A DNA stretch of 64,000 nt. Source: Microbacterium sp. GTDB lineage: Bacteria > Actinomycetota > Actinomycetes > Actinomycetales > Microbacteriaceae. Below the pieces are notes generated by a model. The model saw nothing but the letters and a program-made list of their open reading frames with translations. It ran no database searches and was not told the origin of the DNA. Positions within the stretch are counted from its first letter, which is position 1, and each line of letters begins with the position of its first letter. Location of the stretch: positions 51,739-115,738 of the forward strand of contig JAEKKN010000038.1 of NCBI GenBank assembly GCA_019510305.1, given 5' to 3'. Shown here in pieces: positions 1-64,000 of the stretch. Position numbers and translations under genes: made by a program.

Positions 1-2
1 AG

Positions 3-377
3 ACCCTGCTGTGGGCTGACGAGGTGCGCGAGGCCGAGTTCCCCGTGCTCGACGAAGACGTCAAGATCTCGAAGAAGGAGCTCGAGCTGTCGTCGTCTCT
101 CGTCGACAGCTATTCGAGCGACTTCGACCCGGAGGAGTTCGTCGACGAGTATCAGAAAGAACTGCGCACCCTCATCGACGCCAAGATCGAGGCGGGCGAC
201 ACCTTCGACGCGTCCGAGACGTTCGCCGAGGCGGACGCCGGTGCCGAGGGCGGAGAGGTCATCGACCTCATGGAGGCCCTGCGTGCCAGCGTCGCGCGTT
301 CGAAGGAAGCGCGTTCGGCCGGCGGAGCATCGGACGAGGAGCCCAAGAAGCGCGCGGGCAAGAAGAAGGCGGGCTGA
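3..377 (+). CDS. ku: Ku protein, C-terminal part (5' end outside window)
   Basis: This is the end of a bacterial Ku homodimer subunit, which binds DNA double-strand ends and recruits LigD for non-homologous end joining. The frame is open from base 3, so the gene starts upstream of the window. The visible part has the conserved stretch around LLWADEVR, then the helical segment with ELSSSLVDSYSSDFDPEEF and the YQKELRTLIDAKI motif typical of the Ku C-terminal region. It finishes with a low-complexity acidic linker and a short lysine-rich tail (KKRAGKKKAG), which in actinobacterial Ku proteins is thought to help DNA contact. A ligD gene would be expected nearby but is not in the window. The family call rests on the C-terminal part alone. 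Confidence 0.85.
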   Translation, partial: TLLWADEVREAEFPVLDEDVKISKKELELSSSLVDSYSSDFDPEEFVDEYQKELRTLIDAKIEAGDTFDASETFAEADAGAEGGEVIDLMEALRASVARSKEARSAGGASDEEPKKRAGKKKAG

Positions 378-417
378 TCGGCGGTTTGAGGTGCCGATCA
401 GACGTCAGCGGGTGACG

Positions 418-1182
418 TCAGTTCTTGTCGTCGCCGTCGAGGTCGAGAGCGAGAGCCTCGGCTTCAGCGGCGTCGGTGACGACGTCTTCGCCGGCGGCCA
501 GCGCCTTCTTCGCCTTGTAGCGCTCGGAGAGGTAGTGCCAGAGGGTGACCAGAGCCGTGCCGCCGACGGCGGCGAGCAGGATCAGGTCGATGTACTCCTT
601 GACGAACCACGCGACCGGCGGGATGAAGCCGATGACGTAGCCGAACATGGTCAGCCCGAAGCCCCAGAGGATGGCGCCGATCAGGTTGTACAGCGTGTAC
701 TTGCGCCAGGGCATGTGGCCCACGCCTGCGGCGACCGGGGCGAAGGTGCGCACGATCGGCACGAAGCGCGCGAGGATCACGGTGATGCCGCCGAAGCGCT
801 CGAAGAACGCGTTCGTGCGTTCGACGTTCTTCCTGCTGAACAGCCCTGATTCCTTGCGCTCGAACACGGCGGGGCCGCCCTTGTGGCCGATCAGGTAGCC
901 GACCTCTCCGCCGACGAAGGCCGAGAGTCCGATCAGCAGCGCCACGAGCCAGACGTTGATGCCGAAGACGCCGTGCTCCGAGTTTCCGATCGGATGCGAG
1001 AGCAGGCCCGAGATCACGAGCAGCGTGTCACCGGGGAGCAGGAAGCCGATGAGCAGACCGGTCTCGGCGAAGACGATGAAGCACACGACCAGAAGAGCCC
1101 ACGGGCCGGCCCCCGCGATGATCGTCTCCGGGTCGAGCCAGGGGATGAGGGCGGTCGGTGCGTGCAACATGGATTCGAGCAC
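418..1182 (-). CDS. DedA family membrane protein (VTT domain)
   Basis: This is an integral membrane protein of 254 residues, typical for DedA. An N-terminal hydrophobic stretch precedes the hallmark region GETGLL-like (FAETGLLIGFLLPGDTLL), then a re-entrant/GEVGYLIG segment and the ARFVPIVRTFAPVAAGVGHM motif with conserved arginines and glycines. DedA proteins are linked to lipid scrambling (undecaprenyl phosphate or phospholipids) and membrane homeostasis. Which substrate this one uses cannot be told. The C-terminal ~35 residues are charged and cytosolic-looking. GTG 1182 gives the longest form; ATG 1170 (MLHAPTALIP) is an equally plausible start, since neither has a clear Shine-Dalgarno sequence. 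The gene is convergent with ku. Confidence 0.85.
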   Translation of the reverse strand: MLESMLHAPTALIPWLDPETIIAGAGPWALLVVCFIVFAETGLLIGFLLPGDTLLVISGLLSHPIGNSEHGVFGINVWLVALLIGLSAFVGGEVGYLIGHKGGPAVFERKESGLFSRKNVERTNAFFERFGGITVILARFVPIVRTFAPVAAGVGHMPWRKYTLYNLIGAILWGFGLTMFGYVIGFIPPVAWFVKEYIDLILLAAVGGTALVTLWHYLSERYKAKKALAAGEDVVTDAAEAEALALDLDGDDKN

Positions 1183-1246
1183 TGGAGGATTCCCGTCGGT
1201 CGTACGTGGTCGGCGGTATGCGAGAGGGATGCAGACGCATCGCTCG

Positions 1247-1328
1247 TGCGGAAGGTGGGACTTGAACCCACACGCCCTAGGGCACAGGAACCTAAATCCT
1301 GCGTGTCTGCCAATTTCACCACTCCCGC
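1247..1328 (-). tRNA. tRNA-Leu (anticodon TAG)
   Basis: On the minus strand the sequence folds as a class II tRNA. The acceptor arms GCGGGAG and CTTCCGC pair with one G-U. The anticodon stem CAGGA/TCCTG encloses the loop TTTAGGT, giving anticodon TAG. The T-loop GTTCAAGTC is present, and the discriminator base is A, as expected for leucine. CCA is not encoded. Confidence 0.95.
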
Positions 1329-1374
1329 GCGGTGGATTCAGTCTACTGATCGGCGGATCGCGGATTCCTGGGGA

Positions 1375-2235
1375 TCAGCCTGCAGTCGGCATCATGAGTT
1401 CGATGATCTCCGTGATCGAGCGGCCGACGGCGATGCGGAAGCAGTCGAGACCGTCGTCACCGGTCACCTGCGCGGTGAGGGGACCGGTGACCGCCCAGCG
1501 CACGGGGCCCGTCCGAGAGCCGGACATGGCATGGAGTTCGGGAGCCCGGTGGGCCTCGAACTCGGGGAAGCGGGGGAGGCCGAGGGATGCTCGGACTTCG
1601 GCGGCGAGGGCCGCGATGATCCAGCACTCGCCCAACGCCGTCGGGCGCAGCGAGGCGACGGGGGCTCCGCCGCCCCGGAACACCAGAGTCATGGTGTCGG
1701 AACGCTGCACTGACCAGAGCTCGTCACGGAACTCGAAGCGGCACACGGTGTCGGCGTGCAGATCGATGACCGCGCCGAGACCGGTCGCGGCCCGCACGAA
1801 CTCGGGAGACAGGTACCGGTCGTCGCTCTCGCGTTCCCGCCGCCGCAGCTCCCGCTCGCGCCGCTCTCGGGCGAGGGGCGCGTACTCGCGTTCGAGGTCG
1901 TATCTGTGCGGCGGAGCGCCGGCCCGCAGTCGTGCGTACAGCCACTCCGGGTCGATCTGCACGAAATAGCGGAAGAACACGTCGATCTCGGTGGTCACAG
2001 GGATGTCGTCGACGAGCATGCGCACTCCGTGGTCGACCGACCACACCGCGGCGGTCCGGTCGCCGACGACGGCCACCCACGACCATCCGGATGCGCGGAT
2101 CTCGGGGGCGGCCCGATCCAGCACGGCGCTCAGCGGGGTTCCTTCGACGACGAAGATCTCGTGGACGTGCGACTGCACGTCGTCGCCCATCGCGACGCTG
2201 TCTCGGTCGACGTGGATGCGGATCGGGCTGGTCAT
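1375..2235 (-). CDS. Hypothetical protein, 286 aa
   Basis: I do not recognise the family. The protein looks soluble, with no signal peptide or membrane segment. The N-terminal half is acidic and begins with a beta-rich stretch (IRIHVDRDSVAMGDDVQSHV). A very charged Arg/Glu helix lies near residues 120-140, and the C-terminal half has mixed alpha/beta character. The ATG start lies 68 bp from the divergent cpaF start, so the two genes share an intergenic promoter region. Codon use matches its neighbours. The placement next to the Tad locus is conserved-looking but gives no functional clue I can support. Confidence 0.7.
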   Translation of the reverse strand: MTSPIRIHVDRDSVAMGDDVQSHVHEIFVVEGTPLSAVLDRAAPEIRASGWSWVAVVGDRTAAVWSVDHGVRMLVDDIPVTTEIDVFFRYFVQIDPEWLYARLRAGAPPHRYDLEREYAPLARERRERELRRRERESDDRYLSPEFVRAATGLGAVIDLHADTVCRFEFRDELWSVQRSDTMTLVFRGGGAPVASLRPTALGECWIIAALAAEVRASLGLPRFPEFEAHRAPELHAMSGSRTGPVRWAVTGPLTAQVTGDDGLDCFRIAVGRSITEIIELMMPTAG

Positions 2236-2303
2236 CGCCTCGATGGTATCCGGGCTGTGGATAACTTCTGAGGCCGATTCGCGATTCTTGCGAAGATGCT
2301 CGG

Positions 2304-3479
2304 GTGAGTCATCCGTCTATCGTGGTCGCCGAGCGCGTGCGGCTGCGGTTGCGTGCCGAAGGCACCGATCCCTCCGTGGATGCCGACGCAGCACGGCACG
2401 TCGCGCTCGCCGAGGTGCGCCGATTCAACGACGCTGCGCTCTCACGGGGCGAGGCGACGATCGACGACGAGATCGGCTGCGTGCGGGATGTGCTCGCCGC
2501 GGTGAGCGGCTTCGGGGTGCTGCAGCCGCTGCTCGATGACCCGACCATCGAAGAGGTGTGGCTGAACGGTCCCGATCGCATCCATATCGCCCGCGGCGGT
2601 GTGGCCCAGCGCATCGATCTGCGGATGACGGACGCGATGCTGCGCGACCTCGTCGAGCGCATGCTGCAGACGACCGGCCGGCGGGTCGACATCAGCCAGC
2701 CGTTCGTCGACGCCTCGCTGCCCGACGGATCGCGACTGCACGTCGCGATCGCCGACGTAGTGCGGGGTTCGTGGGCCGTGAACATCCGCAAGTTCCTGCC
2801 GATGTACCGCACGCTCGATGCACTGACGGCGCAAGGGGCGATGCCCGAGGCGCTGGCCACCACGCTTCGGAGGGCGATGCGCGAGGGGCGCAGCGTGATC
2901 GTCTCAGGAGCAACGCACGCCGGAAAGACGACCGTGCTGGGAGCGCTGCTGCACGCCTGCGCCGATCAGCAGCGCATCATCACTGTGGAGGAGACGTTCG
3001 AGCTGGCCGTCGACGGCCCCGACCTCGTCGCGCTGCAGGGGCGTCAGGCCAGCCTCGAGGGGACCGGCGAGATCACTCTGCGGCGATTGGTGAAAGAAGC
3101 GCTGCGTATGCGGCCCGACCGTCTGGTCGTCGGGGAGGTGCGCGATGCCGAGGCGCTCGACCTCGTGCTCGCGTTGAACACCGGCGTGCCCGGTGCCGCG
3201 ACCGTGCACGCGAACACGGCCTCTGAAGCGCTCGACAAGCTCGCGCTCCTACCGCTCCTCGCCGGACGGAACATCGATCGCGCCTTCATCGCTCCGGCGC
3301 TCGCCGCATCGGTCGATCTCGTCGTCCACTGCGGCCGGGATTCCGACGGCACTCGACGCGTGTACGAAGTGATCGCGCCCACCGGCGAGGTCGTGGACGG
3401 CCGGATCATCACGCGGCCCGTCTATCTGTACGACGACGCGCTCACCCGGGGCGACCTCCGGCGCCTGGAGGTGGGGTGA
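2304..3479 (+). CDS. cpaF: Tad/CpaF-type secretion ATPase
   Basis: This is the hexameric ATPase that powers assembly of Flp (Tad) pili or a related type II-like secretion system at the inner face of the membrane. An N-terminal domain is followed by the GFGVLQPLLDDPTIEEVWLNGP block typical of CpaF/TadA. Then comes the Walker A motif GATHAGKTT near residues 200-207, an unusual variant of GGTGSGKTT that keeps the essential GKT. The Asp box (ITVEET) and the Walker B/His box region (RMRPDRLVVGEVRD, GAATVHAN) follow. The length of 391 aa is usual. GTG 2304 starts the ORF. The 3' end overlaps the next gene by 4 bp, so translation is coupled. No separate CpaE/TadZ gene precedes it. Confidence 0.92.
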   Translation: MSHPSIVVAERVRLRLRAEGTDPSVDADAARHVALAEVRRFNDAALSRGEATIDDEIGCVRDVLAAVSGFGVLQPLLDDPTIEEVWLNGPDRIHIARGGVAQRIDLRMTDAMLRDLVERMLQTTGRRVDISQPFVDASLPDGSRLHVAIADVVRGSWAVNIRKFLPMYRTLDALTAQGAMPEALATTLRRAMREGRSVIVSGATHAGKTTVLGALLHACADQQRIITVEETFELAVDGPDLVALQGRQASLEGTGEITLRRLVKEALRMRPDRLVVGEVRDAEALDLVLALNTGVPGAATVHANTASEALDKLALLPLLAGRNIDRAFIAPALAASVDLVVHCGRDSDGTRRVYEVIAPTGEVVDGRIITRPVYLYDDALTRGDLRRLEVG

Positions 3480-4336
3480 TGACCGCTCTCCTCGGCGCGA
3501 TGCTCGCGGCCGGCATCCTCCTGTGCCTGTCGCCGTGGCTCTGGCCCTATCGCGAGCGCGCTGCCGCGGCGGCGCCTCGCGGACACCTGGTCAGACTCAT
3601 CGAGGAGGCGGGTCTCCCGTCCGTCGCTCCTCGCGGGGTCGTGGTCGTGATCGTCGCGGTGGCGCTCGCCGCCGCATCCGTCGTGTGGCTGCTGACAGGA
3701 CTCCCGACGCTCGCCATCCTCGCCGGTCTCGCAGGTGCGTGGACGCCCGTGCTGTACCTGCGTTCGAGGCGGCTGCGGCTGCGCAAGGCGCGGAGGCAGC
3801 TGTGGCCCGATGTATGCGACCTGCTGATCGCATCGATCCGCGTCGGGCTGTCGCTGCCCGACGCCGTCGCCGGCCTGGCGGAATCCGCGCCGTCGACGCT
3901 GCGGCCCGCCTTCGTGGTCTTCGCGCGTGATCTGCACTCGACGGGGCGTTTCGACACCAGCCTCGACCGCCTCAAGACCACCCTCGCCGACCCGATCGCC
4001 GACCGCATCATCGAGACGCTGCGGATGGCACGACAGGTCGGCGGAACCGAGCTGACCAGCGTGCTGCGCGCGCTTTCCTCCTCGGTGCGAGCCGATGCAG
4101 CGCTACGCGGCGAGGTCGAGGCGCGACAGTCGTGGATACGTGGCGCCGCGGTGCTCGGAGCCGTCGCGCCCTGGGTGATCCTGGGGCTGCTGGTGATGAG
4201 GCCCGAGGGCGCGGACGCCTACGGCACGCCCGAGGGCGTGCTGGTCATCTGCATCGGAGCGGCGGTCTCGGTGATCGCGTACCGGGTGATGATCCGGATC
4301 GGGCGGCTGGCAGAACCCGGGCGGTGGTTCGGATGA
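3476..4336 (+). CDS. tadB: Tad pilus inner-membrane platform protein TadB-like
   Basis: This is one of the two integral membrane platform proteins that work with CpaF in Tad pilus assembly. Two hydrophobic segments lie near the N-terminus (residues ~1-20 and ~50-85). A cytosolic type II secretion F-like domain follows, with RRQLWPDVCDLLIASIRVGLSLPDAV and the ARQVGGTELTSVL region. A C-terminal pair of membrane helices ends the protein. It overlaps cpaF by 4 bp and the next gene by 4 bp, indicating one tightly coupled operon. The length of 286 aa is usual for actinobacterial TadB. Confidence 0.85.
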   Translation: MMTALLGAMLAAGILLCLSPWLWPYRERAAAAAPRGHLVRLIEEAGLPSVAPRGVVVVIVAVALAAASVVWLLTGLPTLAILAGLAGAWTPVLYLRSRRLRLRKARRQLWPDVCDLLIASIRVGLSLPDAVAGLAESAPSTLRPAFVVFARDLHSTGRFDTSLDRLKTTLADPIADRIIETLRMARQVGGTELTSVLRALSSSVRADAALRGEVEARQSWIRGAAVLGAVAPWVILGLLVMRPEGADAYGTPEGVLVICIGAAVSVIAYRVMIRIGRLAEPGRWFG

Positions 4337-5271
4337 CAGGGATCACCGATCTCGCCCTCGCACTGCTGGTCGGAGGCGCCTTCGCCGGGGGAGTGCTGAG
4401 CATTCTCGCGGCTCTTCCGCGATGGCGCGCTGTCTCGCTGCCGACGCGCATCGCTCCCTATGTGCGCGACGTGGTCGATGACGCGCACCTCCCGGCATCC
4501 GCTCTTCCCCGCGTCGGCGCGCTTCCGATCACGGGACGGACGCTGTGGCAGCGGTCGAAGGACGCGTTCGAACGGATGCTGGGCGGTGGGGACGCGCTGA
4601 GGCATCGGCTGTCGCAGGCCGGGGCGACCATGGATGCCGCCGGGTTCCGCGGCAGGCAGCTCGGCTGGGCGCTCGCCGGGATCGGGGCGGGAGCCGTGCT
4701 TCTCGTCGTCCTCGTGCTCGCGGGGCGGATGTCGGCCCCGGCGGCGCTGCTTCCGCTCCTGTCCGGCGCGGCGGTCGCAGTCGGCTACGACATGCAGCTC
4801 ACGGCGAGAGCGAAGGCGCGGCGTATGCGCCTGACCGACGAGTTGCCCACCACACTCGAGTTCCTCGCCCTGTGCCTCTCGGCGGGTGAGGGCTTCCTCG
4901 ACGCCCTGCGACGGGTCTCGGCCATCGGGTCAGGCGAACTGACTGCGGAGCTGCGTCAGGTGGTGCTCGCGGTAGGGACCGGCTCCGGCCTTGCCGATGC
5001 GCTGTCGGAGATGGCGTCGCGCCTGCAGCTGCCCGGCCTGTCGCGCGCGGTCGACCAGGTCATCGCGGCGCTCGAGCACGGAGCGCCGCTGGCAGGAGTG
5101 CTGCACGCCCAGGCGGGAGATGCGCGAGAGGACGCCAAGCGCACGCTGATCGAGCAGGCCGGACGCAAGGAGATCCTCATGCTCCTTCCTCTCGTGTTCC
5201 TCATCCTGCCGCTCTCGGTCCTGTTCGCGATCTGGCCAGGGCTCTTCATCCTGCGACTCGGCATCGGCTGA
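4333..5271 (+). CDS. tadC: Tad pilus inner-membrane platform protein TadC-like
   Basis: This is the second F-domain membrane platform protein of the Tad locus. ATG 4333 (MTGITDLALALL) overlaps the tadB stop by 4 bp and was preferred to an upstream ATG lying deep inside tadB. The protein has membrane segments near residues 1-25 and 115-155. The conserved cytosolic core includes DELPTTLEFLALCLSAGEGFLDAL, then the DALSEMASRLQLPGLSRAV segment, and the C-terminal hydrophobic stretch LMLLPLVFLILPLSVLFAIWP is typical of TadC. The length of 312 aa fits. It acts with CpaF and TadB. Confidence 0.87.
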   Translation: MTGITDLALALLVGGAFAGGVLSILAALPRWRAVSLPTRIAPYVRDVVDDAHLPASALPRVGALPITGRTLWQRSKDAFERMLGGGDALRHRLSQAGATMDAAGFRGRQLGWALAGIGAGAVLLVVLVLAGRMSAPAALLPLLSGAAVAVGYDMQLTARAKARRMRLTDELPTTLEFLALCLSAGEGFLDALRRVSAIGSGELTAELRQVVLAVGTGSGLADALSEMASRLQLPGLSRAVDQVIAALEHGAPLAGVLHAQAGDAREDAKRTLIEQAGRKEILMLLPLVFLILPLSVLFAIWPGLFILRLGIG

Positions 5272-5292
5272 GCGCACCACGAAAGGACGACC

Positions 5293-5490
5293 ATGACGAC
5301 ACTCGGACGCTGGTGGAACCGCACCGCCGATTGGATGGGGGACCTCGCCGAGGACGACACGGGCGACGTGCCGGGCTGGGTTCTCGTGACGTTGATGACG
5401 GCCGGGTTGGTGGTGGTGATCTGGGCCGTCGCCGGGCCGGCGCTCAGCGCTCTGTTCCAGCAGGCCATCGAACGGGTCTCCGGGCTCTGA
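5293..5490 (+). CDS. Small Flp-like pilin or pilin-like protein, 65 aa
   Basis: This is a short protein with a hydrophilic N-terminus (about 30 residues, acidic just before the membrane helix) and one hydrophobic segment (WVLVTLMTAGLVVVIWAVAG). That is the architecture of an Flp/DUF4244-type major pilin. It sits where the pilin is found in other actinobacterial Tad loci, between tadC and tadE. The usual prepilin Glu at +5 after the Gly cleavage site is not evident after PG in DVPGWVLV, so processing by a prepilin peptidase is uncertain. The start is preceded by AAAGGA at good spacing. The role as main pilus subunit is inference from position and shape. Confidence 0.7.
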   Translation: MTTLGRWWNRTADWMGDLAEDDTGDVPGWVLVTLMTAGLVVVIWAVAGPALSALFQQAIERVSGL

Positions 5491-5495
5491 GGCTC

Positions 5496-5897
5496 ATGAG
5501 CCTGCGTCGAGAACTCGCGGACGAGCGGGGCTCCAGTCCGGTGGAGTTCGTGCTCGTCGGTACGCTGCTCACTCTGTTGACGCTCGCGGTGCTGCAACTC
5601 GCTCTGGCCACCTACGTGCGCAACGTGGTTCACGACGCCGCGGTCGAGGGAGCCTATTACGCAGCTCTCGCAGACACGACTCCCGAAGAGGGGGCGGAGC
5701 GGACGCGGCTGGCCATCACCAGGGCGGTGGGCGCGTCGTATGCGGAGGACGTCGCGGTGAGCACGGCGGATGCGGGCGGCCAGCAGGTCATCGAGATGCG
5801 CGTGCGGACCACCCTCCCGATCATCGGGCTCGTCGGACTTCCTTACGCGTTGGAGGTGGAAGCGCATGCGCCGATGGAATCGCTGGGTGACGGATGA
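5496..5897 (+). CDS. tadE: TadE-like pseudopilin
   Basis: This is a TadE family minor pilin or pseudopilin. The N-terminus RRELADERGSSPVEFVLVG contains the pilin-like G-SSPVE pattern (Glu at +5) followed by a single hydrophobic helix (TLLTLLTLAVLQLALATYV). It then has the conserved segment with VHDAAVEGA and a periplasmic/extracellular beta-rich tail. ATG 5496 lies 5 nt after the pilin gene stop. The gene overlaps the next by 32 bp. TadE-type proteins are accessory to Flp pilus assembly. The length of 133 aa is typical. Confidence 0.82.
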   Translation: MSLRRELADERGSSPVEFVLVGTLLTLLTLAVLQLALATYVRNVVHDAAVEGAYYAALADTTPEEGAERTRLAITRAVGASYAEDVAVSTADAGGQQVIEMRVRTTLPIIGLVGLPYALEVEAHAPMESLGDG

Positions 5898-6321
5898 TGA
5901 GGGATCGGCCGCGCTCGAGTTCATCACCGTCGGGCTGATCCTGCTCGTCCCTCTGGTGTACCTGATCGCGGCTCTCGGGGTCATCCAGGAGCAGACCCTC
6001 GGCGTCGAAGCGGCGGCACGGCACACCGTGCGCGTGATCTCCTTGGCGCCCGACGCGGATGCCGCCGTCGCGCGCAGCGAACAGGTGCTCGCGGGCATCG
6101 TCGAGGAGTACGGTCTCGACGCGGATGCCGTCGACGTCAGTCTGTCGTGCGTCCCCGCGGCGTCGGAGTGTCCGACGGCGGGAGCCACGGTCACCGTCAC
6201 GGTGCTGACCTGCGTGTCGCTTCCCCTTATGCCCTCGCTCTTCGGACTCGATCGCTCGACCGCGATCCCCGTCGAGGCATCTGCCGTGCAGAAGATCTCG
6301 CGCCTGTGGGGAGGAGGGTGA
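5866..6321 (+). CDS. Second TadE/TadF-like pseudopilin
   Basis: The protein of 151 residues begins RRWNRWVTDDEGSAALEFITVGLILLVPL. It shows the same G-SAALE (Glu+5) pseudopilin signature and a single N-terminal helix. The soluble part has several cysteines (SLSCVPAASECP), which could form a disulfide outside the membrane. ATG 5866 was chosen because it starts just before the signature; an in-frame ATG further upstream would lie well inside tadE. It most likely acts as a minor pilin with TadE in the same pilus. TadF would be an alternative name. Confidence 0.78.
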   Translation: MRRWNRWVTDDEGSAALEFITVGLILLVPLVYLIAALGVIQEQTLGVEAAARHTVRVISLAPDADAAVARSEQVLAGIVEEYGLDADAVDVSLSCVPAASECPTAGATVTVTVLTCVSLPLMPSLFGLDRSTAIPVEASAVQKISRLWGGG

Positions 6322-6323
6322 CG

Positions 6324-6752
6324 ATGCGGAGGATGACGTCGAGACGCGATGCGGATGACGAGGGCAGCGTGCTGCTGCTCGCGCTCGGCTACGCGCTTCT
6401 CGCGATCGCCGTGATCTTCGTGTGCGTGTGCGCGACCGACCTGTACATCACGCAGAAGCGGCTCGACTCCCTCGCAGACTCGGCAGCGCTCGCAGGGGCC
6501 GACGGCTTCACGTTCTCGATCGACGCTGCCGGACCCCATGCAGAACTCACCGATGACGGCGTGCTCGAGCAGGCGGAGGCGCTGCTCGCCGCCACTCCCA
6601 CCGACGCCGTCCTCGTCAGCGCGGGGACACCCGACGGAGTCTCGGCTCGGGTGACGGTGGCGGGCGTGTGGCATCCACCGCTGCTGAGTCCGTTCGTACC
6701 CGAGGGGGTCCCTCTGGAGTCGACCGGGACCAGCCGCACCGCGCTCCAGTGA
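6324..6752 (+). CDS. Tad locus TadE/G-like protein (putative pilus assembly, N-terminal TadG domain)
   Basis: A short protein (142 aa) with a single N-terminal membrane helix (VLLLALGYALLAIAVIFVCVCATDLY) just after DDEGSV. The conserved KRLDSLADSAALAGAD follows, which is the hallmark of the TadE/TadG-like N-terminal family (putative Flp pilus-assembly TadG). The rest is a small extracellular domain, without the von Willebrand factor domain of full-length TadG. ATG 6324 lies 2 nt past the preceding stop. It is the last gene of the Tad operon and ends 2 bp before a convergent Nudix gene. Confidence 0.8.
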   Translation: MRRMTSRRDADDEGSVLLLALGYALLAIAVIFVCVCATDLYITQKRLDSLADSAALAGADGFTFSIDAAGPHAELTDDGVLEQAEALLAATPTDAVLVSAGTPDGVSARVTVAGVWHPPLLSPFVPEGVPLESTGTSRTALQ

Positions 6753-6753
6753 G

Positions 6754-7311
6754 TCAGCCCGTCTCGCGGGCCCGAAGCACGTCGAGCAGCGAGCGCACCC
6801 GCCGCTCGAACCCCTCGGGCACATCAGCCGGCAGGCCGTCGATCGGCCACCACCGCACGTCCTCCGACTCCTCGCTCACCGTCAGCGCGGCGGCGGTCGG
6901 CACGATGACCGCCACGCCGATGTCGAGGTGAGAGGCGCACCGGCCGAAGGCCGACGACAGGGCATGGTGGTCGAGGTCGTAGAGGAACGGGTTCGAGACG
7001 GATGCCGTGACGCCCGTCTCCTCACGGAGCTCACGCAGCGCGGCATCCGCTATCGAGGCGTCATCGTCCTCGAGATGACCGCCGGGCTGCACCCAGAACC
7101 GGCCCTTGCGGTGGAAGACGAGCAATGTGCGGGCGAGCGTCGGATCGAAGACGAACGCCGACGCGGTCGCGTGGCTCGGGCCGTCATCGCGCCGCACCGG
7201 GCCGAAGTCGTCGGGAAAATGCGTGGCGAAGTCTGCTCGCGCAGCGTCGTCGCGAGGGGAGCGCGGAGCGAACGCGCTGACGAGCTGCCGGACGTCAGCC
7301 GCCAGCGTCAT
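6754..7311 (-). CDS. Nudix hydrolase
   Basis: Hydrolyses a nucleoside diphosphate linked to another moiety; the substrate is unknown. The Nudix box is visible around residues 75-100: GGHLEDDDASIADAAL then RELREETGV, with the catalytic REXXEE and the preceding Gly. The flanking FVFDPTLARTLLVFHRKGRFWVQPGGH is the usual strand-loop leading into the box. ATG 7311 overlaps the upstream MFS gene by 4 bp, giving a two-gene operon. The length of 185 aa is ordinary. Confidence 0.88.
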   Translation of the reverse strand: MTLAADVRQLVSAFAPRSPRDDAARADFATHFPDDFGPVRRDDGPSHATASAFVFDPTLARTLLVFHRKGRFWVQPGGHLEDDDASIADAALRELREETGVTASVSNPFLYDLDHHALSSAFGRCASHLDIGVAVIVPTAAALTVSEESEDVRWWPIDGLPADVPEGFERRVRSLLDVLRARETG

Positions 7312-8570
7312 GTTTCGGTGCCCTTGTTCCGCGGCACGAACATCGGGATCCAGCGCAGGAACCCGGCTGCTCCTGCCACACCGAGCACGCCCATGGTTGC
7401 TGCGGCCACCGGCAGCGAGGCGACGGCGACGATGGCCGAGATCAGCAGAGGCGCGATCGCGCCACCGGCATCCGTCAGCGTCCGCCACGACCCGAGGAAG
7501 GCCGCCGGCTCGCTCTTGGGAGCCACGTCGGCGCCGAGCGTGAGCAGGATGCCGCTGGACAGGCCGTTGCCCACGCCGAGGACCGCCGCGAACATCCCGA
7601 ACCACAACACCGAGTCGTCAAGGTCGTGCGTGAACGACAGCGAGAGGAACCCCGCGCCCATCAGCACCATGGCGGGCATGGCTGCCCAGAGCCGTCCGAA
7701 GCGGTCCATCACCTGGCCGCTCGCATAGAACAAGGCGAAGTCGATCGCGCCGGAGATGCCGACCACGAGCGCGATCGTCGAGGCATCCAGACCGAGAGAG
7801 ATTCCCCACAGCGGAAGCAGCACCTGACGAGCGCTGCGCACCGCCGACAGCGACGCGGCGGCGAGACCGAGTCGGCCCAGAACCGAGCGCTGCAGCCACA
7901 TGGTCCGCAGGACGCCGGCGCGCTCGATCGTCGGAATCGATCCGCTGACCGCCTCGCCCGAGTCCTCGGCCTGCAGCGCGGGCGCTGCGACCGGGATCGT
8001 CTTCTCCGGATCCGGCCCGAACAGCACCAACGCCACCATCACGACCAGGCAGCCGAGGAAGAACCAGAACGCCGCCGCCTCCGAGCCGAACAGGTGCAGC
8101 AGCCCCGCCGCGATGAACGGGCCGACGAAGACGCCGAGGCGGAAGCTCCCGCCGAGCAGCGACAGCGCTCTGGCGCGGAAATCGAGGGGCACACGGGTCG
8201 TCATGAAAGCGTGCCGGGCGAGGCCGAAGGCCGCGGCGCAGAATCCCAGGAGGAAGACGGATGCCGCGAGCACTCCCGGCGACGCGGCGAACACCATGGC
8301 GACTCCCGCGACGATCGCCACCACGCCGGCGATCACCATCGTGAAGCGCTCCCCGAGCCGCGAGACGGCCCAGCCCGCAGGCAGGTTGCCGCACAGCTGA
8401 CCGACCACGAGAGCTGCGGAGATGAGGGCCGCGAGAGCGATGTCGGCGCCCATGCGCGAAGCCACGACGGGGATCAGGGGGATGACCGCACCCTCGCCGA
8501 GCGAGAACAGGATGGTCGGCAGGTACACCATGGGCCCGAACTTCTTCAGGACCACCGATGCACTGCTCAT
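7308..8570 (-). CDS. MFS transporter
   Basis: A twelve-helix-type major facilitator protein of about 420 residues. It has alternating hydrophobic segments and the loop 2-3 region LPAGWAVSRLGERFT, a relaxed version of the MFS motif (G-X3-D-R-X-G-R-R/K). The repeat in the second half is GQVMDRFGRLWAAMP. It is probably an exporter, but the substrate cannot be inferred. ATG 8570 is 7 nt downstream of TAGAGT on the minus strand, consistent with a leaderless start; GTG 8573 is the alternative. It is transcribed divergently from prfB and overlaps the Nudix gene. Confidence 0.85.
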   Translation of the reverse strand: MSSASVVLKKFGPMVYLPTILFSLGEGAVIPLIPVVASRMGADIALAALISAALVVGQLCGNLPAGWAVSRLGERFTMVIAGVVAIVAGVAMVFAASPGVLAASVFLLGFCAAAFGLARHAFMTTRVPLDFRARALSLLGGSFRLGVFVGPFIAAGLLHLFGSEAAAFWFFLGCLVVMVALVLFGPDPEKTIPVAAPALQAEDSGEAVSGSIPTIERAGVLRTMWLQRSVLGRLGLAAASLSAVRSARQVLLPLWGISLGLDASTIALVVGISGAIDFALFYASGQVMDRFGRLWAAMPAMVLMGAGFLSLSFTHDLDDSVLWFGMFAAVLGVGNGLSSGILLTLGADVAPKSEPAAFLGSWRTLTDAGGAIAPLLISAIVAVASLPVAAATMGVLGVAGAAGFLRWIPMFVPRNKGTET

Positions 8571-8608
8571 CACTGCGACTCTACTCGGCAGAGTAGGCTA
8601 AGGAAGCC

Positions 8609-9718
8609 ATGCTCGAACTCGATCTCTCCGCCGACATCCAGGCCCTGCGACTCACCTACGGTGACATCCGCGAGGTCATCGATGTCGAGACGCTCCGTTC
8701 CGATATCGCCCGACTGAGTGAAGAGGCCGGTGCCCCAGATCTCTGGGATGACACCGAGCGGGCGCAGAAGGTGACCAGCGCGCTGAGCCACCGGCAGTCG
8801 GCACTCGCGCGGGTCACGGCCATCGGAAGCCGTCTCGACGACCTCGAGGTCCTCGTCGAACTCGCCAACGAGATGGGCGACGAGGAGTCGGCGACCGAAG
8901 CACGTGCCGAGCTCGCCGCTCTCACCGACATCATCAGCCAGCTCGAGGTGCAGACGCTGCTCGACGGCGAATACGACGAGCGCAGCGCGATCATCACGAT
9001 CCGTTCGGGCGCCGGAGGCGACGACGCCACCGACTTCGCCGAGATGCTCATGCGCATGTACCTGCGCTGGGCTGAGCGCCACAAGTACCCGGTGAAGGTC
9101 ATGGACACGTCCTACGCCGAAGGAGCCGGCATCAAGTCGGCCACGTTCGAGATCGACGCCCCTTATGCGTTCGGGACCATCTCGGTCGAGGCGGGCACGC
9201 ACCGCCTCGCGCGCATCAGCCCCTTCGGCTCAGCCGACAAGCGTCAGACCTCGTTCGCCGCGGTCGAGGTCATCCCGCTCATGGAGGAAGCGACCGAGGT
9301 CGACATCCCCGAGAGCGACATCCGCGTCGACGTGTTCCGCTCCTCTGGCCCTGGCGGCCAGTCGGTCAACACGACCGACTCTGCCGTGCGCCTCACGCAC
9401 CTTCCGACCGGCATCGTCGTGTCGATGCAGAACGAGAAGTCGCAGATCCAGAACCGTGCGGCGGCCATGCGCGTGCTGCAGACCCGCCTTCTGCTGCTGC
9501 AGAAGGAACAGGAAGCCGCGAAGAAGAAGGAGCTCGCCGGCAACATCACGGCGAGCTGGGGCGACCAGATGCGCTCGTACTTCCTCTACGGCCAGCAGCT
9601 CGTCAAAGACCTGCGCACCGGGCACGAGTCCGGCAACCCGATGGCCGTCTTCGACGGCGACCTCGACGGCTTCATCTCGGCCGGCATCCGCTGGCGCAAG
9701 CGCAAAGAAGAGGACTGA
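8609..9718 (+). CDS. prfB: Peptide chain release factor 2
   Basis: RF2 reads UGA and UAA stop codons and triggers peptide release. The codon-recognition tripeptide SPF is at residues 204-206. The catalytic GGQ is at 249-251 within SGPGGQSVNTTDSAVR. The length of 369 aa is normal. The reading frame is continuous: the in-frame UGA and +1 programmed frameshift used to autoregulate E. coli prfB are absent, as is common in Actinobacteria. The start is preceded by AAGGAAGCC, and TAGGCT at 8594-8599 may be the -10 box. prfB upstream of ftsE/ftsX/smpB is a conserved actinobacterial order. Confidence 0.97.
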   Translation: MLELDLSADIQALRLTYGDIREVIDVETLRSDIARLSEEAGAPDLWDDTERAQKVTSALSHRQSALARVTAIGSRLDDLEVLVELANEMGDEESATEARAELAALTDIISQLEVQTLLDGEYDERSAIITIRSGAGGDDATDFAEMLMRMYLRWAERHKYPVKVMDTSYAEGAGIKSATFEIDAPYAFGTISVEAGTHRLARISPFGSADKRQTSFAAVEVIPLMEEATEVDIPESDIRVDVFRSSGPGGQSVNTTDSAVRLTHLPTGIVVSMQNEKSQIQNRAAAMRVLQTRLLLLQKEQEAAKKKELAGNITASWGDQMRSYFLYGQQLVKDLRTGHESGNPMAVFDGDLDGFISAGIRWRKRKEED

Positions 9719-9726
9719 TCGGCTCC

Positions 9727-10734
9727 TCAGCGGGCCGTGCCGGCCAGCGTGCCGGTGACGTCGTCGATGCTGTAGAGGATGCATTGGACAGTTCGATCGT
9801 CCCAGCGACTCCACGAAGATCTCGTCGGCTGATAGGTGTAGAAGTCGAGTTCGGAATCGTCGTAACCAAGCCCGACATAGCGCTCGAACTCGGCCAGGCA
9901 GCCTGACCACGCCGTCGCCTCCAGCGACTCGTCGCCGGGGAATTCGCCGTCCTCGACGTCGAAGATGAAGAAGACCTCGTCGGTGTGCGGAGTGTCGCAG
10001 GGCACGACGGGCAGCTCGTAGATCATGTCGTCGCCGTAATCGATGAGCGGGATGCAATCGCCCACCTCGAGATCGGCGAACGCGGTCATCTCGGCCCCTT
10101 CGATCTCGCCGGGGTCCGTCGGCACGGTCTCCGTCGAGTCGTCGTCGAGTGTCGAGCCGCCCTCTGCGCTGGAACCGCCGGCGTCGGGAGACACCGACGT
10201 GACCGGAGCGGTGAAGGAGATCAGCGCGACGGCGGTCGCGAGCACGGCTCCGAGGCCTGTGGCGCCGAGGCCGACGACACCCGGCCATTTGGCGCTGCGC
10301 AGGAACAGCGAGGCGATCGACAACACGAAGCCTGCACCGAGTGCGACCCAGCCGGCGGCGGCGATCGGCGGGATGCAGGAGAGCACGATGCCGAGCCCGA
10401 CGATGCACAGTCCGATGACGCCGAGTACAGGGAACCTCGGCGTCGGTCGCACAGAGGGAGAGAAGGGCTGAGCGTACCCCGGATGCGCCGGTACGGCTGC
10501 GGCGACGTCTGCGCCCGGAGTCGTCGCACCGATCGCCATCACGTAAGGCGGCGCGAACGGGGCGGCATCGGCGGCGGGAGCGACCGGTGCGGCCGCTCCC
10601 GCCGGAGCGATGTCTGCCGGCTGAGCGGATGCCGCGGCCTCCGCCTGCGCGTAGAAGTGCTCGGTCCACTGCGAACCGTCCCACCAGCGCTGACGGCCGG
10701 AGCCGTCGTCGTACCACCCAGCCGGCGCGTTCAT
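9727..10734 (-). CDS. DUF2510 / septum-formation domain membrane protein
   Basis: The N-terminus carries a DUF2510 motif (PAGWYDDGSGRQRWWDGSQWTEHF), followed by an Ala/Pro-rich linker. Next come three to four hydrophobic helices resembling a DUF4190 region (residues ~105-190), and then an acidic linker. The C-terminal extracellular domain starts DLEVGDCIPL and contains PVVPCDTPHTDEVFF, the pattern of the 'septum formation' family, with paired cysteines. The function is unknown; an envelope role is likely from topology. It is the downstream gene of a two-gene unit with a paralogue 7 nt upstream, and lies between prfB and ftsE. Confidence 0.8.
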   Translation of the reverse strand: MNAPAGWYDDGSGRQRWWDGSQWTEHFYAQAEAAASAQPADIAPAGAAAPVAPAADAAPFAPPYVMAIGATTPGADVAAAVPAHPGYAQPFSPSVRPTPRFPVLGVIGLCIVGLGIVLSCIPPIAAAGWVALGAGFVLSIASLFLRSAKWPGVVGLGATGLGAVLATAVALISFTAPVTSVSPDAGGSSAEGGSTLDDDSTETVPTDPGEIEGAEMTAFADLEVGDCIPLIDYGDDMIYELPVVPCDTPHTDEVFFIFDVEDGEFPGDESLEATAWSGCLAEFERYVGLGYDDSELDFYTYQPTRSSWSRWDDRTVQCILYSIDDVTGTLAGTAR

Positions 10735-10741
10735 CTCTGCG

Positions 10742-11938
10742 TCACTGTGCGAGCATGCAGGTCGAGATGTTGTCGGCGAACACCTCGGCGAAGGCGGACG
10801 CCGCGTTCACATCGTCGAAGACGCCGGTTCCCTCGGCGATCTTGCGAAGCGTCGCATCGTCGACGTCCGAGTCCACGAAGGCCTGCGCGAAGCAGGTGAC
10901 CTGCGCGTCGGTGTACGAGTCGCTGCTGCCGGTGGATTCTTCGATCACTGCACGCAGACCGACCTTGAGTTCATCGACGGTCGGGCGGCCCAGTGCCGCG
11001 TCAGGGTCTTCGGCGGAGTCGGTCGGCTCGTCGCTCGGAGTGTCCTCGGCGCTGCTCGACGGCGGCGATGACGGCAGGTCGTCGATCGCGCTGTTGATGG
11101 CCATGGCGGCGAAGAAGACGATCGCGACGATGAATGCGATGACGATGCCGATCACACCCACGATGAGTCCGGTGATTCCCGGCCACTTGCGGCCCTTCAG
11201 GAACAGCGAGACCACGGAGATCACGAGCCCCGCGAGCAGCACGACCCAGCCGATCACCATCACGGGCGTGACGGGTATGCAGGAGAGGATGACGCCGAGG
11301 ACGGCCAGACCGAGGCCGACCAGACCCAGGATCGAGATCGACGCCGGCGCGCTGGGGGCCGTGCCATAAGGAGCGGCGCCCGCCGCAGCATAGCCGGGCG
11401 CTCCGCTCTGCGAACCGGGGGCTGCAGCAGGATACGCGGGTGCCTGGGGCACGCCGGCGTACGTCGGAGCGGCCTCGGGGTAGCCCGCCGAGGGCGCGTA
11501 GCCCGGTGCCGGTGCGGCATACGGGGGAAGCCCGCCGGTCACCGGCGGAGTCTGTTCACCGGCGCCCGGTGCTTCGAACTGCTGAGTGGGCTGCTCGGCG
11601 GGGGCGTCGAACGGGATCGTCGGCTGCTCCTGAGCGGGCGCCCACGCGTCGGTAGCCGGCTGCTCACCGTACGACAGGTTCTCGGGCACCGGAGGGACTT
11701 CGGGGACCTCGGAGGCTGCAACCGGGGCGGCGTCTTCGGAAGGCACGGAGGGGGCGGCCTCGATGACCCGCTCTTCGGCGGGCGCGAACGGGTTCGACTC
11801 GGCGGTCTCGACGGAAGGCGTCTCGGCGGCAGGGGCCTCGGGCTCGGCGACCGGTGCGAAATGCTCCGTCCACTGGGTGCCGTCCCACCAGCGCTGTCGG
11901 CCGGACCCGTCGTCGTACCAGCCAGCAGGTGTCGTCAT
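10742..11938 (-). CDS. DUF2510 membrane protein, paralogue of the downstream gene
   Basis: A 398-residue protein with the same N-terminal DUF2510 block (PAGWYDDGSGRQRWWDGTQW). A long disordered Pro/Ala/Glu-rich region follows (residues ~30-215, with a Tyr/Pro/Gly-rich end), then three or four membrane helices (ILGLVGLGLAVLGVILSCIP onward). The C-terminal domain of about 90 residues is Asp-rich with two cysteines (VTCFAQAF, STCMLAQ). ATG 11938 follows GAGGGGG by about 9 nt and was preferred to ATG 11947, which abuts it. The function is unknown. It shares the upstream region with divergent ftsE. Confidence 0.8.
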   Translation of the reverse strand: MTTPAGWYDDGSGRQRWWDGTQWTEHFAPVAEPEAPAAETPSVETAESNPFAPAEERVIEAAPSVPSEDAAPVAASEVPEVPPVPENLSYGEQPATDAWAPAQEQPTIPFDAPAEQPTQQFEAPGAGEQTPPVTGGLPPYAAPAPGYAPSAGYPEAAPTYAGVPQAPAYPAAAPGSQSGAPGYAAAGAAPYGTAPSAPASISILGLVGLGLAVLGVILSCIPVTPVMVIGWVVLLAGLVISVVSLFLKGRKWPGITGLIVGVIGIVIAFIVAIVFFAAMAINSAIDDLPSSPPSSSAEDTPSDEPTDSAEDPDAALGRPTVDELKVGLRAVIEESTGSSDSYTDAQVTCFAQAFVDSDVDDATLRKIAEGTGVFDDVNAASAFAEVFADNISTCMLAQ

Positions 11939-12079
11939 GATGTGCATCCCCCTCGGAATCGGTCCCCGCGCGATCGCGCGGATCAGCAGTTCATGTATAG
12001 CAGTGACCGTCGACGCAAGGCAGGTGTGCGGGGTGTCGCTCGCGGGCAGGGGAGAGGTGGAGCTTAGGCTCGTACCGCC

Positions 12080-13132
12080 ATGATTCGGTTCGAGAACGTC
12101 ACGAAACGCTATCGCGGGACCACCAGGCCCGCTCTGTCCGGCGTCGACTTCGAAGTCCAGCGGGGAGAGTTCGTCTTCCTCGTCGGTGCATCGGGGTCGG
12201 GCAAGTCGACCTGTCTGCGACTGATCCTCCGCGAGGAGGTGCCGACGTCCGGACGCGTCGCCGTGCTCGGTCGAGATCTGCGTTCCCTCGCCAATCGCAA
12301 GGTGCCCTATTTCCGGCGCCACATCGGCTCGGTCTTCCAGGACTTCCGCCTGCTGCCGTCGAAGACGGTGTTCCAGAACGTGGCCTTCACACTGCAGGTC
12401 ACTGGCTCGTCGCGCGGATTCATCCAGCAGGCGGTGCCCGAGGCTCTCGCTCTCGTCGGTCTCGACGGAAAGCAGAAGCGGATGCCGCATGAGCTCTCCG
12501 GCGGTGAGCAGCAGCGCGTGGCGATCGCCCGCGCGCTGGTCAATCGCCCGCAGGTGCTGCTCGCCGACGAGCCCACCGGCAACCTCGACCCCGGAACCTC
12601 GGTCGACATCATGCAGCTGCTCGCCCGTATCAACGCCGGAGGAACGACCGTGCTGATGGCTACGCACGAGGCGGCGTTCGTCGACGCGATGCAGCGCCGC
12701 GTCATCGAACTGCGCGACGGGGAGATGGTGCGCGACGAAGTGCACGGCGGATACGGCGACACCTCGAACATCCCGCGGTTGGTGCCGGAAGAGGTGCGAG
12801 GAGCCGCGGCCGCGGCAGCCCTCACCGCCGTCCAGGAGGTTCAGCGCCAGACCGCCGACCTCTCTGTCGTGCGGGCATCACTCGCCGAGGAGCTCAGCGC
12901 GCAGCGCAAGGCCACGGCTGCCACCTCCGACGCGGTGCCGACGGCATCCGAGACTCCCGAAGCGCAGGCGGCTCCGGCCGAGCCGCAACCGGCTGCTGAG
13001 GTCGAGCAGCCTGCAGCTGTGGGTCCGCGCACGCACCCGATCGTGCTTCCGCAGGTCGATGTCGCCGAGCTCGGCGTCGCCGACCGACTGGGCCTCTCCG
13101 ACGACAGCGACGAAGTGGGGCCGACCTCATGA
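12080..13132 (+). CDS. ftsE: Cell division ATP-binding protein FtsE with long C-terminal extension
   Basis: The ABC ATPase that with FtsX controls peptidoglycan hydrolases at the septum. It has Walker [10 protein letters not shown] (residues ~36-44), signature LSGGEQQR, Walker [13 protein letters not shown] and the switch His (MATHE). The core ends near residue 225. The remaining ~125 residues are an Ala/Glu/Pro-rich, probably unstructured tail. Such tails occur in actinobacterial FtsE but not in the ~222-residue E. coli protein. The ftsX start overlaps the ftsE stop by 4 bp. TAGGCT at 12065-12070 could be the -10 box. Confidence 0.95.
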
Positions 13133-14043
13133 GAATCGGTCTGATCCTCGCGGAGGCCCTCGGCGGCCTTCGACGCAACATCTCGATGGTGATCTCGGTC
13201 GTGCTGGTCACCTTCGTGTCGCTGACGTTCGTGGGCGCGGCCATCCTGATGCAGGCGCAGATCGGCACGATGCGGGCCTACTGGTCCGAGCGCGCTCAGG
13301 TCGTCGTCTCGATGTGCTCCACTCTGTCGGAGTCGACCGAGTGCGTCGACGGCGCGGCCTCGGAGGAGCAGACGGCGGCGGTCAAGGCTCAGCTCGAGGA
13401 CGACGCGCTCTCCCGGCTGATCTCCGACGTGCGCTTCGAGACCAAGGACGAGGCCTACGCCAACATCGTCGAGCAGCTCGGAGAAGACAAGGCGAGCCTG
13501 TTCAGCGCAGAGCAGATGTCGGAGAGCTTCTACGTGACGCTCAAGGACCCGGCGCAGTCGCAGGTGCTGGTCGAGGCGTTCAACGGGAAGACCGGCGTCG
13601 AGCAGGTGACCGATCAGCTGCAATACCTCGAACCTCTGTTCTCAGCGCTCACGGTTGCGACCTACATCGCGGTCGGCATAGCCGTGCTGATGCTGATCGC
13701 AGCGATCCTGCTGATCGGCACGACCATCAGACTGTCGGCGTATGCGAGACGCAAGGAGATCGGCATCATGCGGCTGGTCGGCGCCTCCAACCGCTTCATC
13801 CAGACGCCGTTCGTCCTCGAAGGAGTGTTCGCGGCCTTCCTCGGCTCGGTGCTCGCGAGCGCCGCGGTGCTCGCCGGGGTGCATTTCGGGGTCGACGGCT
13901 ACCTCCGCGGCCGCGTCGCGTTCATCACGACATGGGTGGGGATGAAGGACGCGGCGATCGTCGTGCCGGTGCTGATCGGCATCGGGATCGTGCTCGCCGC
14001 GCTCTCGGCCGGCTTCGCGATCCGCCGATGGCTGCGCACCTGA
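13129..14043 (+). CDS. ftsX: Cell division protein FtsX
   Basis: Membrane partner of FtsE. The protein of 304 residues has a first helix near residues 20-45 and a large extracellular domain (~45-170) that would contact a peptidoglycan hydrolase (RipC-like in Actinobacteria). Three more helices follow near 180-205, 225-255 and 270-300. The cytosolic motif [20 protein letters not shown] is diagnostic for FtsX. Two cysteines in the external domain ([15 protein letters not shown]) are close enough to form a disulfide. Translation is coupled to ftsE. Confidence 0.95.
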
Positions 14044-14107
14044 GGTAGGCTGGTCGGCTGGCCGCCGACGATCATGGCCGGCCACCGACACGGAGAGCAG
14101 GAGCATC

Positions 14108-14584
14108 ATGCCCAGGGAACGCGGGGAGAAGGTCGTCGCGACCAATCGTCGCGCACGTCACGACTACAACATCGAGAAGTCGTACGAGGCGGGGATGGTG
14201 CTCACCGGCACCGAGGTCAAGTCGCTGCGCCAAGGGCGCGCCAATCTGAGCGACGGATACGCCTTCATCAAGGGCAACGAGGTGTTCCTCGACTCCGTGC
14301 ACATTCCGGAGTACTCGCAGGGCCACTGGACCAATCACTCCGCCAAGCGCATCCGCAAGCTGCTGCTGCATCGCGAGGAGATCGCGAAGCTGCAGCATGC
14401 CGTCTCTGCCGGGGGCTACACGCTCGTCCCGCTCAAGCTGTACTTCTCCGACGGCCGGGCCAAGGTCGAGATCGCCCTCGCGAAGGGCAAGCGCGAGTTC
14501 GACAAGCGTCAGACGCTCCGCGAGCGCCAGGACACTCGTGAGGCCGAGCGCGCCATGCGGATGCGCAACCGCACCGGGGAGTAG
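14108..14584 (+). CDS. smpB: SsrA-binding protein SmpB
   Basis: Binds tmRNA and enters the A site of stalled ribosomes during trans-translation. The full-length protein of 158 aa has the motifs NRRARHDYNIE, GTEVKSLRQGRANL, DGYAFI and YTLVPLKLYF. The basic C-terminal tail that follows the mRNA path ends EAERAMRMRNR. It lies 64 bp after ftsX, in the conserved prfB/ftsEX/smpB neighbourhood. The tmRNA gene ssrA, often adjacent in other bacteria, is not seen here: the next gene converges 12 bp downstream. Confidence 0.96.
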   Translation: MPRERGEKVVATNRRARHDYNIEKSYEAGMVLTGTEVKSLRQGRANLSDGYAFIKGNEVFLDSVHIPEYSQGHWTNHSAKRIRKLLLHREEIAKLQHAVSAGGYTLVPLKLYFSDGRAKVEIALAKGKREFDKRQTLRERQDTREAERAMRMRNRTGE

Positions 14585-14589
14585 CCCCA

Positions 14590-14610
14590 GACAGACTCAG
14601 GGACCCGGAT
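14590..14610. repeat. Copy of a dispersed short repeat (CTCAGGGACC type)
   Basis: This 21-bp stretch matches the copy inside argC (49280-49300) at 20 of 21 positions. It spans the smpB/S9-peptidase convergence and supplies the last codons and stop of the peptidase gene. A third, more diverged copy is at 21403-21424. Confidence 0.6.
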
Positions 14611-16456
14611 TCAGGGCGCTCTGAAGGAACGCGATCTCGCGGTCCAACGCATCGACGATGGTCTCGGCGCGGCGGAACCCGTGTCCCTCCGCCGGGTATT
14701 CGACGTACTCGTGGGCGACGCCGTGCGCGGCGAGCGCATCGCGGATCGCCTCGGACTGCGAGGGAGGAACCACGCGGTCGTCGGCGCCCTGCAGAAGCAG
14801 CACCGGCACGTCGATGCGATCGGCGTTCGTGAGGGGCGAGCGGTCGATGTAGAGCGATTCGGATGCCGGCAGCGGGCCCACCAGTCCCTCGATGTAGTGC
14901 GCTTCGAAGTCGTGCGAGTGCTCGACGAGGCCGCGCAGATCGCTCACGCCGTACCTGCTGATCCCCGCGGCGAACGTGCCTCCCCGCACCAGGGCCGACA
15001 GAACCGTCCAGCCGCCGGCCGAACTGCCGCGGATGGCGATGCGCGCGGGGTCGGCGTGCCCGGCGTCCGCAAGGCCTCGTGCGGCGGCGATCACGTCGTC
15101 GACGTCGACGACGCCCCACTCGCCGAGCAGCCGCTCGCGATAGGCGCGGCCGTAGCCGGTGGAGCCGCCGTAGTTCACGTCGAGCACCCCGATTCCGCGG
15201 CTGGTGTAGAAGGCGATGGCGGTGGACGCCGCGCCTGTGACGTGCGCGGTGGGCCCGCCGTGCACGAAGACGACGTACGGCGGGAGCTCGTCGGACGGCG
15301 GCTCGACGTGGGGATTCGCGGGGGGATAGGCGAAGGCGTGCACGGGACCATGCTCGCCGTCGACGACGATCCCGCGCGCGAGTGGCATCCAGGCCGCGTC
15401 GACCGGCGTCCCGCCGGCGATCGTGGTCACGACACCGGTGTCCGCGTCTGCGCACCACACGCCTGGTGAGACGGTCGAACCGTTGCCGCTGAGCAGCACG
15501 CGCGATCCCTCAGCTGCGTCGACGCTCACGTGGCCGTCGCAGGGCGCGTCCAGAGTGCGCGGCGCACCCTCGGGTGAGATCACGACGACCTCGTCGCGCC
15601 CGTTCGTGCGCACCGCGACGATCCGTCCGTCGGACAGCGGCTGGTACCAGCGGTTGCCCAGCACCCACAGTCCGTAACCGGTGTCGGCATCCGTCGTGGT
15701 GACGGGCACGGCCTCGCTCACCGGGGCCGACCGTTCCAGCCGCAGGCGGTGCAGTTGCCACCGGCCGTCCGGATCGTCTGCGAAGAGCAGCTCGTCGTCG
15801 CCGATCCACTCCGGCTGCAGCGCCGCTCTGGTGCGTATCGGAGCGAGACTCTGGTCGTCGAGATCGACGGTCACCAGCTGCGCCTCCTGCCACGGCATCC
15901 GGCTGCCGCTCCACTCGACCCAGGCCATGCGGCTGCCGTCGGGGGAGAGGGCGGGATGCGCGAAGAAGGCTGTGCCTTCCACGATCACCCGGATGGCCGA
16001 GGGATCATCGGCCGCGGAGCCGTCGGTCGGGATCTCGACGATCGCGCGCAGGTGGGGATCGACGGAGAGATCCTCGCGCACGGCGAACAGACGCCCGCGC
16101 TGCAGGCGGAGGCCTCCGTGCGCGGGACCCGCGGGCGTGAGGGGCGCCGGCTCGACGCCGGGCTCGAGGCGGTGCACCCGCTGATCGCGGGCGTCGACGA
16201 AGAACAGCGTGCCGTCGGCGTCGGCCGCCCAGGATCCGCCGCCGTACTCGTGCACGCGGGAACGGGCGCTCCAGGGAGCGGGCAGCACTTCTCGTCCCGA
16301 GGTGCTCCGCACGGTCATCCGCCCGCCCTCGGCAGGCACGGACTCGCCCCACCAGATCTCCTCGCCGACGAAGGCCGATCCGTCGATGCGAGGGGCGGAT
16401 GCCGCGACCGACGCGGCGGTGAAGGGCGAGGGCCAGAACCCGAACGGCGTCGACAT
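14597..16456 (-). CDS. S9 family peptidase (prolyl oligopeptidase-like)
   Basis: A cytosolic-type serine peptidase of 619 residues. An N-terminal beta-propeller has WD40/PD40-like repeats (for example LSPDGSRMAWVEWSG). A C-terminal alpha/beta-hydrolase domain carries the nucleophile motif IRGSSAGGW near residue 475, the Asp region LLQGADDRVVPPSQ and the His in PAEGHGFRR. The oxyanion segment YVVFVHGGPTAHV is also present. It is similar to dipeptidyl/acylaminoacyl peptidases; the precise substrate is unknown. ATG 16456 (MSTPFGFWPSPFTA) was chosen over an upstream ATG that adds a non-conserved ten-residue tail. Confidence 0.88.
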   Translation of the reverse strand: MSTPFGFWPSPFTAASVAASAPRIDGSAFVGEEIWWGESVPAEGGRMTVRSTSGREVLPAPWSARSRVHEYGGGSWAADADGTLFFVDARDQRVHRLEPGVEPAPLTPAGPAHGGLRLQRGRLFAVREDLSVDPHLRAIVEIPTDGSAADDPSAIRVIVEGTAFFAHPALSPDGSRMAWVEWSGSRMPWQEAQLVTVDLDDQSLAPIRTRAALQPEWIGDDELLFADDPDGRWQLHRLRLERSAPVSEAVPVTTTDADTGYGLWVLGNRWYQPLSDGRIVAVRTNGRDEVVVISPEGAPRTLDAPCDGHVSVDAAEGSRVLLSGNGSTVSPGVWCADADTGVVTTIAGGTPVDAAWMPLARGIVVDGEHGPVHAFAYPPANPHVEPPSDELPPYVVFVHGGPTAHVTGAASTAIAFYTSRGIGVLDVNYGGSTGYGRAYRERLLGEWGVVDVDDVIAAARGLADAGHADPARIAIRGSSAGGWTVLSALVRGGTFAAGISRYGVSDLRGLVEHSHDFEAHYIEGLVGPLPASESLYIDRSPLTNADRIDVPVLLLQGADDRVVPPSQSEAIRDALAAHGVAHEYVEYPAEGHGFRRAETIVDALDREIAFLQSALNPGP

Positions 16457-16650
16457 GACCTCGAGCCTATTGCGACGATGACACACGACGTCACAGTTGA
16501 TGCGGAGCGCGGAGGATTGCCATAGGTTTCTGGAAACGCCCGGTTCACCCTGAGCGTGGAGCGACAGCCGAGCCCGGCACCCGCCCGCGAAAGAGACGCA
16601 GAAGCGCGTCGTTCGCGGCCCTGTGCCCGCCCTGTCCCCTGGAGTAGAAG

Positions 16651-17610
16651 ATGTCTTCCGAGACGACGAAGCCCTCTGCAGATCAGACCAGCAGAGTGCC
16701 GTTCTCGTTCGAGCTGTACCCGCCGCGCTCCGAGTCGAGCCAGACGGCGCTGCACGAGACGGTGCGACGGCTCGCCGCCGCAGGGCCGGACTTCATCTCG
16801 GTGACCTACGGCGCCGGCGGCTCGACCGGCGGGCGCTCGCTCGAAGTTCTGCGATTCATCCGCGAGCACACCGACGTCGAGCCGCTCGCGCACATCACCT
16901 GCGTCGGCAACACCTATGCGGGAGCGGCGGGCCTCATCAGGGAGTTCCTGGATGCCGGAATCCTCAGCTTCCTCGCGCTGCGCGGCGACCCGCCTGTCGG
17001 CCACGACGAACCGTTCCTCGGCGACCTCGAGAGCGCGGCGCAGCTCGTGCAGCTGATCGATCGCGTGCAGGCGGAACGGTCGCCCTACGAGGAGTCGCCC
17101 GTCCCGGGGTTCCCGGGAGCAGCGACGGTGGGTGCCCGGCGGAAGGCGTCCGTCGCCGTGGCGGCCTTCCCGAACGGGCATCCGCGGTCGACCCATCGCT
17201 GGCAGGACATCGACGCCCTGCTCGCGAAGCAGGCGGCGGGTGCGACGTCGGCGATCACACAGCTGTTCTTCCACTCCGACGACTACCTGAGCTTCGTCGA
17301 GAAGGCGCGCGCCGAGGGGGTCACCATCCCGATCCTCCCCGGCATCATGCCGATCGTGTCGCCCGTGCGCCTCACCCGCGTGCTGGAGCTGACGGGCGAG
17401 ACCCTGCCGAGCGAACTCGCCATCGCGCTCGATGTCGAGCCGACGCCGGAGGGGCGCCATGAGATCGGCGTCGAGTGGGCGGCCCGTCTCGCCCGCGAGG
17501 TGATCGCGGGCGGTGCCCCCGGCATCCACCTGTATGCGTTCAACCAGCACGACACCGTGCTCACCGTTCTCGAAGAGGCCGGCGTCCTGCCGGTCGCTCG
17601 CATCCGCTGA
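16651..17610 (+). CDS. metF: Methylenetetrahydrofolate reductase
   Basis: Reduces 5,10-methylene-THF to 5-methyl-THF, the methyl donor for MetE just downstream. The TIM-barrel protein of 319 aa has the N-terminal SFELYPPRSE motif, DFISVTYGAGGS, HITCVGNT, LALRGDPP and the C-terminal GIHLYAFN with the LPGIMPI segment, all characteristic of MetF. The 194-bp upstream region (16457-16650) holds no ORF. It is GC-rich and could be a structured leader, but I could not match it to a known SAM or B12 riboswitch. TGGAGTAGAAG precedes the ATG. Confidence 0.95.
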   Translation: MSSETTKPSADQTSRVPFSFELYPPRSESSQTALHETVRRLAAAGPDFISVTYGAGGSTGGRSLEVLRFIREHTDVEPLAHITCVGNTYAGAAGLIREFLDAGILSFLALRGDPPVGHDEPFLGDLESAAQLVQLIDRVQAERSPYEESPVPGFPGAATVGARRKASVAVAAFPNGHPRSTHRWQDIDALLAKQAAGATSAITQLFFHSDDYLSFVEKARAEGVTIPILPGIMPIVSPVRLTRVLELTGETLPSELAIALDVEPTPEGRHEIGVEWAARLAREVIAGGAPGIHLYAFNQHDTVLTVLEEAGVLPVARIR

Positions 17611-19897
17611 CCCCGCTGAACCCCCATCGAAAGGCTCCACCGAGCTCAAGAAGGCCGTCGAGGCGTTCTGGGCCGGTCGCTCCGACCTCGCCCAGCTCGA
17701 GGCGACCGCCGCGGAACTCCGAGCCGCGACCCGCGAACGGCTCGCCTCGCTCGGTCTCGGCCGCGCCGACTCCGCCATCCCCGAGTCGTTCTCTTTCTAC
17801 GACCAGGTGCTCGACGCCGCAGTCGCCGTCGGTGCGATCCCCGCACGCTTCGAAGACCTCCGCGCGGCGGACGGCACGATCGGGCTTCCCGCCTACTTCA
17901 CGATCGCGCGCGGTGAGGGCGATCGCGCTCCGCTCGAGATGACGAAGTGGTTCGACTCGAACTATCACTACCTGGTGCCCGAGATCGGGCCGGACACGAG
18001 CTTCTCGTTCTCCGACGACCGTCTCGTGCGCGACGTCGCCGAGGGCGTCGCCGCCGGCTTCGTGACGCGTCCTGTGATCGTCGGACCCGTCACGCTCCTC
18101 GCGCTGGCGAAGGCGGCGGACGGCGCGCCCGACGACTTCGACCCGCTTTCCCGCCTCGACGACCTTCTGCCCGTCTACGTCGAACTCCTCGCGGCCCTGA
18201 AGGATGCGGGAGCGGAGTGGGTGCAACTCGACGAACCGGCGCTCGTGAGCGAGTCGCTGCCCGCGTCCGTCGCCCAGCTGGCGGATGCTGCGGCCCGCGC
18301 TCTGGCTGTGCTCGGTGGCTCGTCCGACCGTCCCTCGATCCTGGTCGCAGCTCCCTACGCCGACCTCGGCGAGGTGTTCCCGGTGCTCGCCGCCGCCCCG
18401 ATCGAGGCGATCGCGGTGGACCTCGTCCGCGGTGGAGTGCCCGCGCAGGTCCCGGGCCTCGAAGGCAAGGCCCTCGTCGGGGGAGTGATCGACGGGCACA
18501 ACATCTGGCGCGGCGATCTCGCTGCGGCGGCCGACAAGCTCGAGGCGCTGGGCGGACTCGGTGCGGCATCCGTCTCGGCATCCACCTCCACCTCGCTGCT
18601 GCACGTGCCGCATGACGTCGACGACGAGACGAAGCTCGACGCGCGCCTGGTCTCATGGCTCGCGTTCGCCGACCAGAAGGTCGCGCAGGTCGTGACCCTC
18701 GCTCGCGGCCTCGCCGAAGGACGCAGCGCGATCGCGGCCGAGCTCGACGCGGCATCCGCCGCCCTGGCCGACCGGCTGTCGGCCCCGGGCGTGCGCGACG
18801 GCGCCGTGCGCGATCGCGCCCTCACCGACGCCGACTTCTCGCGTGCGTCCTACGAGGAGCGCGAAGCGGCCCAGGAGGCGCTCGGCCTGCCCGCCCTGCC
18901 GCTCACCACGATCGGATCGTTCCCGCAGACCGGTGACATCCGCCAGGCACGCGCCCGCTTCACGAAGGGCGAGATCCCCGTGGAGGACTACGAGGAGTTC
19001 CTGCGCCGTGAAGTCGCCAGCGTCGTCTCGCTGCAGGAGGATCTCGGTCTCGACGTCCTCGTGCACGGCGAGCCGGAGCGCAACGACATGGTGCAGTACT
19101 TCGCCGAGAACCTCGATGGCTTCGACGTCACCGAGAACGGCTGGGTGCAGTCCTACGGTTCCCGCGCGACGCGTCCGTCCATCCTCTGGGGCGACGTCTC
19201 GCGTCCGGCGCCCATCACGGTGGGCTGGTCCACGTACGCGCAGTCCCTGACCACCGCGCACATGAAGGGCATGCTCACGGGCCCCGTGACGATCCTCGCG
19301 TGGTCGTTCGTCCGCGACGACCAGCCGCTCGCCGTGACGGCCAACCAGGTCGCGCTCGCGCTGCGCGATGAGATCGCCGATCTCGAGGCCGCGGGCATCG
19401 CGATCATCCAGGTCGACGAGCCCGCGCTGCGCGAGCTGCTCCCGCTCAAGAAGGCGGACCAGCCCGAGTACCTGCAGTGGTCGGTGGACTCGTTCCGTCT
19501 CGCCACGGGTGGAGCCGCCTCGGGCACGCAGGTGCACACGCACCTCTGCTACTCGGAGTTCGGGGTCGTGATCGACGCGATCCGGGCGCTCGACGCCGAC
19601 GTCACCTCGATCGAGGCGGCACGCAGCCGTATGGAGGTCGTCGCGGACGTCGCCGAGTCGGGCTTCGACCACGGCATCGGGCCCGGCGTGTACGACATCC
19701 ACTCGCCGCGCGTGCCGAGCGTCGAGGAGGTCGAGGCTCTCCTGCGCCGGGCCGTCGACGAGATCCCGCTGCGTCAGCTCTGGGTGAACCCGGATTGCGG
19801 TCTGAAGACCCGCGGATACGACGAGACGGTCGCGTCGCTGCGCAACATCGTCGAGGCGACCCGTCGCGTCCGGGAGGACGTCTCGGTCGCCGTCTGA
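17513..19897 (+). CDS. metE: Cobalamin-independent methionine synthase MetE, N-terminus disrupted
   Basis: Transfers the methyl group of 5-methyl-THF-triglutamate to homocysteine. The zinc ligands are intact (HTHLC motif, the later SIEAARS Glu and NPDCGLKTR Cys), as is the TIGSFPQT/ARFTKGEI interdomain region. The problem is the start. MetE homology begins abruptly at ELKKAVEAFWAG (base 17642), and the expected preceding ~18 residues (a hydrophobic start plus LGYPRIG-R-R) are absent. A Shine-Dalgarno-like GAAAGGCTCCACC directly abuts the Glu codon where an ATG should follow. The only in-frame start codons (ATG 17513 and 17534) lie inside metF. Either ~55 bp were deleted or the assembly is wrong; the protein may be inactive. 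Confidence 0.85.
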   Translation: MPPASTCMRSTSTTPCSPFSKRPASCRSLASADPAEPPSKGSTELKKAVEAFWAGRSDLAQLEATAAELRAATRERLASLGLGRADSAIPESFSFYDQVLDAAVAVGAIPARFEDLRAADGTIGLPAYFTIARGEGDRAPLEMTKWFDSNYHYLVPEIGPDTSFSFSDDRLVRDVAEGVAAGFVTRPVIVGPVTLLALAKAADGAPDDFDPLSRLDDLLPVYVELLAALKDAGAEWVQLDEPALVSESLPASVAQLADAAARALAVLGGSSDRPSILVAAPYADLGEVFPVLAAAPIEAIAVDLVRGGVPAQVPGLEGKALVGGVIDGHNIWRGDLAAAADKLEALGGLGAASVSASTSTSLLHVPHDVDDETKLDARLVSWLAFADQKVAQVVTLARGLAEGRSAIAAELDAASAALADRLSAPGVRDGAVRDRALTDADFSRASYEEREAAQEALGLPALPLTTIGSFPQTGDIRQARARFTKGEIPVEDYEEFLRREVASVVSLQEDLGLDVLVHGEPERNDMVQYFAENLDGFDVTENGWVQSYGSRATRPSILWGDVSRPAPITVGWSTYAQSLTTAHMKGMLTGPVTILAWSFVRDDQPLAVTANQVALALRDEIADLEAAGIAIIQVDEPALRELLPLKKADQPEYLQWSVDSFRLATGGAASGTQVHTHLCYSEFGVVIDAIRALDADVTSIEAARSRMEVVADVAESGFDHGIGPGVYDIHSPRVPSVEEVEALLRRAVDEIPLRQLWVNPDCGLKTRGYDETVASLRNIVEATRRVREDVSVAV

Positions 19898-19966
19898 TCG
19901 AGGATCGTCGGGACGCAGCAGCGCCGGGAGCCCGTCGAGGACGGATGCCGGCGCTGCCGCGAACAG

Positions 19967-20000
19967 CAGAAGCCCCCTTCACCTGTGAAGGGGGCTTCTG
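19967..20000. terminator. Bidirectional hairpin terminator between metE and lexA
   Basis: A near-perfect inverted repeat of about 14-16 bp (CAGAAGCCCCCTTCAC with its complement) and a tiny loop lies between the convergent stops of metE and lexA. It can serve both strands, although no long T-run follows. Confidence 0.8.
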
Positions 20001-20015
20001 CGCGTCGGAGACCGT

Positions 20016-20702
20016 TCAGACGGCGCGGAGCACCGCCACGACCTTGCCGAGGATCGTCGATTCGTCGCCGAGGATCGGTTCGAAGGCGGAGTTCCGGGGG
20101 AGCAGCCAGGTGTGACCGTCTCGACGGCGGAGGACCTTGACCGTGGCCTCGCCGTCGAGCATGGCGGCGACGATCTCGCCGTTCTCGGCCGTGTGCTGGG
20201 TGCGGACGACGACCCAGTCGCCGTCGCAGATCGCCGCGTCGATCATGGACTCGCCTGACACCTTGAGCATGAACAGGTCGCCCTTGCCCACCAGCTGGCG
20301 AGGAAGCGGGAAGATCTCCTCCACCTGCTGATCGGCCGTGATCGGGACTCCGGCTGCGATGCGTCCGACGAGCGGCACCAGGGCGGCATCGCCCACCGGG
20401 GTCGCGACGTCGGCGGGGTTCTCGCCGCTCGTGCCTGGCAGATCGATCAGCACCTCCATGGCACGGGTCTTGCCAGGGTCGCGGCGCAGGTAGCCGCTGA
20501 GCTCGAGCTGGCCGAGCTGATGGGTGACGCTCGACAGCGACTTGAGGCCGACGGCGTCGCCGATCTCGCGCATGCTCGGCGGATAGCCGTGCCGGCTGAT
20601 CGAGTTCTGGATCACCTCGAGGATCGCCATCTGCTTGGGGCTCAGGCTCTTGCGGCGACGGGTGCGCGGCGCCTCGGGCTCAGGTGCGGAGTTGTCGCTC
20701 AT
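20016..20702 (-). CDS. lexA: LexA repressor
   Basis: SOS-response repressor and self-cleaving serine protease. The N-terminal winged helix-turn-helix (residues ~20-85: [30 protein letters not shown]) reads the SOS box. The cleavage site is A117-G118 (GRIAAGVP), the nucleophile S152 (SGESMID) and the general base K189 (ATVKV). The length of 228 aa is typical. AAGGAG precedes the ATG at good spacing. It is divergent from a LysM gene across a 294-bp region with TTCGAA-type palindromes, so it probably represses itself and that gene. Confidence 0.97.
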
Positions 20703-20833
20703 CGTGCTCCTTAGATGCGTGATTCCGGGGCCGCAGTTCGAATGTCGGTGGTCCGTGATGTGGTGTCCGTATCGAAACCGTATCCGAGAAACGGGCCGAT
20801 CTGGAAGATCTGTTCGAGCGTGTCGGCAGATTC

Positions 20834-20849
20834 TCGAACCAGGTTTCGA
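20834..20849. promoter_or_regulatory. Probable SOS box (LexA operator)
   Basis: TCGAACCAGGTTTCGA differs at one position from the actinobacterial/Bacillus-type LexA consensus TCGAAC-N4-GTTCGA. It lies between lexA and the divergent LysM gene, just upstream of the -35 of the latter. A second, degenerate box follows at 20874-20889. Confidence 0.75.
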
Positions 20850-20856
20850 AGAACGC

Positions 20857-20889
20857 TTGACAGATGTTCGAATTCGAATATAGATTCGG
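20857..20889 (+). promoter_or_regulatory. Sigma-A type promoter of the LysM gene overlapped by a degenerate SOS box
   Basis: TTGACA (20857-20862) and TATAGA (20879-20884) are spaced by 16 bp. The block TCGAATATAGATTCGG (20874-20889) and the palindrome TTCGAATTCGAA (20868-20879) cover the -10 element. LexA bound there should block transcription. The 5' leader to ATG 20997 would be about 105 nt. Confidence 0.7.
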
Positions 20890-20996
20890 AACGTAGCTTC
20901 GCATCCACGGCTCCCGGCCGAGTCCTGAATGCGAACGCTACGCCAACTTCCCCCTCAGGGGGCTTCCCGCAGGGAAGCGACGAGAAGGAGCACGAC

Positions 20997-21359
20997 ATGA
21001 GCACCATCGCCTTCGGCACCGCGGCAGTTCTTCCGGCACGTCCGGCGACGCGCCTGCGAGTGACGGCGCGTGGTCGCCGTGTGCTCCTGGCCCTCGCGTC
21101 GATCCCTCTCGCCGCTGGTATCGCATTCGGCGTCCTCAGCGGCGGCAGCGCTCTGGCCTCGAACGACGCGGTCTCCACGGCGACGTTCGAGACCGTCACG
21201 GTCGTGCCCGGTGACTCGCTCTGGTCGATCGCCTCGAAGGTCGCTCCGAATGAGGACCCGCGCGGCGTCATGGACGAGATCAGCGACCTCAACATGCTCG
21301 AGGGTTCGACCCTGCAGGTCGGTGACGAGCTCGCGATCCCTGCTCGGTACACGAACTGA
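20997..21359 (+). CDS. LysM-domain membrane/envelope protein, likely SOS-induced division inhibitor
   Basis: The 120-residue protein has a basic N-terminus, one membrane-spanning or signal helix (residues ~32-52, LLALASIPLAAGIAFGVLSGG) and a C-terminal LysM domain (VTVVPGDSLWSIASKVAPNEDP to LQVGDELAIP) that binds peptidoglycan. Small LysM proteins divergent from lexA include YneA of Bacillus, DivS of Corynebacterium and Rv2719c of Mycobacterium; these are SOS-induced and delay cell division. Location, architecture and the operator-covered promoter fit that group, but direct orthology is inferred. ATG 20997 follows GAGAAGGAG. Confidence 0.82.
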   Translation: MSTIAFGTAAVLPARPATRLRVTARGRRVLLALASIPLAAGIAFGVLSGGSALASNDAVSTATFETVTVVPGDSLWSIASKVAPNEDPRGVMDEISDLNMLEGSTLQVGDELAIPARYTN

Positions 21360-21386
21360 CCATCGATGTACACGAACTGACCATCG
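21347..21386. repeat. Tandem 21-bp duplication across the LysM stop codon
   Basis: The unit GTACACGAACTGACCATCG occurs at 21347-21365 and again at 21368-21386. The first copy includes the last codons and stop of the LysM gene. It looks like a recent small tandem duplication. Confidence 0.8.
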
Positions 21387-21402
21387 TTCGGTTCTGGGAG
21401 CG

Positions 21403-21424
21403 TCCTTCGGCAGGCTCAGGAACC
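21403..21424. repeat. Diverged copy of the dispersed CTCAGG repeat
   Basis: Begins TCCTTCGGCAGGCTCAGG and differs at three positions from the argC copy (49274-49295). It is intergenic, between the LysM gene and hisC. Confidence 0.55.
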
Positions 21425-21472
21425 CAAGGGGCGAAGTGTGTCACCTGGCTCGGTTGCATAGCCGGTGCGTTC

Positions 21473-21478
21473 TAGCAT
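21473..21478 (+). promoter_or_regulatory. -10 box TAGCAT of a leaderless hisC transcript
   Basis: TANNNT-type hexamer seven nucleotides before GTG 21486. Transcription would start at or next to the start codon. Confidence 0.5.
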
Positions 21479-21485
21479 GGGAAGG

Positions 21486-22571
21486 GTGACCGCTTCTCTT
21501 GACGACCTGCCGCTTCGCGACGACCTCCGGGGGCTGACGCCTTACGGTGCACCTCAGGCTCCCCTCCCGATCGCGCTCAACGTCAACGAGAACACCCATC
21601 CGGTGCCGGATGCTGTCGCCAGCGACATCCTCGACGACATCGCGGTCGCGATCCGCGACGTGAACCGCTACCCCGACCGGGAGTTCACGACGCTGCGTGA
21701 GGCGTTCGCGTCGTACCTCGGGCACGGTCTGACCTCCGAGCAGATCTGGGCGGGCAACGGATCGAATGAGGTGCTGCAGCACATCCTGCAGGCCTTCGGC
21801 GGCCCCGGGCGCACCGCGTTCAGTTTCGCGCCCACCTATTCGATGTATCCGCTGATCGCTCAGGGGACAGGTGCCCGCTGGGTGGCCGGCACCCGCGAGC
21901 CGGACTACACCATCACCCCGGAGGACGCCGCGGCGCAGGTGCGCGACGCGGATCCCGACGTGATCCTGTTGTGCTCGCCGAACAATCCGACCGGCACGCC
22001 GCTCGGGCTCGACGTGGTCGAGGCCGTGTACCACGCGGCTCGTGGCATCGTGATCGTGGACGAGGCCTATCAGGAGTTCGCGCCGCGGGATGCGGCATCC
22101 GCTCTCAGCCTGCTCGAGGGGCGTCCGCGCCTCGCCGTCTCGCGGACCATGAGCAAGGCCTTCGCCTTCGCGGGCGCCCGAGTCGGCTATCTCGCCGCCG
22201 ACCCCGCGTTCATCGACGCACTGAGGCTGGTGCGTCTGCCGTACCACCTGAGTGCGCTCACGCAGGCCGCTGCCGTCGCCGCTCTGCGCAACGCCGACGT
22301 GATGCTGGGGATGGTCGACGAGATCGTCGAGCAGCGCGACCGCATCTCGGCCACGCTCGAGGCGCTCGGCTACACCCCCCACGAGTCCTGGTCGAACTTC
22401 GTCCTGTTCGGTGGCGTGTCCGATCCGAAGGCGACCTGGCAGGGGCTGTACGACCAGGGCGTGCTGATCCGCGACGGCGGGATCCCCGGGCACCTCCGCG
22501 TCACCGCGGGAACCGAGGCGGAGACCACGGCGTTCCTGGACGCTCTCGCCTCGATAGGATCGGCTTCATGA
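21486..22571 (+). CDS. hisC: Histidinol-phosphate aminotransferase
   Basis: PLP enzyme that converts imidazole-acetol phosphate and glutamate to histidinol phosphate. It has fold type I features: NENTHPVP near the N-terminus, GNGSNEVLQ, the SPNNPTGTP motif, DEAYQEF, and the PLP lysine in [20 protein letters not shown] 21486 was chosen because a TAGCAT box sits 7 nt upstream; ATG 21477 is an alternative adding three residues. The length of about 361 aa is normal. It is the first gene of a hisC-hisB-hisH-hisA cluster and overlaps hisB by 4 bp. hisD, often upstream in Actinobacteria, is not here. Confidence 0.95.
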
Positions 22572-23179
22572 GCACCCCCGCGCCTCGCACCTCTCGTCGT
22601 GTCCGCAGCACGTCCGAGTCGACCGTCGAACTCGAGTTGAACCTCGACGGGACGGGCGTCAGTCACATCGACACCTCCGTGCCGTTCTTCGATCACATGC
22701 TCACGGCGTTCGCGAAGCACTCGCTCACCGACCTCACCGTGCGCGCATCCGGCGACACCGACATCGACGCGCACCACACGGTCGAGGACGTCTCGATCGT
22801 GCTCGGCCAGGCGATCCGCGAGGCACTCGGCGACAAGTCGGGCATCTCGCGGTACGGCGACGCTCTCGTGCCTCTCGACGAGGCTCTCGCTCAGGCTGTC
22901 GTCGACATCTCGGGGCGTCCGTACCTCGTGCACGAAGGCGAGCCGACGGGCTTCGAGTTCCACCTCATCGGCGGCCACTTCACCGGCGCGCTCGTGCGTC
23001 ACTCTTTCGAAGCCATCACCTTCAACGCCGGTCTCACTGTGCACGTGCGCGTTCTCGGCGGCCGTGACCCGCACCACATCGCGGAAGCGGAGTACAAGGC
23101 GTTCGCACGTGCGTTCCGCCAGGCGAAGGCACTCGATCCACTGGTCGACGGCATCCCGTCGACCAAGGGCGCACTGTGA
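22568..23179 (+). CDS. hisB: Imidazoleglycerol-phosphate dehydratase
   Basis: Dehydrates imidazoleglycerol phosphate to imidazole-acetol phosphate with a di-manganese site. The two metal-binding motifs DAHHTVED and (R)[12 protein letters not shown] are intact, and the conserved FFDHM is near residue 40. The monofunctional form of 203 aa lacks the phosphatase domain of enterobacterial HisB, as usual in Actinobacteria. It overlaps hisC and hisH by 4 bp each. Confidence 0.96.
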
Positions 23180-23811
23180 GCACTGCACCGAGAGTCGCCG
23201 TCTTCGACTACGAATCCGGCAACGTGCACTCCGCGGTCAAAGCTCTCGTCGCCGCCGGTGCGGATGCCGTGCTCACGCGAGACAAGAAGCTCGCGCTCGA
23301 GGCCGATGGTCTCGTCGTGCCCGGCGTCGGCGCCTTCCAGGCCGTCCGCGACGCCCTGTACGCGCACGGCGGTGACGAGATCATCGACCGTCGACTCGCG
23401 GGCGGGCGACCGGTGCTCGGCATCTGCGTGGGCATGCAGGTGCTCTTCGCCCACGGGGTCGAGCGGGGTCGTGACACGGAGGGTCTCGGCGAGTGGCCGG
23501 GTGCGGTCACCGAACTCAACGCCCCCGTCCTCCCGCACATGGGCTGGAACACAGTCGAGCCCGGCGATGACAGCGTGCTGTTCCGGGGCATCGAAGACGA
23601 GCGCTTCTACTTCGTGCACTCCTACGCCGCGCAGTCGTGGGAGCTCGACGTGATCCCGCCGTTCCCGCAGCCCGTGCTCACATGGACGACGTATGGCGAC
23701 CCCTTCCTCGCGGCGGTCGAGAACGGACCGCTGTCGGCCACGCAGTTCCACCCGGAGAAGTCGGGGGACGCCGGCATCCAGCTGCTGCGCAACTGGGTCG
23801 GAAGCCTCTGA
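23176..23811 (+). CDS. hisH: Imidazole glycerol phosphate synthase subunit HisH
   Basis: Glutamine amidotransferase subunit that feeds ammonia to HisF. It has the class I GATase triad: Cys in LGICVGMQ, then His and Glu in QFHPEKSGD. The N-terminus [13 protein letters not shown] is characteristic. GTG 23176 overlaps the hisB stop. The length of 211 aa is normal. Its partner hisF is not in this window, so the synthase is encoded at split loci. Confidence 0.96.
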
Positions 23812-23911
23812 TCCCGGTGTTCGACGTCACGCATTTGGGTGAGCGTCGATCGCAGGGGTACCCTCGTTTCTCGTGCCCGCCATGGGCGCCTTCCCACCAC
23901 TCAAGGACGTC

Positions 23912-24658
23912 ATGAACGACTTCGCACAGTCCCCTTCGCTCACTCTGCTCCCCGCGGTCGACGTCGCCGGCGGCAAGGCCGTCCGTCTCACGCAGGGCGA
24001 GGCCGGAAGCGAGACCAGCTATGGCGACCCGCTGGACGCCGCAGGGGAGTGGGTCGCGCAGGGTGCGCAGTGGATCCACCTCGTCGACCTCGACGCGGCC
24101 TTCGGACGCGGCAGCAACGCGCCGATCCTGCGCAAGGTCATCAAGCAGTTCAAGAACGTGAACGTCGAACTCTCCGGCGGCATCCGTGACGACGCCACCC
24201 TCGAGGCGGCGCTCGAGAGCGGGGCGACCCGCATCAACCTCGGCACGGCCGCGTTGGAGAACCCGGAGTGGGCAGCCGACGTGATCGGCCGCTACGGCGA
24301 GGCGATCGCGGTCGGCCTCGACGTGCGCGGCACGACGCTCGCCGCTCGGGGCTGGACCAAGGACGGCGGCGACCTCTGGGAGGTCCTGGCCAGGCTCGAG
24401 GATGCCGGCTGCAGCCGCTACGTCGTCACCGACGTCACGAAGGACGGAACGCTGCGCGGCCCGAACCTCGAGCTTCTGCGCGAGATGACGTCGCGCACTC
24501 CGAAGCCCGTCGTGGCTTCCGGCGGCATCGCCAACCTCGATGACATCGTCGCTCTTCGCGAGCTCGTGCCGCTCGGCGTCGAAGGCGCGATCGTCGGCAA
24601 GGCTCTCTACGCCGGCGCGTTCACGCTGGCCGAGGCGCTGGATGTCGCAGGAGACTGA
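23912..24658 (+). CDS. priA: HisA/PriA phosphoribosyl isomerase
   Basis: A TIM-barrel isomerase that acts on ProFAR in histidine synthesis and, in Actinobacteria, often also on PRA in tryptophan synthesis (PriA). It has the N-terminal [15 protein letters not shown] with catalytic Asp, the ELSGGIRDD phosphate loop, the second Asp in [15 protein letters not shown] and the SGGIANLDD loop. The dual PriA function is known for the actinobacterial family and not proven by sequence alone. ATG 23912 follows CAAGGA. A GTG at 23873 with TACCCT upstream is a possible longer start. The gene sits 100 bp after hisH. Confidence 0.92.
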
Positions 24659-25493
24659 CCCCCACTCCTGCGGACCAGAGTCGCACGGCCACGGCATCCC
24701 GGTCGGTCAGGGCGGAGCCGGCGATTCGGCACCTCCAGGCGGAGCCGGCGATTCGGCAGGCGTCCCGTGGGAGGGGCGCAGCTTCGAGTCGAACCCGCAT
24801 GCCGGGGATGACGGATCGGCTGATCCCGTTCTGCTCGACGCCCTGCTGAGGTTCCGGTCGGGCGAGGGTTCGCAGGCCGAGGTCGTCGACGCCTTCCGCT
24901 CGGCGCGCGTCCTCATCCCTCTCGTCGCCGAGAAGGGCGACGAAGGCGTCGGGCCCACCGGGCTTGTCGTCGACAAGACCCAGGAATTGTCGATCGTGAC
25001 CGTCGCCGCTCCTGACGGGCGTCGCGTTCAGCCTGTCTTCTCCTCTGTGCAGGCGATGCAGAGGTGGGATGCGACCGCGCGGCCGATTCCGGTAGAAGCG
25101 GTGCGTGCGGCTCTCGCGGCCTCGGCGGAGGACACCGACCTGATCGTTCTGGATCCGACCTCTGAGACGGAGTTCGTGCTCCGCCGTCCTGCCGTCTGGG
25201 CGGTCGCCCAGGGGCAGACGTGGGAGCCGAGCTTCCTGTCGCCCGAGGTGTTCCAGGCTCTCCAGGCCAGTGTGGCGCACGAGCTGGCTGTGATCGACGT
25301 GGCGGTCGACGCGGGAGACCCCGATGCGCGTCTGCGCGGCCCCGAGCTCGTGGTGATCCTCGAGCTCGTCGACGGCCTAGAAAAAGATGTGCTGGATGCG
25401 GTCCTGCAGCGCCTCGCGCAACGCTGGGCGGCAGACGACCGCATCGCCGTGCTCGCCGACTCCCTGACCGTGAAGTTGCGCCGCTCGGCCTGA
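24642..25493 (+). CDS. SseB-like protein
   Basis: The 283-residue soluble protein has a disordered N-terminus (~60 residues) containing a duplicated Gly/Ala-rich nonapeptide (GGAGDSA twice). A SseB-type domain follows: [32 protein letters not shown], then [20 protein letters not shown]. The C-terminal half resembles the SseB C-terminal region. SseB is an enhanced-serine-sensitivity protein of unknown biochemical role. The start overlaps the end of priA by 17 bp, so the two may be co-translated. Codon use is like the neighbours. Confidence 0.78.
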
Positions 25494-25819
25494 ACGATGC
25501 GGTGCCGACGCGGAGCATGAGTCGTGCGCGCCTCATCGCGTTTCGTCTCGCTCGCTGCGCTCTCTCGCTCAACGACCGGCAGTGTGCGAACAGCGAGACA
25601 ACGGCTTGATGAGCCCCGCTACTGGTCGCCCAGGACTAGTCGGTTCGCACCCGTCCCCTTCAGCCGAAGTCAACGGTGACGCGAGGGCGCAGGGTCGGAA
25701 GGCGCAGGGATTCGCTCCTCAGGCAAATCGGGAGGGGCCCGCGAAGCGGGAGGGTCCCCGCTCTTTGCCTGAGGAGCGAATCCCGGAGCCTGGAGGACCG
25801 GAGCCCGAAGGCGGTCAGC
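25494..25819. other. Gene-free interval with repeat-like sequence
   Basis: No supportable gene lies in this 326-bp stretch between convergent genes. Its left part (25540-25580, CGTCTCGCTCGCTGCG followed by CTCGCTCAACGACCGG) resembles dispersed intergenic repeats I associate with Microbacterium genomes. Its right part carries the large inverted repeat annotated separately. Confidence 0.5.
25707..25784. repeat. 21-bp perfect inverted repeat with structured centre
   Basis: The left arm 25707-25727 (GGGATTCGCTCC...) and right arm 25764-25784 are exact reverse complements over 21 bp, separated by 36 bp. The spacer contains its own GC-rich half-repeats (GGGAGGGGCCCGCG and GCGGGAGGGTCCCC). It could act as a bidirectional terminator for sseB and the DUF1844 gene or be a palindromic mobile repeat. 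Confidence 0.8.
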
Positions 25820-26218
25820 TCAGTTGACCGGCCCGGTCCACTTCTCGCCCGGCCCCTTGCCGATCGGGTCGGGGATGCTCGACGCCTCGCGGAACGCGAG
25901 CTGCAGCGACCGGAGCCCGTCGCGCAGAGACCTCGCGTGCATGTCGCTGATCTCCGGCGCGCCGGCGGTGATGAGGCCGGCCAGAGCGTTGATGAGCTTG
26001 CGAGCCTCGTCGAGGTCGAGCTGCGCTGCGGCATCCGGGTCGTCCGCGAGCCCGAGCTTGACCGCGGCTGCGCTCATGAGATGCACGGCGGCGGTGGTGA
26101 TGACCTCCACAGCGGGCACGTCCGCGATGTCCCGCGTGGCGGAGGAAGCCGCCTCCTCCTGCCGCGCCCAGCGCTCTTCGCGCTCGCGTGCAGCCTCGTC
26201 CGATGCCTGGTTCGTCAC
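25820..26218 (-). CDS. DUF1844 domain protein
   Basis: A small acidic/helical protein of 132 residues. The DUF1844 core includes DVPAVEVITTAAVHLMSAAAVKLGL and LDLDEARKLINALAGLITAGAPE. The function is unknown; DUF1844 genes often sit beside infC in Actinobacteria, as here. GTG 26218 follows AGAAGGCAAGG, and a longer frame that would run across the infC leader was rejected. The gene is divergent from infC. Confidence 0.85.
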   Translation of the reverse strand: MTNQASDEAAREREERWARQEEAASSATRDIADVPAVEVITTAAVHLMSAAAVKLGLADDPDAAAQLDLDEARKLINALAGLITAGAPEISDMHARSLRDGLRSLQLAFREASSIPDPIGKGPGEKWTGPVN

Positions 26219-26235
26219 TTCGCCTTGCCTTCTGT

Positions 26236-26241
26236 TAGACT
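26236..26241 (+). promoter_or_regulatory. Candidate -10 box of the infC-rpmI-rplT operon
   Basis: TAGACT, followed by about 225 nt of leader before the infC start. No convincing -35 hexamer is visible. Confidence 0.45.
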
Positions 26242-26247
26242 GTGTCG

Positions 26248-26472
26248 GGCTCCGGAGCGTCATGCTCCGGTACGAAAGAGGATTCACTTCCCACCCGCGC
26301 TTGCCGTTCAAGGCTACCGGGTCTAGCACTCCACCGGATCGCATCGAGAGATGCCCCGGTTGTCTGGGTGCAGAGCCGGCGTCTGAATGCCGGTGGGTGG
26401 GGGGCGACTCCGATTTCGCCCGGGATGCCGACAGCATCCTGGTGGCCGAAACCATCGTCTAAGGAGTCACGC
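26248..26472 (+). promoter_or_regulatory. infC: Structured 5' leader of infC operon
   Basis: The leader contains a 7-bp hairpin with a 5-nt loop (CCGGAGC-GTCAT-GCTCCGG, 26252-26270) and a second hairpin (CCGGC/GCCGG, 26376-26393). GACTCC at 26406-26411 is exactly complementary to GGAGTC at 26463-26468, which overlaps the infC Shine-Dalgarno. This suggests translational control of the operon, as known for L20 or IF3 autoregulation elsewhere. The RNA class is not identified. Confidence 0.5.
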
Positions 26473-27099
<627 letters not shown>

Positions 27100-27171
27100 C
27101 TCCCGCCCCCAGACTCCCGCACCGCGGGTTGACACCGTCGCCTGAAAAGGCGCCATACGAAGGAAGAGAAG

Positions 27172-27366
27172 ATGCCGAAGCAGAAGACCCACTCGGGTGC
27201 TAAGAAGCGCTTCAAGATCACCGGCAGCGGCAAGCTGAAGAAGCAGCAGGCCGGAATGCGCCACAACCTCGAGCACAAGTCGAGCCGTCGTACCCGTCGC
27301 CTCAACCAGGACCAGGTGCTGTCGAAGGCTGACACCAAGGTCGCCAAGAAGCTTCTCGGTCGCTGA
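27172..27366 (+). CDS. rpmI: 50S ribosomal protein L35
   Basis: Small basic ribosomal protein of 64 aa, full length, starting [20 protein letters not shown] and ending KKLLGR, with the conserved [15 protein letters not shown]. It sits between infC and rplT in the universally conserved order. GGAAGAGAAG precedes the ATG. Confidence 0.97.
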
Positions 27367-27398
27367 GCGCCCGAACGCACGAATAGGAACACAGGAAA

Positions 27399-27785
27399 AT
27401 GGCAAGAGTCAAGCGGGCGGTAAACGCTCACAAGAAGCGTCGGGTCATCCTCGAGCGCGCCTCCGGCTATCGCGGTCAGCGTTCGCGCCTCTACCGCAAG
27501 GCCAAAGAGCAGGTCATCCACTCCCTGGTCTACTCGTACCGGGACCGTCGCAAGCGCAAGGGCGACTTCCGCCGTCTCTGGATCCAGCGCATCAACGCCG
27601 CTGCCCGCCAGAACGGCATGACCTACAACCGCTTCATCCAGGGCCTGGGCCTCGCGGGTGTCACGGTCGACCGTCGTATGCTCGCTGACCTCGCGGTCAA
27701 CGACGCCGCCACCTTCACCACGCTGGTGGAGACGGCGAAGAAGGCTCTGCCTTCCGACGTCAACGCGCCGAAGTCGGCTGCGTAA
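27399..27785 (+). CDS. rplT: 50S ribosomal protein L20
   Basis: Primary-binding, assembly-essential protein of the large subunit, 128 aa. It starts [20 protein letters not shown] and has [18 protein letters not shown] and [22 protein letters not shown]. In several bacteria L20 represses its own operon by binding the leader. It is the last gene before a strong hairpin terminator. Confidence 0.97.
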
Positions 27786-27793
27786 GCACCTCT

Positions 27794-28243
27794 TCACACA
27801 GGGCGCTCTCCTTCGGGAGGGCGCCCTGTCGCATGTCCGACGGGCGTCGAGCGGGACGTCTTGGCGAGCAGCGCGTCGGCGGCGGCCGCGACGATGACGG
27901 CCAGCGCGTAGACGACGAGGTCGCGCGGGTCGAAACCGGATCCGAGCACCAGGGCGGAGGGCGGGAAAGCCGCGGCCCAGACCTGCGGAAGGCCGGTCAA
28001 CTGGAGAAGCTCTACTCCTGTGCAGAACACAAGGGCGATCAGTGCCGGCCTCATCCCGGGGGAGCGCGGCAGCGCGAACGCCGCGAGCAGATAGATCAGC
28101 ACCGCATACAAGGCGTCGCCCGCGATGTCGCCGAGCAGTCCGCCGACGAACCGATGCACGAGCAGACCGGTGGCGACGACGAGGACGGCGAGACCCGCGA
28201 GCACTGTCCGGCGACGGGTCGCCACCGCTGGGGGAGAGGTCAT
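27794..28243 (-). CDS. DUF2809 membrane protein
   Basis: A small integral membrane protein (149 aa) with four or five hydrophobic helices. The conserved [26 protein letters not shown] and [16 protein letters not shown] pattern of DUF2809 is present, a family distantly like VanZ. The function is unknown. Its last ~12 codons encode the stem of the rplT terminator on the opposite strand, so this C-terminus is constrained by, or added over, the terminator. It is divergent from the trmH-like gene. Confidence 0.8.
27799..27828 (+). terminator. Hairpin terminator after rplT
   Basis: Thirteen-base-pair stem (CAGGGCGCTCTCC with its complement, one G-U) closed by a UUCG tetraloop. It lies inside the 3' end of the convergent DUF2809 gene. 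Confidence 0.85.
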
Positions 28244-28302
28244 TGAGGCACCCTACTCTGCAGGCGAGGACGAGGCTGGCAGGGAAAGCTCCTCGCTGTC
28301 CC

Positions 28303-28308
28303 TAGACT
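28303..28308 (+). promoter_or_regulatory. -10 box TAGACT of leaderless methyltransferase transcript
   Basis: Six nucleotides (GAGACC) separate TAGACT from GTG 28315, the spacing of leaderless actinobacterial promoters. Confidence 0.55.
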
Positions 28309-28314
28309 GAGACC

Positions 28315-29127
28315 GTGCTGGAGAACCCCCGGTCCCCCCGAGTCCGTGCCGTCGCCAAACTGACCAAGCGCAGTGCGCGCGCCGAGACCGGGCTGTACCT
28401 TCTCGAGGGCCCGCAGGCCGTCCGCGAGGCGCTGACGTACCGGGCGGATGCGATCGTCGAGCTGTTCGCGACGACGAATGGCTGGGAGAAGCACCCCGAC
28501 ATCCGGGCGAAGGCGGCGGATGCCGGCGTCGACGCCGTGCACGTGACCGACTACGTGCTGGGAGCGATGGCCGACACCGTCACGCCCCAGGGGCTCGTCG
28601 CAGTGGTCCGGCAGACCCCGACCGCGGTCCGCGAGGTGTTCGCCTCCGCCCCGCGTCTCGTGGCGATCTGCGAGGAGATCCGCGACCCCGGCAACCTCGG
28701 CACCATCATCCGCGCGGCCGATGCGGCGGGCGCCGATGCCGTCGTGCTCACGGGGCGCACGGTCGACCCCTACAACCCCAAGGTGGTGCGCGCCACGACG
28801 GGGTCGCTGTTCCACCTTCCCGTCTCTGTCGCGGCCGACCTCGGCGAGGTCATCGCGCACGCGCACGCTGCGGGACTGAACGTGCTCGCCGCCGATGTGA
28901 AGGGCGACGATCTGCTCGCGGCGCGCGCGGAAGGGGTCCTCGCGCAGCCGACCGCCTGGCTGTTCGGCAACGAGGCGCGGGGCCTGGAAGACGATGCGCT
29001 CGCGCTCGCAGACCATGTGCTGAAACTGCCGATCTTCGGACGGGCCGAGTCGCTGAACCTCGCGACGGCGGCGAGCGTGTGCCTGTATGAGAGCGCCTTC
29101 GCACAGCGTGCCGCGTCCGGGTCGTGA
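28315..29127 (+). CDS. TrmH/SpoU family RNA 2'-O-methyltransferase
   Basis: An S-adenosylmethionine-dependent rRNA or tRNA ribose methyltransferase with the trefoil-knot SPOUT fold. An N-terminal SpoU substrate-binding domain (RAVAKLTKRSARAETGLYLLEGPQAVREAL) is followed by motif 1 EEIRDPGNLGTIIRAADAAG, motif 2 WLFGNEARGL and motif 3 PIFGRAESLNLATAASVCLYE. The length of 270 aa is normal. This gene commonly lies between rplT and pheS in Actinobacteria. Here the two-component system and gluABCD sit between it and pheS. The exact target nucleotide is unknown. Confidence 0.92.
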   Translation: MLENPRSPRVRAVAKLTKRSARAETGLYLLEGPQAVREALTYRADAIVELFATTNGWEKHPDIRAKAADAGVDAVHVTDYVLGAMADTVTPQGLVAVVRQTPTAVREVFASAPRLVAICEEIRDPGNLGTIIRAADAAGADAVVLTGRTVDPYNPKVVRATTGSLFHLPVSVAADLGEVIAHAHAAGLNVLAADVKGDDLLAARAEGVLAQPTAWLFGNEARGLEDDALALADHVLKLPIFGRAESLNLATAASVCLYESAFAQRAASGS

Positions 29128-29232
29128 TGGACCGGTCATGAGCGCCCTCGCCCGGCTGGTACGGTAGATCCCCGGTAGCGCGCGGTGATGTCCGCCGCGC
29201 GAGGGGGCGCCGGCTGAAAAGGGGCAGGATCG

Positions 29233-29845
29233 ATGCGGATTCTGATAATCGAAGACGACGAGCGCGTCGCAGCGGCGCTCGACGCGTTCCTCGCGAGGTC
29301 GGGTTACGCGACCGAACGCGCGTCGGACGGAGCATCCGCCCTGCAGCTCCTCGACGCGCACACCGAGGTCGTCCTGCTGGATCTGGGTCTGCCTGATGTC
29401 GACGGCATCGACCTGTGCCGGCGCATCCGCGCGCGCTCCGACGTTCCGATCGTCGTCGTCACGGCGCGCAGTCAGGTCACTGAGCGGATCAAAGGGCTTC
29501 GCGCCGGTGCGGACGATTTCGTGGTCAAGCCCTACGACGTTCATGAACTCCTCGCACGGATCGAGGCCGTCACTCGGCGCTCGCGCCCCGTCCACACCGA
29601 AGCCGAGCGCGTCGTCGTGGTGTCCGGCGACGACGTGCGGATCGATCTCGTGGCGCGACGGCTGCTGGTCGGCGACGCGCCCGTCGACCTCACGCCGAAG
29701 GAGTTCGACATCGTTGCGGTGCTGGCACGGCATCCGGGAGTCGCGGTGCCGAAGGACCGTCTGATCCGCGAAGTGTGGAACACCGACTGGCGGGGTTTCA
29801 CGCACTCCCTCGAGGTGCACGTCGGCGCGACTCGTCGTCGTCTTC
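29233..29845 (+). pseudogene. OmpR-family response regulator, C-terminus lost at a junction
   Basis: The receiver domain is intact, with acidic pair D8/D9, phosphoacceptor D50 (VVLLDLGLPDVDG) and K99 (FVVKP). A linker and most of the winged helix follow (LTPKEFDIVAVLARHPGVAVPKD, then REVWNTDWRGFTHSLEVHV). Homology stops at about 29821. The expected recognition-helix end and wing (roughly RRKLG to GVGYRL, about 30 residues) are missing. The sequence instead passes directly into the first membrane helix of the histidine kinase, in another frame. The ORF continues to 30234 as meaningless overlap. Without the wing it should not bind DNA normally. A deletion of about 100-130 bp, or an assembly error, explains it. 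Confidence 0.75.
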
Positions 29846-29863
29846 CTGGTTCCGCTGATCGCC

Positions 29864-31198
29864 GTGCTGCTGGCCCTCGGCGGCGCGGCGGGCTGGAGCG
29901 CCGCGCGCAGCATCCAGCAGACCTTCTACACGCAGCAGCTCGGCGACCTCGGCTACTTCGTGACGACCGCACGACAGTCTCTTCTCGCGGGCAGCACTGC
30001 CGTGTTCGACGCCGAGGCCGCCCGCTTCCAGGAGGTGTACGGCACGCAGGTCGCGGTCTTCGATCTCTCGGGAGGAGTGTGGGCGGCGAGCGACATCGCG
30101 TCGTCCCGTCCGCTGTCCGAGACACAGGGCGAGCAGGTCGTTCAGGCTCTCTCCGGACGCCGTGCGGAGGTCCCCACGCCGGCGCAGCCTTGGGTCGTCG
30201 CGGACCTGTCGCTCGTCGAGCCCGTGTTCGATGACGGCGATGTGATCGGCGCGGTGATGATCTCGGCGACCGGCGAAGCGGCTCGCGTCGCCATCGCCAG
30301 GCAGGTTACGATCTTCGCCGTGATCGCCGTCGTGTCGATCGCTCTGGGAATAGGGCTGGTGTTCCAGCTCGCCCGATGGGTGCTGTCGCCCGTGCGCCGA
30401 CTCGATGAAGCGATGGTCGCGATCGAGCACGGCGCGATGGACGCTCGCGTCGACGTCGACACGGGACCGCCGGAACTGCGCCGGGCGACGCAGGTGTTCA
30501 ACGGCATGGCCGACGAGATCGAACGCGTGGTCGCGCGGCAGCAGGAATTCGCGGCCAACGCCTCGCACGAACTGCGAAATCCGCTCAACGCCCTTCTGCT
30601 GCGCGTCGAGTACCTCGCGACCGGCCTGGGTCCCGAGTGGGATGGGGACGTCGAGGAGACTCGGCAGGAGGGGCGGCGGATGACGGAGATACTGGAGACG
30701 CTTCTCGCCCTCACGCGAAGCGGGCGCGGCGATTCGACCTTCTCCGCCGTCGACCTCACGGCTCTCGCCGCGCGGCGCGCGGGTGCCTGGCGTGAGGTCG
30801 CGGCGCAGCGCGGAATCACGCTGAACGCCTACGGCGGCGACGCCGTGCTGAGCGTCACCGACCGCATGATCGTGGAGAGCGCTCTCGACGCCCTCATCGA
30901 CAATGCGGTGAAGTTCTCACCCGACGGCGGCGTCGTCGATCTCCGCGCAGCACGCGACGGCGTCGAGTGCAGCATCACCGTGAGAGACCACGGACCCGGC
31001 CTCACTCCGGATCAGGCCGTCCAGGCCGCCGATCGGTTCTGGCGGGGTGCGGACGGCGACGACGTGCCGGGCAGCGGTCTCGGACTCGCGATCGCGACGG
31101 ACCTCATGCGCTCGATCGGGGGAGACCTGCTGGTGTCTCCGGCGGACGGCGGAGGTCTGCAGGTGGCGCTGCGCCTGCGGGACGGACGCGCGGAATGA
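29864..31198 (+). CDS. Sensor histidine kinase, N-terminus disrupted
   Basis: Transmembrane kinase. An extracellular sensor domain (~residues 18-140) is followed by a second membrane helix (VTIFAVIAVVSIALGIGLVF), HAMP and HisKA with H235 (FAANASHELRNPL). The HATPase domain has N box DNAVKFS, G1 DHGPG and G2 GSGLGLAIA. The open frame begins upstream without a start codon: ARLVVVFLVPLIAVLLAL is in frame from about 29825 and is the natural helix 1, but its initiator was lost with the end of the response regulator gene. GTG 29864 inside that helix is the first possible start. The stop overlaps the TAXI gene start by 4 bp. Confidence 0.8.
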   Translation: MLLALGGAAGWSAARSIQQTFYTQQLGDLGYFVTTARQSLLAGSTAVFDAEAARFQEVYGTQVAVFDLSGGVWAASDIASSRPLSETQGEQVVQALSGRRAEVPTPAQPWVVADLSLVEPVFDDGDVIGAVMISATGEAARVAIARQVTIFAVIAVVSIALGIGLVFQLARWVLSPVRRLDEAMVAIEHGAMDARVDVDTGPPELRRATQVFNGMADEIERVVARQQEFAANASHELRNPLNALLLRVEYLATGLGPEWDGDVEETRQEGRRMTEILETLLALTRSGRGDSTFSAVDLTALAARRAGAWREVAAQRGITLNAYGGDAVLSVTDRMIVESALDALIDNAVKFSPDGGVVDLRAARDGVECSITVRDHGPGLTPDQAVQAADRFWRGADGDDVPGSGLGLAIATDLMRSIGGDLLVSPADGGGLQVALRLRDGRAE

Positions 31199-32157
31199 GG
31201 GCGACAGGGCGGAGGGTCGCGGCAGGGGCGCTGACGGTGATCGCGATGCTGGCCATGAGCGCCTGCGCGTCTCGCGCCGGCGAGTGGACGGATCAGACCT
31301 ACACGATCGCCGGAGGCAGCCCGACGGGCGTCTACTACGACTACGGCGGGCGGATCGCCGACACCATGTCGGAAGCGCTGGGCATCACGATGAAGGTGGA
31401 GCAGACCGCCGGGTCGCTCGACAATCTCCGCCGCGTCGGCACGGGGGAGGCGCTTCTCGGATTCGCGCAGGCAGATGCTGCGGCCGACGCCGAGATGGGG
31501 ACCGGAGCGTTCGACGAACCGCTTCCGATCGTCGCGATCGCGCGACTGTACGACGAGTACCTGCACGTGGTCGTGCGGGGAGACTCCGACATCGACTCGA
31601 TCACCGACCTCGCCGGAGCGACCGTGTCACTGGGCGCGCGCGATTCCGGCGTGAATGTGATCGCGACGCGGGTTCTCGACGCCGCGGGGGTCGACATCGC
31701 GACGGTCGACGATCCGCAGCTCGGTCTGAGCGATTCGATCGGCGCGATGCGTTCGGGGAGCATCGACGGCTTCTTCTGGGTGGGCGGACTGCCGACGCCG
31801 GGCATCGAGGAGCTCGCAGCGACCCAGCCCGTGCGGCTGCTGCCGATAGAGCGGACTTGGGTCACGGCGGTCAACGAACGGTACGCGAACGCCTATCGCA
31901 CCGCGGACCTCCCCGTCGGCACGTACGGACTGACCGAGAGCGCCCCGACCATGGCGGTCCCCAACTACCTCATCACCGCGTCATCCACACCCGATGCGGT
32001 CGTACGAGACGTCCTCTCCACCCTCTTCGACGCGCGTCAGCGGATCGCGACCCAGGTGCCGGCCGCTGCTCTGCTCGACCGACGACAGGCGATCTTCACG
32101 AGCCCTGTCGATCTGCATCCCGGGGCGGTCGGGTTCTATCGCGGGATGCGCGAGTGA
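31195..32157 (+). CDS. TAXI-family solute-binding lipoprotein
   Basis: A TRAP-associated extracytoplasmic immunogenic (TAXI) type binding protein of 320 aa. The lipoprotein signal ends in the lipobox MSACAS (Cys near residue 23). The family motif IAGGSPTGVYYDYGGRIAD is followed by VEQTAGSLDNLRRV and LGARDSGVNVIATRVLDAAGV. No TRAP membrane subunit (DctQM) is nearby. The gene is translationally coupled to the sensor kinase (ATGA overlap). It more likely presents a ligand to that kinase than to a transporter; this is inference. Ligands for the family include dicarboxylates and glutamate-like acids. Confidence 0.85.
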   Translation: MRATGRRVAAGALTVIAMLAMSACASRAGEWTDQTYTIAGGSPTGVYYDYGGRIADTMSEALGITMKVEQTAGSLDNLRRVGTGEALLGFAQADAAADAEMGTGAFDEPLPIVAIARLYDEYLHVVVRGDSDIDSITDLAGATVSLGARDSGVNVIATRVLDAAGVDIATVDDPQLGLSDSIGAMRSGSIDGFFWVGGLPTPGIEELAATQPVRLLPIERTWVTAVNERYANAYRTADLPVGTYGLTESAPTMAVPNYLITASSTPDAVVRDVLSTLFDARQRIATQVPAAALLDRRQAIFTSPVDLHPGAVGFYRGMRE

Positions 32158-32172
32158 GTGCCGGCGGTGAGT

Positions 32173-32194
32173 CTCAAGAAATCCTCAAGAAAGC
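32173..32194. promoter_or_regulatory. 11-bp direct repeats, candidate response-regulator site
   Basis: CTCAAGAAATC and CTCAAGAAAGC lie head to tail with an 11-bp period, followed by a partial third copy (CTCAGTCG). This is the layout of OmpR-type binding sites. It is downstream of the two-component/TAXI genes and upstream of gluA. The rest of 32158-32440 holds no gene. Confidence 0.45.
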
Positions 32195-32428
32195 CTCAGT
32201 CGTGTGCGCTGCTCTGCCAATCTGGGGTCGATCGCATCAGTGATCACACCGATCGGGTGCCAGCCTGACTGCGTCGTCCGGGGGCTGAGGACAGCAGTCA
32301 AGGCGACCCCACGGCCTGCTAGGGGCAGGACGTGGGGTGACCCGGTGGGATGTCAGCGTAGACGGATCGCCCTGTTACGAACGGGTAAATGTCGCAGGCG
32401 CGGCCTAGAAGCCCGCGAGCGACGTGGC

Positions 32429-32434
32429 TAGCTT
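32429..32434 (+). promoter_or_regulatory. -10 box TAGCTT of gluABCD
   Basis: TAGCTT lies six nucleotides before ATG 32441 with GGAGAG between, so the mRNA would be leaderless or nearly so. Confidence 0.5.
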
Positions 32435-32440
32435 GGAGAG

Positions 32441-33190
<750 letters not shown>

Positions 33191-33231
33191 ACTTTTCTGC
33201 CCTGCACACACAGCACACGAAGGAGACGCAC

Positions 33232-34149
33232 ATGCGACGCACACGGACACTGGCAGGAATCGGGATCGCGGCAGCAGCGCTGCTCGCGCTGACCGCCTGC
33301 AACAGCGGCACGCCGACCAGCACCGGCACCGGCGGCGGCACGGAGGAGGAGCCTTCGTCGAACAGCACGCCGTGGACGGTGCAGAAGGACGTCAAGATCG
33401 ACGGGAGCCCCACGTTCGACCGGATCTCGTCGAGCGGCACCATCAAGGTGGGCGTCAAGGAAGACCAGCCCGGTCTCGGCTACCTCGACCCGGTGACGAA
33501 CGAGCGCACCGGCTTCGACGTCGACATCGCCCGGTGGATGGCCGCATCACTCGGCGTCGACCCCGAGAAGATCGAGTTCCAGGCGATCGCCTCGGCGAAC
33601 CGCGAACAGGCGATCGTGAACGGCGACATCGACTACTACGTCGGCACCTACTCGATCAACGACAAGCGCAAGGAGCAGATCTCCTTCGCGGGTCCCTACT
33701 TCATCACCGGTCAGGGCCTTCTCGTCGCATCCGACAGCAAGATCAAGAGCGTCGACGACCTCGACTCCTCGACCACTGTCTGCTCGGCGACGGGATCGAC
33801 GCCGATCCAGAACATCAAGACGAACTACCCCGAGGTGCCGACCAAGGAGTACGACACGTACTCCAAGTGCGTCGAGGATCTGAAGAACGGACAGGTGGAT
33901 GCCGTCACCACCGATGAGGCGATCCTCATCGGCTACGCGGCACAGGCCCCCGACCAGATCAAGGTCGTCGGCGAGCCGTTCAGCGAAGAGCGCTACGGCA
34001 TCGGCATCGCGAAGGGCGACACTGCACTGGTGGAGTACTTCAACACGCAGCTGACCGACGGTGGCGACATCTGGCAGCAGATCTTCGACAACAACCTGGG
34101 CGCCTCCGGCGTCAAGGCGACCCAGCCGAAGGTCGACCCGGTCGGTTGA
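33232..34149 (+). CDS. gluB: Glutamate-binding lipoprotein of ABC transporter
   Basis: Extracytoplasmic binding protein of 305 aa. The lipoprotein signal peptide ends LLALTACNSG (lipid Cys near residue 23), followed by a Thr/Gly/Ser-rich linker. The family 3 SBP domain contains VGVKEDQPGLGYLDP, RTGFDVDIARWMA, FQAIASANREQAIVNGDIDYYVGTYS and VTTDEAIL. Five cysteines or fewer are present, including the STTVCSATGS and YSKCVED pair, which may form a disulfide. It lies 41 bp after gluA with GAAGGAG before its ATG. Confidence 0.92.
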   Translation: MRRTRTLAGIGIAAAALLALTACNSGTPTSTGTGGGTEEEPSSNSTPWTVQKDVKIDGSPTFDRISSSGTIKVGVKEDQPGLGYLDPVTNERTGFDVDIARWMAASLGVDPEKIEFQAIASANREQAIVNGDIDYYVGTYSINDKRKEQISFAGPYFITGQGLLVASDSKIKSVDDLDSSTTVCSATGSTPIQNIKTNYPEVPTKEYDTYSKCVEDLKNGQVDAVTTDEAILIGYAAQAPDQIKVVGEPFSEERYGIGIAKGDTALVEYFNTQLTDGGDIWQQIFDNNLGASGVKATQPKVDPVG

Positions 34150-34224
34150 CCCTGAGCGGGCGGCCGGAGATCCGGCCGCCCGCTGTCCGGCCTGCATCAG
34201 CATTCGAAATCGACAGGAGCAGCA

Positions 34225-34872
34225 GTGGGAGTCATCACCGACAACCTCGACCTCTGGGGCGAAGCACTCTGGGGAACCCTCGTGCTCTTCTTCGGCGGCG
34301 GTCTCATCGCCATCGTGCTCGGGCTGATCGTCGGCGCCGCGCGCGTGTCGCCGGTGCCGATCGCGCGGATCGTCGGCGGCGTGTACGTCAACTGGATCCG
34401 CAACACCCCCCTCACGCTGGTGATGTTCTTCTTCGCGTTCTGCCTGCCGATCCTGGTGGGGGAGCGGATGAACTACACGCTGCTCGCGGTCGTGGCGCTC
34501 GGCATCTACACGGCCACCTACGTGGCGGAGGCGCTGCGCGCAGGAATCAACACCGTTCCGATCGGCCAGGCTGAGGCGGCGAGGGCGATCGGGCTGAACT
34601 TCGGACAGGTGATGCGCTTCGTCGTGCTGCCTCAGGCGACGCGATCCGTGGTGCCCCCCATGATGAGTGTGCTGATCGCCCTGATGAAGAACACGACCGT
34701 CGCGGCCGGCTTCTCGGTCGTCAATCTCGGCACGATCCGTGCATCCCTCAGCGAAGTCGGTGAGAACGCACTCGTGGTGCTGCTCTGGGTCATGGTCGTC
34801 TTCGTGGCGCTCGTGCTGCTGCTCGGCTGGCTGCAGCGCTATCTCGAGAACAAGTGGAGGATCGCACGATGA
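34225..34872 (+). CDS. gluC: Glutamate ABC transporter permease
   Basis: HisM/GlnP-type permease (215 aa). Membrane helices are spread through the sequence. The EAA loop AEALRAGINTVPIGQAEAARAIGLNFGQ contacts the ATPase. The conserved ending VVLPQATRSVVPPMMSVLIALMKNTTVA follows. The start is GTG 34225 after GACAGGAGCA. The gene overlaps gluD by 4 bp, as expected for a permease heterodimer. Confidence 0.92.
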   Translation: MGVITDNLDLWGEALWGTLVLFFGGGLIAIVLGLIVGAARVSPVPIARIVGGVYVNWIRNTPLTLVMFFFAFCLPILVGERMNYTLLAVVALGIYTATYVAEALRAGINTVPIGQAEAARAIGLNFGQVMRFVVLPQATRSVVPPMMSVLIALMKNTTVAAGFSVVNLGTIRASLSEVGENALVVLLWVMVVFVALVLLLGWLQRYLENKWRIAR

Positions 34873-35771
34873 GCTCCGTACTCTTCGACGTCCCGGGCCC
34901 TAAGGCGATCGTCCGGAACCGGCTCATCGGCGTCCTCACCGTCGTCGTCGTGCTCGCAGTGCTCGCCTGGGTGGTGTGGCGCCTGTACGCGACCGGCCAG
35001 TTCACCGCCGCGAAATGGAACATCTTCACGTTCTCGACGGTCTGGGTCCGCTTCGGACAGGGACTGCTGAGCACACTAGGAGCTTTCGCTCTCGCCGGCG
35101 TCGGATCGATCGTCCTCGGCTTCCTGCTCGGCATCGGACGGCTGTCAGATCACGCCTGGGTGCGCGAGCCGGTCAGATGGATCATCGAGGTGCTGCGCGC
35201 GGTTCCCGTGCTCGTGCTGATGATGCTGCTGTACTACGGCCTGCCGGTCATCGGGGTGAAGGTGCCGCCCTACTTCGCCGTCGTGATCGCGCTGATCGTG
35301 TACAACGGCTCGGTGCTGGCCGAGGTGCTGCGCGCCGGTGTCGAGTCGCTGCCTCGCGGGCAGAAGGAAGCCGGTTACGCGATCGGCCTGCGCAAGAGCG
35401 GAGTGATGCGGCTGATCCTGTTGCCGCAGGCGGTCCGTGCCATGATGCCGGTGATCATCGCGCAGCTCGTCGTGGCGCTCAAGGACACCGCGCTCGGCTT
35501 CATCATCACTTATCAGGAGCTGCTGTTCGTCATCAACCAGATCGGCAACCAGGCGCCGTACGGGTCGCCGCTGATCCAGTCGGCCATGGTGGGCGGCACG
35601 ATGTACGTGGCGGTCTGCCTCGTGCTCTCCTACATCGCGTACCGGATGCAGCGTCGGGTGAAGCGCTCGCCGAAGACGCAGGCGCCGGTGGCGAACGTCG
35701 CGGCCGACGACGAAGCGACGCTCACCGAGGCGATCATCATGCAGAAGGGCAGTGGGCGCAGTCCCCGGTAG
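34869..35771 (+). CDS. gluD: Glutamate ABC transporter permease
   Basis: Second permease subunit (300 aa). It has a longer N-terminal helix than GluC, the EAA motif EVLRAGVESLPRGQKEAGYAIGLRKSG and the LPQAVRAMMPVIIAQLVVALKDTALG signature. The C-terminal cytosolic tail of about 40 residues is charged. ATG 34869 overlaps the gluC stop. The TAG stop codon at 35769-35771 forms part of the TAGACT -10 box of pheS. Confidence 0.92.
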   Translation: MSSVLFDVPGPKAIVRNRLIGVLTVVVVLAVLAWVVWRLYATGQFTAAKWNIFTFSTVWVRFGQGLLSTLGAFALAGVGSIVLGFLLGIGRLSDHAWVREPVRWIIEVLRAVPVLVLMMLLYYGLPVIGVKVPPYFAVVIALIVYNGSVLAEVLRAGVESLPRGQKEAGYAIGLRKSGVMRLILLPQAVRAMMPVIIAQLVVALKDTALGFIITYQELLFVINQIGNQAPYGSPLIQSAMVGGTMYVAVCLVLSYIAYRMQRRVKRSPKTQAPVANVAADDEATLTEAIIMQKGSGRSPR

Positions 35772-35774
35772 ACT
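35769..35774 (+). promoter_or_regulatory. -10 box TAGACT of pheST
   Basis: TAGACT overlaps the gluD stop and lies eight nucleotides before GTG 35783, giving a leaderless pheS message. Confidence 0.55.
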
Positions 35775-35782
35775 CGACTCTC

Positions 35783-36823
35783 GTGTCTGAGTCACCAGAG
35801 ATCACCCCAGAAGCGGTCGAAGCCGCCGTCGCCGCAGCCCTCGAGGCCATCGGTGCGGCAGCCGACACGACCGAGCTCAAGGCGGCTCGCGCCGCCCACG
35901 TCGCAGAGGGATCGCCGCTCGCGATCCTGAACGCCTCGATGCGACAGGTCGCGCCCGAGAACAAGGCCGCGTTCGGCAAGCTCGTCGGCCAGGGCCGGGG
36001 GCAGGTCACGCAGGCGCTCGCCGCGAAGGAAGCGGAGCTCGCCGCCGCCGAGGTCGCCGCACGCCTTGAGGCCGAGCGCGTCGACATCACCGCGGTCCCG
36101 TCCCGCACGCGTGTGGGGGCTCGGCATCCGCTCACCCTGCTCAGCGAGCAGATCTCCGACATCTTCGTCGGCATGGGGTGGGAGATCGCCGAAGGCCCCG
36201 AGCTCGAGCATGAGTGGTTCAACTTCGACGCTCTGAACTTCGATGTCGACCACCCCGCCCGCCAGGAGCAGGACACCTTCTACGTTGACCCGACCTCACG
36301 TCACCTGGTGATGCGGACCCACACCAGCCCGGTGCAGGTGCGCTCGATGCTCGAGCGCGACCTGCCGATCTACGTGCTGTGCCCTGGTCGCGTGTACCGC
36401 ACCGACGAGTTCGACGCCACGCACCTGCCGGTGTTCACCCAGTTCGAGGGCCTGGTGATCGACAAGGGCATCTCGATGGCGCACCTCAAGGGAACGCTCG
36501 ACCATGTGGCCCGCCAGCTCTTCGGCCCCGAGGCGAAGACGCGGTTCCGCACGAACTTCTTCCCCTTCACCGAGCCGTCAGCCGAGCTCGACCTGTGGCA
36601 CCCGACCTTCAAGGGCGGCGCGCGCTGGATCGAGTGGGGCGGCTGCGGCATGGTCAACCCCAACGTGCTGCGTGCCGCGGGCATCGATCCCGACGTGTAC
36701 AGCGGCTTCGCGTTCGGCATGGGCGTCGAGCGCGGACTCATGTTCCGCAGCGACGTGCAGGACATGCGCGACATGGCCGAGGGCGATATCCGATTCAGCG
36801 AGCAGTTCGGGATGGTGGTGTGA
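35783..36823 (+). CDS. pheS: Phenylalanyl-tRNA synthetase alpha subunit
   Basis: Catalytic subunit of the alpha2-beta2 class II synthetase. An N-terminal coiled-coil arm (residues ~1-90) binds tRNA. The class II motifs follow: motif 1 around HPLTLLSEQISDIFVGMGWEI, motif 2 YRTDEFDATHLPVFTQFEGL and motif 3 GFAFGMGVERGLM. FFPFTEPS and GCGMVNPNVL line the Phe pocket. The start is GTG 35783; the longer ORF upstream is the gluD region in another frame. It overlaps pheT by 1 bp. Confidence 0.97.
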   Translation: MSESPEITPEAVEAAVAAALEAIGAAADTTELKAARAAHVAEGSPLAILNASMRQVAPENKAAFGKLVGQGRGQVTQALAAKEAELAAAEVAARLEAERVDITAVPSRTRVGARHPLTLLSEQISDIFVGMGWEIAEGPELEHEWFNFDALNFDVDHPARQEQDTFYVDPTSRHLVMRTHTSPVQVRSMLERDLPIYVLCPGRVYRTDEFDATHLPVFTQFEGLVIDKGISMAHLKGTLDHVARQLFGPEAKTRFRTNFFPFTEPSAELDLWHPTFKGGARWIEWGGCGMVNPNVLRAAGIDPDVYSGFAFGMGVERGLMFRSDVQDMRDMAEGDIRFSEQFGMVV

Positions 36824-39327
36824 TGCGCGTCCCGCTTTCGTGGTTGCGTGAGTACGTCGATCTGGCAGCGGATGCCACGCCCGAGGACGTCCTCGCGGCG
36901 ATGGTGTCGGTCGGATTCGAAGAGGAGGACGTCCACCGCTTCGAGATCTCGGGCCCGGTCGTCGTCGGTCAGGTCGTCTCGCTCGAGGCTGAAGCCCAGT
37001 CGAACGGCAAGACGATCAACTGGTGCCAGGTCGACGTCGGCGAAGCACACGGCGGCGTCCGGGGGATCGTCTGCGGCGCGCACAACTTCGTCGCCGGAGA
37101 CAAGGTCGTCGTGACCCTGCCCGGCGCCGTGCTGCCCGGCCCGTTCCCGATCGCCGCGCGCAAGACCTACGGCCACGTCTCCGACGGCATGATCGCCTCG
37201 GCTCGAGAGCTGGGGCTCGGCGACGAGCACAACGGCATCCTCGTCCTCTCCGATCTCGGCATCGACGCGCCCGTCGGCACCGATGCGATCGCCCTGCTGG
37301 GTCTCGACGACGTCGCGGTGGAGATCAATGTGACCCCCGACCGCGGATACGCGTTCTCCCTGCGCGGAGTCGCGCGCGAGTACTCGCACGCCACCGGCGC
37401 TTCCTTCCGTGACCCGGCCGACCGCGACTTCGCGGAACTGCAGCCAGGCACCGGCCACACCGCGATCATCGACGACCGGGCTCCGGTGCGCGGTCGACCG
37501 GGCGCCACCGAGTTCGTCACGCGCGTCGTTCGCGATGTCGACCCCTCGCGTCCGACTCCGCCGTGGATGATCGCCCGGCTGTCGCTGGCCGGCATGCGAT
37601 CGCTCGGCATCCTGATCGACATCACGAACTACGTGATGCTCGAGCTCGGACAGCCACTGCACGGCTACGACCTCGACACGCTGAGCGGGGGCATCACCGT
37701 CCGCCGCGCGACCTCCGGCGAGAAGATCACGACTCTCGACGGTCAGGACCGCGCGCTGCACGTCGAGGATCTGCTGATCACCGACGAGTCCGGTCCGATC
37801 GGCATCGCGGGCGTCATGGGCGGCGGCACCACCGAGATGAACGATGCGACCCGCAACGTGCTGATCGAGGCGGCGACCTTCGACCCGATCACGATCGCGC
37901 GGTCGGCTCGTCGCCACAAGCTACCCAGCGAGGCGTCCAAGCGCTTCGAACGCGGCGTCGACCCGCTGATCCCGTTCGTCGCGGCCCGCCGTGCCGCCGA
38001 TCTGATGGTCGAGCTCGCGGGCGGCACGCTCACCGACGAGGGCGGCGCGCTGTTCTCCGAGGTCTTCGTCGGCGAGATCGAGCTGCCGGCCGGGTTCGTG
38101 CAAAGGCTCATCGGCGTGGACTACACGGATGCCGAGATCACGGGTGCACTGGAGACGATCGGTGCCGAGGTCACGACGGGGGAGGACCACTGGGTCGTCA
38201 TCCCCCCGACCTGGCGTCCCGACCTCACCGACAAATGGACGCTCGCAGAAGAGGTCGCCCGCATCCACGGGCTCGATCGCATCCCCTCGGTCCTGCCCAC
38301 CCCGCCGTCGGGTCGCGGCCTCACCGCGCACCAGCAGGGCCGTCGTCGCGTCTCGAACGCCCTCGCCGCGGCGGGCTTCCTCGAGACCTCTTCCTTCCCG
38401 TTCACGAGCGATGTCCAGAACGACCTGCACGGATCCGCCTCCGGCGAGAAGCTGCCCAGCATCCGTCTCGCCAACGCGCTCGACGGTCAGGCGCCGTTCC
38501 TGCGTCGTTCGCTGATCCCCGGCCTTCTGCAGATCGCGCACCGCAACATCTCGCGCGGCTTCACGGATCTGGCGATCTTCGAGACCGGCGTCGTGTTCCT
38601 GCCCGAGCCCGGGGTGGTCTACGGCACCGACGATGTGCCGCCGCTCGGAGCGCGGCCGAGTGACCACAAGCTCGCCGAACTCAACGCGTCGATCCCGCCG
38701 CAGCACCGCCACATCGCCGCTCTTCTGACCGGCAACGTGTCCGCGCGCCAGCCGGGACGCCCGGCCGAGCCGGCCGGCCTGGCCGAAGCGCTCGACGCCA
38801 TCGGCGTGATCGCCGCTGCCGCAGGCGTAGAGATCGACGTCGAACAGAGCGAACGCGCGGCTCTCCACCCGGGACGCACGGGTGTGCTGCGGGTCGGTGA
38901 GACCACGGTCGGCTACGTGGGAGAACTGCACCCCGACGTGGCCGCCGACGCGGATCTGCCGGGACGCGCAACCGTCCTCGAGCTCGACCTCGACGGCGTT
39001 CTGTCGCTCGCGGGCGAGTCGGTCGTCGCGGCCTCCCTGTCGGGCTTCCCGGCCGCGACGCAGGACGTGTCGCTCACCGTAGCGGCCGACCTGCCCGCAG
39101 CCGAGCTGCGTGCGGCGCTCGTCGAGGGTGCGGGTCCGCTTCTGGAATCGCTGCGTCTGGTCGACGACTATCGCGGCGAGGGTGTGCCGGCGGGTTCGAA
39201 GAGCCTCACCTTCGCATTGCGCTTCCGCGCCGACGACCGCACGCTGACCGCAGCCGAGGCGACCGAGGCGAAGCTCGCCGGTGTGGCCGTGGCCGCAGAG
39301 CGTTTCGGCGCCGCGCTGCGCGACTGA
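36823..39327 (+). CDS. pheT: Phenylalanyl-tRNA synthetase beta subunit
   Basis: Editing and tRNA-binding subunit (834 aa). The start MRVPLSWLREYVDL is followed by an EMAP/OB tRNA-binding domain (~40-150: GKTINWCQVDVGE, GIVCGAHNF). Next are the B3/B4 editing domain (SLAGMRSLGILIDITNYVMLELGQPLHGYD region), the B5 domain, a catalytic-like core, and the C-terminal FDX-ACB anticodon-binding domain (GFPAATQDVSLTV to KSLTFALRFRADDRTLT). The length is typical. ATG 36823 overlaps the pheS stop. Confidence 0.97.
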   Translation: MRVPLSWLREYVDLAADATPEDVLAAMVSVGFEEEDVHRFEISGPVVVGQVVSLEAEAQSNGKTINWCQVDVGEAHGGVRGIVCGAHNFVAGDKVVVTLPGAVLPGPFPIAARKTYGHVSDGMIASARELGLGDEHNGILVLSDLGIDAPVGTDAIALLGLDDVAVEINVTPDRGYAFSLRGVAREYSHATGASFRDPADRDFAELQPGTGHTAIIDDRAPVRGRPGATEFVTRVVRDVDPSRPTPPWMIARLSLAGMRSLGILIDITNYVMLELGQPLHGYDLDTLSGGITVRRATSGEKITTLDGQDRALHVEDLLITDESGPIGIAGVMGGGTTEMNDATRNVLIEAATFDPITIARSARRHKLPSEASKRFERGVDPLIPFVAARRAADLMVELAGGTLTDEGGALFSEVFVGEIELPAGFVQRLIGVDYTDAEITGALETIGAEVTTGEDHWVVIPPTWRPDLTDKWTLAEEVARIHGLDRIPSVLPTPPSGRGLTAHQQGRRRVSNALAAAGFLETSSFPFTSDVQNDLHGSASGEKLPSIRLANALDGQAPFLRRSLIPGLLQIAHRNISRGFTDLAIFETGVVFLPEPGVVYGTDDVPPLGARPSDHKLAELNASIPPQHRHIAALLTGNVSARQPGRPAEPAGLAEALDAIGVIAAAAGVEIDVEQSERAALHPGRTGVLRVGETTVGYVGELHPDVAADADLPGRATVLELDLDGVLSLAGESVVAASLSGFPAATQDVSLTVAADLPAAELRAALVEGAGPLLESLRLVDDYRGEGVPAGSKSLTFALRFRADDRTLTAAEATEAKLAGVAVAAERFGAALRD

Positions 39328-39364
39328 CCAGGATTCGGGTACGGCGCCGGGGTAGCGTGGCGGG

Positions 39365-40081
39365 ATGAGCATCCTCCCGCACAGCACCCCGGCGGCCGTC
39401 CCGGAGGGCGCCCGTCCGCTGGGCGAAGGTCCGTTCCTCGTGCCTGGTGATCAGATCGACTGGCACTACCGCGCGCCGGGCTGGCAGCCCGGCGACCCGT
39501 CGACGATCTCACCCATGCGTGTGGTTCGTGATGACGAACGCGGTCTCGTCGCCTGGCTCGCCCCTGGGACGCTGCAGGAGGCGCAGGGCTCTGCGACCGG
39601 CGACCGGGTCCGCTCGATTCCGCTCGAACGGCGGTGGCTGGATCGTCGTACGAGGATCGTCGAGGAGTGGTGGGGCGGAGGCAGTCTGCGCATCGCTCCG
39701 GTCGGTGCCGCCTGGTCCGTGTGCCTGTTCTGGAAGCCTGCAGACGACGGCGACTGGCGTTTCGACGGGTGGTACGTGAACCTCGAGAACGCGCACCTGC
39801 GTACCGACCGTGACACGTACTCCTCGGATCACATCCTCGACGTCTGGATCGCGGCGGACCGCACAGTCCATCTCAAGGATGAGGACGAGGTCGTCGCCGC
39901 GATCAGCCAGGGGAGGCTGACCCGCGAGCAAGCGGCGCAGATCGAACGTCACGCCGGAGCGGCGATCGAGTCGTTCCGCTCGGGCGAATGGCCGTTCGAT
40001 GCGGAGTGGATCGATTGGCGGCCCGATCCGTCGTGGACGATTCCCGCTCTGCGTGGTCTGGACGAACTGCGCGGCGCCTGA
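39365..40081 (+). CDS. DUF402 domain protein
   Basis: A soluble protein of 238 residues. The DUF402 beta-barrel region has WYVNLENAHLRTDRDTYSSDHILDVWIAAD preceded by tryptophan-rich strands (WSVCLFWKPADDGDWRF). Related proteins include nucleoside tri-/diphosphate phosphatases and RNase-like factors (FAU-1 type), so phosphatase activity on nucleotides is possible. Key Asp/Glu residues (the Asp cluster after YVNLE, and KDEDE) are present. It lies 37 bp after pheT. Confidence 0.82.
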   Translation: MSILPHSTPAAVPEGARPLGEGPFLVPGDQIDWHYRAPGWQPGDPSTISPMRVVRDDERGLVAWLAPGTLQEAQGSATGDRVRSIPLERRWLDRRTRIVEEWWGGGSLRIAPVGAAWSVCLFWKPADDGDWRFDGWYVNLENAHLRTDRDTYSSDHILDVWIAADRTVHLKDEDEVVAAISQGRLTREQAAQIERHAGAAIESFRSGEWPFDAEWIDWRPDPSWTIPALRGLDELRGA

Positions 40082-40145
40082 TCCTCGAACTCTGCTCTCG
40101 GCGGATCACCTTCCCTCGGGCGGCGGATGCTGGTGACATGGACGG

Positions 40146-41126
40146 ATGACGAACGCTCTGATCCTCGGCGGAACCGGCTGGCTTTCCGGCCGCATCTCAC
40201 AACGCCTGCAGGACGATGGCGTCGACGTCACCTGCCTTGCACGGGGCGGCCGGGCGGCGCCTGGCAGCGCCGAACTCGTGCGCGGAGATCGCGACGACCC
40301 TCGCGTGTACGAGGCGCTGGCTGCACGGGAGTGGGACCACGTGATCGACATCTCCTCGCGGGCCGATCACGTCATCGCCGCCGTGGTCGCGCTCGGCGAT
40401 CGTGCTGCACGCTGGACGTACGTGTCGTCGGTGTCGGCATACGCCGATGACGTCACGGTGGGCGCCGACGAATCCGCACGTCTGCACGTTGCGGCGAAGC
40501 CGGGAGACGAGTACGAATACGGCCCGCAGAAGGTCGCTGCCGAAGACGCGGTGCGCACCCTCGGCGGTCGTGCACTGATCGTCCGGCCTGGGCTCATCGT
40601 CGGATCGGGCGACCCCAGCGATCGTTTCGGCTATTGGGCTGCGGCCGTGCTGAGAGCGGGATCGGCGGACGTGCTGCTGCCGCCGACGGAGGGGCGCACG
40701 GCGCAGGTGATCGACGTCGACGACGTCGCGGCGTTCATCGCGACGGCCACCGCCACCGGTGCGATCAACGCGGTCGGTGCGCAGCATCCGCTCGGCGACG
40801 TGCTCGCGCTGTTCCGCACAGCGACCGGACACACCGGCGGCACAGTGTCGGCCGAGGAGGAGTGGCTCGTCGGGCACGGCGTCGAGTATTGGGCGGGCGA
40901 GCGTTCGCTGCCGCTGTGGCTGCCCGCCGAGATGACGGGATTCATGGCGCGGTCGAACGCCGCCTACCTGGCGAACGGCGGTCTCCTGCGCCGGCTGGAG
41001 GACACGGTGGCAGAGGTCGTTCAGGACGAGCGCGTGCGCGGCGTGGAGCGCGAGCGGCGTGCCGGGCTCACAGGATCCGAGGAGCGGGAGCTCCTCGCCG
41101 AACTGCGCCGACTGCCGCTTCGCTAG
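40146..41126 (+). CDS. NAD(P)-dependent epimerase/dehydratase-like protein
   Basis: The extended SDR fold begins with the nucleotide-binding GGTGWLSG (a GXXGXXG variant) at residues ~8-15. A short Rossmann domain follows, and YVSSVSAYAD and YEYGPQKVAAED supply a Tyr-x3-Lys type pair (YGPQK). It resembles reductases acting on nucleotide sugars or isoflavone-reductase-like proteins; the substrate is unknown. The length of 326 aa is usual. Its TAG stop is embedded in the promoter of the thiamin operon. Confidence 0.82.
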   Translation: MTNALILGGTGWLSGRISQRLQDDGVDVTCLARGGRAAPGSAELVRGDRDDPRVYEALAAREWDHVIDISSRADHVIAAVVALGDRAARWTYVSSVSAYADDVTVGADESARLHVAAKPGDEYEYGPQKVAAEDAVRTLGGRALIVRPGLIVGSGDPSDRFGYWAAAVLRAGSADVLLPPTEGRTAQVIDVDDVAAFIATATATGAINAVGAQHPLGDVLALFRTATGHTGGTVSAEEEWLVGHGVEYWAGERSLPLWLPAEMTGFMARSNAAYLANGGLLRRLEDTVAEVVQDERVRGVERERRAGLTGSEERELLAELRRLPLR

Positions 41127-41129
41127 ACT
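41124..41129 (+). promoter_or_regulatory. -10 box TAGACT of the thiamin operon
   Basis: TAGACT overlaps the stop codon of the epimerase gene. Transcription would begin about 7-10 nt downstream, exactly at the 5' edge of the TPP riboswitch. Confidence 0.55.
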
Positions 41130-41138
41130 GCCAGCAGT

Positions 41139-41212
41139 GACACGGGGTGCCGCATCCGCGGCTGAGAACAGACCCGTCGAACCTGATCTAGTTAGCACTA
41201 GCGAAGGGAATG
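41139..41212 (+). promoter_or_regulatory. TPP riboswitch (THI element)
   Basis: The conserved blocks are in order: ACACGGGGTGCC at the 5' side, GGCTGAGAACAGACCCG (the CUGAGA sensor motif), ACCTGATCTAGTTAGCACTAG (two blocks around the ACCUGA core) and GCGAAGGGAA at the 3' stem. It lies immediately upstream of thiM with the AAGGGAA/Shine-Dalgarno in its 3' helix, so TPP should repress translation of thiM and the downstream fusion. Confidence 0.95.
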
Positions 41213-41216
41213 TCGC

Positions 41217-42065
41217 ATGAGCGATCTTCTGCGTCCTGCATCCGCCGCCGACCTCGTCACAGAGGCCGCCTCCCTTCTGGAGGTGCTGCGTGCCGACCCG
41301 CCGCTGACGCACTGCATCACGAACTCGGTCGTCACGGGCTTCACGGCGAACGTGCTGCTCGCGATCGGGGCGGCGCCCGCCATGGTGGACATCGTCGGCG
41401 AGTCCGGCCTGTTCGCGGGCATCGCCTCGGGACTTCTCGTGAACCTCGGCACGCCGACCCCCGAGCAGCGGGAGGCGAGCTTCGAAGCGGTCGAGGGAGC
41501 CACGGCATCCGGAACTCCCTGGGTCCTCGATCCGGTCGCGATCGGTGCGCTGCCGGTGCGCACCGCGCTCGCGCACCGTCTCGCCGAGCAACGCCCGACC
41601 GCGATCCGTGGCAATGCCTCGGAGATCCTCGCACTCGCCGGACTCAGCGCAGGAGGGCGCGGTGTCGATGCGACGGACAGCGCAGACGCCGCGATCGATG
41701 CGGCCCGCGCGCTCGCCTCGAGATTCGGCAGCGTCGTGGCGGTCTCCGGACCGGTCGATCTCATCACGGACGGCGAGCGCGTGCTCCGGCTCGCCAACGG
41801 GCACGAACTGCTCACCAGGGTGACCGGCGGCGGATGCGCCCTCGGCGCAGTGATGGCTGCCTTCCTCGGAGCCGCACGCGCCAGAGCCACCCCGCCGCTG
41901 CTCGCCGTGGCCTCGGCGAGCCTCGTCTACACGGTCGCTGCTGAACGCGCTGCCAGCGCGTCCACGGGGCCCGGCAGCTTCGCCGTCGCGCTTCTCGATG
42001 CGCTCGCCGCCGTGCAACCCGTCGACATCGAGTCCGCGGCTCGCGTCGAGACGGCTGCGCTGTGA
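41217..42065 (+). CDS. thiM: Hydroxyethylthiazole kinase
   Basis: Phosphorylates 4-methyl-5-(2-hydroxyethyl)thiazole in the salvage branch of thiamin synthesis. It is a ribokinase-like fold of 282 aa with [51 protein letters not shown] and the catalytic region [18 protein letters not shown], whose Cys is conserved in ThiM. It lies directly behind the TPP riboswitch and overlaps the next gene by 4 bp (GTGA). Confidence 0.95.
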
Positions 42066-44188
42066 TCGCCGACCTGTCGCTGTACCTCGTCACCGATCCG
42101 GCGTTGTGCGGAGAGCGCGGCGTCGTCGACACGGTCCGTCACGCGGTCGACGGGGGAGTGCGCGTCGTCCAGCTGCGCGACAAGCAAGCGACGGATGCCG
42201 AGATCACGGCGCAGCTGATCGAACTGTCGCGGGTGATCGACGGGCGATCGCTGCTGCTCGTCAACGACCGACTCGACGCGGCGATCGCCGCCCGGGAAGC
42301 AGGCGCCAGGGTCGACGGCGTCCACCTCGGGCAGGGCGACGCGTCGGTGCTCCGTGCCCGATCGGAACTCGGCCCCGATGCGCTGATCGGTCTCACCGCG
42401 AACAGCCGGGCTCATCTCGACGCCGCACTCGCCCTCCCCGCCGGAACCGTGGACTACCTGGGGGTGGGAGTCATCCGCCCGACGAAGACCAAGCCCGATC
42501 ATCCTCCGGCTCTCGGCGTCGACGGGTTCCGTGCGTTCGCCGCCGCGAGTCCGCTGCCCTGCGTCGCGATCGGAGGTGTCGGCATCGACGACACCGAGGC
42601 GTTGCGGGATGCCGGTGCGGCGGGCCTCGCCGTCGTGTCCGCACTGTGTGCCGTAGAAGACCCCGCCGAGACGGCAGCAGCGTTCGTGCAGCGGTGGCGG
42701 GCGGCCGGAGTCCCTCGCGTGCTGAGCATCGCCGGCAGCGACCCGTCAGGCGGCGCCGGCGTGCAGGCCGATCTCAAGTCGATCGCGGCCTCCGGGGGAT
42801 ACGGCATGGCTGTGATCACGGCCCTCACCGCGCAGAACACACGGGGTGTCCGCGCCGTCCACGTCCCGCCGACAGAGTTCCTCCGCGAGCAGCTCGACGC
42901 GATCTCTGACGACATCGCGGTCGACGCGGTGAAGATCGGAATGCTCGCGAATGCGGAGGTCATCCGCACCGTCGTCGACTGGATCGACACGGCGCGTCCG
43001 TCCATCGTGGTGGTGGATCCCGTCATGGTCGCGACCAGCGGCGACCGGCTGCTGGATGCCGAGGCCGAGCACGCCCTCGGAGCCCTGCTCGCGCGGGCAG
43101 ACGTGATCACTCCGAACCTCGGCGAACTCGGGGTGCTCGTGGGTCGCGACATCGACGGCTGGGATGATGCGCTCGCCGCGGCGTCGGTGCTGTCGGCGAC
43201 GGTCGGCGCGCAGGTGCTGGTGAAGGGCGGGCATCTCGACGGCGCGGAGGCGCCCGACGCCCTCGTCGGAGCCGGCGCGATCGTCGAGTTCCCCGGTGCG
43301 CGCATCCAGACCCGCAACACCCACGGAACCGGCTGCTCGCTGTCGTCGGCGCTCGCGACCCGCCTCGCGAGAGGAGAGACTCCCGCCGATGCCGTCGCCT
43401 CAGCCCGGGCGTGGCTGCGTGAGTCCCTGCGGGGGAGTGAGGCGCTCGTGGTCGGGCGCGGGCACGGGCCGATCAGTCACTTCGCCGGGCTGTGGGAGCG
43501 CGGCGGTCTCGAGACGCGCCCGCGTGCAGAGTCCGTCGCGGCCGACTGGTGGCAGCGGATCTCCGGCATCCGCTCGGACATCGATGAGCTGCCGTTCATC
43601 CGGGCCCTCGCAGACGGCACTCTCGGGCGGGACGCCTTCCTGTTCTACCTCGCGCAGGACGCGCTCTACCTGCGCGAGTACGCCAGGGTTCTGGCGGAAG
43701 CGTCGCGCCTCGCGCCTACCTCGGCCGAGCAGGCGTTCTGGGCGCACTCCGCCCACGGCTCGATCGTCGGCGAACTCGAGCTGCACGCGTCTTGGCTCAC
43801 CCCCGAGGCGGGCGTCGGCGCCGAGACCTTCGCGGCCGAGCGCGCACCGGCGACCGCGGCGTACCTCGACCATCTGCGGGCGACCGCGTTCACCGGCGAC
43901 TACGCCGAGCTGATCGCCGCGATCCTGCCGTGCTTCTGGCTGTACGACGATCTGGGCCGCCGCCTGCACGAGGGGGAGTTCGGCGAGTATGCCTGCGATC
44001 CGCAGCATCCGTACGCCTCGTGGCTCGCAACCTACGCCGACCCGGCATTCGAGCAGGCTACGGTCCAGGCGATCGCCTACGTCGCGGAGGCAGCGGTCTC
44101 GGCCTCGCCCGCGCAGCGGAGTCGCATGTACCGCGCCTTCGAGATCGCCGCCGCGCACGAGCTCGCGTTCTTCGCCGCACCGCTCTGA
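42062..44188 (+). CDS. thiE: Trifunctional fusion ThiE-ThiD-TenA (thiamin biosynthesis/salvage)
   Basis: One 708-residue protein with three complete enzymes. Residues ~1-215 are thiamin-phosphate synthase ([36 protein letters not shown]). Residues ~219-480 are HMP/HMP-P kinase ([45 protein letters not shown]). Residues ~490-708 are a TenA aminopyrimidine aminohydrolase with active-site C624 ([11 protein letters not shown]) and the C-terminal Glu region ([14 protein letters not shown]). Together with ThiM it can salvage pyrimidine, thiazole and degraded thiamin. GTG 42062 overlaps thiM. Confidence 0.94.
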
Positions 44189-44201
44189 ACGGCCGAACCG
44201 C

Positions 44202-45557
44202 TCACTCTGCCGCGAGACGCAGGGCGAGTGGTTCCCGCATGCGGGCCATGGCCGGAACGAGCGTCGCTGAGACCGTCAGAACGAGACCGAGCGCCACCAG
44301 CTGTGCGGCCGCTCCGATATCGATGACGGGGACCGCGGGGACGAAGCGGCCGAGCGCGGCCGCACTGATGAGAGCGGTGCCGAACACCACGATCGACGCG
44401 AGCAGCGTCGCCGTGATCACATGAATCGCTGCCTGGCAGACAGCGGCGCCGAGCACGACGCCGTGGCTGGCCCCGCTCGCTCGAAGCAGCGCCTGTTCTG
44501 ACGCCTGCGTGCGGTTGCTCATGAACAGCACGACTGCAGCCCCCGTCGCACCGAGCAGCACGGGCCCGCCCACGAGGAGCATCACCTGCATGATGCCCAG
44601 ATCGAAGTTCCCCGGCAAGCCGGCCGACGTCATCGCCGTGCTGGTGGTAGCCGACATCGTCATCAAGCCGCCCAGCAGCGCGGTGCCGACGAACAGGGGA
44701 GTGACGGATGCCGTGCTCCTCCCGAGGTGGTAACGCGCCTGGTGCCGGGCGAGGTGCCAGGTCGCGGATGCCCGTGCAGGGATCAGCGCTGTCCACGCTC
44801 TGAGGACGAGCGGGGACAGCACAGGGGCGGCGGTCGCGACGATCGCCGTCAGATACGCGGGGAGCAGCGGGAACTGCGAGATCGCGGTGCTGCGCTCTTC
44901 GGCACGGAACGGTGCGAGGGCACCGCCGAACCCTGCTGCGAGCAGTACGGCGACCAGCAGCATCCAGCGCCACCATCGCATGCGCTTCGCCTCCGCCTCC
45001 GGTTCGCGCAACGCACTGAGAGCCGGCGTACGGCCCGCCGATCTCGCGCCACGGAACCCGCCCAGCAGCACCACCAGCGTCGTGAGCGGCACCACGATGA
45101 CACCGGTGAGGGTCCCCGGCCGAATCGACGACTCGGCCCACCAGGACGAGTCGTCGACGAAGACGGCGTGGAGGAACGGCGGGACGATGAGCACAGCAGC
45201 ACCGAAGCCGACGAAGCCTGCGAGCAGGCCGACGCCCGTGAGCTGCGAGATGACGACTGCGGAAGTCTGTGCGGGGCTGACTCCCGCGAGCTGCCATCGT
45301 GCGTACACCGCACGGTGAAGGTCGACAGCGAGGCGCGACACGGCGGCGATCACGATCGCCCCGGCGGGGACGTTCAGGATCAGCAGGATCGAAAGGAAGC
45401 TGACAGACGCGTCCAGGATCTCCCCACCCTCCGCGAGGCCGGCCTCGAGCATCGCGATCGCGGCCGAGAACGAGACTGCGGCAACCGCGCCGACCGCGGC
45501 CAGGCCGCTCCAGGTGGCCCAGCCGTGCCGCAGCTCAGCACGGAGCAGCGGGATCAC
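44202..45557 (-). CDS. ABC transporter permease, FtsX/MacB-like
   Basis: A 451-residue membrane protein with about eight hydrophobic segments. The arrangement is an N-terminal helix, a block of helices at ~40-200, and a C-terminal block of three helices around 310-445 with [31 protein letters not shown]. The last motif resembles the FtsX domain end. With its ATPase (4-bp overlap) and a divergent two-component system it forms a likely drug or peptide exporter module. The substrate is unknown. Confidence 0.8.
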
Positions 45558-46312
45558 GCGGCCGCTCCTGTGCGAACGGGCGACTGCAGCGCGCCGAGGA
45601 TGTCCGCGGCGGAAGGACGCAGAAGCTCCGTCACCACGGCGCCGTCTCTGAGGACCACGGTACGGTCGGCCCGAGCAGCCGCCTCCAGGTCGTGGGTGAC
45701 GAGTATCACGCCGTTCCGTCCGGAAGCGTGTGCGCGCAGAAGATCCAGCACCTGCGCCCCCGTGGCCGTGTCGAGCGCCCCTGTGGGCTCGTCTGCGAAG
45801 ACGATCTCCGGCTGCGCGGCGAGTACTCGTGCGATCGCGACGCGCTGCTGTTGCCCGCCCGAAAGCTGGCCGGGGCGCTTGCTCCCGTGTCCTGACAGCC
45901 CGACAGCGGTCAGCGCTGCCGCGGTGTCGGGCGATCGGCGACGTGCCAGACGCGCCGGCAGCGCGACGTTCTCCGCAGCGGACAGCGACGGGATCAGGTT
46001 GTAGCTCTGGAACACGAATCCGATCCGATCGCGCCGGAGTTTGGCGAGTCGTCGCTGAGGCATCCGTTCGATGCGTGTGCTGTCCAACTCGATCTCGCCG
46101 GCATCCGCTCGTTCGAGTCCCGCCAGGCAGTACATCAACGTCGATTTGCCCGATCCGCTCGGCCCGACGATGCTCACCATCTCGCCTCGCGCGACGTGGA
46201 CATCGACGTCACGCAGCACGTTCGCCGCCGGACCACGTCCGACGGCGTAGGCCTTCGATATCCCCTTCGCTCTGAGCAGGGGAACCGCAGTCGCAGGTGT
46301 GGGAGTAGTCAT
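45554..46312 (-). CDS. ABC transporter ATP-binding protein (LolD/MacB type)
   Basis: ATPase of 252 aa with Walker [11 protein letters not shown]-loop [12 protein letters not shown], signature LSGGQQQR, Walker [13 protein letters not shown] and switch His ([12 protein letters not shown]). The type is that of MacB/LolD/YxdL exporters, which pair with FtsX-like permeases, as here. ATG 46312 faces the divergent histidine kinase gene across 124 bp. Confidence 0.9.
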
Positions 46313-46424
46313 TGCTCCAGTAGACGGCGAACGACGACGACGCGCATCGGAGCGCGAGAGGCATCCCTGGTAGACCTGGCGCTACCTTCGGGCTCTCGAC
46401 CACTGGCGGACGAGCTCCTGTGCA

Positions 46425-46430
46425 TAGGCT
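46425..46430 (+). promoter_or_regulatory. -10 box TAGGCT of the NarL-type two-component operon
   Basis: TAGGCT lies six nucleotides before GTG 46437; leaderless layout. Confidence 0.5.
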
Positions 46431-46436
46431 GATCCC

Positions 46437-47735
46437 GTGCGCACCGAGACGATCTGGCAGGGGCTGATGCTGCCGCCCGGCCGTTTCCTGATCTCCCGAT
46501 GGCCGTGGGCCGGACTGCTGGGCGTCGTCATCACCGCCGTGCTCGGCGTGGTGCTGGTGCTCCCTGTCGTCGCGACGATCGTGATCCTTCCGCTCTGGGG
46601 GATCCTCTTCGCGATGATCGAACGAAAGAGGCTGCGCCTGATCGGTCATCCGGCGCGCGCCAGCGGTCATGTCCGCGTGCCCAGGGAGGAGAAGCACAAC
46701 TGGCTCTGGATCCGGCTCACCGAGCCCACGACCTGGCGCGAGGTCGTCGCGCTCTCGATAGGCATCATCATGGGGCTCCTGGCCTTCGCCCTCCTCCTCG
46801 CGCAGGTCATCGCAGTGGGGCTCCCCTTCGCATTGGCGGTCACAGGCCTCACACGCCCGGGCGCAGAAGTGAATCTGTTCTCCGACGTGACGTTCGCGGT
46901 CGGCGTGGACAATTGGTGGCATCCGCTGCTCTGCGTACCGCTCATCCTCGTCGTCACGGCGTACGTCAACGCGTCGTTCACGGCTCTGCACGGCGGTGTG
47001 ATCAGCCGGCTCATCGCCCCGCGCGTCGCCGAGATCGATCGCCGTGTCGCGCAGCTCACCCGCTCGCGTGCCGCGATCGTCTCCGCCCACGAGGATGAGC
47101 GTCGGCGTATCGAGAGAGACCTGCACGACGGGGTCCAGCAAGAACTGGTCGGCATCGCCGCGCGCCTCGCGATGCTCGAGCTGGAACTCCGATCGGGAGA
47201 CGCCGATGCGTCCCGGGCCGCGCTCATCGCGGCGCAGGACCAGACCGAGCGCGCACTCGTCTCGCTCCGATCCACGGTCAGAGGGATCCACCCGACCGTG
47301 CTCGCCGACCACGGGCTCACAGAAGCGCTCCGCGAGCTCGCGGGGCGCAGCACCCTCGTGCTGCGGATTCGCGACGACGGCTTTCCTCGAATGCGGCCCG
47401 ACGCAGAGGCCGCCGGCTACTTTCTCGTCGCCGAAGCACTCACGAACGCGACGAAGCACTCGGCAGCTTCGAGGTTGACCGTCGAGCTCGGCTCCCAGAA
47501 CGATCGGGCGTACATCCGGGCCACGGACGACGGGCACGGCGGCGCCGATCCCGAGCAGGGCACCGGACTGCGCGGGCTCGCAGGTCGCGCGGAGGCGCTG
47601 GGCGGTGCGCTCACCGTGTCCAGTCCCCTCGGAGGACCGACAGTCGTCCTGATGGAACTGCCGCTGATCGGGTCAGGAGAGATCACGTACGGCGGCAAGA
47701 GAGGAGGCGCCGATGAGGATTCTCCTCGCGGATGA
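46437..47735 (+). CDS. Sensor histidine kinase (NarL/DesK-type)
   Basis: Membrane kinase of 432 aa. A putative-sensor domain with four hydrophobic segments (residues ~25-60 and ~100-185) is followed by HisKA_3 with the phosphoacceptor His in RRRIERDLHDGVQQEL. The HATPase has EALTNATKHSAA and GTGLRGLAGRAEALGG. The neighbouring ABC exporter suggests it senses an envelope-active compound, as for LiaS/VraS-like or DesK-like kinases. The 3' end overlaps the response regulator gene by 23 bp. Confidence 0.9.
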   Translation: MRTETIWQGLMLPPGRFLISRWPWAGLLGVVITAVLGVVLVLPVVATIVILPLWGILFAMIERKRLRLIGHPARASGHVRVPREEKHNWLWIRLTEPTTWREVVALSIGIIMGLLAFALLLAQVIAVGLPFALAVTGLTRPGAEVNLFSDVTFAVGVDNWWHPLLCVPLILVVTAYVNASFTALHGGVISRLIAPRVAEIDRRVAQLTRSRAAIVSAHEDERRRIERDLHDGVQQELVGIAARLAMLELELRSGDADASRAALIAAQDQTERALVSLRSTVRGIHPTVLADHGLTEALRELAGRSTLVLRIRDDGFPRMRPDAEAAGYFLVAEALTNATKHSAASRLTVELGSQNDRAYIRATDDGHGGADPEQGTGLRGLAGRAEALGGALTVSSPLGGPTVVLMELPLIGSGEITYGGKRGGADEDSPRG

Positions 47736-48369
47736 CGCGACTCTGCTGCGCGAAGCACTGTCCGCGCTCCTGGAGAGACTCGGGCACGTGATCGTCGCCA
47801 CGGCGTCCGACGCTCCGGAGCTGGAGCGCAGCTACTTCGCACTCGCCGAGCGGCCGGATCTCGTCATCACCGATGTGCGGATGCCGCCGGGAGGCGCCGA
47901 CGACGGTCTTGCAGCGGCGCTGCGGATCCGTGAGCACGCGCCGACTCAGCCGGTGCTCGTCTTGTCGCAGTATGTCGCCGAGCGCTATGCGCGCGAACTG
48001 CTCCTCCTGCCGGAGGCGGCCGTCGGATATCTGCTGAAGGAGAGAGTCAACCGGATCAGCGACTTCGATCGGGCGCTCGCCGTGGTGCGCGACGGCGGAA
48101 CGGTCATCGACCCGGAGGTGACCAGGCAGCTGTTGAGGGCAGAGGTCGCCGGCCCACTGGACGCGCTCACCGCGCGCGAACGGGAGGTCCTCGCGCTGAT
48201 GGCCGACGGCGCTTCGAACGGCGACATCGCCTCCACGCTCTTCCTCAGCGACGCCGCCGTGCGCAAGCACGTGGGCAACATCTTCAGCGGGCTCGGACTC
48301 AGCCCCGCAGCTGAGAACCGCAGGGTGCGCGCGATCCTCGTGTTCCTGGAGGCTCGCCGGGTGGGTTGA
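47713..48369 (+). CDS. Response regulator, NarL/LuxR family
   Basis: The receiver domain has D7/D8 and phosphoacceptor D54 (VITDVRMPPGG). The C-terminal LuxR-type helix-turn-helix includes LTAREREVLALMADGASNGDIASTLFLSDAAVRKHVGNIFSGLGL. The length is 218 aa. It probably controls the divergent ABC transporter. ATG 47713 lies within the end of the kinase gene, a common overlap for these pairs. Confidence 0.92.
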   Translation: MRILLADDATLLREALSALLERLGHVIVATASDAPELERSYFALAERPDLVITDVRMPPGGADDGLAAALRIREHAPTQPVLVLSQYVAERYARELLLLPEAAVGYLLKERVNRISDFDRALAVVRDGGTVIDPEVTRQLLRAEVAGPLDALTAREREVLALMADGASNGDIASTLFLSDAAVRKHVGNIFSGLGLSPAAENRRVRAILVFLEARRVG

Positions 48370-48388
48370 CGTACGTTACGCGTCTGAT

Positions 48389-48418
48389 TTGCGGATGCCG
48401 CGCCGCCCGCGCTATGGT
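48389..48418 (+). promoter_or_regulatory. Promoter of the arginine operon leader
   Basis: TTGCGG (48389-48394) and TATGGT (48413-48418) are separated by 18 bp. ATG 48425 of the leader ORF follows after only six nucleotides, so the leader peptide is predicted to be translated from a leaderless transcript. Confidence 0.5.
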
Positions 48419-48424
48419 CGCGAC

Positions 48425-48508
48425 ATGCCTTCGGCCGCCCACGCTTCTTCGACGCTCGCTCCGAGCGTCGTCGTCGTGCGCCGACGCCGCGGCGGCCGCC
48501 GACTCTAG
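48425..48508 (+). CDS. Arginine-rich leader peptide of the arg operon (27 aa)
   Basis: A short ORF with ATG 48425 and TAG 48506. It ends VVVVRRRRGGRRL, with six arginine codons among the last nine. It starts six nucleotides after a TATGGT -10 box and stops 91 bp before argC. Position, size and codon content are those of a ribosome-mediated attenuator sensing charged tRNA-Arg. GC-rich complementary segments (for example GGCGAC at 48508-48513 and GTCGCC downstream) allow alternative RNA folds, but I see no U-run terminator, so control could be translational or Rho-dependent. No homologue can be checked here; chance occurrence in GC-rich DNA is the alternative. Confidence 0.5.
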   Translation: MPSAAHASSTLAPSVVVVRRRRGGRRL

Positions 48509-48599
48509 GCGACCCCGCGCTCCTGCCTGCGTACGCACGGCGGTCGAGTGCCGGTGTCGCCGCTCCGGCCCCAGACCCTCCCAGCGTTAAGGTAGAAGC

Positions 48600-49673
48600 A
48601 TGACGTACACGGTCGCCGTTTCCGGCGCATCCGGCTATGCGGGTGGCGAGATCCTCCGTCTCCTGGCCGCACATCCCGACATCGAGATCCGCACCGTCAC
48701 GGCGCACTCGAACGCCGGCCAGCCGCTGATCCAGCACCAGCCGCACCTGCGCTCTCTCGCGCACCTCACCCTGCAGGACACGACGCCAGAGGTCCTCGCC
48801 GGGCATGACATCGTGTTCCTCGCGCTGCCGCACGGGCAATCCGGCCAGTACACCGATGCCCTCGGCGCGGTCCCGCTGGTGATCGACGCGGGCGCCGACC
48901 ACCGGCTCACCTCGAAGGACTCCTGGGACTCCTTCTACGGCGGGGAATTCCACGAGCCGTGGGCGTACGGAGTTCCGGAACTTCCCGTGAACGGGACGAA
49001 GCAGCGCGAGAACCTCGTGGGAGCGACGCGCATCGCGGCTCCCGGGTGCAACGCCTCGACGGTGAGCCTCAGTCTCGCCCCCGGCGTCGCCTCCGGCGTG
49101 ATCGATCCTGGTGACATCGTCTCGGTTCTCGCGGTGGGGCCCTCCGGCGCGGGCAAGAGCCTGAAGACGAACCTCCTCGGCAGTGAGATCCTCGGCACGG
49201 CGAATCCGTACGCGGTGGGCGGCACGCACCGCCACATCCCCGAGATCCGGCAGGCGCTCGCCGCGGCGTCAGGCCCTTCGACAGGCTCAGGGACCCGGAT
49301 CGAGCGGAGCATCCGCATCTCCTTCACCCCGGTACTCGTGCCGATGTCGCGGGGCATCCTCGCCACCTCGACGGCGCCGATCGTCGAGGGCGTCACCGAT
49401 GCGCAGATCCGCGAGGCGTGGGAGAGCGCGTACGCCGGAGAGACCTTCGTGCAGTTGCTCCCCGAGGGCCAGTTCCCGCGCACCGCCGACGTACTCGGCG
49501 CGAACACGGCGCTCATCGGTCTTGCGATCGACCGTGCCGCGAACCGTGTCACGGTCGTCACCGCGGTCGACAACCTCGTCAAGGGCACCGCCGGTGCCGC
49601 CATCCAATCCATGAACATCGCGCTCGGCCTACCCGAAGACCGCGCGCTCTCCGTGAACGGAGTCGCACCGTGA
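48600..49673 (+). CDS. argC: N-acetyl-gamma-glutamyl-phosphate reductase
   Basis: NADPH-dependent reduction of N-acetylglutamyl phosphate. It has the nucleotide-binding [20 protein letters not shown], the catalytic Cys in [19 protein letters not shown], and the end [20 protein letters not shown]. An unusual insert [11 protein letters not shown] at about residues 225-235 is encoded by a dispersed DNA repeat. It falls in a loop before [14 protein letters not shown], where other ArgC proteins have a short turn. AAGGTAGAAG precedes the ATG. First enzyme gene of the argCJBDFH operon. Confidence 0.96.
49274..49295. repeat. Dispersed repeat inserted in frame within argC
   Basis: The 22-bp element starts CCCTTCGACAGGCTCAGG and ends GGGACC. 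It encodes PSTGSGT in the argC frame. Near-identical sequence (20 of 21 shared bases) is at 14590-14610, and a diverged copy at 21403-21424. Confidence 0.65.
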
Positions 49674-50827
49674 GTGTCACCGCCCCTGCAGGATTCGAGG
49701 CGGCCGGTGTCGCCGCCGGTCTCAAAACCACAGGCAAACCCGATGTCGCGGTCGTGGTGAACCGGGGCCCGCGCAAGGTCGGTGCCGCCGTCTTCACGAG
49801 CAACCGTGCCAAGGCCAACCCGATCATCTGGTCGCAGCAGGCCGTCGCCGACCGTGTGGTCGAGGCCGTCGTGCTGAACTCCGGGGGAGCGAACTGCTTC
49901 ACCGGCGCCTTCGGGTTCCAGACCACGCACCAGACCGCCGAAAAGGCCGCTGAACTGCTCGGCATCAGCGCCGGCGACGTGCTCGTCTGCTCGACGGGGC
50001 TCATCGGCGTCGGCGATGAGATCTTCCGCGCCAAGGTCCTCACCGGCACGGAGCAGGCGATCGCCGAGCTCTCGTCCGACGGAGGCGAGAGCGCAGCACA
50101 GGCGATCATGACCACCGACACCGTCGCGAAGACCGCGGTGGTCAGCCGCGACGGCTGGACGATCGGCGGCATGGCGAAGGGAGCAGGCATGCTCGCCCCC
50201 GGGCTCGCGACCATGCTCGTCGTCATCACGACGGATGCCGTGCTCGAGCCGCTCGAGGCCGACTCCGCCCTCCGCACGGCCACTGGGCAGACATTCGACC
50301 GCCTCGACTCGGACGGCTGCATGTCGACGAACGATCAGGTCACCCTGCTCGCCAACGGGGCGTCCGGGGTCGTTCCCGACCTCGACGACTTCGCCGCCGC
50401 GCTCTCTCAGCTGTGTCAGGAGCTCGCCGTCAAACTGCAGGGCGACGCCGAAGGGGCGAGCCACGACATCACGATCGAGGTGCAGCACGCCGCCTCCGAG
50501 CAGGAGGCCGTCGAGGTCGGCCGCTCGGTCGCCCGCAACAACCTCTTCAAAGCAGCGATCTTCGGCAACGACCCGAACTGGGGTCGTGTCCTCGCGGCGA
50601 TCGGCACGACCGCCGCGCAGTTCGATCCCTACGACGTGGACGTGTGGATGAACGGCGTCCGCGTCTGCAGCGAAGGCGGCCCCGACCGTCCGCGCGAAGA
50701 GGTCGATCTGACGCCGCGGGCGACTCACCTGGTCATCGATCTCAAGGTCGGCGAGGCCACGGCATCCATCCTCACCAACGACCTCACCCACGACTACGTG
50801 CACGAGAACAGCGCGTACGCATCATGA
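49670..50827 (+). CDS. argJ: Ornithine acetyltransferase / N-acetylglutamate synthase
   Basis: Recycles the acetyl group from N-acetylornithine to glutamate, giving the cyclic arginine pathway. The protein of 385 aa self-cleaves before the nucleophile Thr in [46 protein letters not shown] and [14 protein letters not shown] are all conserved. GTG 49670 overlaps the argC stop and was chosen over an ATG deep in argC. Confidence 0.96.
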
Positions 50828-51741
50828 CCGACATCCAGGACACACCGGCCGAGATCGCCGCAGTCAAGGCCGAGACGCTCATCGAGTCGCTGCCGTGGCT
50901 CAAGAAGTTCCGTGATCAGATCGTCGTCGTCAAGTACGGCGGCAACGCGATGGTCTCGGACGAGCTGCAGGAGGCGTTCGCCCAGGACATCGCCTACCTG
51001 CGGTACGTGGGAGTGCAGCCCGTCGTCGTGCACGGCGGAGGCCCGCAGATCTCCGACATGCTGGGACGCCTCGACATCCCCAGCGAGTTCAAGGGCGGCT
51101 ACCGCGTCACCACGACCGAGGCGATCAGCGTCGTCCGCATGGTGCTCACGGGGCAGGTCAATCCGCAGCTCGTGTCGAAGATCAACTCGCACGGCCCGAT
51201 CGCGACCGGTCTGAGCGGAGAGGACGCCGGTCTGTTCGGTGGCCGCCGTCGTGGCGTCGTCATCGAAGGGGAAGAGGTCGATCTCGGGCGCGTCGGCGAT
51301 GTGGTCGAGGTCGACCCCACCGCCGTGTTCGATCATCTGGCCGCAGGGAGGGTTCCGGTGATCTCCTCGATCGCGCCGGATCTCGACCACCCCGGCCAGT
51401 CGCTCAACGTGAACGCGGATGCCGCGGCTGCGGCCCTCGCGGTGGCACTCGGCGCCCGCAAGCTGGTCATCCTGACGGACGTACCCGGGCTCTACGCGGA
51501 CTGGCCGAATCGCGACTCGCTCGTCTCGCACCTCACGGCGGAGGCCCTCATCGAGATGCTCCCGAGCCTGGAGTCCGGCATGATCCCGAAGATGCGAGCC
51601 TGCCTCGACGCTGTCGAGGGCGGCGTCGACGCCGCGGCGATCATCGACGGACGCGTGCCGCACTCGGTGCTCGTCGAGCTCTTCACCAGCAAGGGAATCG
51701 GAACAGAAGTGGTCTTGGAAAGCGCAGGGACGAAAGCATGA
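50824..51741 (+). CDS. argB: Acetylglutamate kinase
   Basis: Phosphorylates N-acetylglutamate and is usually the arginine-inhibited step. It is an amino acid kinase fold of 305 aa with [25 protein letters not shown]-like [17 protein letters not shown] and ILTDVPGLY. The N-terminal helix (about 20 residues before VVVKYGG) is the feature that forms hexamers in arginine-sensitive enzymes, so feedback inhibition is likely. It overlaps argJ and argD by 4 bp each. Confidence 0.96.
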
Positions 51742-52945
51742 GCAATTGGCAGGATGACGCAGCGAGCCATCTGGTCCTCAACGCAGGGCCCCGCCTGGCG
51801 ATGCTCACACGAGGCGAGGGTTCGTACGTGTGGGATGCAGACGGCAACCGCCTTCTCGACTTCCTCGCCGGCATCGCCGTGACCTCGCTCGGCCACGCGC
51901 ACCCGGTGTTCGTCGAGGCCGTCTCGCGGCAGGCCGCGACGCTCGCGCACGTGTCGAACTACTTCGCCACGCCGCCGCAGCTCGCGCTCGCCGCTCGTCT
52001 CAAGCGTCTCGCCGGCGCCGGCATCGACGGGCGGGTGTTCTTCTCGAACTCGGGCGCTGAGGCCAACGAGGCCGCGTTCAAGCTCGCCCGTCTGCACGGC
52101 GGCGCCGAGAAGCCGCGCATCATCGCACTCGAGAACGGCTTCCACGGCCGCACCATGGGCTCCCTCGCCATGACCGCGAAGGCGTCGATGCGAGCGCCGT
52201 TCGAGCCGATGCCCGGAGGAGTCGAGCACATCCCGGCGACCATCGAGGCGCTCGAGGCCGCGATCGACGATCGCGTCGCCGCCGTCATCGTCGAGCCGAT
52301 CCAGGGCGAAGCCGGAGTGGTCGAGCTTCCAGAGGGCTACCTCGCCGCGGCGCGGTCGCTCACCCTGAAGCACGGCGCGCTCCTCATCGTCGACGAGATC
52401 CAGACGGGCGCCGGTCGCACCGGGGCGTGGTTCGGCTTCTCCCACGAGGGCATCACACCCGACGCGATCACCCTCGCCAAGGGCATCGGCGGAGGCTTCC
52501 CGATCGGCGCCCTCGTCACCTACGGCGCGGCGAGCGACCTGTTCACACCGGGCTCGCACGGCTCGACGTTCGGCGGCAACCCGCTGGCGACGGCCGTGGC
52601 GGACGCCGTGCTCGCCGAGATCGAGAACGCAGGACTCGTCGAGAACGCCGCGCGCCGCGGCGAAGAACTGCGCGGGATCATCGAAGGCATCGACTCGCCG
52701 CTGATCGACGGCGTCCGAGGCCGCGGACTTCTCATCGGCGTCGGTCTCGCAGCTCCGGTCGCGGGGGCTGTCGTGGCCGCCGCCCAGGAGCGGGGTCTCA
52801 TCGTCAACGCCGCCAACCCCGAGACCGTGCGCATCGCGCCGGCCCTCACGATCGGCGACGCCGAGCTCGCCGAGTTCCGCGAGCTGTTCGCCGCCGCGCT
52901 CGCCGACGTGTCGGCATCTCTCACCACTTCCGGAAAGGCCCCCGC

Positions 52946-52949
<4 letters not shown>
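51738..52949 (+). CDS. argD: Acetylornithine aminotransferase
   Basis: PLP class III aminotransferase (403 aa). It has [18 protein letters not shown], the [16 protein letters not shown] segment, the [13 protein letters not shown] Asp region and the PLP lysine in [15 protein letters not shown]. It converts N-acetylglutamate semialdehyde to N-acetylornithine. It is coupled to argB and argF by 4-bp overlaps. Confidence 0.96.
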
Positions 52950-55311
<2,362 letters not shown>

Positions 55312-55318
55312 CAGCCGC

Positions 55319-55382
55319 TGACGATTCACGGAGGTCGTGACGATTCACGGAGGGTTCGACGGAATCCCTCCGTGAATCGTCA
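55319..55382. repeat. Inverted-repeat element after argH (copy 1)
   Basis: TGACGATTCACGGAGG occurs directly twice (55319-55334 and 55338 onward). The second forms a perfect 17-bp inverted repeat (55338-55354 with 55366-55382) around an 11-nt loop. It could terminate the arg operon. A related element lies at 56278-56341. Confidence 0.8.
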
Positions 55383-55398
55383 TCTCATCCGTCATCCG

Positions 55399-56178
55399 TC
55401 ATCCGATCCTGCGCATCCGGCGGCGCGCCCCGAGGATCGCGGCCTGCACGACGGGCCAGTCGTGGACGATCTGGGCGTAGTCGAATCGGAGGGTCTCGTA
55501 ACCGAGGGCGGATGCCTGGGCATCCCGCTTTCGGTCTCGATGCCGATGCTCGGGCGAATCGTGGTTCTCGGTCCCGTCGGCTTCGACGATCAGGCGCGCG
55601 GCGATGACGAAGTCGACTCTGCCGACCCCGTCGATCGTGACCTGCCGCTCGAGGGTCAGCCCGAGAAGATGCAATCGGAGCCGGAGCAGCGACTCCAATC
55701 CGCTGTCGGCATCCGCCCGAGCGAGGTCGACCAGCCATCGCGCGCTGGCCGGGAGCGCTGCTCGGATGCGTGACCGTGCCTCACGTGAGAGTTTTCGCAG
55801 CCGCCAGGCGGATTCGAATGCCGCGAAGAACGCTTCTTCGCCAGCGCAGCGACGCAAGTGGAGCAGGGCGGTCTCGACGTCGGTCGCGACGAGCGGCGGA
55901 TGTCCGCTGTAGTGATGCGCGACGCAGACGCAGTGCGGATGCTGGAGGGGATGCTGTTTCGCGCCAAGCCACACGTGCGGTCAGTCGGCGACGGGGAGCA
56001 CCCAGATGCCCGTATCCGCATCGAGAGGCGCGGTGGCGAAGACGCCGTGCCGCACGCGTTCGATTTCTCCTCGCCGCACGTGAGCGGCGAGGGACTGCCG
56101 GGTGAATCCGAGTTTCTGCAACGTGCGCCCGCGGGCTATTCCGCCGAGCCGGGTGATGGTGTCCTTCGCTGAGAGCAT
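55399..56178 (-). pseudogene. Broken AbiEi-like/DUF559 protein gene
   Basis: Two pieces of one gene are visible. The N-terminal part from ATG 56178 (LSAKDTITRLGGIARGRTL to GEIERVRHGVFATAPLDAD) looks like the winged-helix start of type IV antitoxin AbiEi-like/DUF559 proteins. The C-terminal part, in the same frame after TGA at ~55978-55980, has the DUF559 Vsr/PD-(D/E)XK-like core (VDFVIAARLIVEADG, then LGYETLRFDYAQIVHDWP). The TGA sits where an Arg codon (CGA) would be expected, and about 20 residues of the linker between DAD and WVLP seem lost. It is probably inactive. It is flanked by related inverted repeats. Confidence 0.7.
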
Positions 56179-56277
56179 GGCTCGACGATGCCGTGGACGG
56201 GCTCCGCATGGACGGGGAGAAGACGGATTGTGGACAGATCGGCGTCTTGCGCGAGTCGTGCAGTGAGAGTGATGAGG

Positions 56278-56341
56278 TGACGATTCACGGAGCGGATGAC
56301 GATTCACGGAGGACTCGCCAGGATTCATCCGTGAACCGTCA
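56278..56341. repeat. Inverted-repeat element (copy 2, degenerate)
   Basis: TGACGATTCACGGAG appears at 56278-56292 and 56297-56311, followed by an imperfect inverted arm (TCCGTGAACCGTCA, 56328-56341). It has the same arrangement as the element at 55319-55382, on the other side of the DUF559 pseudogene. Confidence 0.75.
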
Positions 56342-56380
56342 CCTCATCCGCGAACCGTCGGTTCGGGACGGCAGCCGGAA

Positions 56381-56968
56381 TCAGTGCAGTGCGGAGTCTG
56401 CGCTCGAGCGTTCCCAGCGGGTGAACTGCACGGTGAGGCCGGAGCGGGTCGGAGCAGCGAGGAAGGGGCCCGCGGATGCCGTGGCCTCTCCATCGAACGG
56501 GGCGACGCGCACCAGGCGCCACTCTCCGTGATCGGCACGGGCGCGAACGATCACGGCATCCGGCCATCGGCTCACCCGCACAGTGATCTCGCCGCCGTGC
56601 CAGTCGTCGACGTGGCCGACCGACCAGTCCGATCGGATGTCCGTGACGACGGCGCCGAGGCCGAGGTGTCCGTCGGCGTACTCGAGCCCCGCTTTGATCC
56701 AGTGCTCGTCATCGATCCGCACGAAGACGCCGGCCTGGTCGAACTGGCCGTCCCAGGGCGCCCTGAACGAGACCTCCATGGCCTCTCCCACGGCGAGGGG
56801 AGCGAGCAGTGCGTGCTCGGTGTCGTGTACGAACCCGTACGCCGTGCGCCGCCAGGCATCGCTGCCCTCGACGGCGACGACTTCGAGGTGCGAGTCGATC
56901 GTGCGGGAGGACTGGGGCTCGTTGGTCCAGGACGCGTCGTCCCAGGGAATGATGTGTGTTTCAGGCAT
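56381..56968 (-). CDS. DUF1349 domain protein
   Basis: A soluble protein of 195 residues with a concanavalin-like beta-sandwich of the DUF1349 family. Visible features are AYGFVHDTEHALLAPLAVGEAMEVSFRAPWDGQFDQAGVFVRIDDEHWIKAGLEYADG and a C-terminal WRLVRVAPF strand. Related proteins include yeast 'regulation of enolase 1', but the function is unknown. ATG 56968 is preceded on the minus strand by TATACT eight nucleotides upstream. It is divergent from satD. Confidence 0.82.
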   Translation of the reverse strand: MPETHIIPWDDASWTNEPQSSRTIDSHLEVVAVEGSDAWRRTAYGFVHDTEHALLAPLAVGEAMEVSFRAPWDGQFDQAGVFVRIDDEHWIKAGLEYADGHLGLGAVVTDIRSDWSVGHVDDWHGGEITVRVSRWPDAVIVRARADHGEWRLVRVAPFDGEATASAGPFLAAPTRSGLTVQFTRWERSSADSALH

Positions 56969-57012
56969 GATCCCAGAGTATAGCCAAAACAGGCATAAAT
57001 CTAGGATTATTC

Positions 57013-57028
57013 GTGATATGGTTATCAC
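57013..57028. promoter_or_regulatory. Palindrome covering the satD promoter
   Basis: GTGATATGGTTATCAC has perfect 6-bp arms and a 4-bp centre. It contains the -10 box TATGGT (57017-57022) and abuts ATG 57029. It lies in an AT-rich 60-bp region unlike its surroundings, so it is a likely operator, possibly for SatD itself, which has a helix-turn-helix-like C-terminus. Confidence 0.6.
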
Positions 57029-57673
57029 ATGGTCATCGCTGTTCTCGCCGACATCGTCGGGTCGCGCAAACTTCGCGACCGGGAGTCCGCGCAGCGGGTC
57101 CTGGACGAGACGATCGTGCAGGTCGAGCGGGATCTTCCGCTCGCGGCGCAGCCGCTCACGCCAACCGTAGGAGACGAGCAGCAGGGCGTCTACCGCGAAC
57201 TCGAAGATGCGCTGGTCTCGCTCCTGATGATCCAGCTGCGACTGCCCGAGGGCATCGCGTTCCGCTTCGGCATCGGCATCGGAGAAGTGCGACCGGTCGA
57301 GTCCGTGCACCGCGAGCTCGCCGACGGACCCGGCTGGTACGCGGCCCGCGAGGCGATCGACATCGTGCACGCGCGCGAGAGCCGCGCCGTGCCGCGCACG
57401 CGCACCTGGATTGTCGGAGCCCCGGGGCAGGATGAGGTCATGCAGAGCACGATCACGGCATCCAACGCCTACCTTCTCGTCAGAGACGAGCTGGTCGGGG
57501 CCATGAGCGAGCGCGAGCGTCGACTGGCCTACGGTCGCCTCGTCGGGCACTCTCAGCAGGAGCTTGCGACCCAAGAGGGAATCTCACAGCCGAGCGTCTC
57601 GAAGGCCCTGCGCAATGCCGGCGCTGCGGCTCTGCTCGAAGGAGTGGCAGCGCTCAGAGGAGGCGGGGAATGA
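57029..57673 (+). CDS. SatD family protein
   Basis: The protein of 214 residues starts with a SatD-type segment (VIAVLADIVGSRKLRDRESAQRVLDETI). A mid-domain follows (GIAFRFGIGIGEV, GPGWYAAREAIDIVHARES) resembling a degenerate nucleotidyl-cyclase-like fold. The C-terminal helix-turn-helix is SQQELATQEGISQPSVSKALRNAGAAALLEG. SatD was named from an acid-tolerance locus of Streptococcus; its biochemistry is unknown. It overlaps the membrane protein gene by 4 bp. The promoter is leaderless with a palindrome. Confidence 0.82.
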   Translation: MVIAVLADIVGSRKLRDRESAQRVLDETIVQVERDLPLAAQPLTPTVGDEQQGVYRELEDALVSLLMIQLRLPEGIAFRFGIGIGEVRPVESVHRELADGPGWYAAREAIDIVHARESRAVPRTRTWIVGAPGQDEVMQSTITASNAYLLVRDELVGAMSERERRLAYGRLVGHSQQELATQEGISQPSVSKALRNAGAAALLEGVAALRGGGE

Positions 57674-58458
57674 TTGTCGCGGGGCTCGCGCTCCTGGCCG
57701 TCGGCGCCGCCGACCTGGTGCGCCAGTTCGCACCGAGACGCTGGATCGGCTATCTCACGGTCGCCGTGATCCTGCTGCTTCTCGGCAGCGTCAGCGATGC
57801 CCTCATCCCCATGATCGCCGCGCTGATCGTGGGTGCGCTCTGGGTGTGGTGCATGCCGTCCGATCGTCCGGCGCCCCTCGGGTTCTGGCCGGCCGTGCTG
57901 CTCGGTGCTCTGAGCATCGGCGCGGTCGTCTGGGCGGGCGCCCGGACGGATGCCGGCCTGATCGGCGAGATCTGGACGCTCCGCTCACCGTTCGGCGACG
58001 TTCCGTTCGACCTGGCAGTTCTCGCGCTGGGCGCCGGCGCGTTCCTTCTGGAGTCGGCGAACCTCGTCGTGCGAGCGGCCCTCGACGGCGAGCACACCTG
58101 GCGACCGGCCGATCCGGCGCCCGAGGTGGTGGCGCCCGTCGCCGCAACGGGCGAGGAGGGCGAGATCGCCGACGGCGCGGAGGAGGATGCCACGCCGATC
58201 CGCGATCCGCGCAGCGGCTTCAAGGGAGGCCGCCTCATCGGCCCGCTCGAGCGCGTGCTCGTCATGATCCTCACTCTCGCCGCCGCCTACCCGATCCTCG
58301 CCGCGATGCTGGCGGCCAAGGGAATCGTGCGATTCCCCGAGATCTCGCGCGACGGCGAGACCGGGGCACGGGCCGAGTACTTCCTCGTCGGGAGTCTCGT
58401 CAGCTGGGTGATCGGGCTGGGGGCCGCATTCCTGGTCTGGTGGGCCGCGCACAGCTGA
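57670..58458 (+). CDS. Hypothetical membrane protein coupled to satD
   Basis: A 262-residue integral membrane protein. Four hydrophobic helices lie in the first ~135 residues, followed by a charged cytosolic stretch (~150-200, with EEGEIADGAEEDA), and two more helices at ~200-225 and ~240-262. SatD-family genes are commonly followed by a DUF3307-like or other membrane protein, but I do not recognise this family with confidence. The ATGA overlap with satD indicates joint function. It ends 6 bp before the convergent merR gene. Confidence 0.72.
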   Translation: MIVAGLALLAVGAADLVRQFAPRRWIGYLTVAVILLLLGSVSDALIPMIAALIVGALWVWCMPSDRPAPLGFWPAVLLGALSIGAVVWAGARTDAGLIGEIWTLRSPFGDVPFDLAVLALGAGAFLLESANLVVRAALDGEHTWRPADPAPEVVAPVAATGEEGEIADGAEEDATPIRDPRSGFKGGRLIGPLERVLVMILTLAAAYPILAAMLAAKGIVRFPEISRDGETGARAEYFLVGSLVSWVIGLGAAFLVWWAAHS

Positions 58459-58464
58459 CCGGTC

Positions 58465-58821
58465 TCACATGAGCGACCGGTACCAGGCCAACTTCTCCGT
58501 TAGCCGCCGCTGTTGCGCGAGCACCTCGAGAAGTTGCTGCTCCACAGTCTCAGCATGCTCTTCGAGCAGAGCGATCCGCTCGGGCACGGTGTCCTCACGC
58601 TGGCAGAGCTGTCCATAGCGACGAAGCAGTTCCACCGGCATGCCGGTCTCGCGAAGGCACTTGAGGAATTCGAGCAGTCCGAGCTCGGCATCCGAGTACG
58701 CACGATGACCGCCTGCCGTGCGCGGGACAGGGGGAAGGATGCCCTCTCGCTCGTAGTAGCGGAGGGTATCGATGCTGAATCCGGAGCGGGCCGCGGTCTC
58801 CGCCGGAGTGTAGGTCGTCAT
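58465..58821 (-). CDS. MerR family transcriptional regulator
   Basis: The 118-residue regulator has an N-terminal MerR winged helix (YTPAETAARSGFSIDTLRYYEREGIL, PRTAGGHRAYSDAELGLLEFLKCLRETGMPV). A dimerisation coiled coil follows (ALLEEHAETVEQQLLEVLAQQRR). No metal-binding cysteine pair is visible at the C-terminus, so an organic or redox signal is more likely. ATG 58821 lies seven nucleotides after TATGCT (minus strand) and was preferred to ATG 58833. It is divergent from an aldo/keto reductase gene across a MerR-type palindrome. Confidence 0.9.
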   Translation of the reverse strand: MTTYTPAETAARSGFSIDTLRYYEREGILPPVPRTAGGHRAYSDAELGLLEFLKCLRETGMPVELLRRYGQLCQREDTVPERIALLEEHAETVEQQLLEVLAQQRRLTEKLAWYRSLM

Positions 58822-58838
58822 GGGGTCGAGCATAGGTC

Positions 58839-58869
58839 TTGACCTGGAGCGCGCTCCAGGTTGCAGGCT
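58839..58869. promoter_or_regulatory. MerR operator between merR and aldo/keto reductase
   Basis: The perfect palindrome ACCTGGAGCGCGCTCCAGGT (58842-58861) begins inside a -35-like TTGACC (58839-58844) reading toward the reductase. The -10 would lie about 19-20 bp further, the over-long spacer typical of MerR-activated promoters. Confidence 0.75.
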
Positions 58870-58875
58870 GAAGGC

Positions 58876-59829
58876 ATGACAGATCTGAAGAGCCCCGCAT
58901 CGCCCATCGTGCTCGGCGCCATGTCCTTCGGAACCTTGGTCGACCCCGACACCTCGTTCGCACTGCTCGACCGCTTCGTCGAACGAGGGGGCACTTGGAT
59001 CGACACTGCCGACTGTTACAGCTTCTGGGCCGACCCGACCGGTCACGGAGGCGCCTCCGAAACCGTGATCGGCCGTTGGCTCGCCTCGCGTCCGGATGCA
59101 CGCGAGCGGGTTCGCATTTCGACGAAGATCGGAGCCGAACCGCTGTGGCCCGGTTCCTGGCCGGAGCATCGCACGGGGCTCTCTTCCCGGGCGATCCGCG
59201 AGGCATTCGATGGAAGTCGTCGCCGACTCGGTGTCGACGTGATCGACCTCCTCTGGTTGCATCAGGAGGATCGGGCCACACCGCTCGAAGAGACCGTCGA
59301 GGGGTTGGCCGCGTTGACCGCCGAGGGGATCGTGCGCCGCGTCGGTGCGTCGAACCACCCTGCATGGCGGGTAGAGCGCGCTCGCGCCCACGCGAAGGCG
59401 ATCGGCAGCACGGCGATCGACGCCTTCCAGCTCAACAGCACGTACCTGCAGGTGAGGCCGGGCACGAGACCGCCGGGAGTGGTGCATCCCTTCGGCGTGC
59501 TGAGTGACGAGCAGTGGGACTTCGCCGCAGCAAACGGCATCGAGATCTGGGCGTACACGCCGCTGCTGTCCGGGGCGTACGACAACCCGGACAAGTCGAT
59601 TCCGCAGGTCTACGAGCACCCGGGTTCATCGGCGCGGCTCGCAGCGCTGGCGGAGGCCGCCGCCGAACGGGGCGTCGGCAAGGGGCAGATCGTGCTGGCA
59701 TGGCAGCTCGCCCACGGTATCCGTCCCATTCTCGGCGGCAGCAAGCTCGACCAGTTGGACGCGGCGATGGATGCCGCAGCGATCGCGCTCACCGAAGAGG
59801 AGCTCGTGAAGCTCGACGGCCCGCGCTGA
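58876..59829 (+). CDS. Aldo/keto reductase
   Basis: NADPH-dependent oxidoreductase with a TIM barrel, 317 aa. It has the N-terminal APMSFGT-like GAMSFGTLVD, the catalytic Asp/Tyr in DTADCYSFW, Lys in ISTKIGAE and His in LLWLHQED. The cofactor end has ILGGSKLDQLDAAM. It is controlled, very likely, by the divergent MerR regulator. The substrate is unknown; toxic aldehydes are possible for such pairs. Confidence 0.92.
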   Translation: MTDLKSPASPIVLGAMSFGTLVDPDTSFALLDRFVERGGTWIDTADCYSFWADPTGHGGASETVIGRWLASRPDARERVRISTKIGAEPLWPGSWPEHRTGLSSRAIREAFDGSRRRLGVDVIDLLWLHQEDRATPLEETVEGLAALTAEGIVRRVGASNHPAWRVERARAHAKAIGSTAIDAFQLNSTYLQVRPGTRPPGVVHPFGVLSDEQWDFAAANGIEIWAYTPLLSGAYDNPDKSIPQVYEHPGSSARLAALAEAAAERGVGKGQIVLAWQLAHGIRPILGGSKLDQLDAAMDAAAIALTEEELVKLDGPR

Positions 59830-59937
59830 CGCGCTTCGCAGACGACGCAGGAGGGTGATGCAGGAGGGCGGTGCACACCTCCGCCCGCCGGCCGTGGAGC
59901 ATCCAGCGTCCCGGCGAGCGGAGCATCCGCCCGCTGA

Positions 59938-59943
59938 TAGCCT
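59938..59943 (+). promoter_or_regulatory. -10 box TAGCCT of tyrS
   Basis: TAGCCT lies seven nucleotides before GTG 59951; leaderless layout. Confidence 0.5.
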
Positions 59944-59950
59944 TGAACGC

Positions 59951-61252
59951 GTGTCAACTCCCGATCTGACGACCGCGGCACCAGCGATCGACCACACGTT
60001 CGAGAACGTGTGGGACGAACTCGTCTGGCGCGGCCTCGTCCACGTGTCCACCGACCAGGAGGCGCTGCGCGCCCTGCTCGCGGGAGACCCCATCACGTAT
60101 TACTGCGGTTTCGACCCGACCGCCCCGAGCCTGCACCTGGGAAACCTGGTGCAGCTGCTGACGCTGCGCCGTATCCAGCTCGCCGGCCACAAGCCGCTCG
60201 GTCTCGTCGGCGGATCGACCGGTCTGGTCGGCGACCCCCGCCCCACGGCGGAGCGCACGCTCAACACGCGAGAGACCGTGGCCGAATGGGTCGGGCGCCT
60301 GCGCGCGCAGGTCGAGCGCTACCTCAGCTTCGAGGGCGACAACGCGGCCCGCATCGTGAACAACCTCGACTGGACGGCGCCTCTGTCGGCGATCGACTTC
60401 CTGCGCGAGATCGGCAAGCACTACCGCGTCGGCACGATGCTGAAGAAGGATGCGGTCGCTGCCCGTCTCAACTCCGACGAGGGCATCAGCTACACCGAGT
60501 TCAGCTACCAGATCCTGCAGGGTCTCGACTACCTCGAGCTGTACCGGCAGTACGACTGCGTGCTGCAGACCGGCGGCAGCGACCAGTGGGGGAACCTCAC
60601 GAGCGGCACCGATCTCATCCGCCGTGCGGAGGGCGTCTCTGTGCACGCGATCGGCACCCCGCTGATCACGAACAGCGACGGCACCAAGTTCGGCAAGAGC
60701 GAGGGCAACGCCATCTGGCTGGATGCCGAGATGTGCAGCCCGTACCGCATGTACCAGTTCTGGCTGAGCACGACGGATGCCGACGTGATCGACCGGCTCA
60801 AGGTCTTCACGTTCTTGACCCGTGCCGAGATCGAGGAATACGAGCGCCTCGTCGAGTCCGAGCCGTTCCGTCGTGCGGCGCAGAAGCGCCTGGCTCTCGA
60901 AGTCGTCGCCACCGTGCACGGTCTCGAGCCCGCCGCGGCGGTGATCGCAGCATCCGAAGCGCTGTTCGGCCAGGGCGATCTGACCGCGCTCGACCCGTCG
61001 ACGCTGCGCACCGCGCTCGAGGAACTGCCGAATGCGACCGTAGCGGGCGGGAGTCCCGTCGTGGAGGCGCTCGTGGCCACGGGACTCGTGTCTAGCCTCA
61101 GCGAGGCTCGTCGTGCGATCGCCCAGGGCGGCGTTTCACTCGACGGAGTCCGAGTCGACGACGACGCCGCAGCCGTGCAGGGGTCTCTTCCCGGGGGAGT
61201 CTCCGTGCTCCGCCGAGGGAAGAAGACCCTCGCCGGCGTCTTCATCGACTGA
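59951..61252 (+). CDS. tyrS: Tyrosyl-tRNA synthetase
   Basis: Class I synthetase that charges tRNA-Tyr. It has the Tyr pocket ITYYCGFDPTAPSLHLGN with a HIGH-like HLGN, GGSDQWGN, the KMSKS-equivalent KFGKSEGNA, and a C-terminal S4 RNA-binding domain (SLSEARRAIAQGGVSLDGVRV). The length of 433 aa is usual. GTG 59951 was chosen for its spacing to TAGCCT; the ORF extends upstream without conserved sequence. It is the single tyrS in the window. Confidence 0.97.
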   Translation: MSTPDLTTAAPAIDHTFENVWDELVWRGLVHVSTDQEALRALLAGDPITYYCGFDPTAPSLHLGNLVQLLTLRRIQLAGHKPLGLVGGSTGLVGDPRPTAERTLNTRETVAEWVGRLRAQVERYLSFEGDNAARIVNNLDWTAPLSAIDFLREIGKHYRVGTMLKKDAVAARLNSDEGISYTEFSYQILQGLDYLELYRQYDCVLQTGGSDQWGNLTSGTDLIRRAEGVSVHAIGTPLITNSDGTKFGKSEGNAIWLDAEMCSPYRMYQFWLSTTDADVIDRLKVFTFLTRAEIEEYERLVESEPFRRAAQKRLALEVVATVHGLEPAAAVIAASEALFGQGDLTALDPSTLRTALEELPNATVAGGSPVVEALVATGLVSSLSEARRAIAQGGVSLDGVRVDDDAAAVQGSLPGGVSVLRRGKKTLAGVFID

Positions 61253-61265
61253 GTCGCCAGAGCGG

Positions 61266-62060
61266 ATGCCGTTCACTCCGAGCCATGCGCTGGTCGCGCT
61301 GCCGTTCGTGCGCACGCCTCTGGTTCCTGCGGCGATCGCGATCGGTGCGATGGCTCCTGACCTGCCGCTGTTCGTCAGAGGTGCGGGGATCAACTACGGG
61401 TTCACGCACACGTACGGGAATCTGGTCTGGACGGGGCTGCTCGCGTTCGGACTGTTCTTGATCTGGCGAGTCGTGCTGCGACCGGCCGTGCCGGAACTGG
61501 CGCCCGCCTGGTTGGCCCGTCGCCTGCCCGAAGACTGGTCGGACACGGCCCGCACCTCACTCCTCAGGGCCGTGGGCATCGGGCAGTCCCGCTGGTATCC
61601 GGTGCTTCTGGCGGTGTCTCTCATCCTCGGAGCGGCGTCGCACATCCTGTGGGACTCCTTCACACACGAAGGGCGGTGGGGCGTCGCGGTCATTCCGATC
61701 CTCGACGAACCGTGGGGTCCGATCACCGGGTTCAAGTGGCTGCAGTACGGCTCCGCGATCGCCGCGCTGATCATCATCGCCGTGTGGGCGGGGATGCGAT
61801 TGCGCGGCGCCTCACCGCGCGAAGATTCTCCGCGAGCGCTGCCTCTCGCGGTCAGGCTCTCGTGGTGGATCTCGTTGCCGGTCATCCTGCTGACTTCGTG
61901 GATCATGGGTCTCGTCGCCTATGGTCCGCTGACGGCCGAGTTCACGGTGCCGCATCTCGCCTACATCGTGCTGCCTCCGGCGTGCGCGATCTGGGGCGCG
62001 CTCACCCTCATCCTCTGCCTGCTGCTCCCGGTTTTCCGCGCGCGTCACCAGCGCGGCTGA
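61266..62060 (+). CDS. DUF4184 membrane protein
   Basis: The 264-residue membrane protein begins MPFTPSHALVALPF, the signature of DUF4184, with the further conserved AIGAMAPDLPLF, FTHTYGNLVWTGLL and SHILWDSFTHEGRWG. His/Asp residues in these motifs resemble the metal-dependent hydrolase group YdjM/LexA-binding, but the function is unknown. Five to six membrane helices are visible. It lies 13 bp after tyrS and overlaps the convergent CoA-transferase gene by 16 bp. Confidence 0.85.
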   Translation: MPFTPSHALVALPFVRTPLVPAAIAIGAMAPDLPLFVRGAGINYGFTHTYGNLVWTGLLAFGLFLIWRVVLRPAVPELAPAWLARRLPEDWSDTARTSLLRAVGIGQSRWYPVLLAVSLILGAASHILWDSFTHEGRWGVAVIPILDEPWGPITGFKWLQYGSAIAALIIIAVWAGMRLRGASPREDSPRALPLAVRLSWWISLPVILLTSWIMGLVAYGPLTAEFTVPHLAYIVLPPACAIWGALTLILCLLLPVFRARHQRG

Positions 62061-63241
62061 TCCGCCCCCCACGGTCGCGGCGCCCGGAACTCCCGCTCCG
62101 GGATCACGGGGCGCGCGGTTGTGAGCATCCGTCCACCGACTTCGAAGACCGCCGTGTGCTCGGCCGGATCGATGTGCTGTTCGGGTTCCGGAGTCAGGCG
62201 ACGCGGCATTCCGAGCAGTTCGGCCGCGATGCGTCGTAGCGAGGTCCGAGTGATCCAACTGCCGCCCTCGGCCCTACGTCTTTCGAGGAGGGAGACGACC
62301 GATGCCGCGAGCAGGTACCCCGCGCTGTGATCGAGAGCCTGAGCAGGAAGGGCGCCCGGCCGATCACCGTCGGGCGACTCGATCATCGCGATGCCCGACT
62401 CCGCCTGCACGAGGCTGTCGAATCCCGCACGCTCAGGGGCATCGATGCCCCACGCGCTGAGCTGCGCGACCACGAGACCCGGATGGCGCTCGACGAGTTG
62501 CTCGGGAGAGAGCCCCATCCGGGCGAGAGCGGCTGGTCGATAGCCCAGCACGACTGCGTCCGCACGATCCAGCAGGTCGTGCAGACGAGGCGAGCGCGCA
62601 TCGAGCAGCGCCGAGCGCTTGCCGTGGCCCGTGTCGAAGTGCTGCCATTCGGGTTCGGGCAGATCAGGTGGATCGATGCGGAGCACGTCCGCACCGAGCA
62701 GCGCGAGGCTGCGTGTGCAGACCGGGCCCGCGATCACACGCGTGAGATCGAGGATGCGGGCGCCTTCCAGTCCGTTCTGAGTGCGCGGGCTCCGGTCGTC
62801 GGGGGAGGGGTGATGAGCGACATCGACGAGGGGAGTGGACCGGAGGAGCGCGTCTCGCGCAGGATCCTCGCCAAGGACCTCGACGGCGAGTCCACCCCGC
62901 CCGGTGATACGGGCCACGGCCTCGGTGGAGGTGAGCTCCGCGAACGCCTGCTCAAGATGGGCGGCGTCCGCAAGGCCGAGACCGTCGAGAAGCCGCTGCG
63001 CGTGATGCGGATAGTTGCCGTGCGTGCGGACCCAGCCGTCGCGGCTGCGCCAGAAGCCGGAGAGGGGCGACCACACGTCTGGAGCGGCACCGTCGATCGT
63101 GAGCAGCTGATCGCTTCGATAGGCGAGGGCGATCCGGGCAGGATCGGGCGTCGAGCGGATGCCCGCTGCCTGTATGAACGCGGAGACGCTCGCCCAGGCG
63201 AGGGCGCCGGTGGAGAGCCGTGAAGGCAGAGGAACCTGCAT
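62045..63241 (-). CDS. CoA transferase family III protein
   Basis: A CaiB/BaiF-type (class III) CoA-transferase fold, about 398 aa. A central core GARILDLTRVIAGPVCTRSLALLGADVLRIDPPDLPE is followed by LDARSPRLHDLLDRADAVVLGYRPAALARMGLS and VVAQLSAWG. The N-terminal 140 residues (a degenerate half) suggest the double-domain version seen in Actinobacteria. The acyl substrate is unknown. ATG 63241 is six nucleotides after TACGCT on the minus strand (leaderless); ATG 63262 is the alternative. Confidence 0.82.
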   Translation of the reverse strand: MQVPLPSRLSTGALAWASVSAFIQAAGIRSTPDPARIALAYRSDQLLTIDGAAPDVWSPLSGFWRSRDGWVRTHGNYPHHAQRLLDGLGLADAAHLEQAFAELTSTEAVARITGRGGLAVEVLGEDPARDALLRSTPLVDVAHHPSPDDRSPRTQNGLEGARILDLTRVIAGPVCTRSLALLGADVLRIDPPDLPEPEWQHFDTGHGKRSALLDARSPRLHDLLDRADAVVLGYRPAALARMGLSPEQLVERHPGLVVAQLSAWGIDAPERAGFDSLVQAESGIAMIESPDGDRPGALPAQALDHSAGYLLAASVVSLLERRRAEGGSWITRTSLRRIAAELLGMPRRLTPEPEQHIDPAEHTAVFEVGGRMLTTARPVIPEREFRAPRPWGADQPRW

Positions 63242-63554
63242 GGTGTGAGCGTAGTCGAGCATGCTCCCCGGGCGTTTCGGGGGCTGGACTGGGGGAATGT
63301 TGCGCAGGCGTCCAGACGACACGCCCGGGGTGAGAGTGCTGATTTGCCAGAACCTCGAGATCCACGTAACTTATTACTTGTTCGCCCCACAGGGAAGGCG
63401 GAGAGGCCGAGAGCCTCGCCCCCCTCAAGCGGAGAACCACCTCCCACGTCCACTCACTTGTGAGACAGATGCTCTGCGTCTAGGATGGGAGATCCACCCT
63501 CTGCGGCTGTCAAAAGCTGGGTTGCGGATCGAAAGATCTGCGCCGCGAGTTGAT
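63242..63554. other. Gene-free interval before the rRNA promoters
   Basis: It holds the promoter of the minus-strand CoA-transferase gene (TACGCT, 63248-63253 on the complement) and upstream sequence of the rrn promoters. No ORF is supportable. Confidence 0.5.
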
Positions 63555-63582
63555 TTGACAAGCGGAACGGGATGGATAAGCT
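63555..63582 (+). promoter_or_regulatory. rrn promoter P1
   Basis: TTGACA (63555-63560), 16-bp spacer, TAAGCT (63577-63582). A GAAGTTGC motif follows within 12 bp, as it does after P2. Confidence 0.8.
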
Positions 63583-63650
63583 AGTGAAGTTGCTCCGGCG
63601 CGGTAAGCGCCGAGCGGCAGATCTGGAACTCAGCCTCACGGTATGTCGAT

Positions 63651-63678
63651 TTGACAGGCCTGAGGAGCTGGGTAAGAT
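63651..63678 (+). promoter_or_regulatory. rrn promoter P2
   Basis: TTGACA (63651-63656), 16-bp spacer, TAAGAT (63673-63678), again followed by GAAGTTGC. P1 and P2 are 96 bp apart and look like a duplicated unit. Confidence 0.82.
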
Positions 63679-63684
63679 TGAGAA

Positions 63685-63928
63685 GTTGCCCTTCGGGCCT
63701 GACTGTGATGGTTGGGTCGGGGAGCGTCCGATCCTTGAGAACTCAACAGCGTGCACTTGTCAAATGCCAAATAACCTCGACTCCACTTCGGTGGGGTGAG
63801 ATTCCTTTGGATCAAAGACCAGCCTCCTTTGTGGGGTTGGCAATGGATAAAGTCAGCAATGATTTGTCTCTTTGGTCAGTTTCAAACTCGCTGCGTCACC
63901 GTTTTCCCGGTGGGGTATGCATTTCTTT
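63685..63928 (+). other. Pre-16S rRNA leader
   Basis: Transcribed spacer between P2 and mature 16S. It contains the actinobacterial rrn leader motif at 63733-63756 (core TTGAGAACTCAACAGCG) and a downstream CAAATGCC block, which are associated with antitermination and RNase III processing. Confidence 0.7.

Positions 63929-64000
<72 letters not shown>

Follow-up and report, generated by a model that had tools for sequence, protein, structure and literature searches.

A presumably leaderless, arginine-rich leader ORF and a conserved hairpin upstream of argC in Microbacterium: a probable arginine sensor in a family in which ArgR was not found

The window, a stretch of 64,000 nucleotides from a Microbacterium genome, carries a complete and densely packed argCJBDFH operon, all six genes of which score above the cut-offs of their NCBIfam models. 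The gene order argC-J-B-D-F-H and the 1-bp overlap of argF and argH given in a preliminary description of this DNA are borne out by the models and by the TGATG junction, in which the two genes share one base; between argF and argH there is no space for argR or argG. In front of argC lies a short ORF with an arginine-rich end. Its position, a TATGGT box 6 nt upstream and the 91 bp that separate it from argC had all been described before and hold on direct reading. The features are as follows.

48389..48394, plus strand: -35-like element TTGCGG of the putative leader promoter, read directly and from conservation
48413..48418, plus strand: -10-like TATGGT box; its distance of 6 nt from the leader ATG suggests a leaderless start
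48425..48508, plus strand: leader ORF, 27 codons plus TAG, read from the sequence: MPSAAHASSTLAPSVVVVRRRRGGRRL
48479..48490, plus strand: putative sensor, four clustered Arg codons that lie between 29 and 20 nt upstream of the hairpin base
48497..48502, plus strand: Arg codon pair CGC CGA ('region 1'), which could base-pair with region 2
48508..48561, plus strand: hairpin of region 2 with region 3, arms GGCGAC (48508-48513) and GTCGCC (48556-48561), extended inward, -34.9 kcal/mol
48562..48588, plus strand: C-rich, G-poor spacer (C exceeds G), candidate Rho-loading stretch
48589..48592, plus strand: AAGG, Shine-Dalgarno-like element of argC inside TAAGGT, placed by conservation of the motif
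48600..49673, plus strand: argC (TIGR01850, 324 bits, cut-off 233.6)
49670..50827, plus strand: argJ (NF003802, 421 bits, cut-off 351)
50824..51741, plus strand: argB (TIGR00761, 234 bits, cut-off 151.3)
51738..52949, plus strand: argD (NF002874, 544 bits, cut-off 457)
52946..53881, plus strand: argF (TIGR00658, 365 bits, cut-off 280.85)
53881..55311, plus strand: argH (TIGR00838, 564 bits, cut-off 279.5)

TTGCGG and TATGGT are 18 nt apart, and CGCGAC separates TATGGT from the leader ATG at 48425. The leader peptide ends in RRRRGGRRL, so that Arg makes up six of its last nine residues; its stop codon TAG occupies 48506-48508, and the argC ATG follows at 48600, 91 nt downstream of the leader.

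The recurrence of this leader among relatives was assessed with a strict detector, which asks for a start codon 5-8 nt after TAnnnT, an ORF of 14-60 aa with at least four Arg in its last 14 residues, and a stop 30-160 nt before the gene. Two sets of argC upstream regions were compared. The Microbacterium type (n=81) comprises the window and the 80 nearest argC loci (best 80 of 459 relatives), which are up to 89% identical and of which 72 are titled Microbacterium and eight actinobacterial bins or strains. The second set holds 89 loci from other genera of the family, namely L081-L110, which are best-scoring argC matches and non-random, and the hand-picked L111-L170, mostly one per genus, from which the duplicate L164 was removed; the compared genomes were assigned to Microbacteriaceae from the titles of their nearest argC relatives. 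The preliminary description had made its reading depend on conservation in close relatives, and the ORF proved to be conserved both there (80/81) and in many distant ones (41/89). The single Microbacterium-type miss, L027, comes from a metagenome bin whose DNA differs where the leader would be. Dinucleotide shuffles were positive in 5/1620 and 3/1780 cases (8/3400), and none of 657 upstream regions of other long frames in Microbacterium-type loci gave a hit, these control frames being mechanically chosen and in many cases mutually homologous. By these counts, the Arg-rich leader before argC is not due to chance.

The leader promoter is similarly conserved. TTGnnn lies 18 nt upstream of TAnnnT in 76 of the 80 Microbacterium-type leaders and 17 nt upstream in one, and is absent in three; the distance from TAnnnT to the start codon is 6 nt in 108, 7 nt in 12 and 8 nt in one of 121 leaders, a spacing of 5-8 nt being itself a detector condition. 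Because a consensus scan of the window gave, by its rule, no sigma-70-type promoter at the leader, the proposed promoter is based on conservation and not on consensus score. Since TAAGGT before argC also resembles a -10 box, argC may possess a second promoter.

The 89 loci from other genera can be grouped in two ways: by the strict detector, 41 bear a leader and 48 do not, and with seven hand-picked near misses added to the bearers the numbers become 48 and 41. The element is therefore dispensable, because 41 of the 89 loci (48 by the strict detector) lack it in a family in which ArgR was not found either. The start region of argC differs between the groups. A Shine-Dalgarno-like motif precedes argC in 81/81 Microbacterium-type loci and in 47/48 leader-bearing loci of other genera, but only in 13/41 leader-less ones; in turn, a TAnnnT placed for a leaderless argC, without Shine-Dalgarno motif, occurs in 26/41 leader-less loci vs 1/48 leader-bearing ones.

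Whether the leader ORF is read as a frame can be judged from the hairpin that follows it. Candidate starts were defined as TAnnnT followed after 6 or 7 nt by ATG or GTG. Relative to anchors chosen by folding, 122 of 127 such starts keep the frame; the figure comes from 128 loci, two of them without candidate start, of which 121 were selected by a detector that itself requires the frame. An anchor defined by sequence only (CGA, 2-6 nt, GGCG) was therefore also placed in all 170 loci, of which 30 had no anchor and 14 no candidate; here 114 of 126 loci are in frame and 12 out of frame. The in-frame loci divide into 70/80 of Microbacterium type, 37/39 others chosen by the detector and 7/7 others outside its selection, and their in-frame distances range from 56 to 131 nt. 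Leader length in the Microbacterium type varies from 22 to 43 aa. In leaders of 27 codons, the difference at the three codon positions, taken upstream of the last ten codons, is 0.386, 0.323 and 0.359; as they vary about equally, the leader peptide itself is not conserved, and no coding (purifying) selection was found on the N-terminus of these leaders.

The arginine codons behave differently from the rest of the leader. Counted in nucleotides before the hairpin base, Arg stands at -29, -26 and -23 in 62/80, 73/80 and 74/80 Microbacterium-type leaders; over both sets it is common from -29 to -17, never found at -14 (0/121: 0/80 and 0/41) and fixed at -8 (121/121). At -11 and -8 the Microbacterium type has Arg in 80/80, with CGC CGA invariant in every base, and the other genera have it at -29 in 30/41, at -11 in 30/41 and at -8 in 41/41 (with A as the third base in 40). 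How many Arg codons a leader has is in part set by the detector, but where they stand is not. The codons from -29 to -23 mostly retain their first two bases and differ in the third (at -23: T37, C33, A9, G1). This variation, set against the base-invariant CGC CGA, indicates that the upstream cluster is selected as codons and CGC CGA as nucleotides. The earlier expectation that the Arg run would be conserved while third positions vary thus holds at the sensor codons and fails in the N-terminal part. Reading frame and free third bases agree, which suggests that the leader ORF is translated.

The choice among arginine codons is also uneven. CGC, CGA and CGT account for 486 of 497 leader Arg codons in the Microbacterium type and for 287 of 313 in the other genera (CGG 26); in 28 mechanically chosen long frames of the window they make up 70%, with CGG at 19%, AGG plus AGA at 10% and CGA at 13%. 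These three codons are read by one tRNA, and CGA is slowly decoded. According to passages on selective-charging theory, leaders should favour the codons most sensitive to starvation (PMC1183508).

The same codons bear on the idea that the nascent chain itself arrests the ribosome, sensing free arginine or an antibiotic as do the fungal AAP, SpeFL and erm-type RLR leaders. Arg-rich nascent chains do slow ribosomes, and +X+ motifs stall in the presence of macrolides, but arrest peptides require conserved nascent-chain residues; here no N-terminal residues are conserved (0.386, 0.323, 0.359), the length ranges from 22 to 43 aa, and only Arg codons are kept, with a preference for a subset of them. 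Although leaders of this kind are described in passages of PMC11550727 and PMC8632094, we regard such an origin as hardly likely at all.

The preliminary description had pointed to an operon without argR. In the genome to which the window belongs (99.97% complete), neither the N-terminal nor the C-terminal ArgR domain was found anywhere. ArgR (PF01316) was likewise found in none of 199 genomes of the family, or of the 179 good ones among them. It is present in 224 of 248 genomes of the order, the 24 without it including all 18 family members, and hence in 224 of 230 genomes outside the family. Three of the six outside genomes without ArgR have about 1 million bases and three are fragmented assemblies of one other family (G249 and G346 are listed as such; G372, G396, G409 and G419 follow by elimination).

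ARG half-sites vanish together with ArgR. Scored with a half-site pattern that we take to be the appropriate one, at least two sites occur in the last 120 nt before argC in 27 of 30 outgroup upstream regions, L171-L200, which are best-scoring rather than random argC loci; they occur in 0/81 Microbacterium-type, 0/48 leader-bearing and 1/41 leader-less upstream regions of the family. The leader was found in none of the 30 outgroup upstream regions. Thus, an argR gene together with ARG boxes upstream of argC, the constellation that would speak against a substitute, was not encountered in the own genome, the 199 family genomes or the 81 upstream regions. Comparison of sequences supports the leader and its frame, the cluster of sensor codons, the hairpin and the absence of ArgR and ARG boxes. 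It likewise supports the earlier proposal of an Arg-tRNA-sensing leader as a regulatory substitute for ArgR.

The comparison also bears on another reading, in which the ORF encodes a leaderless small protein or is an idle frame and the conserved part is only an RNA or DNA element without arginine response. The unconserved N-terminal part and the 41 to 48 of 89 other loci that manage without a leader would fit it, but the frame is kept at many distances, Arg is conserved with free third bases, none of the 657 controls resembles the leader, and the leader coincides with the absence of ArgR and ARG boxes. We consider this reading very improbable and hold that the leader very probably acts as an arginine sensor.

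Beyond what the preliminary description reported, a conserved hairpin follows the leader, and its first base is the G of the leader stop UAG. In the window fold, 48507-48570 scores a z of -3.1 and a longer structure, 48507-48599, a z of -1.7. The mean fold z is -3.39 in the 80 Microbacterium-type and -3.53 in 48 other loci, with values below -2 in 71/80 and 42/48, respectively; 121 of these 128 loci were chosen by the detector, which requires an in-frame Arg run. In a pair-run test, region 2 was placed by sequence and frame, which avoids a 3' arm chosen by folding. Runs of at least six pairs from region 2 into the spacer occur in 80/80 Microbacterium-type and 33/41 other loci, compared with 39% and 49% for shuffled spacers, and runs of at least eight pairs in 7/80 and 15/41, compared with 3% and 11%.

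Covariation was examined in two alignments. A1, from the other genera, consists of 46 distinct rows of 48 with two arms, five anchors being hand-corrected and the seven near misses included. Here 81.5% of cells pair, and at most 65.2% when the arms are slid, the paired percentage being partly by construction because the 3' arm was taken as the folding (or hand-chosen) partner. Covariation is 0.234 vs 0.130 in shuffles, none of 500 shuffles reaches as high in pairing and covariation, and 8 of 12 pairs have changed on both sides. A2 comprises 39 contiguous pieces, in which the nearly invariant inner eight pairs form in 93.3% of cells, a favourable figure because poorly fitting segments were left out: 12 of the 51 segments, including L103 and L145, were excluded because of poor pairing, wrong anchors or long loops. 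The 51 segments omit ten named loci and draw on 12 of the 80 Microbacterium-type loci. As the inner eight pairs hardly vary, their covariation is no higher than in shuffles (124/500), and the covariation support for the hairpin comes from the outer pairs of A1.

Region 1 could pair with region 2 in 80.8% of cells, with zero covariation. Its role is doubtful, since a ribosome stalled at -29 or -26 would leave it uncovered. An explanation of the CGA choice from the pairing of regions 1 and 2 alone was dismissed for TAG-type leaders, in which CGA is kept though the neighbouring pair of these regions (column 8/14) fails in 30/39.

A covariance model of the element (R1) finds the argC leader in its own genome with 60.5 bits and reaches at most 32.6 bits elsewhere. 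Across 248 genomes of the order, it matches 14 of 18 members of the family, with best matches of at least 41.6 bits; outside the family, 14 of 230 genomes are matched, none above 39.2 bits. Further hairpin copies were looked for among the weaker hits and set aside, since by eye the three next-best sites of the own genome and five weak matches outside the family lie in long open frames. In Rfam 15, no family matches the window stretch above its gathering score; the best matches below threshold at 48300-48700 have 18 and 16.9 bits, with cut-offs of 49 and 40.

From these elements we propose that a ribosome-mediated attenuator, based on Arg codons and a leaderless start, stands in for ArgR. Transcription would begin with the A of the leader's start codon, and a ribosome would translate the leader from this presumably leaderless start. 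A shortage of Arg-tRNA would stall the ribosome within the Arg codons that lie 29-17 nt ahead of the hairpin. Region 2 (GGCGAC) would then stay unoccupied, and a ribosome stalled at the codons closer to the hairpin would cover part of region 1 (CGC CGA). Ribosomes reach about 13-15 nt ahead of the A site. With the A site anywhere from -29 to -17, region 2 lies beyond this reach and the hairpin should be able to form; region 2 would then pair with region 3 (GTCGCC), and argCJBDFH would be transcribed. With plentiful arginine, the ribosome would arrive at the UAG and cover region 2. Region 3 and the C-rich spacer would then stay single-stranded, and in what is the least certain step Rho would terminate transcription before argC. 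The predicted direction is thus that starvation switches the genes on. This full hairpin logic we judge somewhat probable, and set it lower than the sensor function, given that region 1 is out of reach for a ribosome on the first sensor codons. As a separate observation, CGC CGA sits where a stalled ribosome would cover region 2, a feature that the proposed model does not need.

The opposite use of the hairpin was also considered. Here the hairpin would itself be the block, as a terminator without U-run or as a barrier, and a ribosome slowed on CGC CGA would cover region 2 and stop it from folding, so that the genes are again on in starvation. CGC CGA is invariant in 80/80 Microbacterium-type leaders, 11 and 8 nt before the hairpin; these distances fall within the ribosome footprint, and CGA, which makes up 13% of Arg codons in the 28 long window frames, is slowly read. 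The hairpin, at -34.9 kcal/mol, is also very stable. On the other hand, codon-level selection acts on the upstream cluster, which the ribosome meets first and where stalling leaves region 2 free, and no U-run stands behind the hairpin in 128/128 loci; termination without a U-run is disputed in actinobacteria. We regard the reversed arrangement as unlikely.

The output of the proposed attenuator was sought downstream of the hairpin. That no clear U-run terminator is present had been noted before, and this extends to the relatives: no terminator-like site was found in the window stretch, and TTTT is absent between hairpin and argC in 128/128 loci. A hairpin of region 3 with a region 4 was rejected as a general output, as the GCCG-loop-CGGY arrangement occurs in 56/80 Microbacterium-type but only in 6/48 other loci and its stability does not exceed that of shuffles (mean z of -0.64 and -0.03). 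The stretch from hairpin to Shine-Dalgarno motif contains 46% C and 24% G, with C exceeding G in 128/128 loci. In a fixed 46-nt window, C minus G amounts to 0.143 in Microbacterium-type argC loci and 0.158 in the 41 other leader loci, compared with -0.006 in the 48 leader-less loci of the strict grouping and 0.008 in 374 control upstream regions, whose frames were picked mechanically. Rho is encoded in the own genome. Because the spacer is C-rich and G-poor and the genome encodes Rho, a Rho-dependent output is favoured, as a possibility that we rate a little short of even.

Alternatively, the position of the ribosome might alter access to the argC start region, a translational attenuation of the kind attributed to mycobacterial leaderless ORFs with poly-cysteine runs. 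In loci with a leader, argC looks Shine-Dalgarno-dependent, because the motif precedes it in 47/48 of them vs 13/41 without leader. Freeing region 2 raises the accessibility from the motif to the start codon by more than 0.1 in 18 of 128 loci and lowers it in 6, and a region 3 freed by covering region 2 pairs at 19% (29% in other genera) with the first 45 nt of argC. In the folding model, this pairing with early argC codons could also affect translation. However, mean accessibility is 0.555 with region 2 free vs 0.537 with region 2 covered (128 loci, 121 of them detector-chosen; Wilcoxon p 0.17), on which grounds masking of the Shine-Dalgarno motif was discarded, and region 3 pairs with the stretch from the motif to the start at only 2%. 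Passages of PMC9031893 describe the mycobacterial cysteine system as acting on translation of downstream genes. Translational attenuation seems rather improbable at this locus; like the reversed hairpin, it is kept as a rival to the favoured Rho-dependent output.

The argC leader should be placed among ribosome-mediated attenuators and, judged by its layout, should work like one, though the terminator typical of the classical cases was not found. To our knowledge, no Arg-codon attenuator of an arginine-biosynthesis operon is known in bacteria. Open-licence full-text literature gave among the matches listed neither an arginine leader before argC nor a report of ArgR loss in Microbacteriaceae. 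With ArgR/ARG-box control the element shares the operon and the signal, but ArgR and ARG boxes were not found here. T-boxes bind tRNA directly. Arginine T-boxes, as covered in passages of PMC1262725, likewise sense arginine charging before arginine genes, whereas our element has no Rfam match.

A close counterpart in design is found in mycobacteria, where leaderless poly-cysteine ORFs before cys genes attenuate operons (Canestrari et al. 2020, as cited in passages of PMC9031893). Both are short actinobacterial ORFs, leaderless there and presumably so here, with a run of end-product codons near the stop and without obvious terminator; here, in contrast, the amino acid is arginine, a conserved hairpin starts from the stop codon and the classical repressor was not found, and masking of the Shine-Dalgarno motif is unsupported by folding. 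Actinobacterial cysteine leaders were also predicted without intrinsic terminator in passages of PMC1262725, the 2005 actinobacterial survey; the survey, with Leifsonia xyli included, states that conserved RNA structures were not observed upstream of arginine operons. Like the classical attenuators of trp and ilvB, and according to passages of PMC13236596 the ilvB1 leader of Mtb, the argC leader has cognate codons and a downstream pairing that would be set by ribosome position; unlike them it has no intrinsic terminator and no general region-4 hairpin, and it combines a presumably leaderless start with arginine.

Two further upstream ORFs respond to arginine in other bacteria. Salmonella orf34-speF, as described in passages of PMC6386406, has Arg codons in an upstream ORF and RNA structures switched by the ribosome, with Rho as the output there and as the proposed one here. 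It differs in that the target is ornithine decarboxylase, stalling at low arginine lowers expression, two Arg codons are present and the ORF is not leaderless, its start codon lying at nucleotide 32 (PMC6386406). Similarly, rbfL of Staphylococcus aureus is, in passages of PMC13009471, an upstream ORF that senses arginine via slow Arg codons; there, arginine limitation represses a biofilm regulator by covering its RBS, the ORF has two rare Arg codons, the sign is opposite and the target is another one.

As an evolutionary path, loss of ArgR from the whole family may have been followed, in many genera, by a rebuilt argC control in the form of an attenuator of a new class. Its leader would be leaderless, with Arg codons that respond to a single tRNA isoacceptor, and the stalled ribosome would free an anti-Rho hairpin that starts at the stop codon and hides a Rho-loading site, without intrinsic terminator or dedicated regulatory protein. 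We offer this scenario tentatively. It would be a natural case in which a transcription-factor regulon has been replaced by a ribosome-sensing RNA within one family, with ArgR-keeping sister families as controls. The element also makes testable how leaderless leaders operate without intrinsic terminator, a question left by the actinobacterial cys leaders, and selective tRNA charging could be tested on it directly, because its sensor leaves third bases free and its leaders avoid CGG and AGR codons.

Elsewhere in the own genome, by eye, no leader was seen before argG, which sits on another contig, or before carA; argG shows a leaderless-type start of its own, and another gene seems to lie closely upstream of carA.

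The predicted arginine leader was compared codon by codon at its 3' end and considered together with its flanks; the features in question are listed here.

46437-48369, genes for a histidine kinase and a response regulator, adjoining the leader on its upstream side
48497-48502, CGC CGA, the two final arginine codons of the leader
48588-48593, TAAGGT upstream of argC, resembling both a Shine-Dalgarno sequence and a -10 box

Comparison of the site equivalent to CGC CGA across 121 leaders of the family revealed CGA as the final arginine codon in all but one (120/121), directly preceded by CGC in every leader of the Microbacterium type. The codon just before this pair, located at -14 relative to the base of the conserved hairpin, encodes arginine in none of the 121 leaders and has G as its first base in 108 of them. 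In M. stercoris (L058) the conserved TAG of the leader upstream of argC is lost, and the frame continues into the hairpin, gaining a new tail.

Before argC, all 81 Microbacterium-type loci carry an SD-like AAGG and, likewise in 81 of 81, a -10-like TAnnnT box placed for a leaderless argC. Judged from its sequence, TAAGGT may thus belong to a second promoter, serving a leaderless argC. In argC loci of the family lacking the leader, TAGATT or a similar box is found about 6 nt 5' of the argC ATG (L116, L121, L123, L127, L128, L163 and others). Several of these loci follow directly on the end of a gene that we take by eye to be pheT. The arginine repressor ArgR was not found for their family either (0 of 199 family genomes).

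For the histidine kinase and response regulator pair the closest models are MctS and MadR, with scores under the curated cut-offs. Other RNA features of the window are a TPP riboswitch (41133-41227, 71 bits), a tRNA gene on the (-) strand (1247-1328) and, running off the end of the window, a 16S rRNA gene of which the first 72 bases are present (63929-64000).
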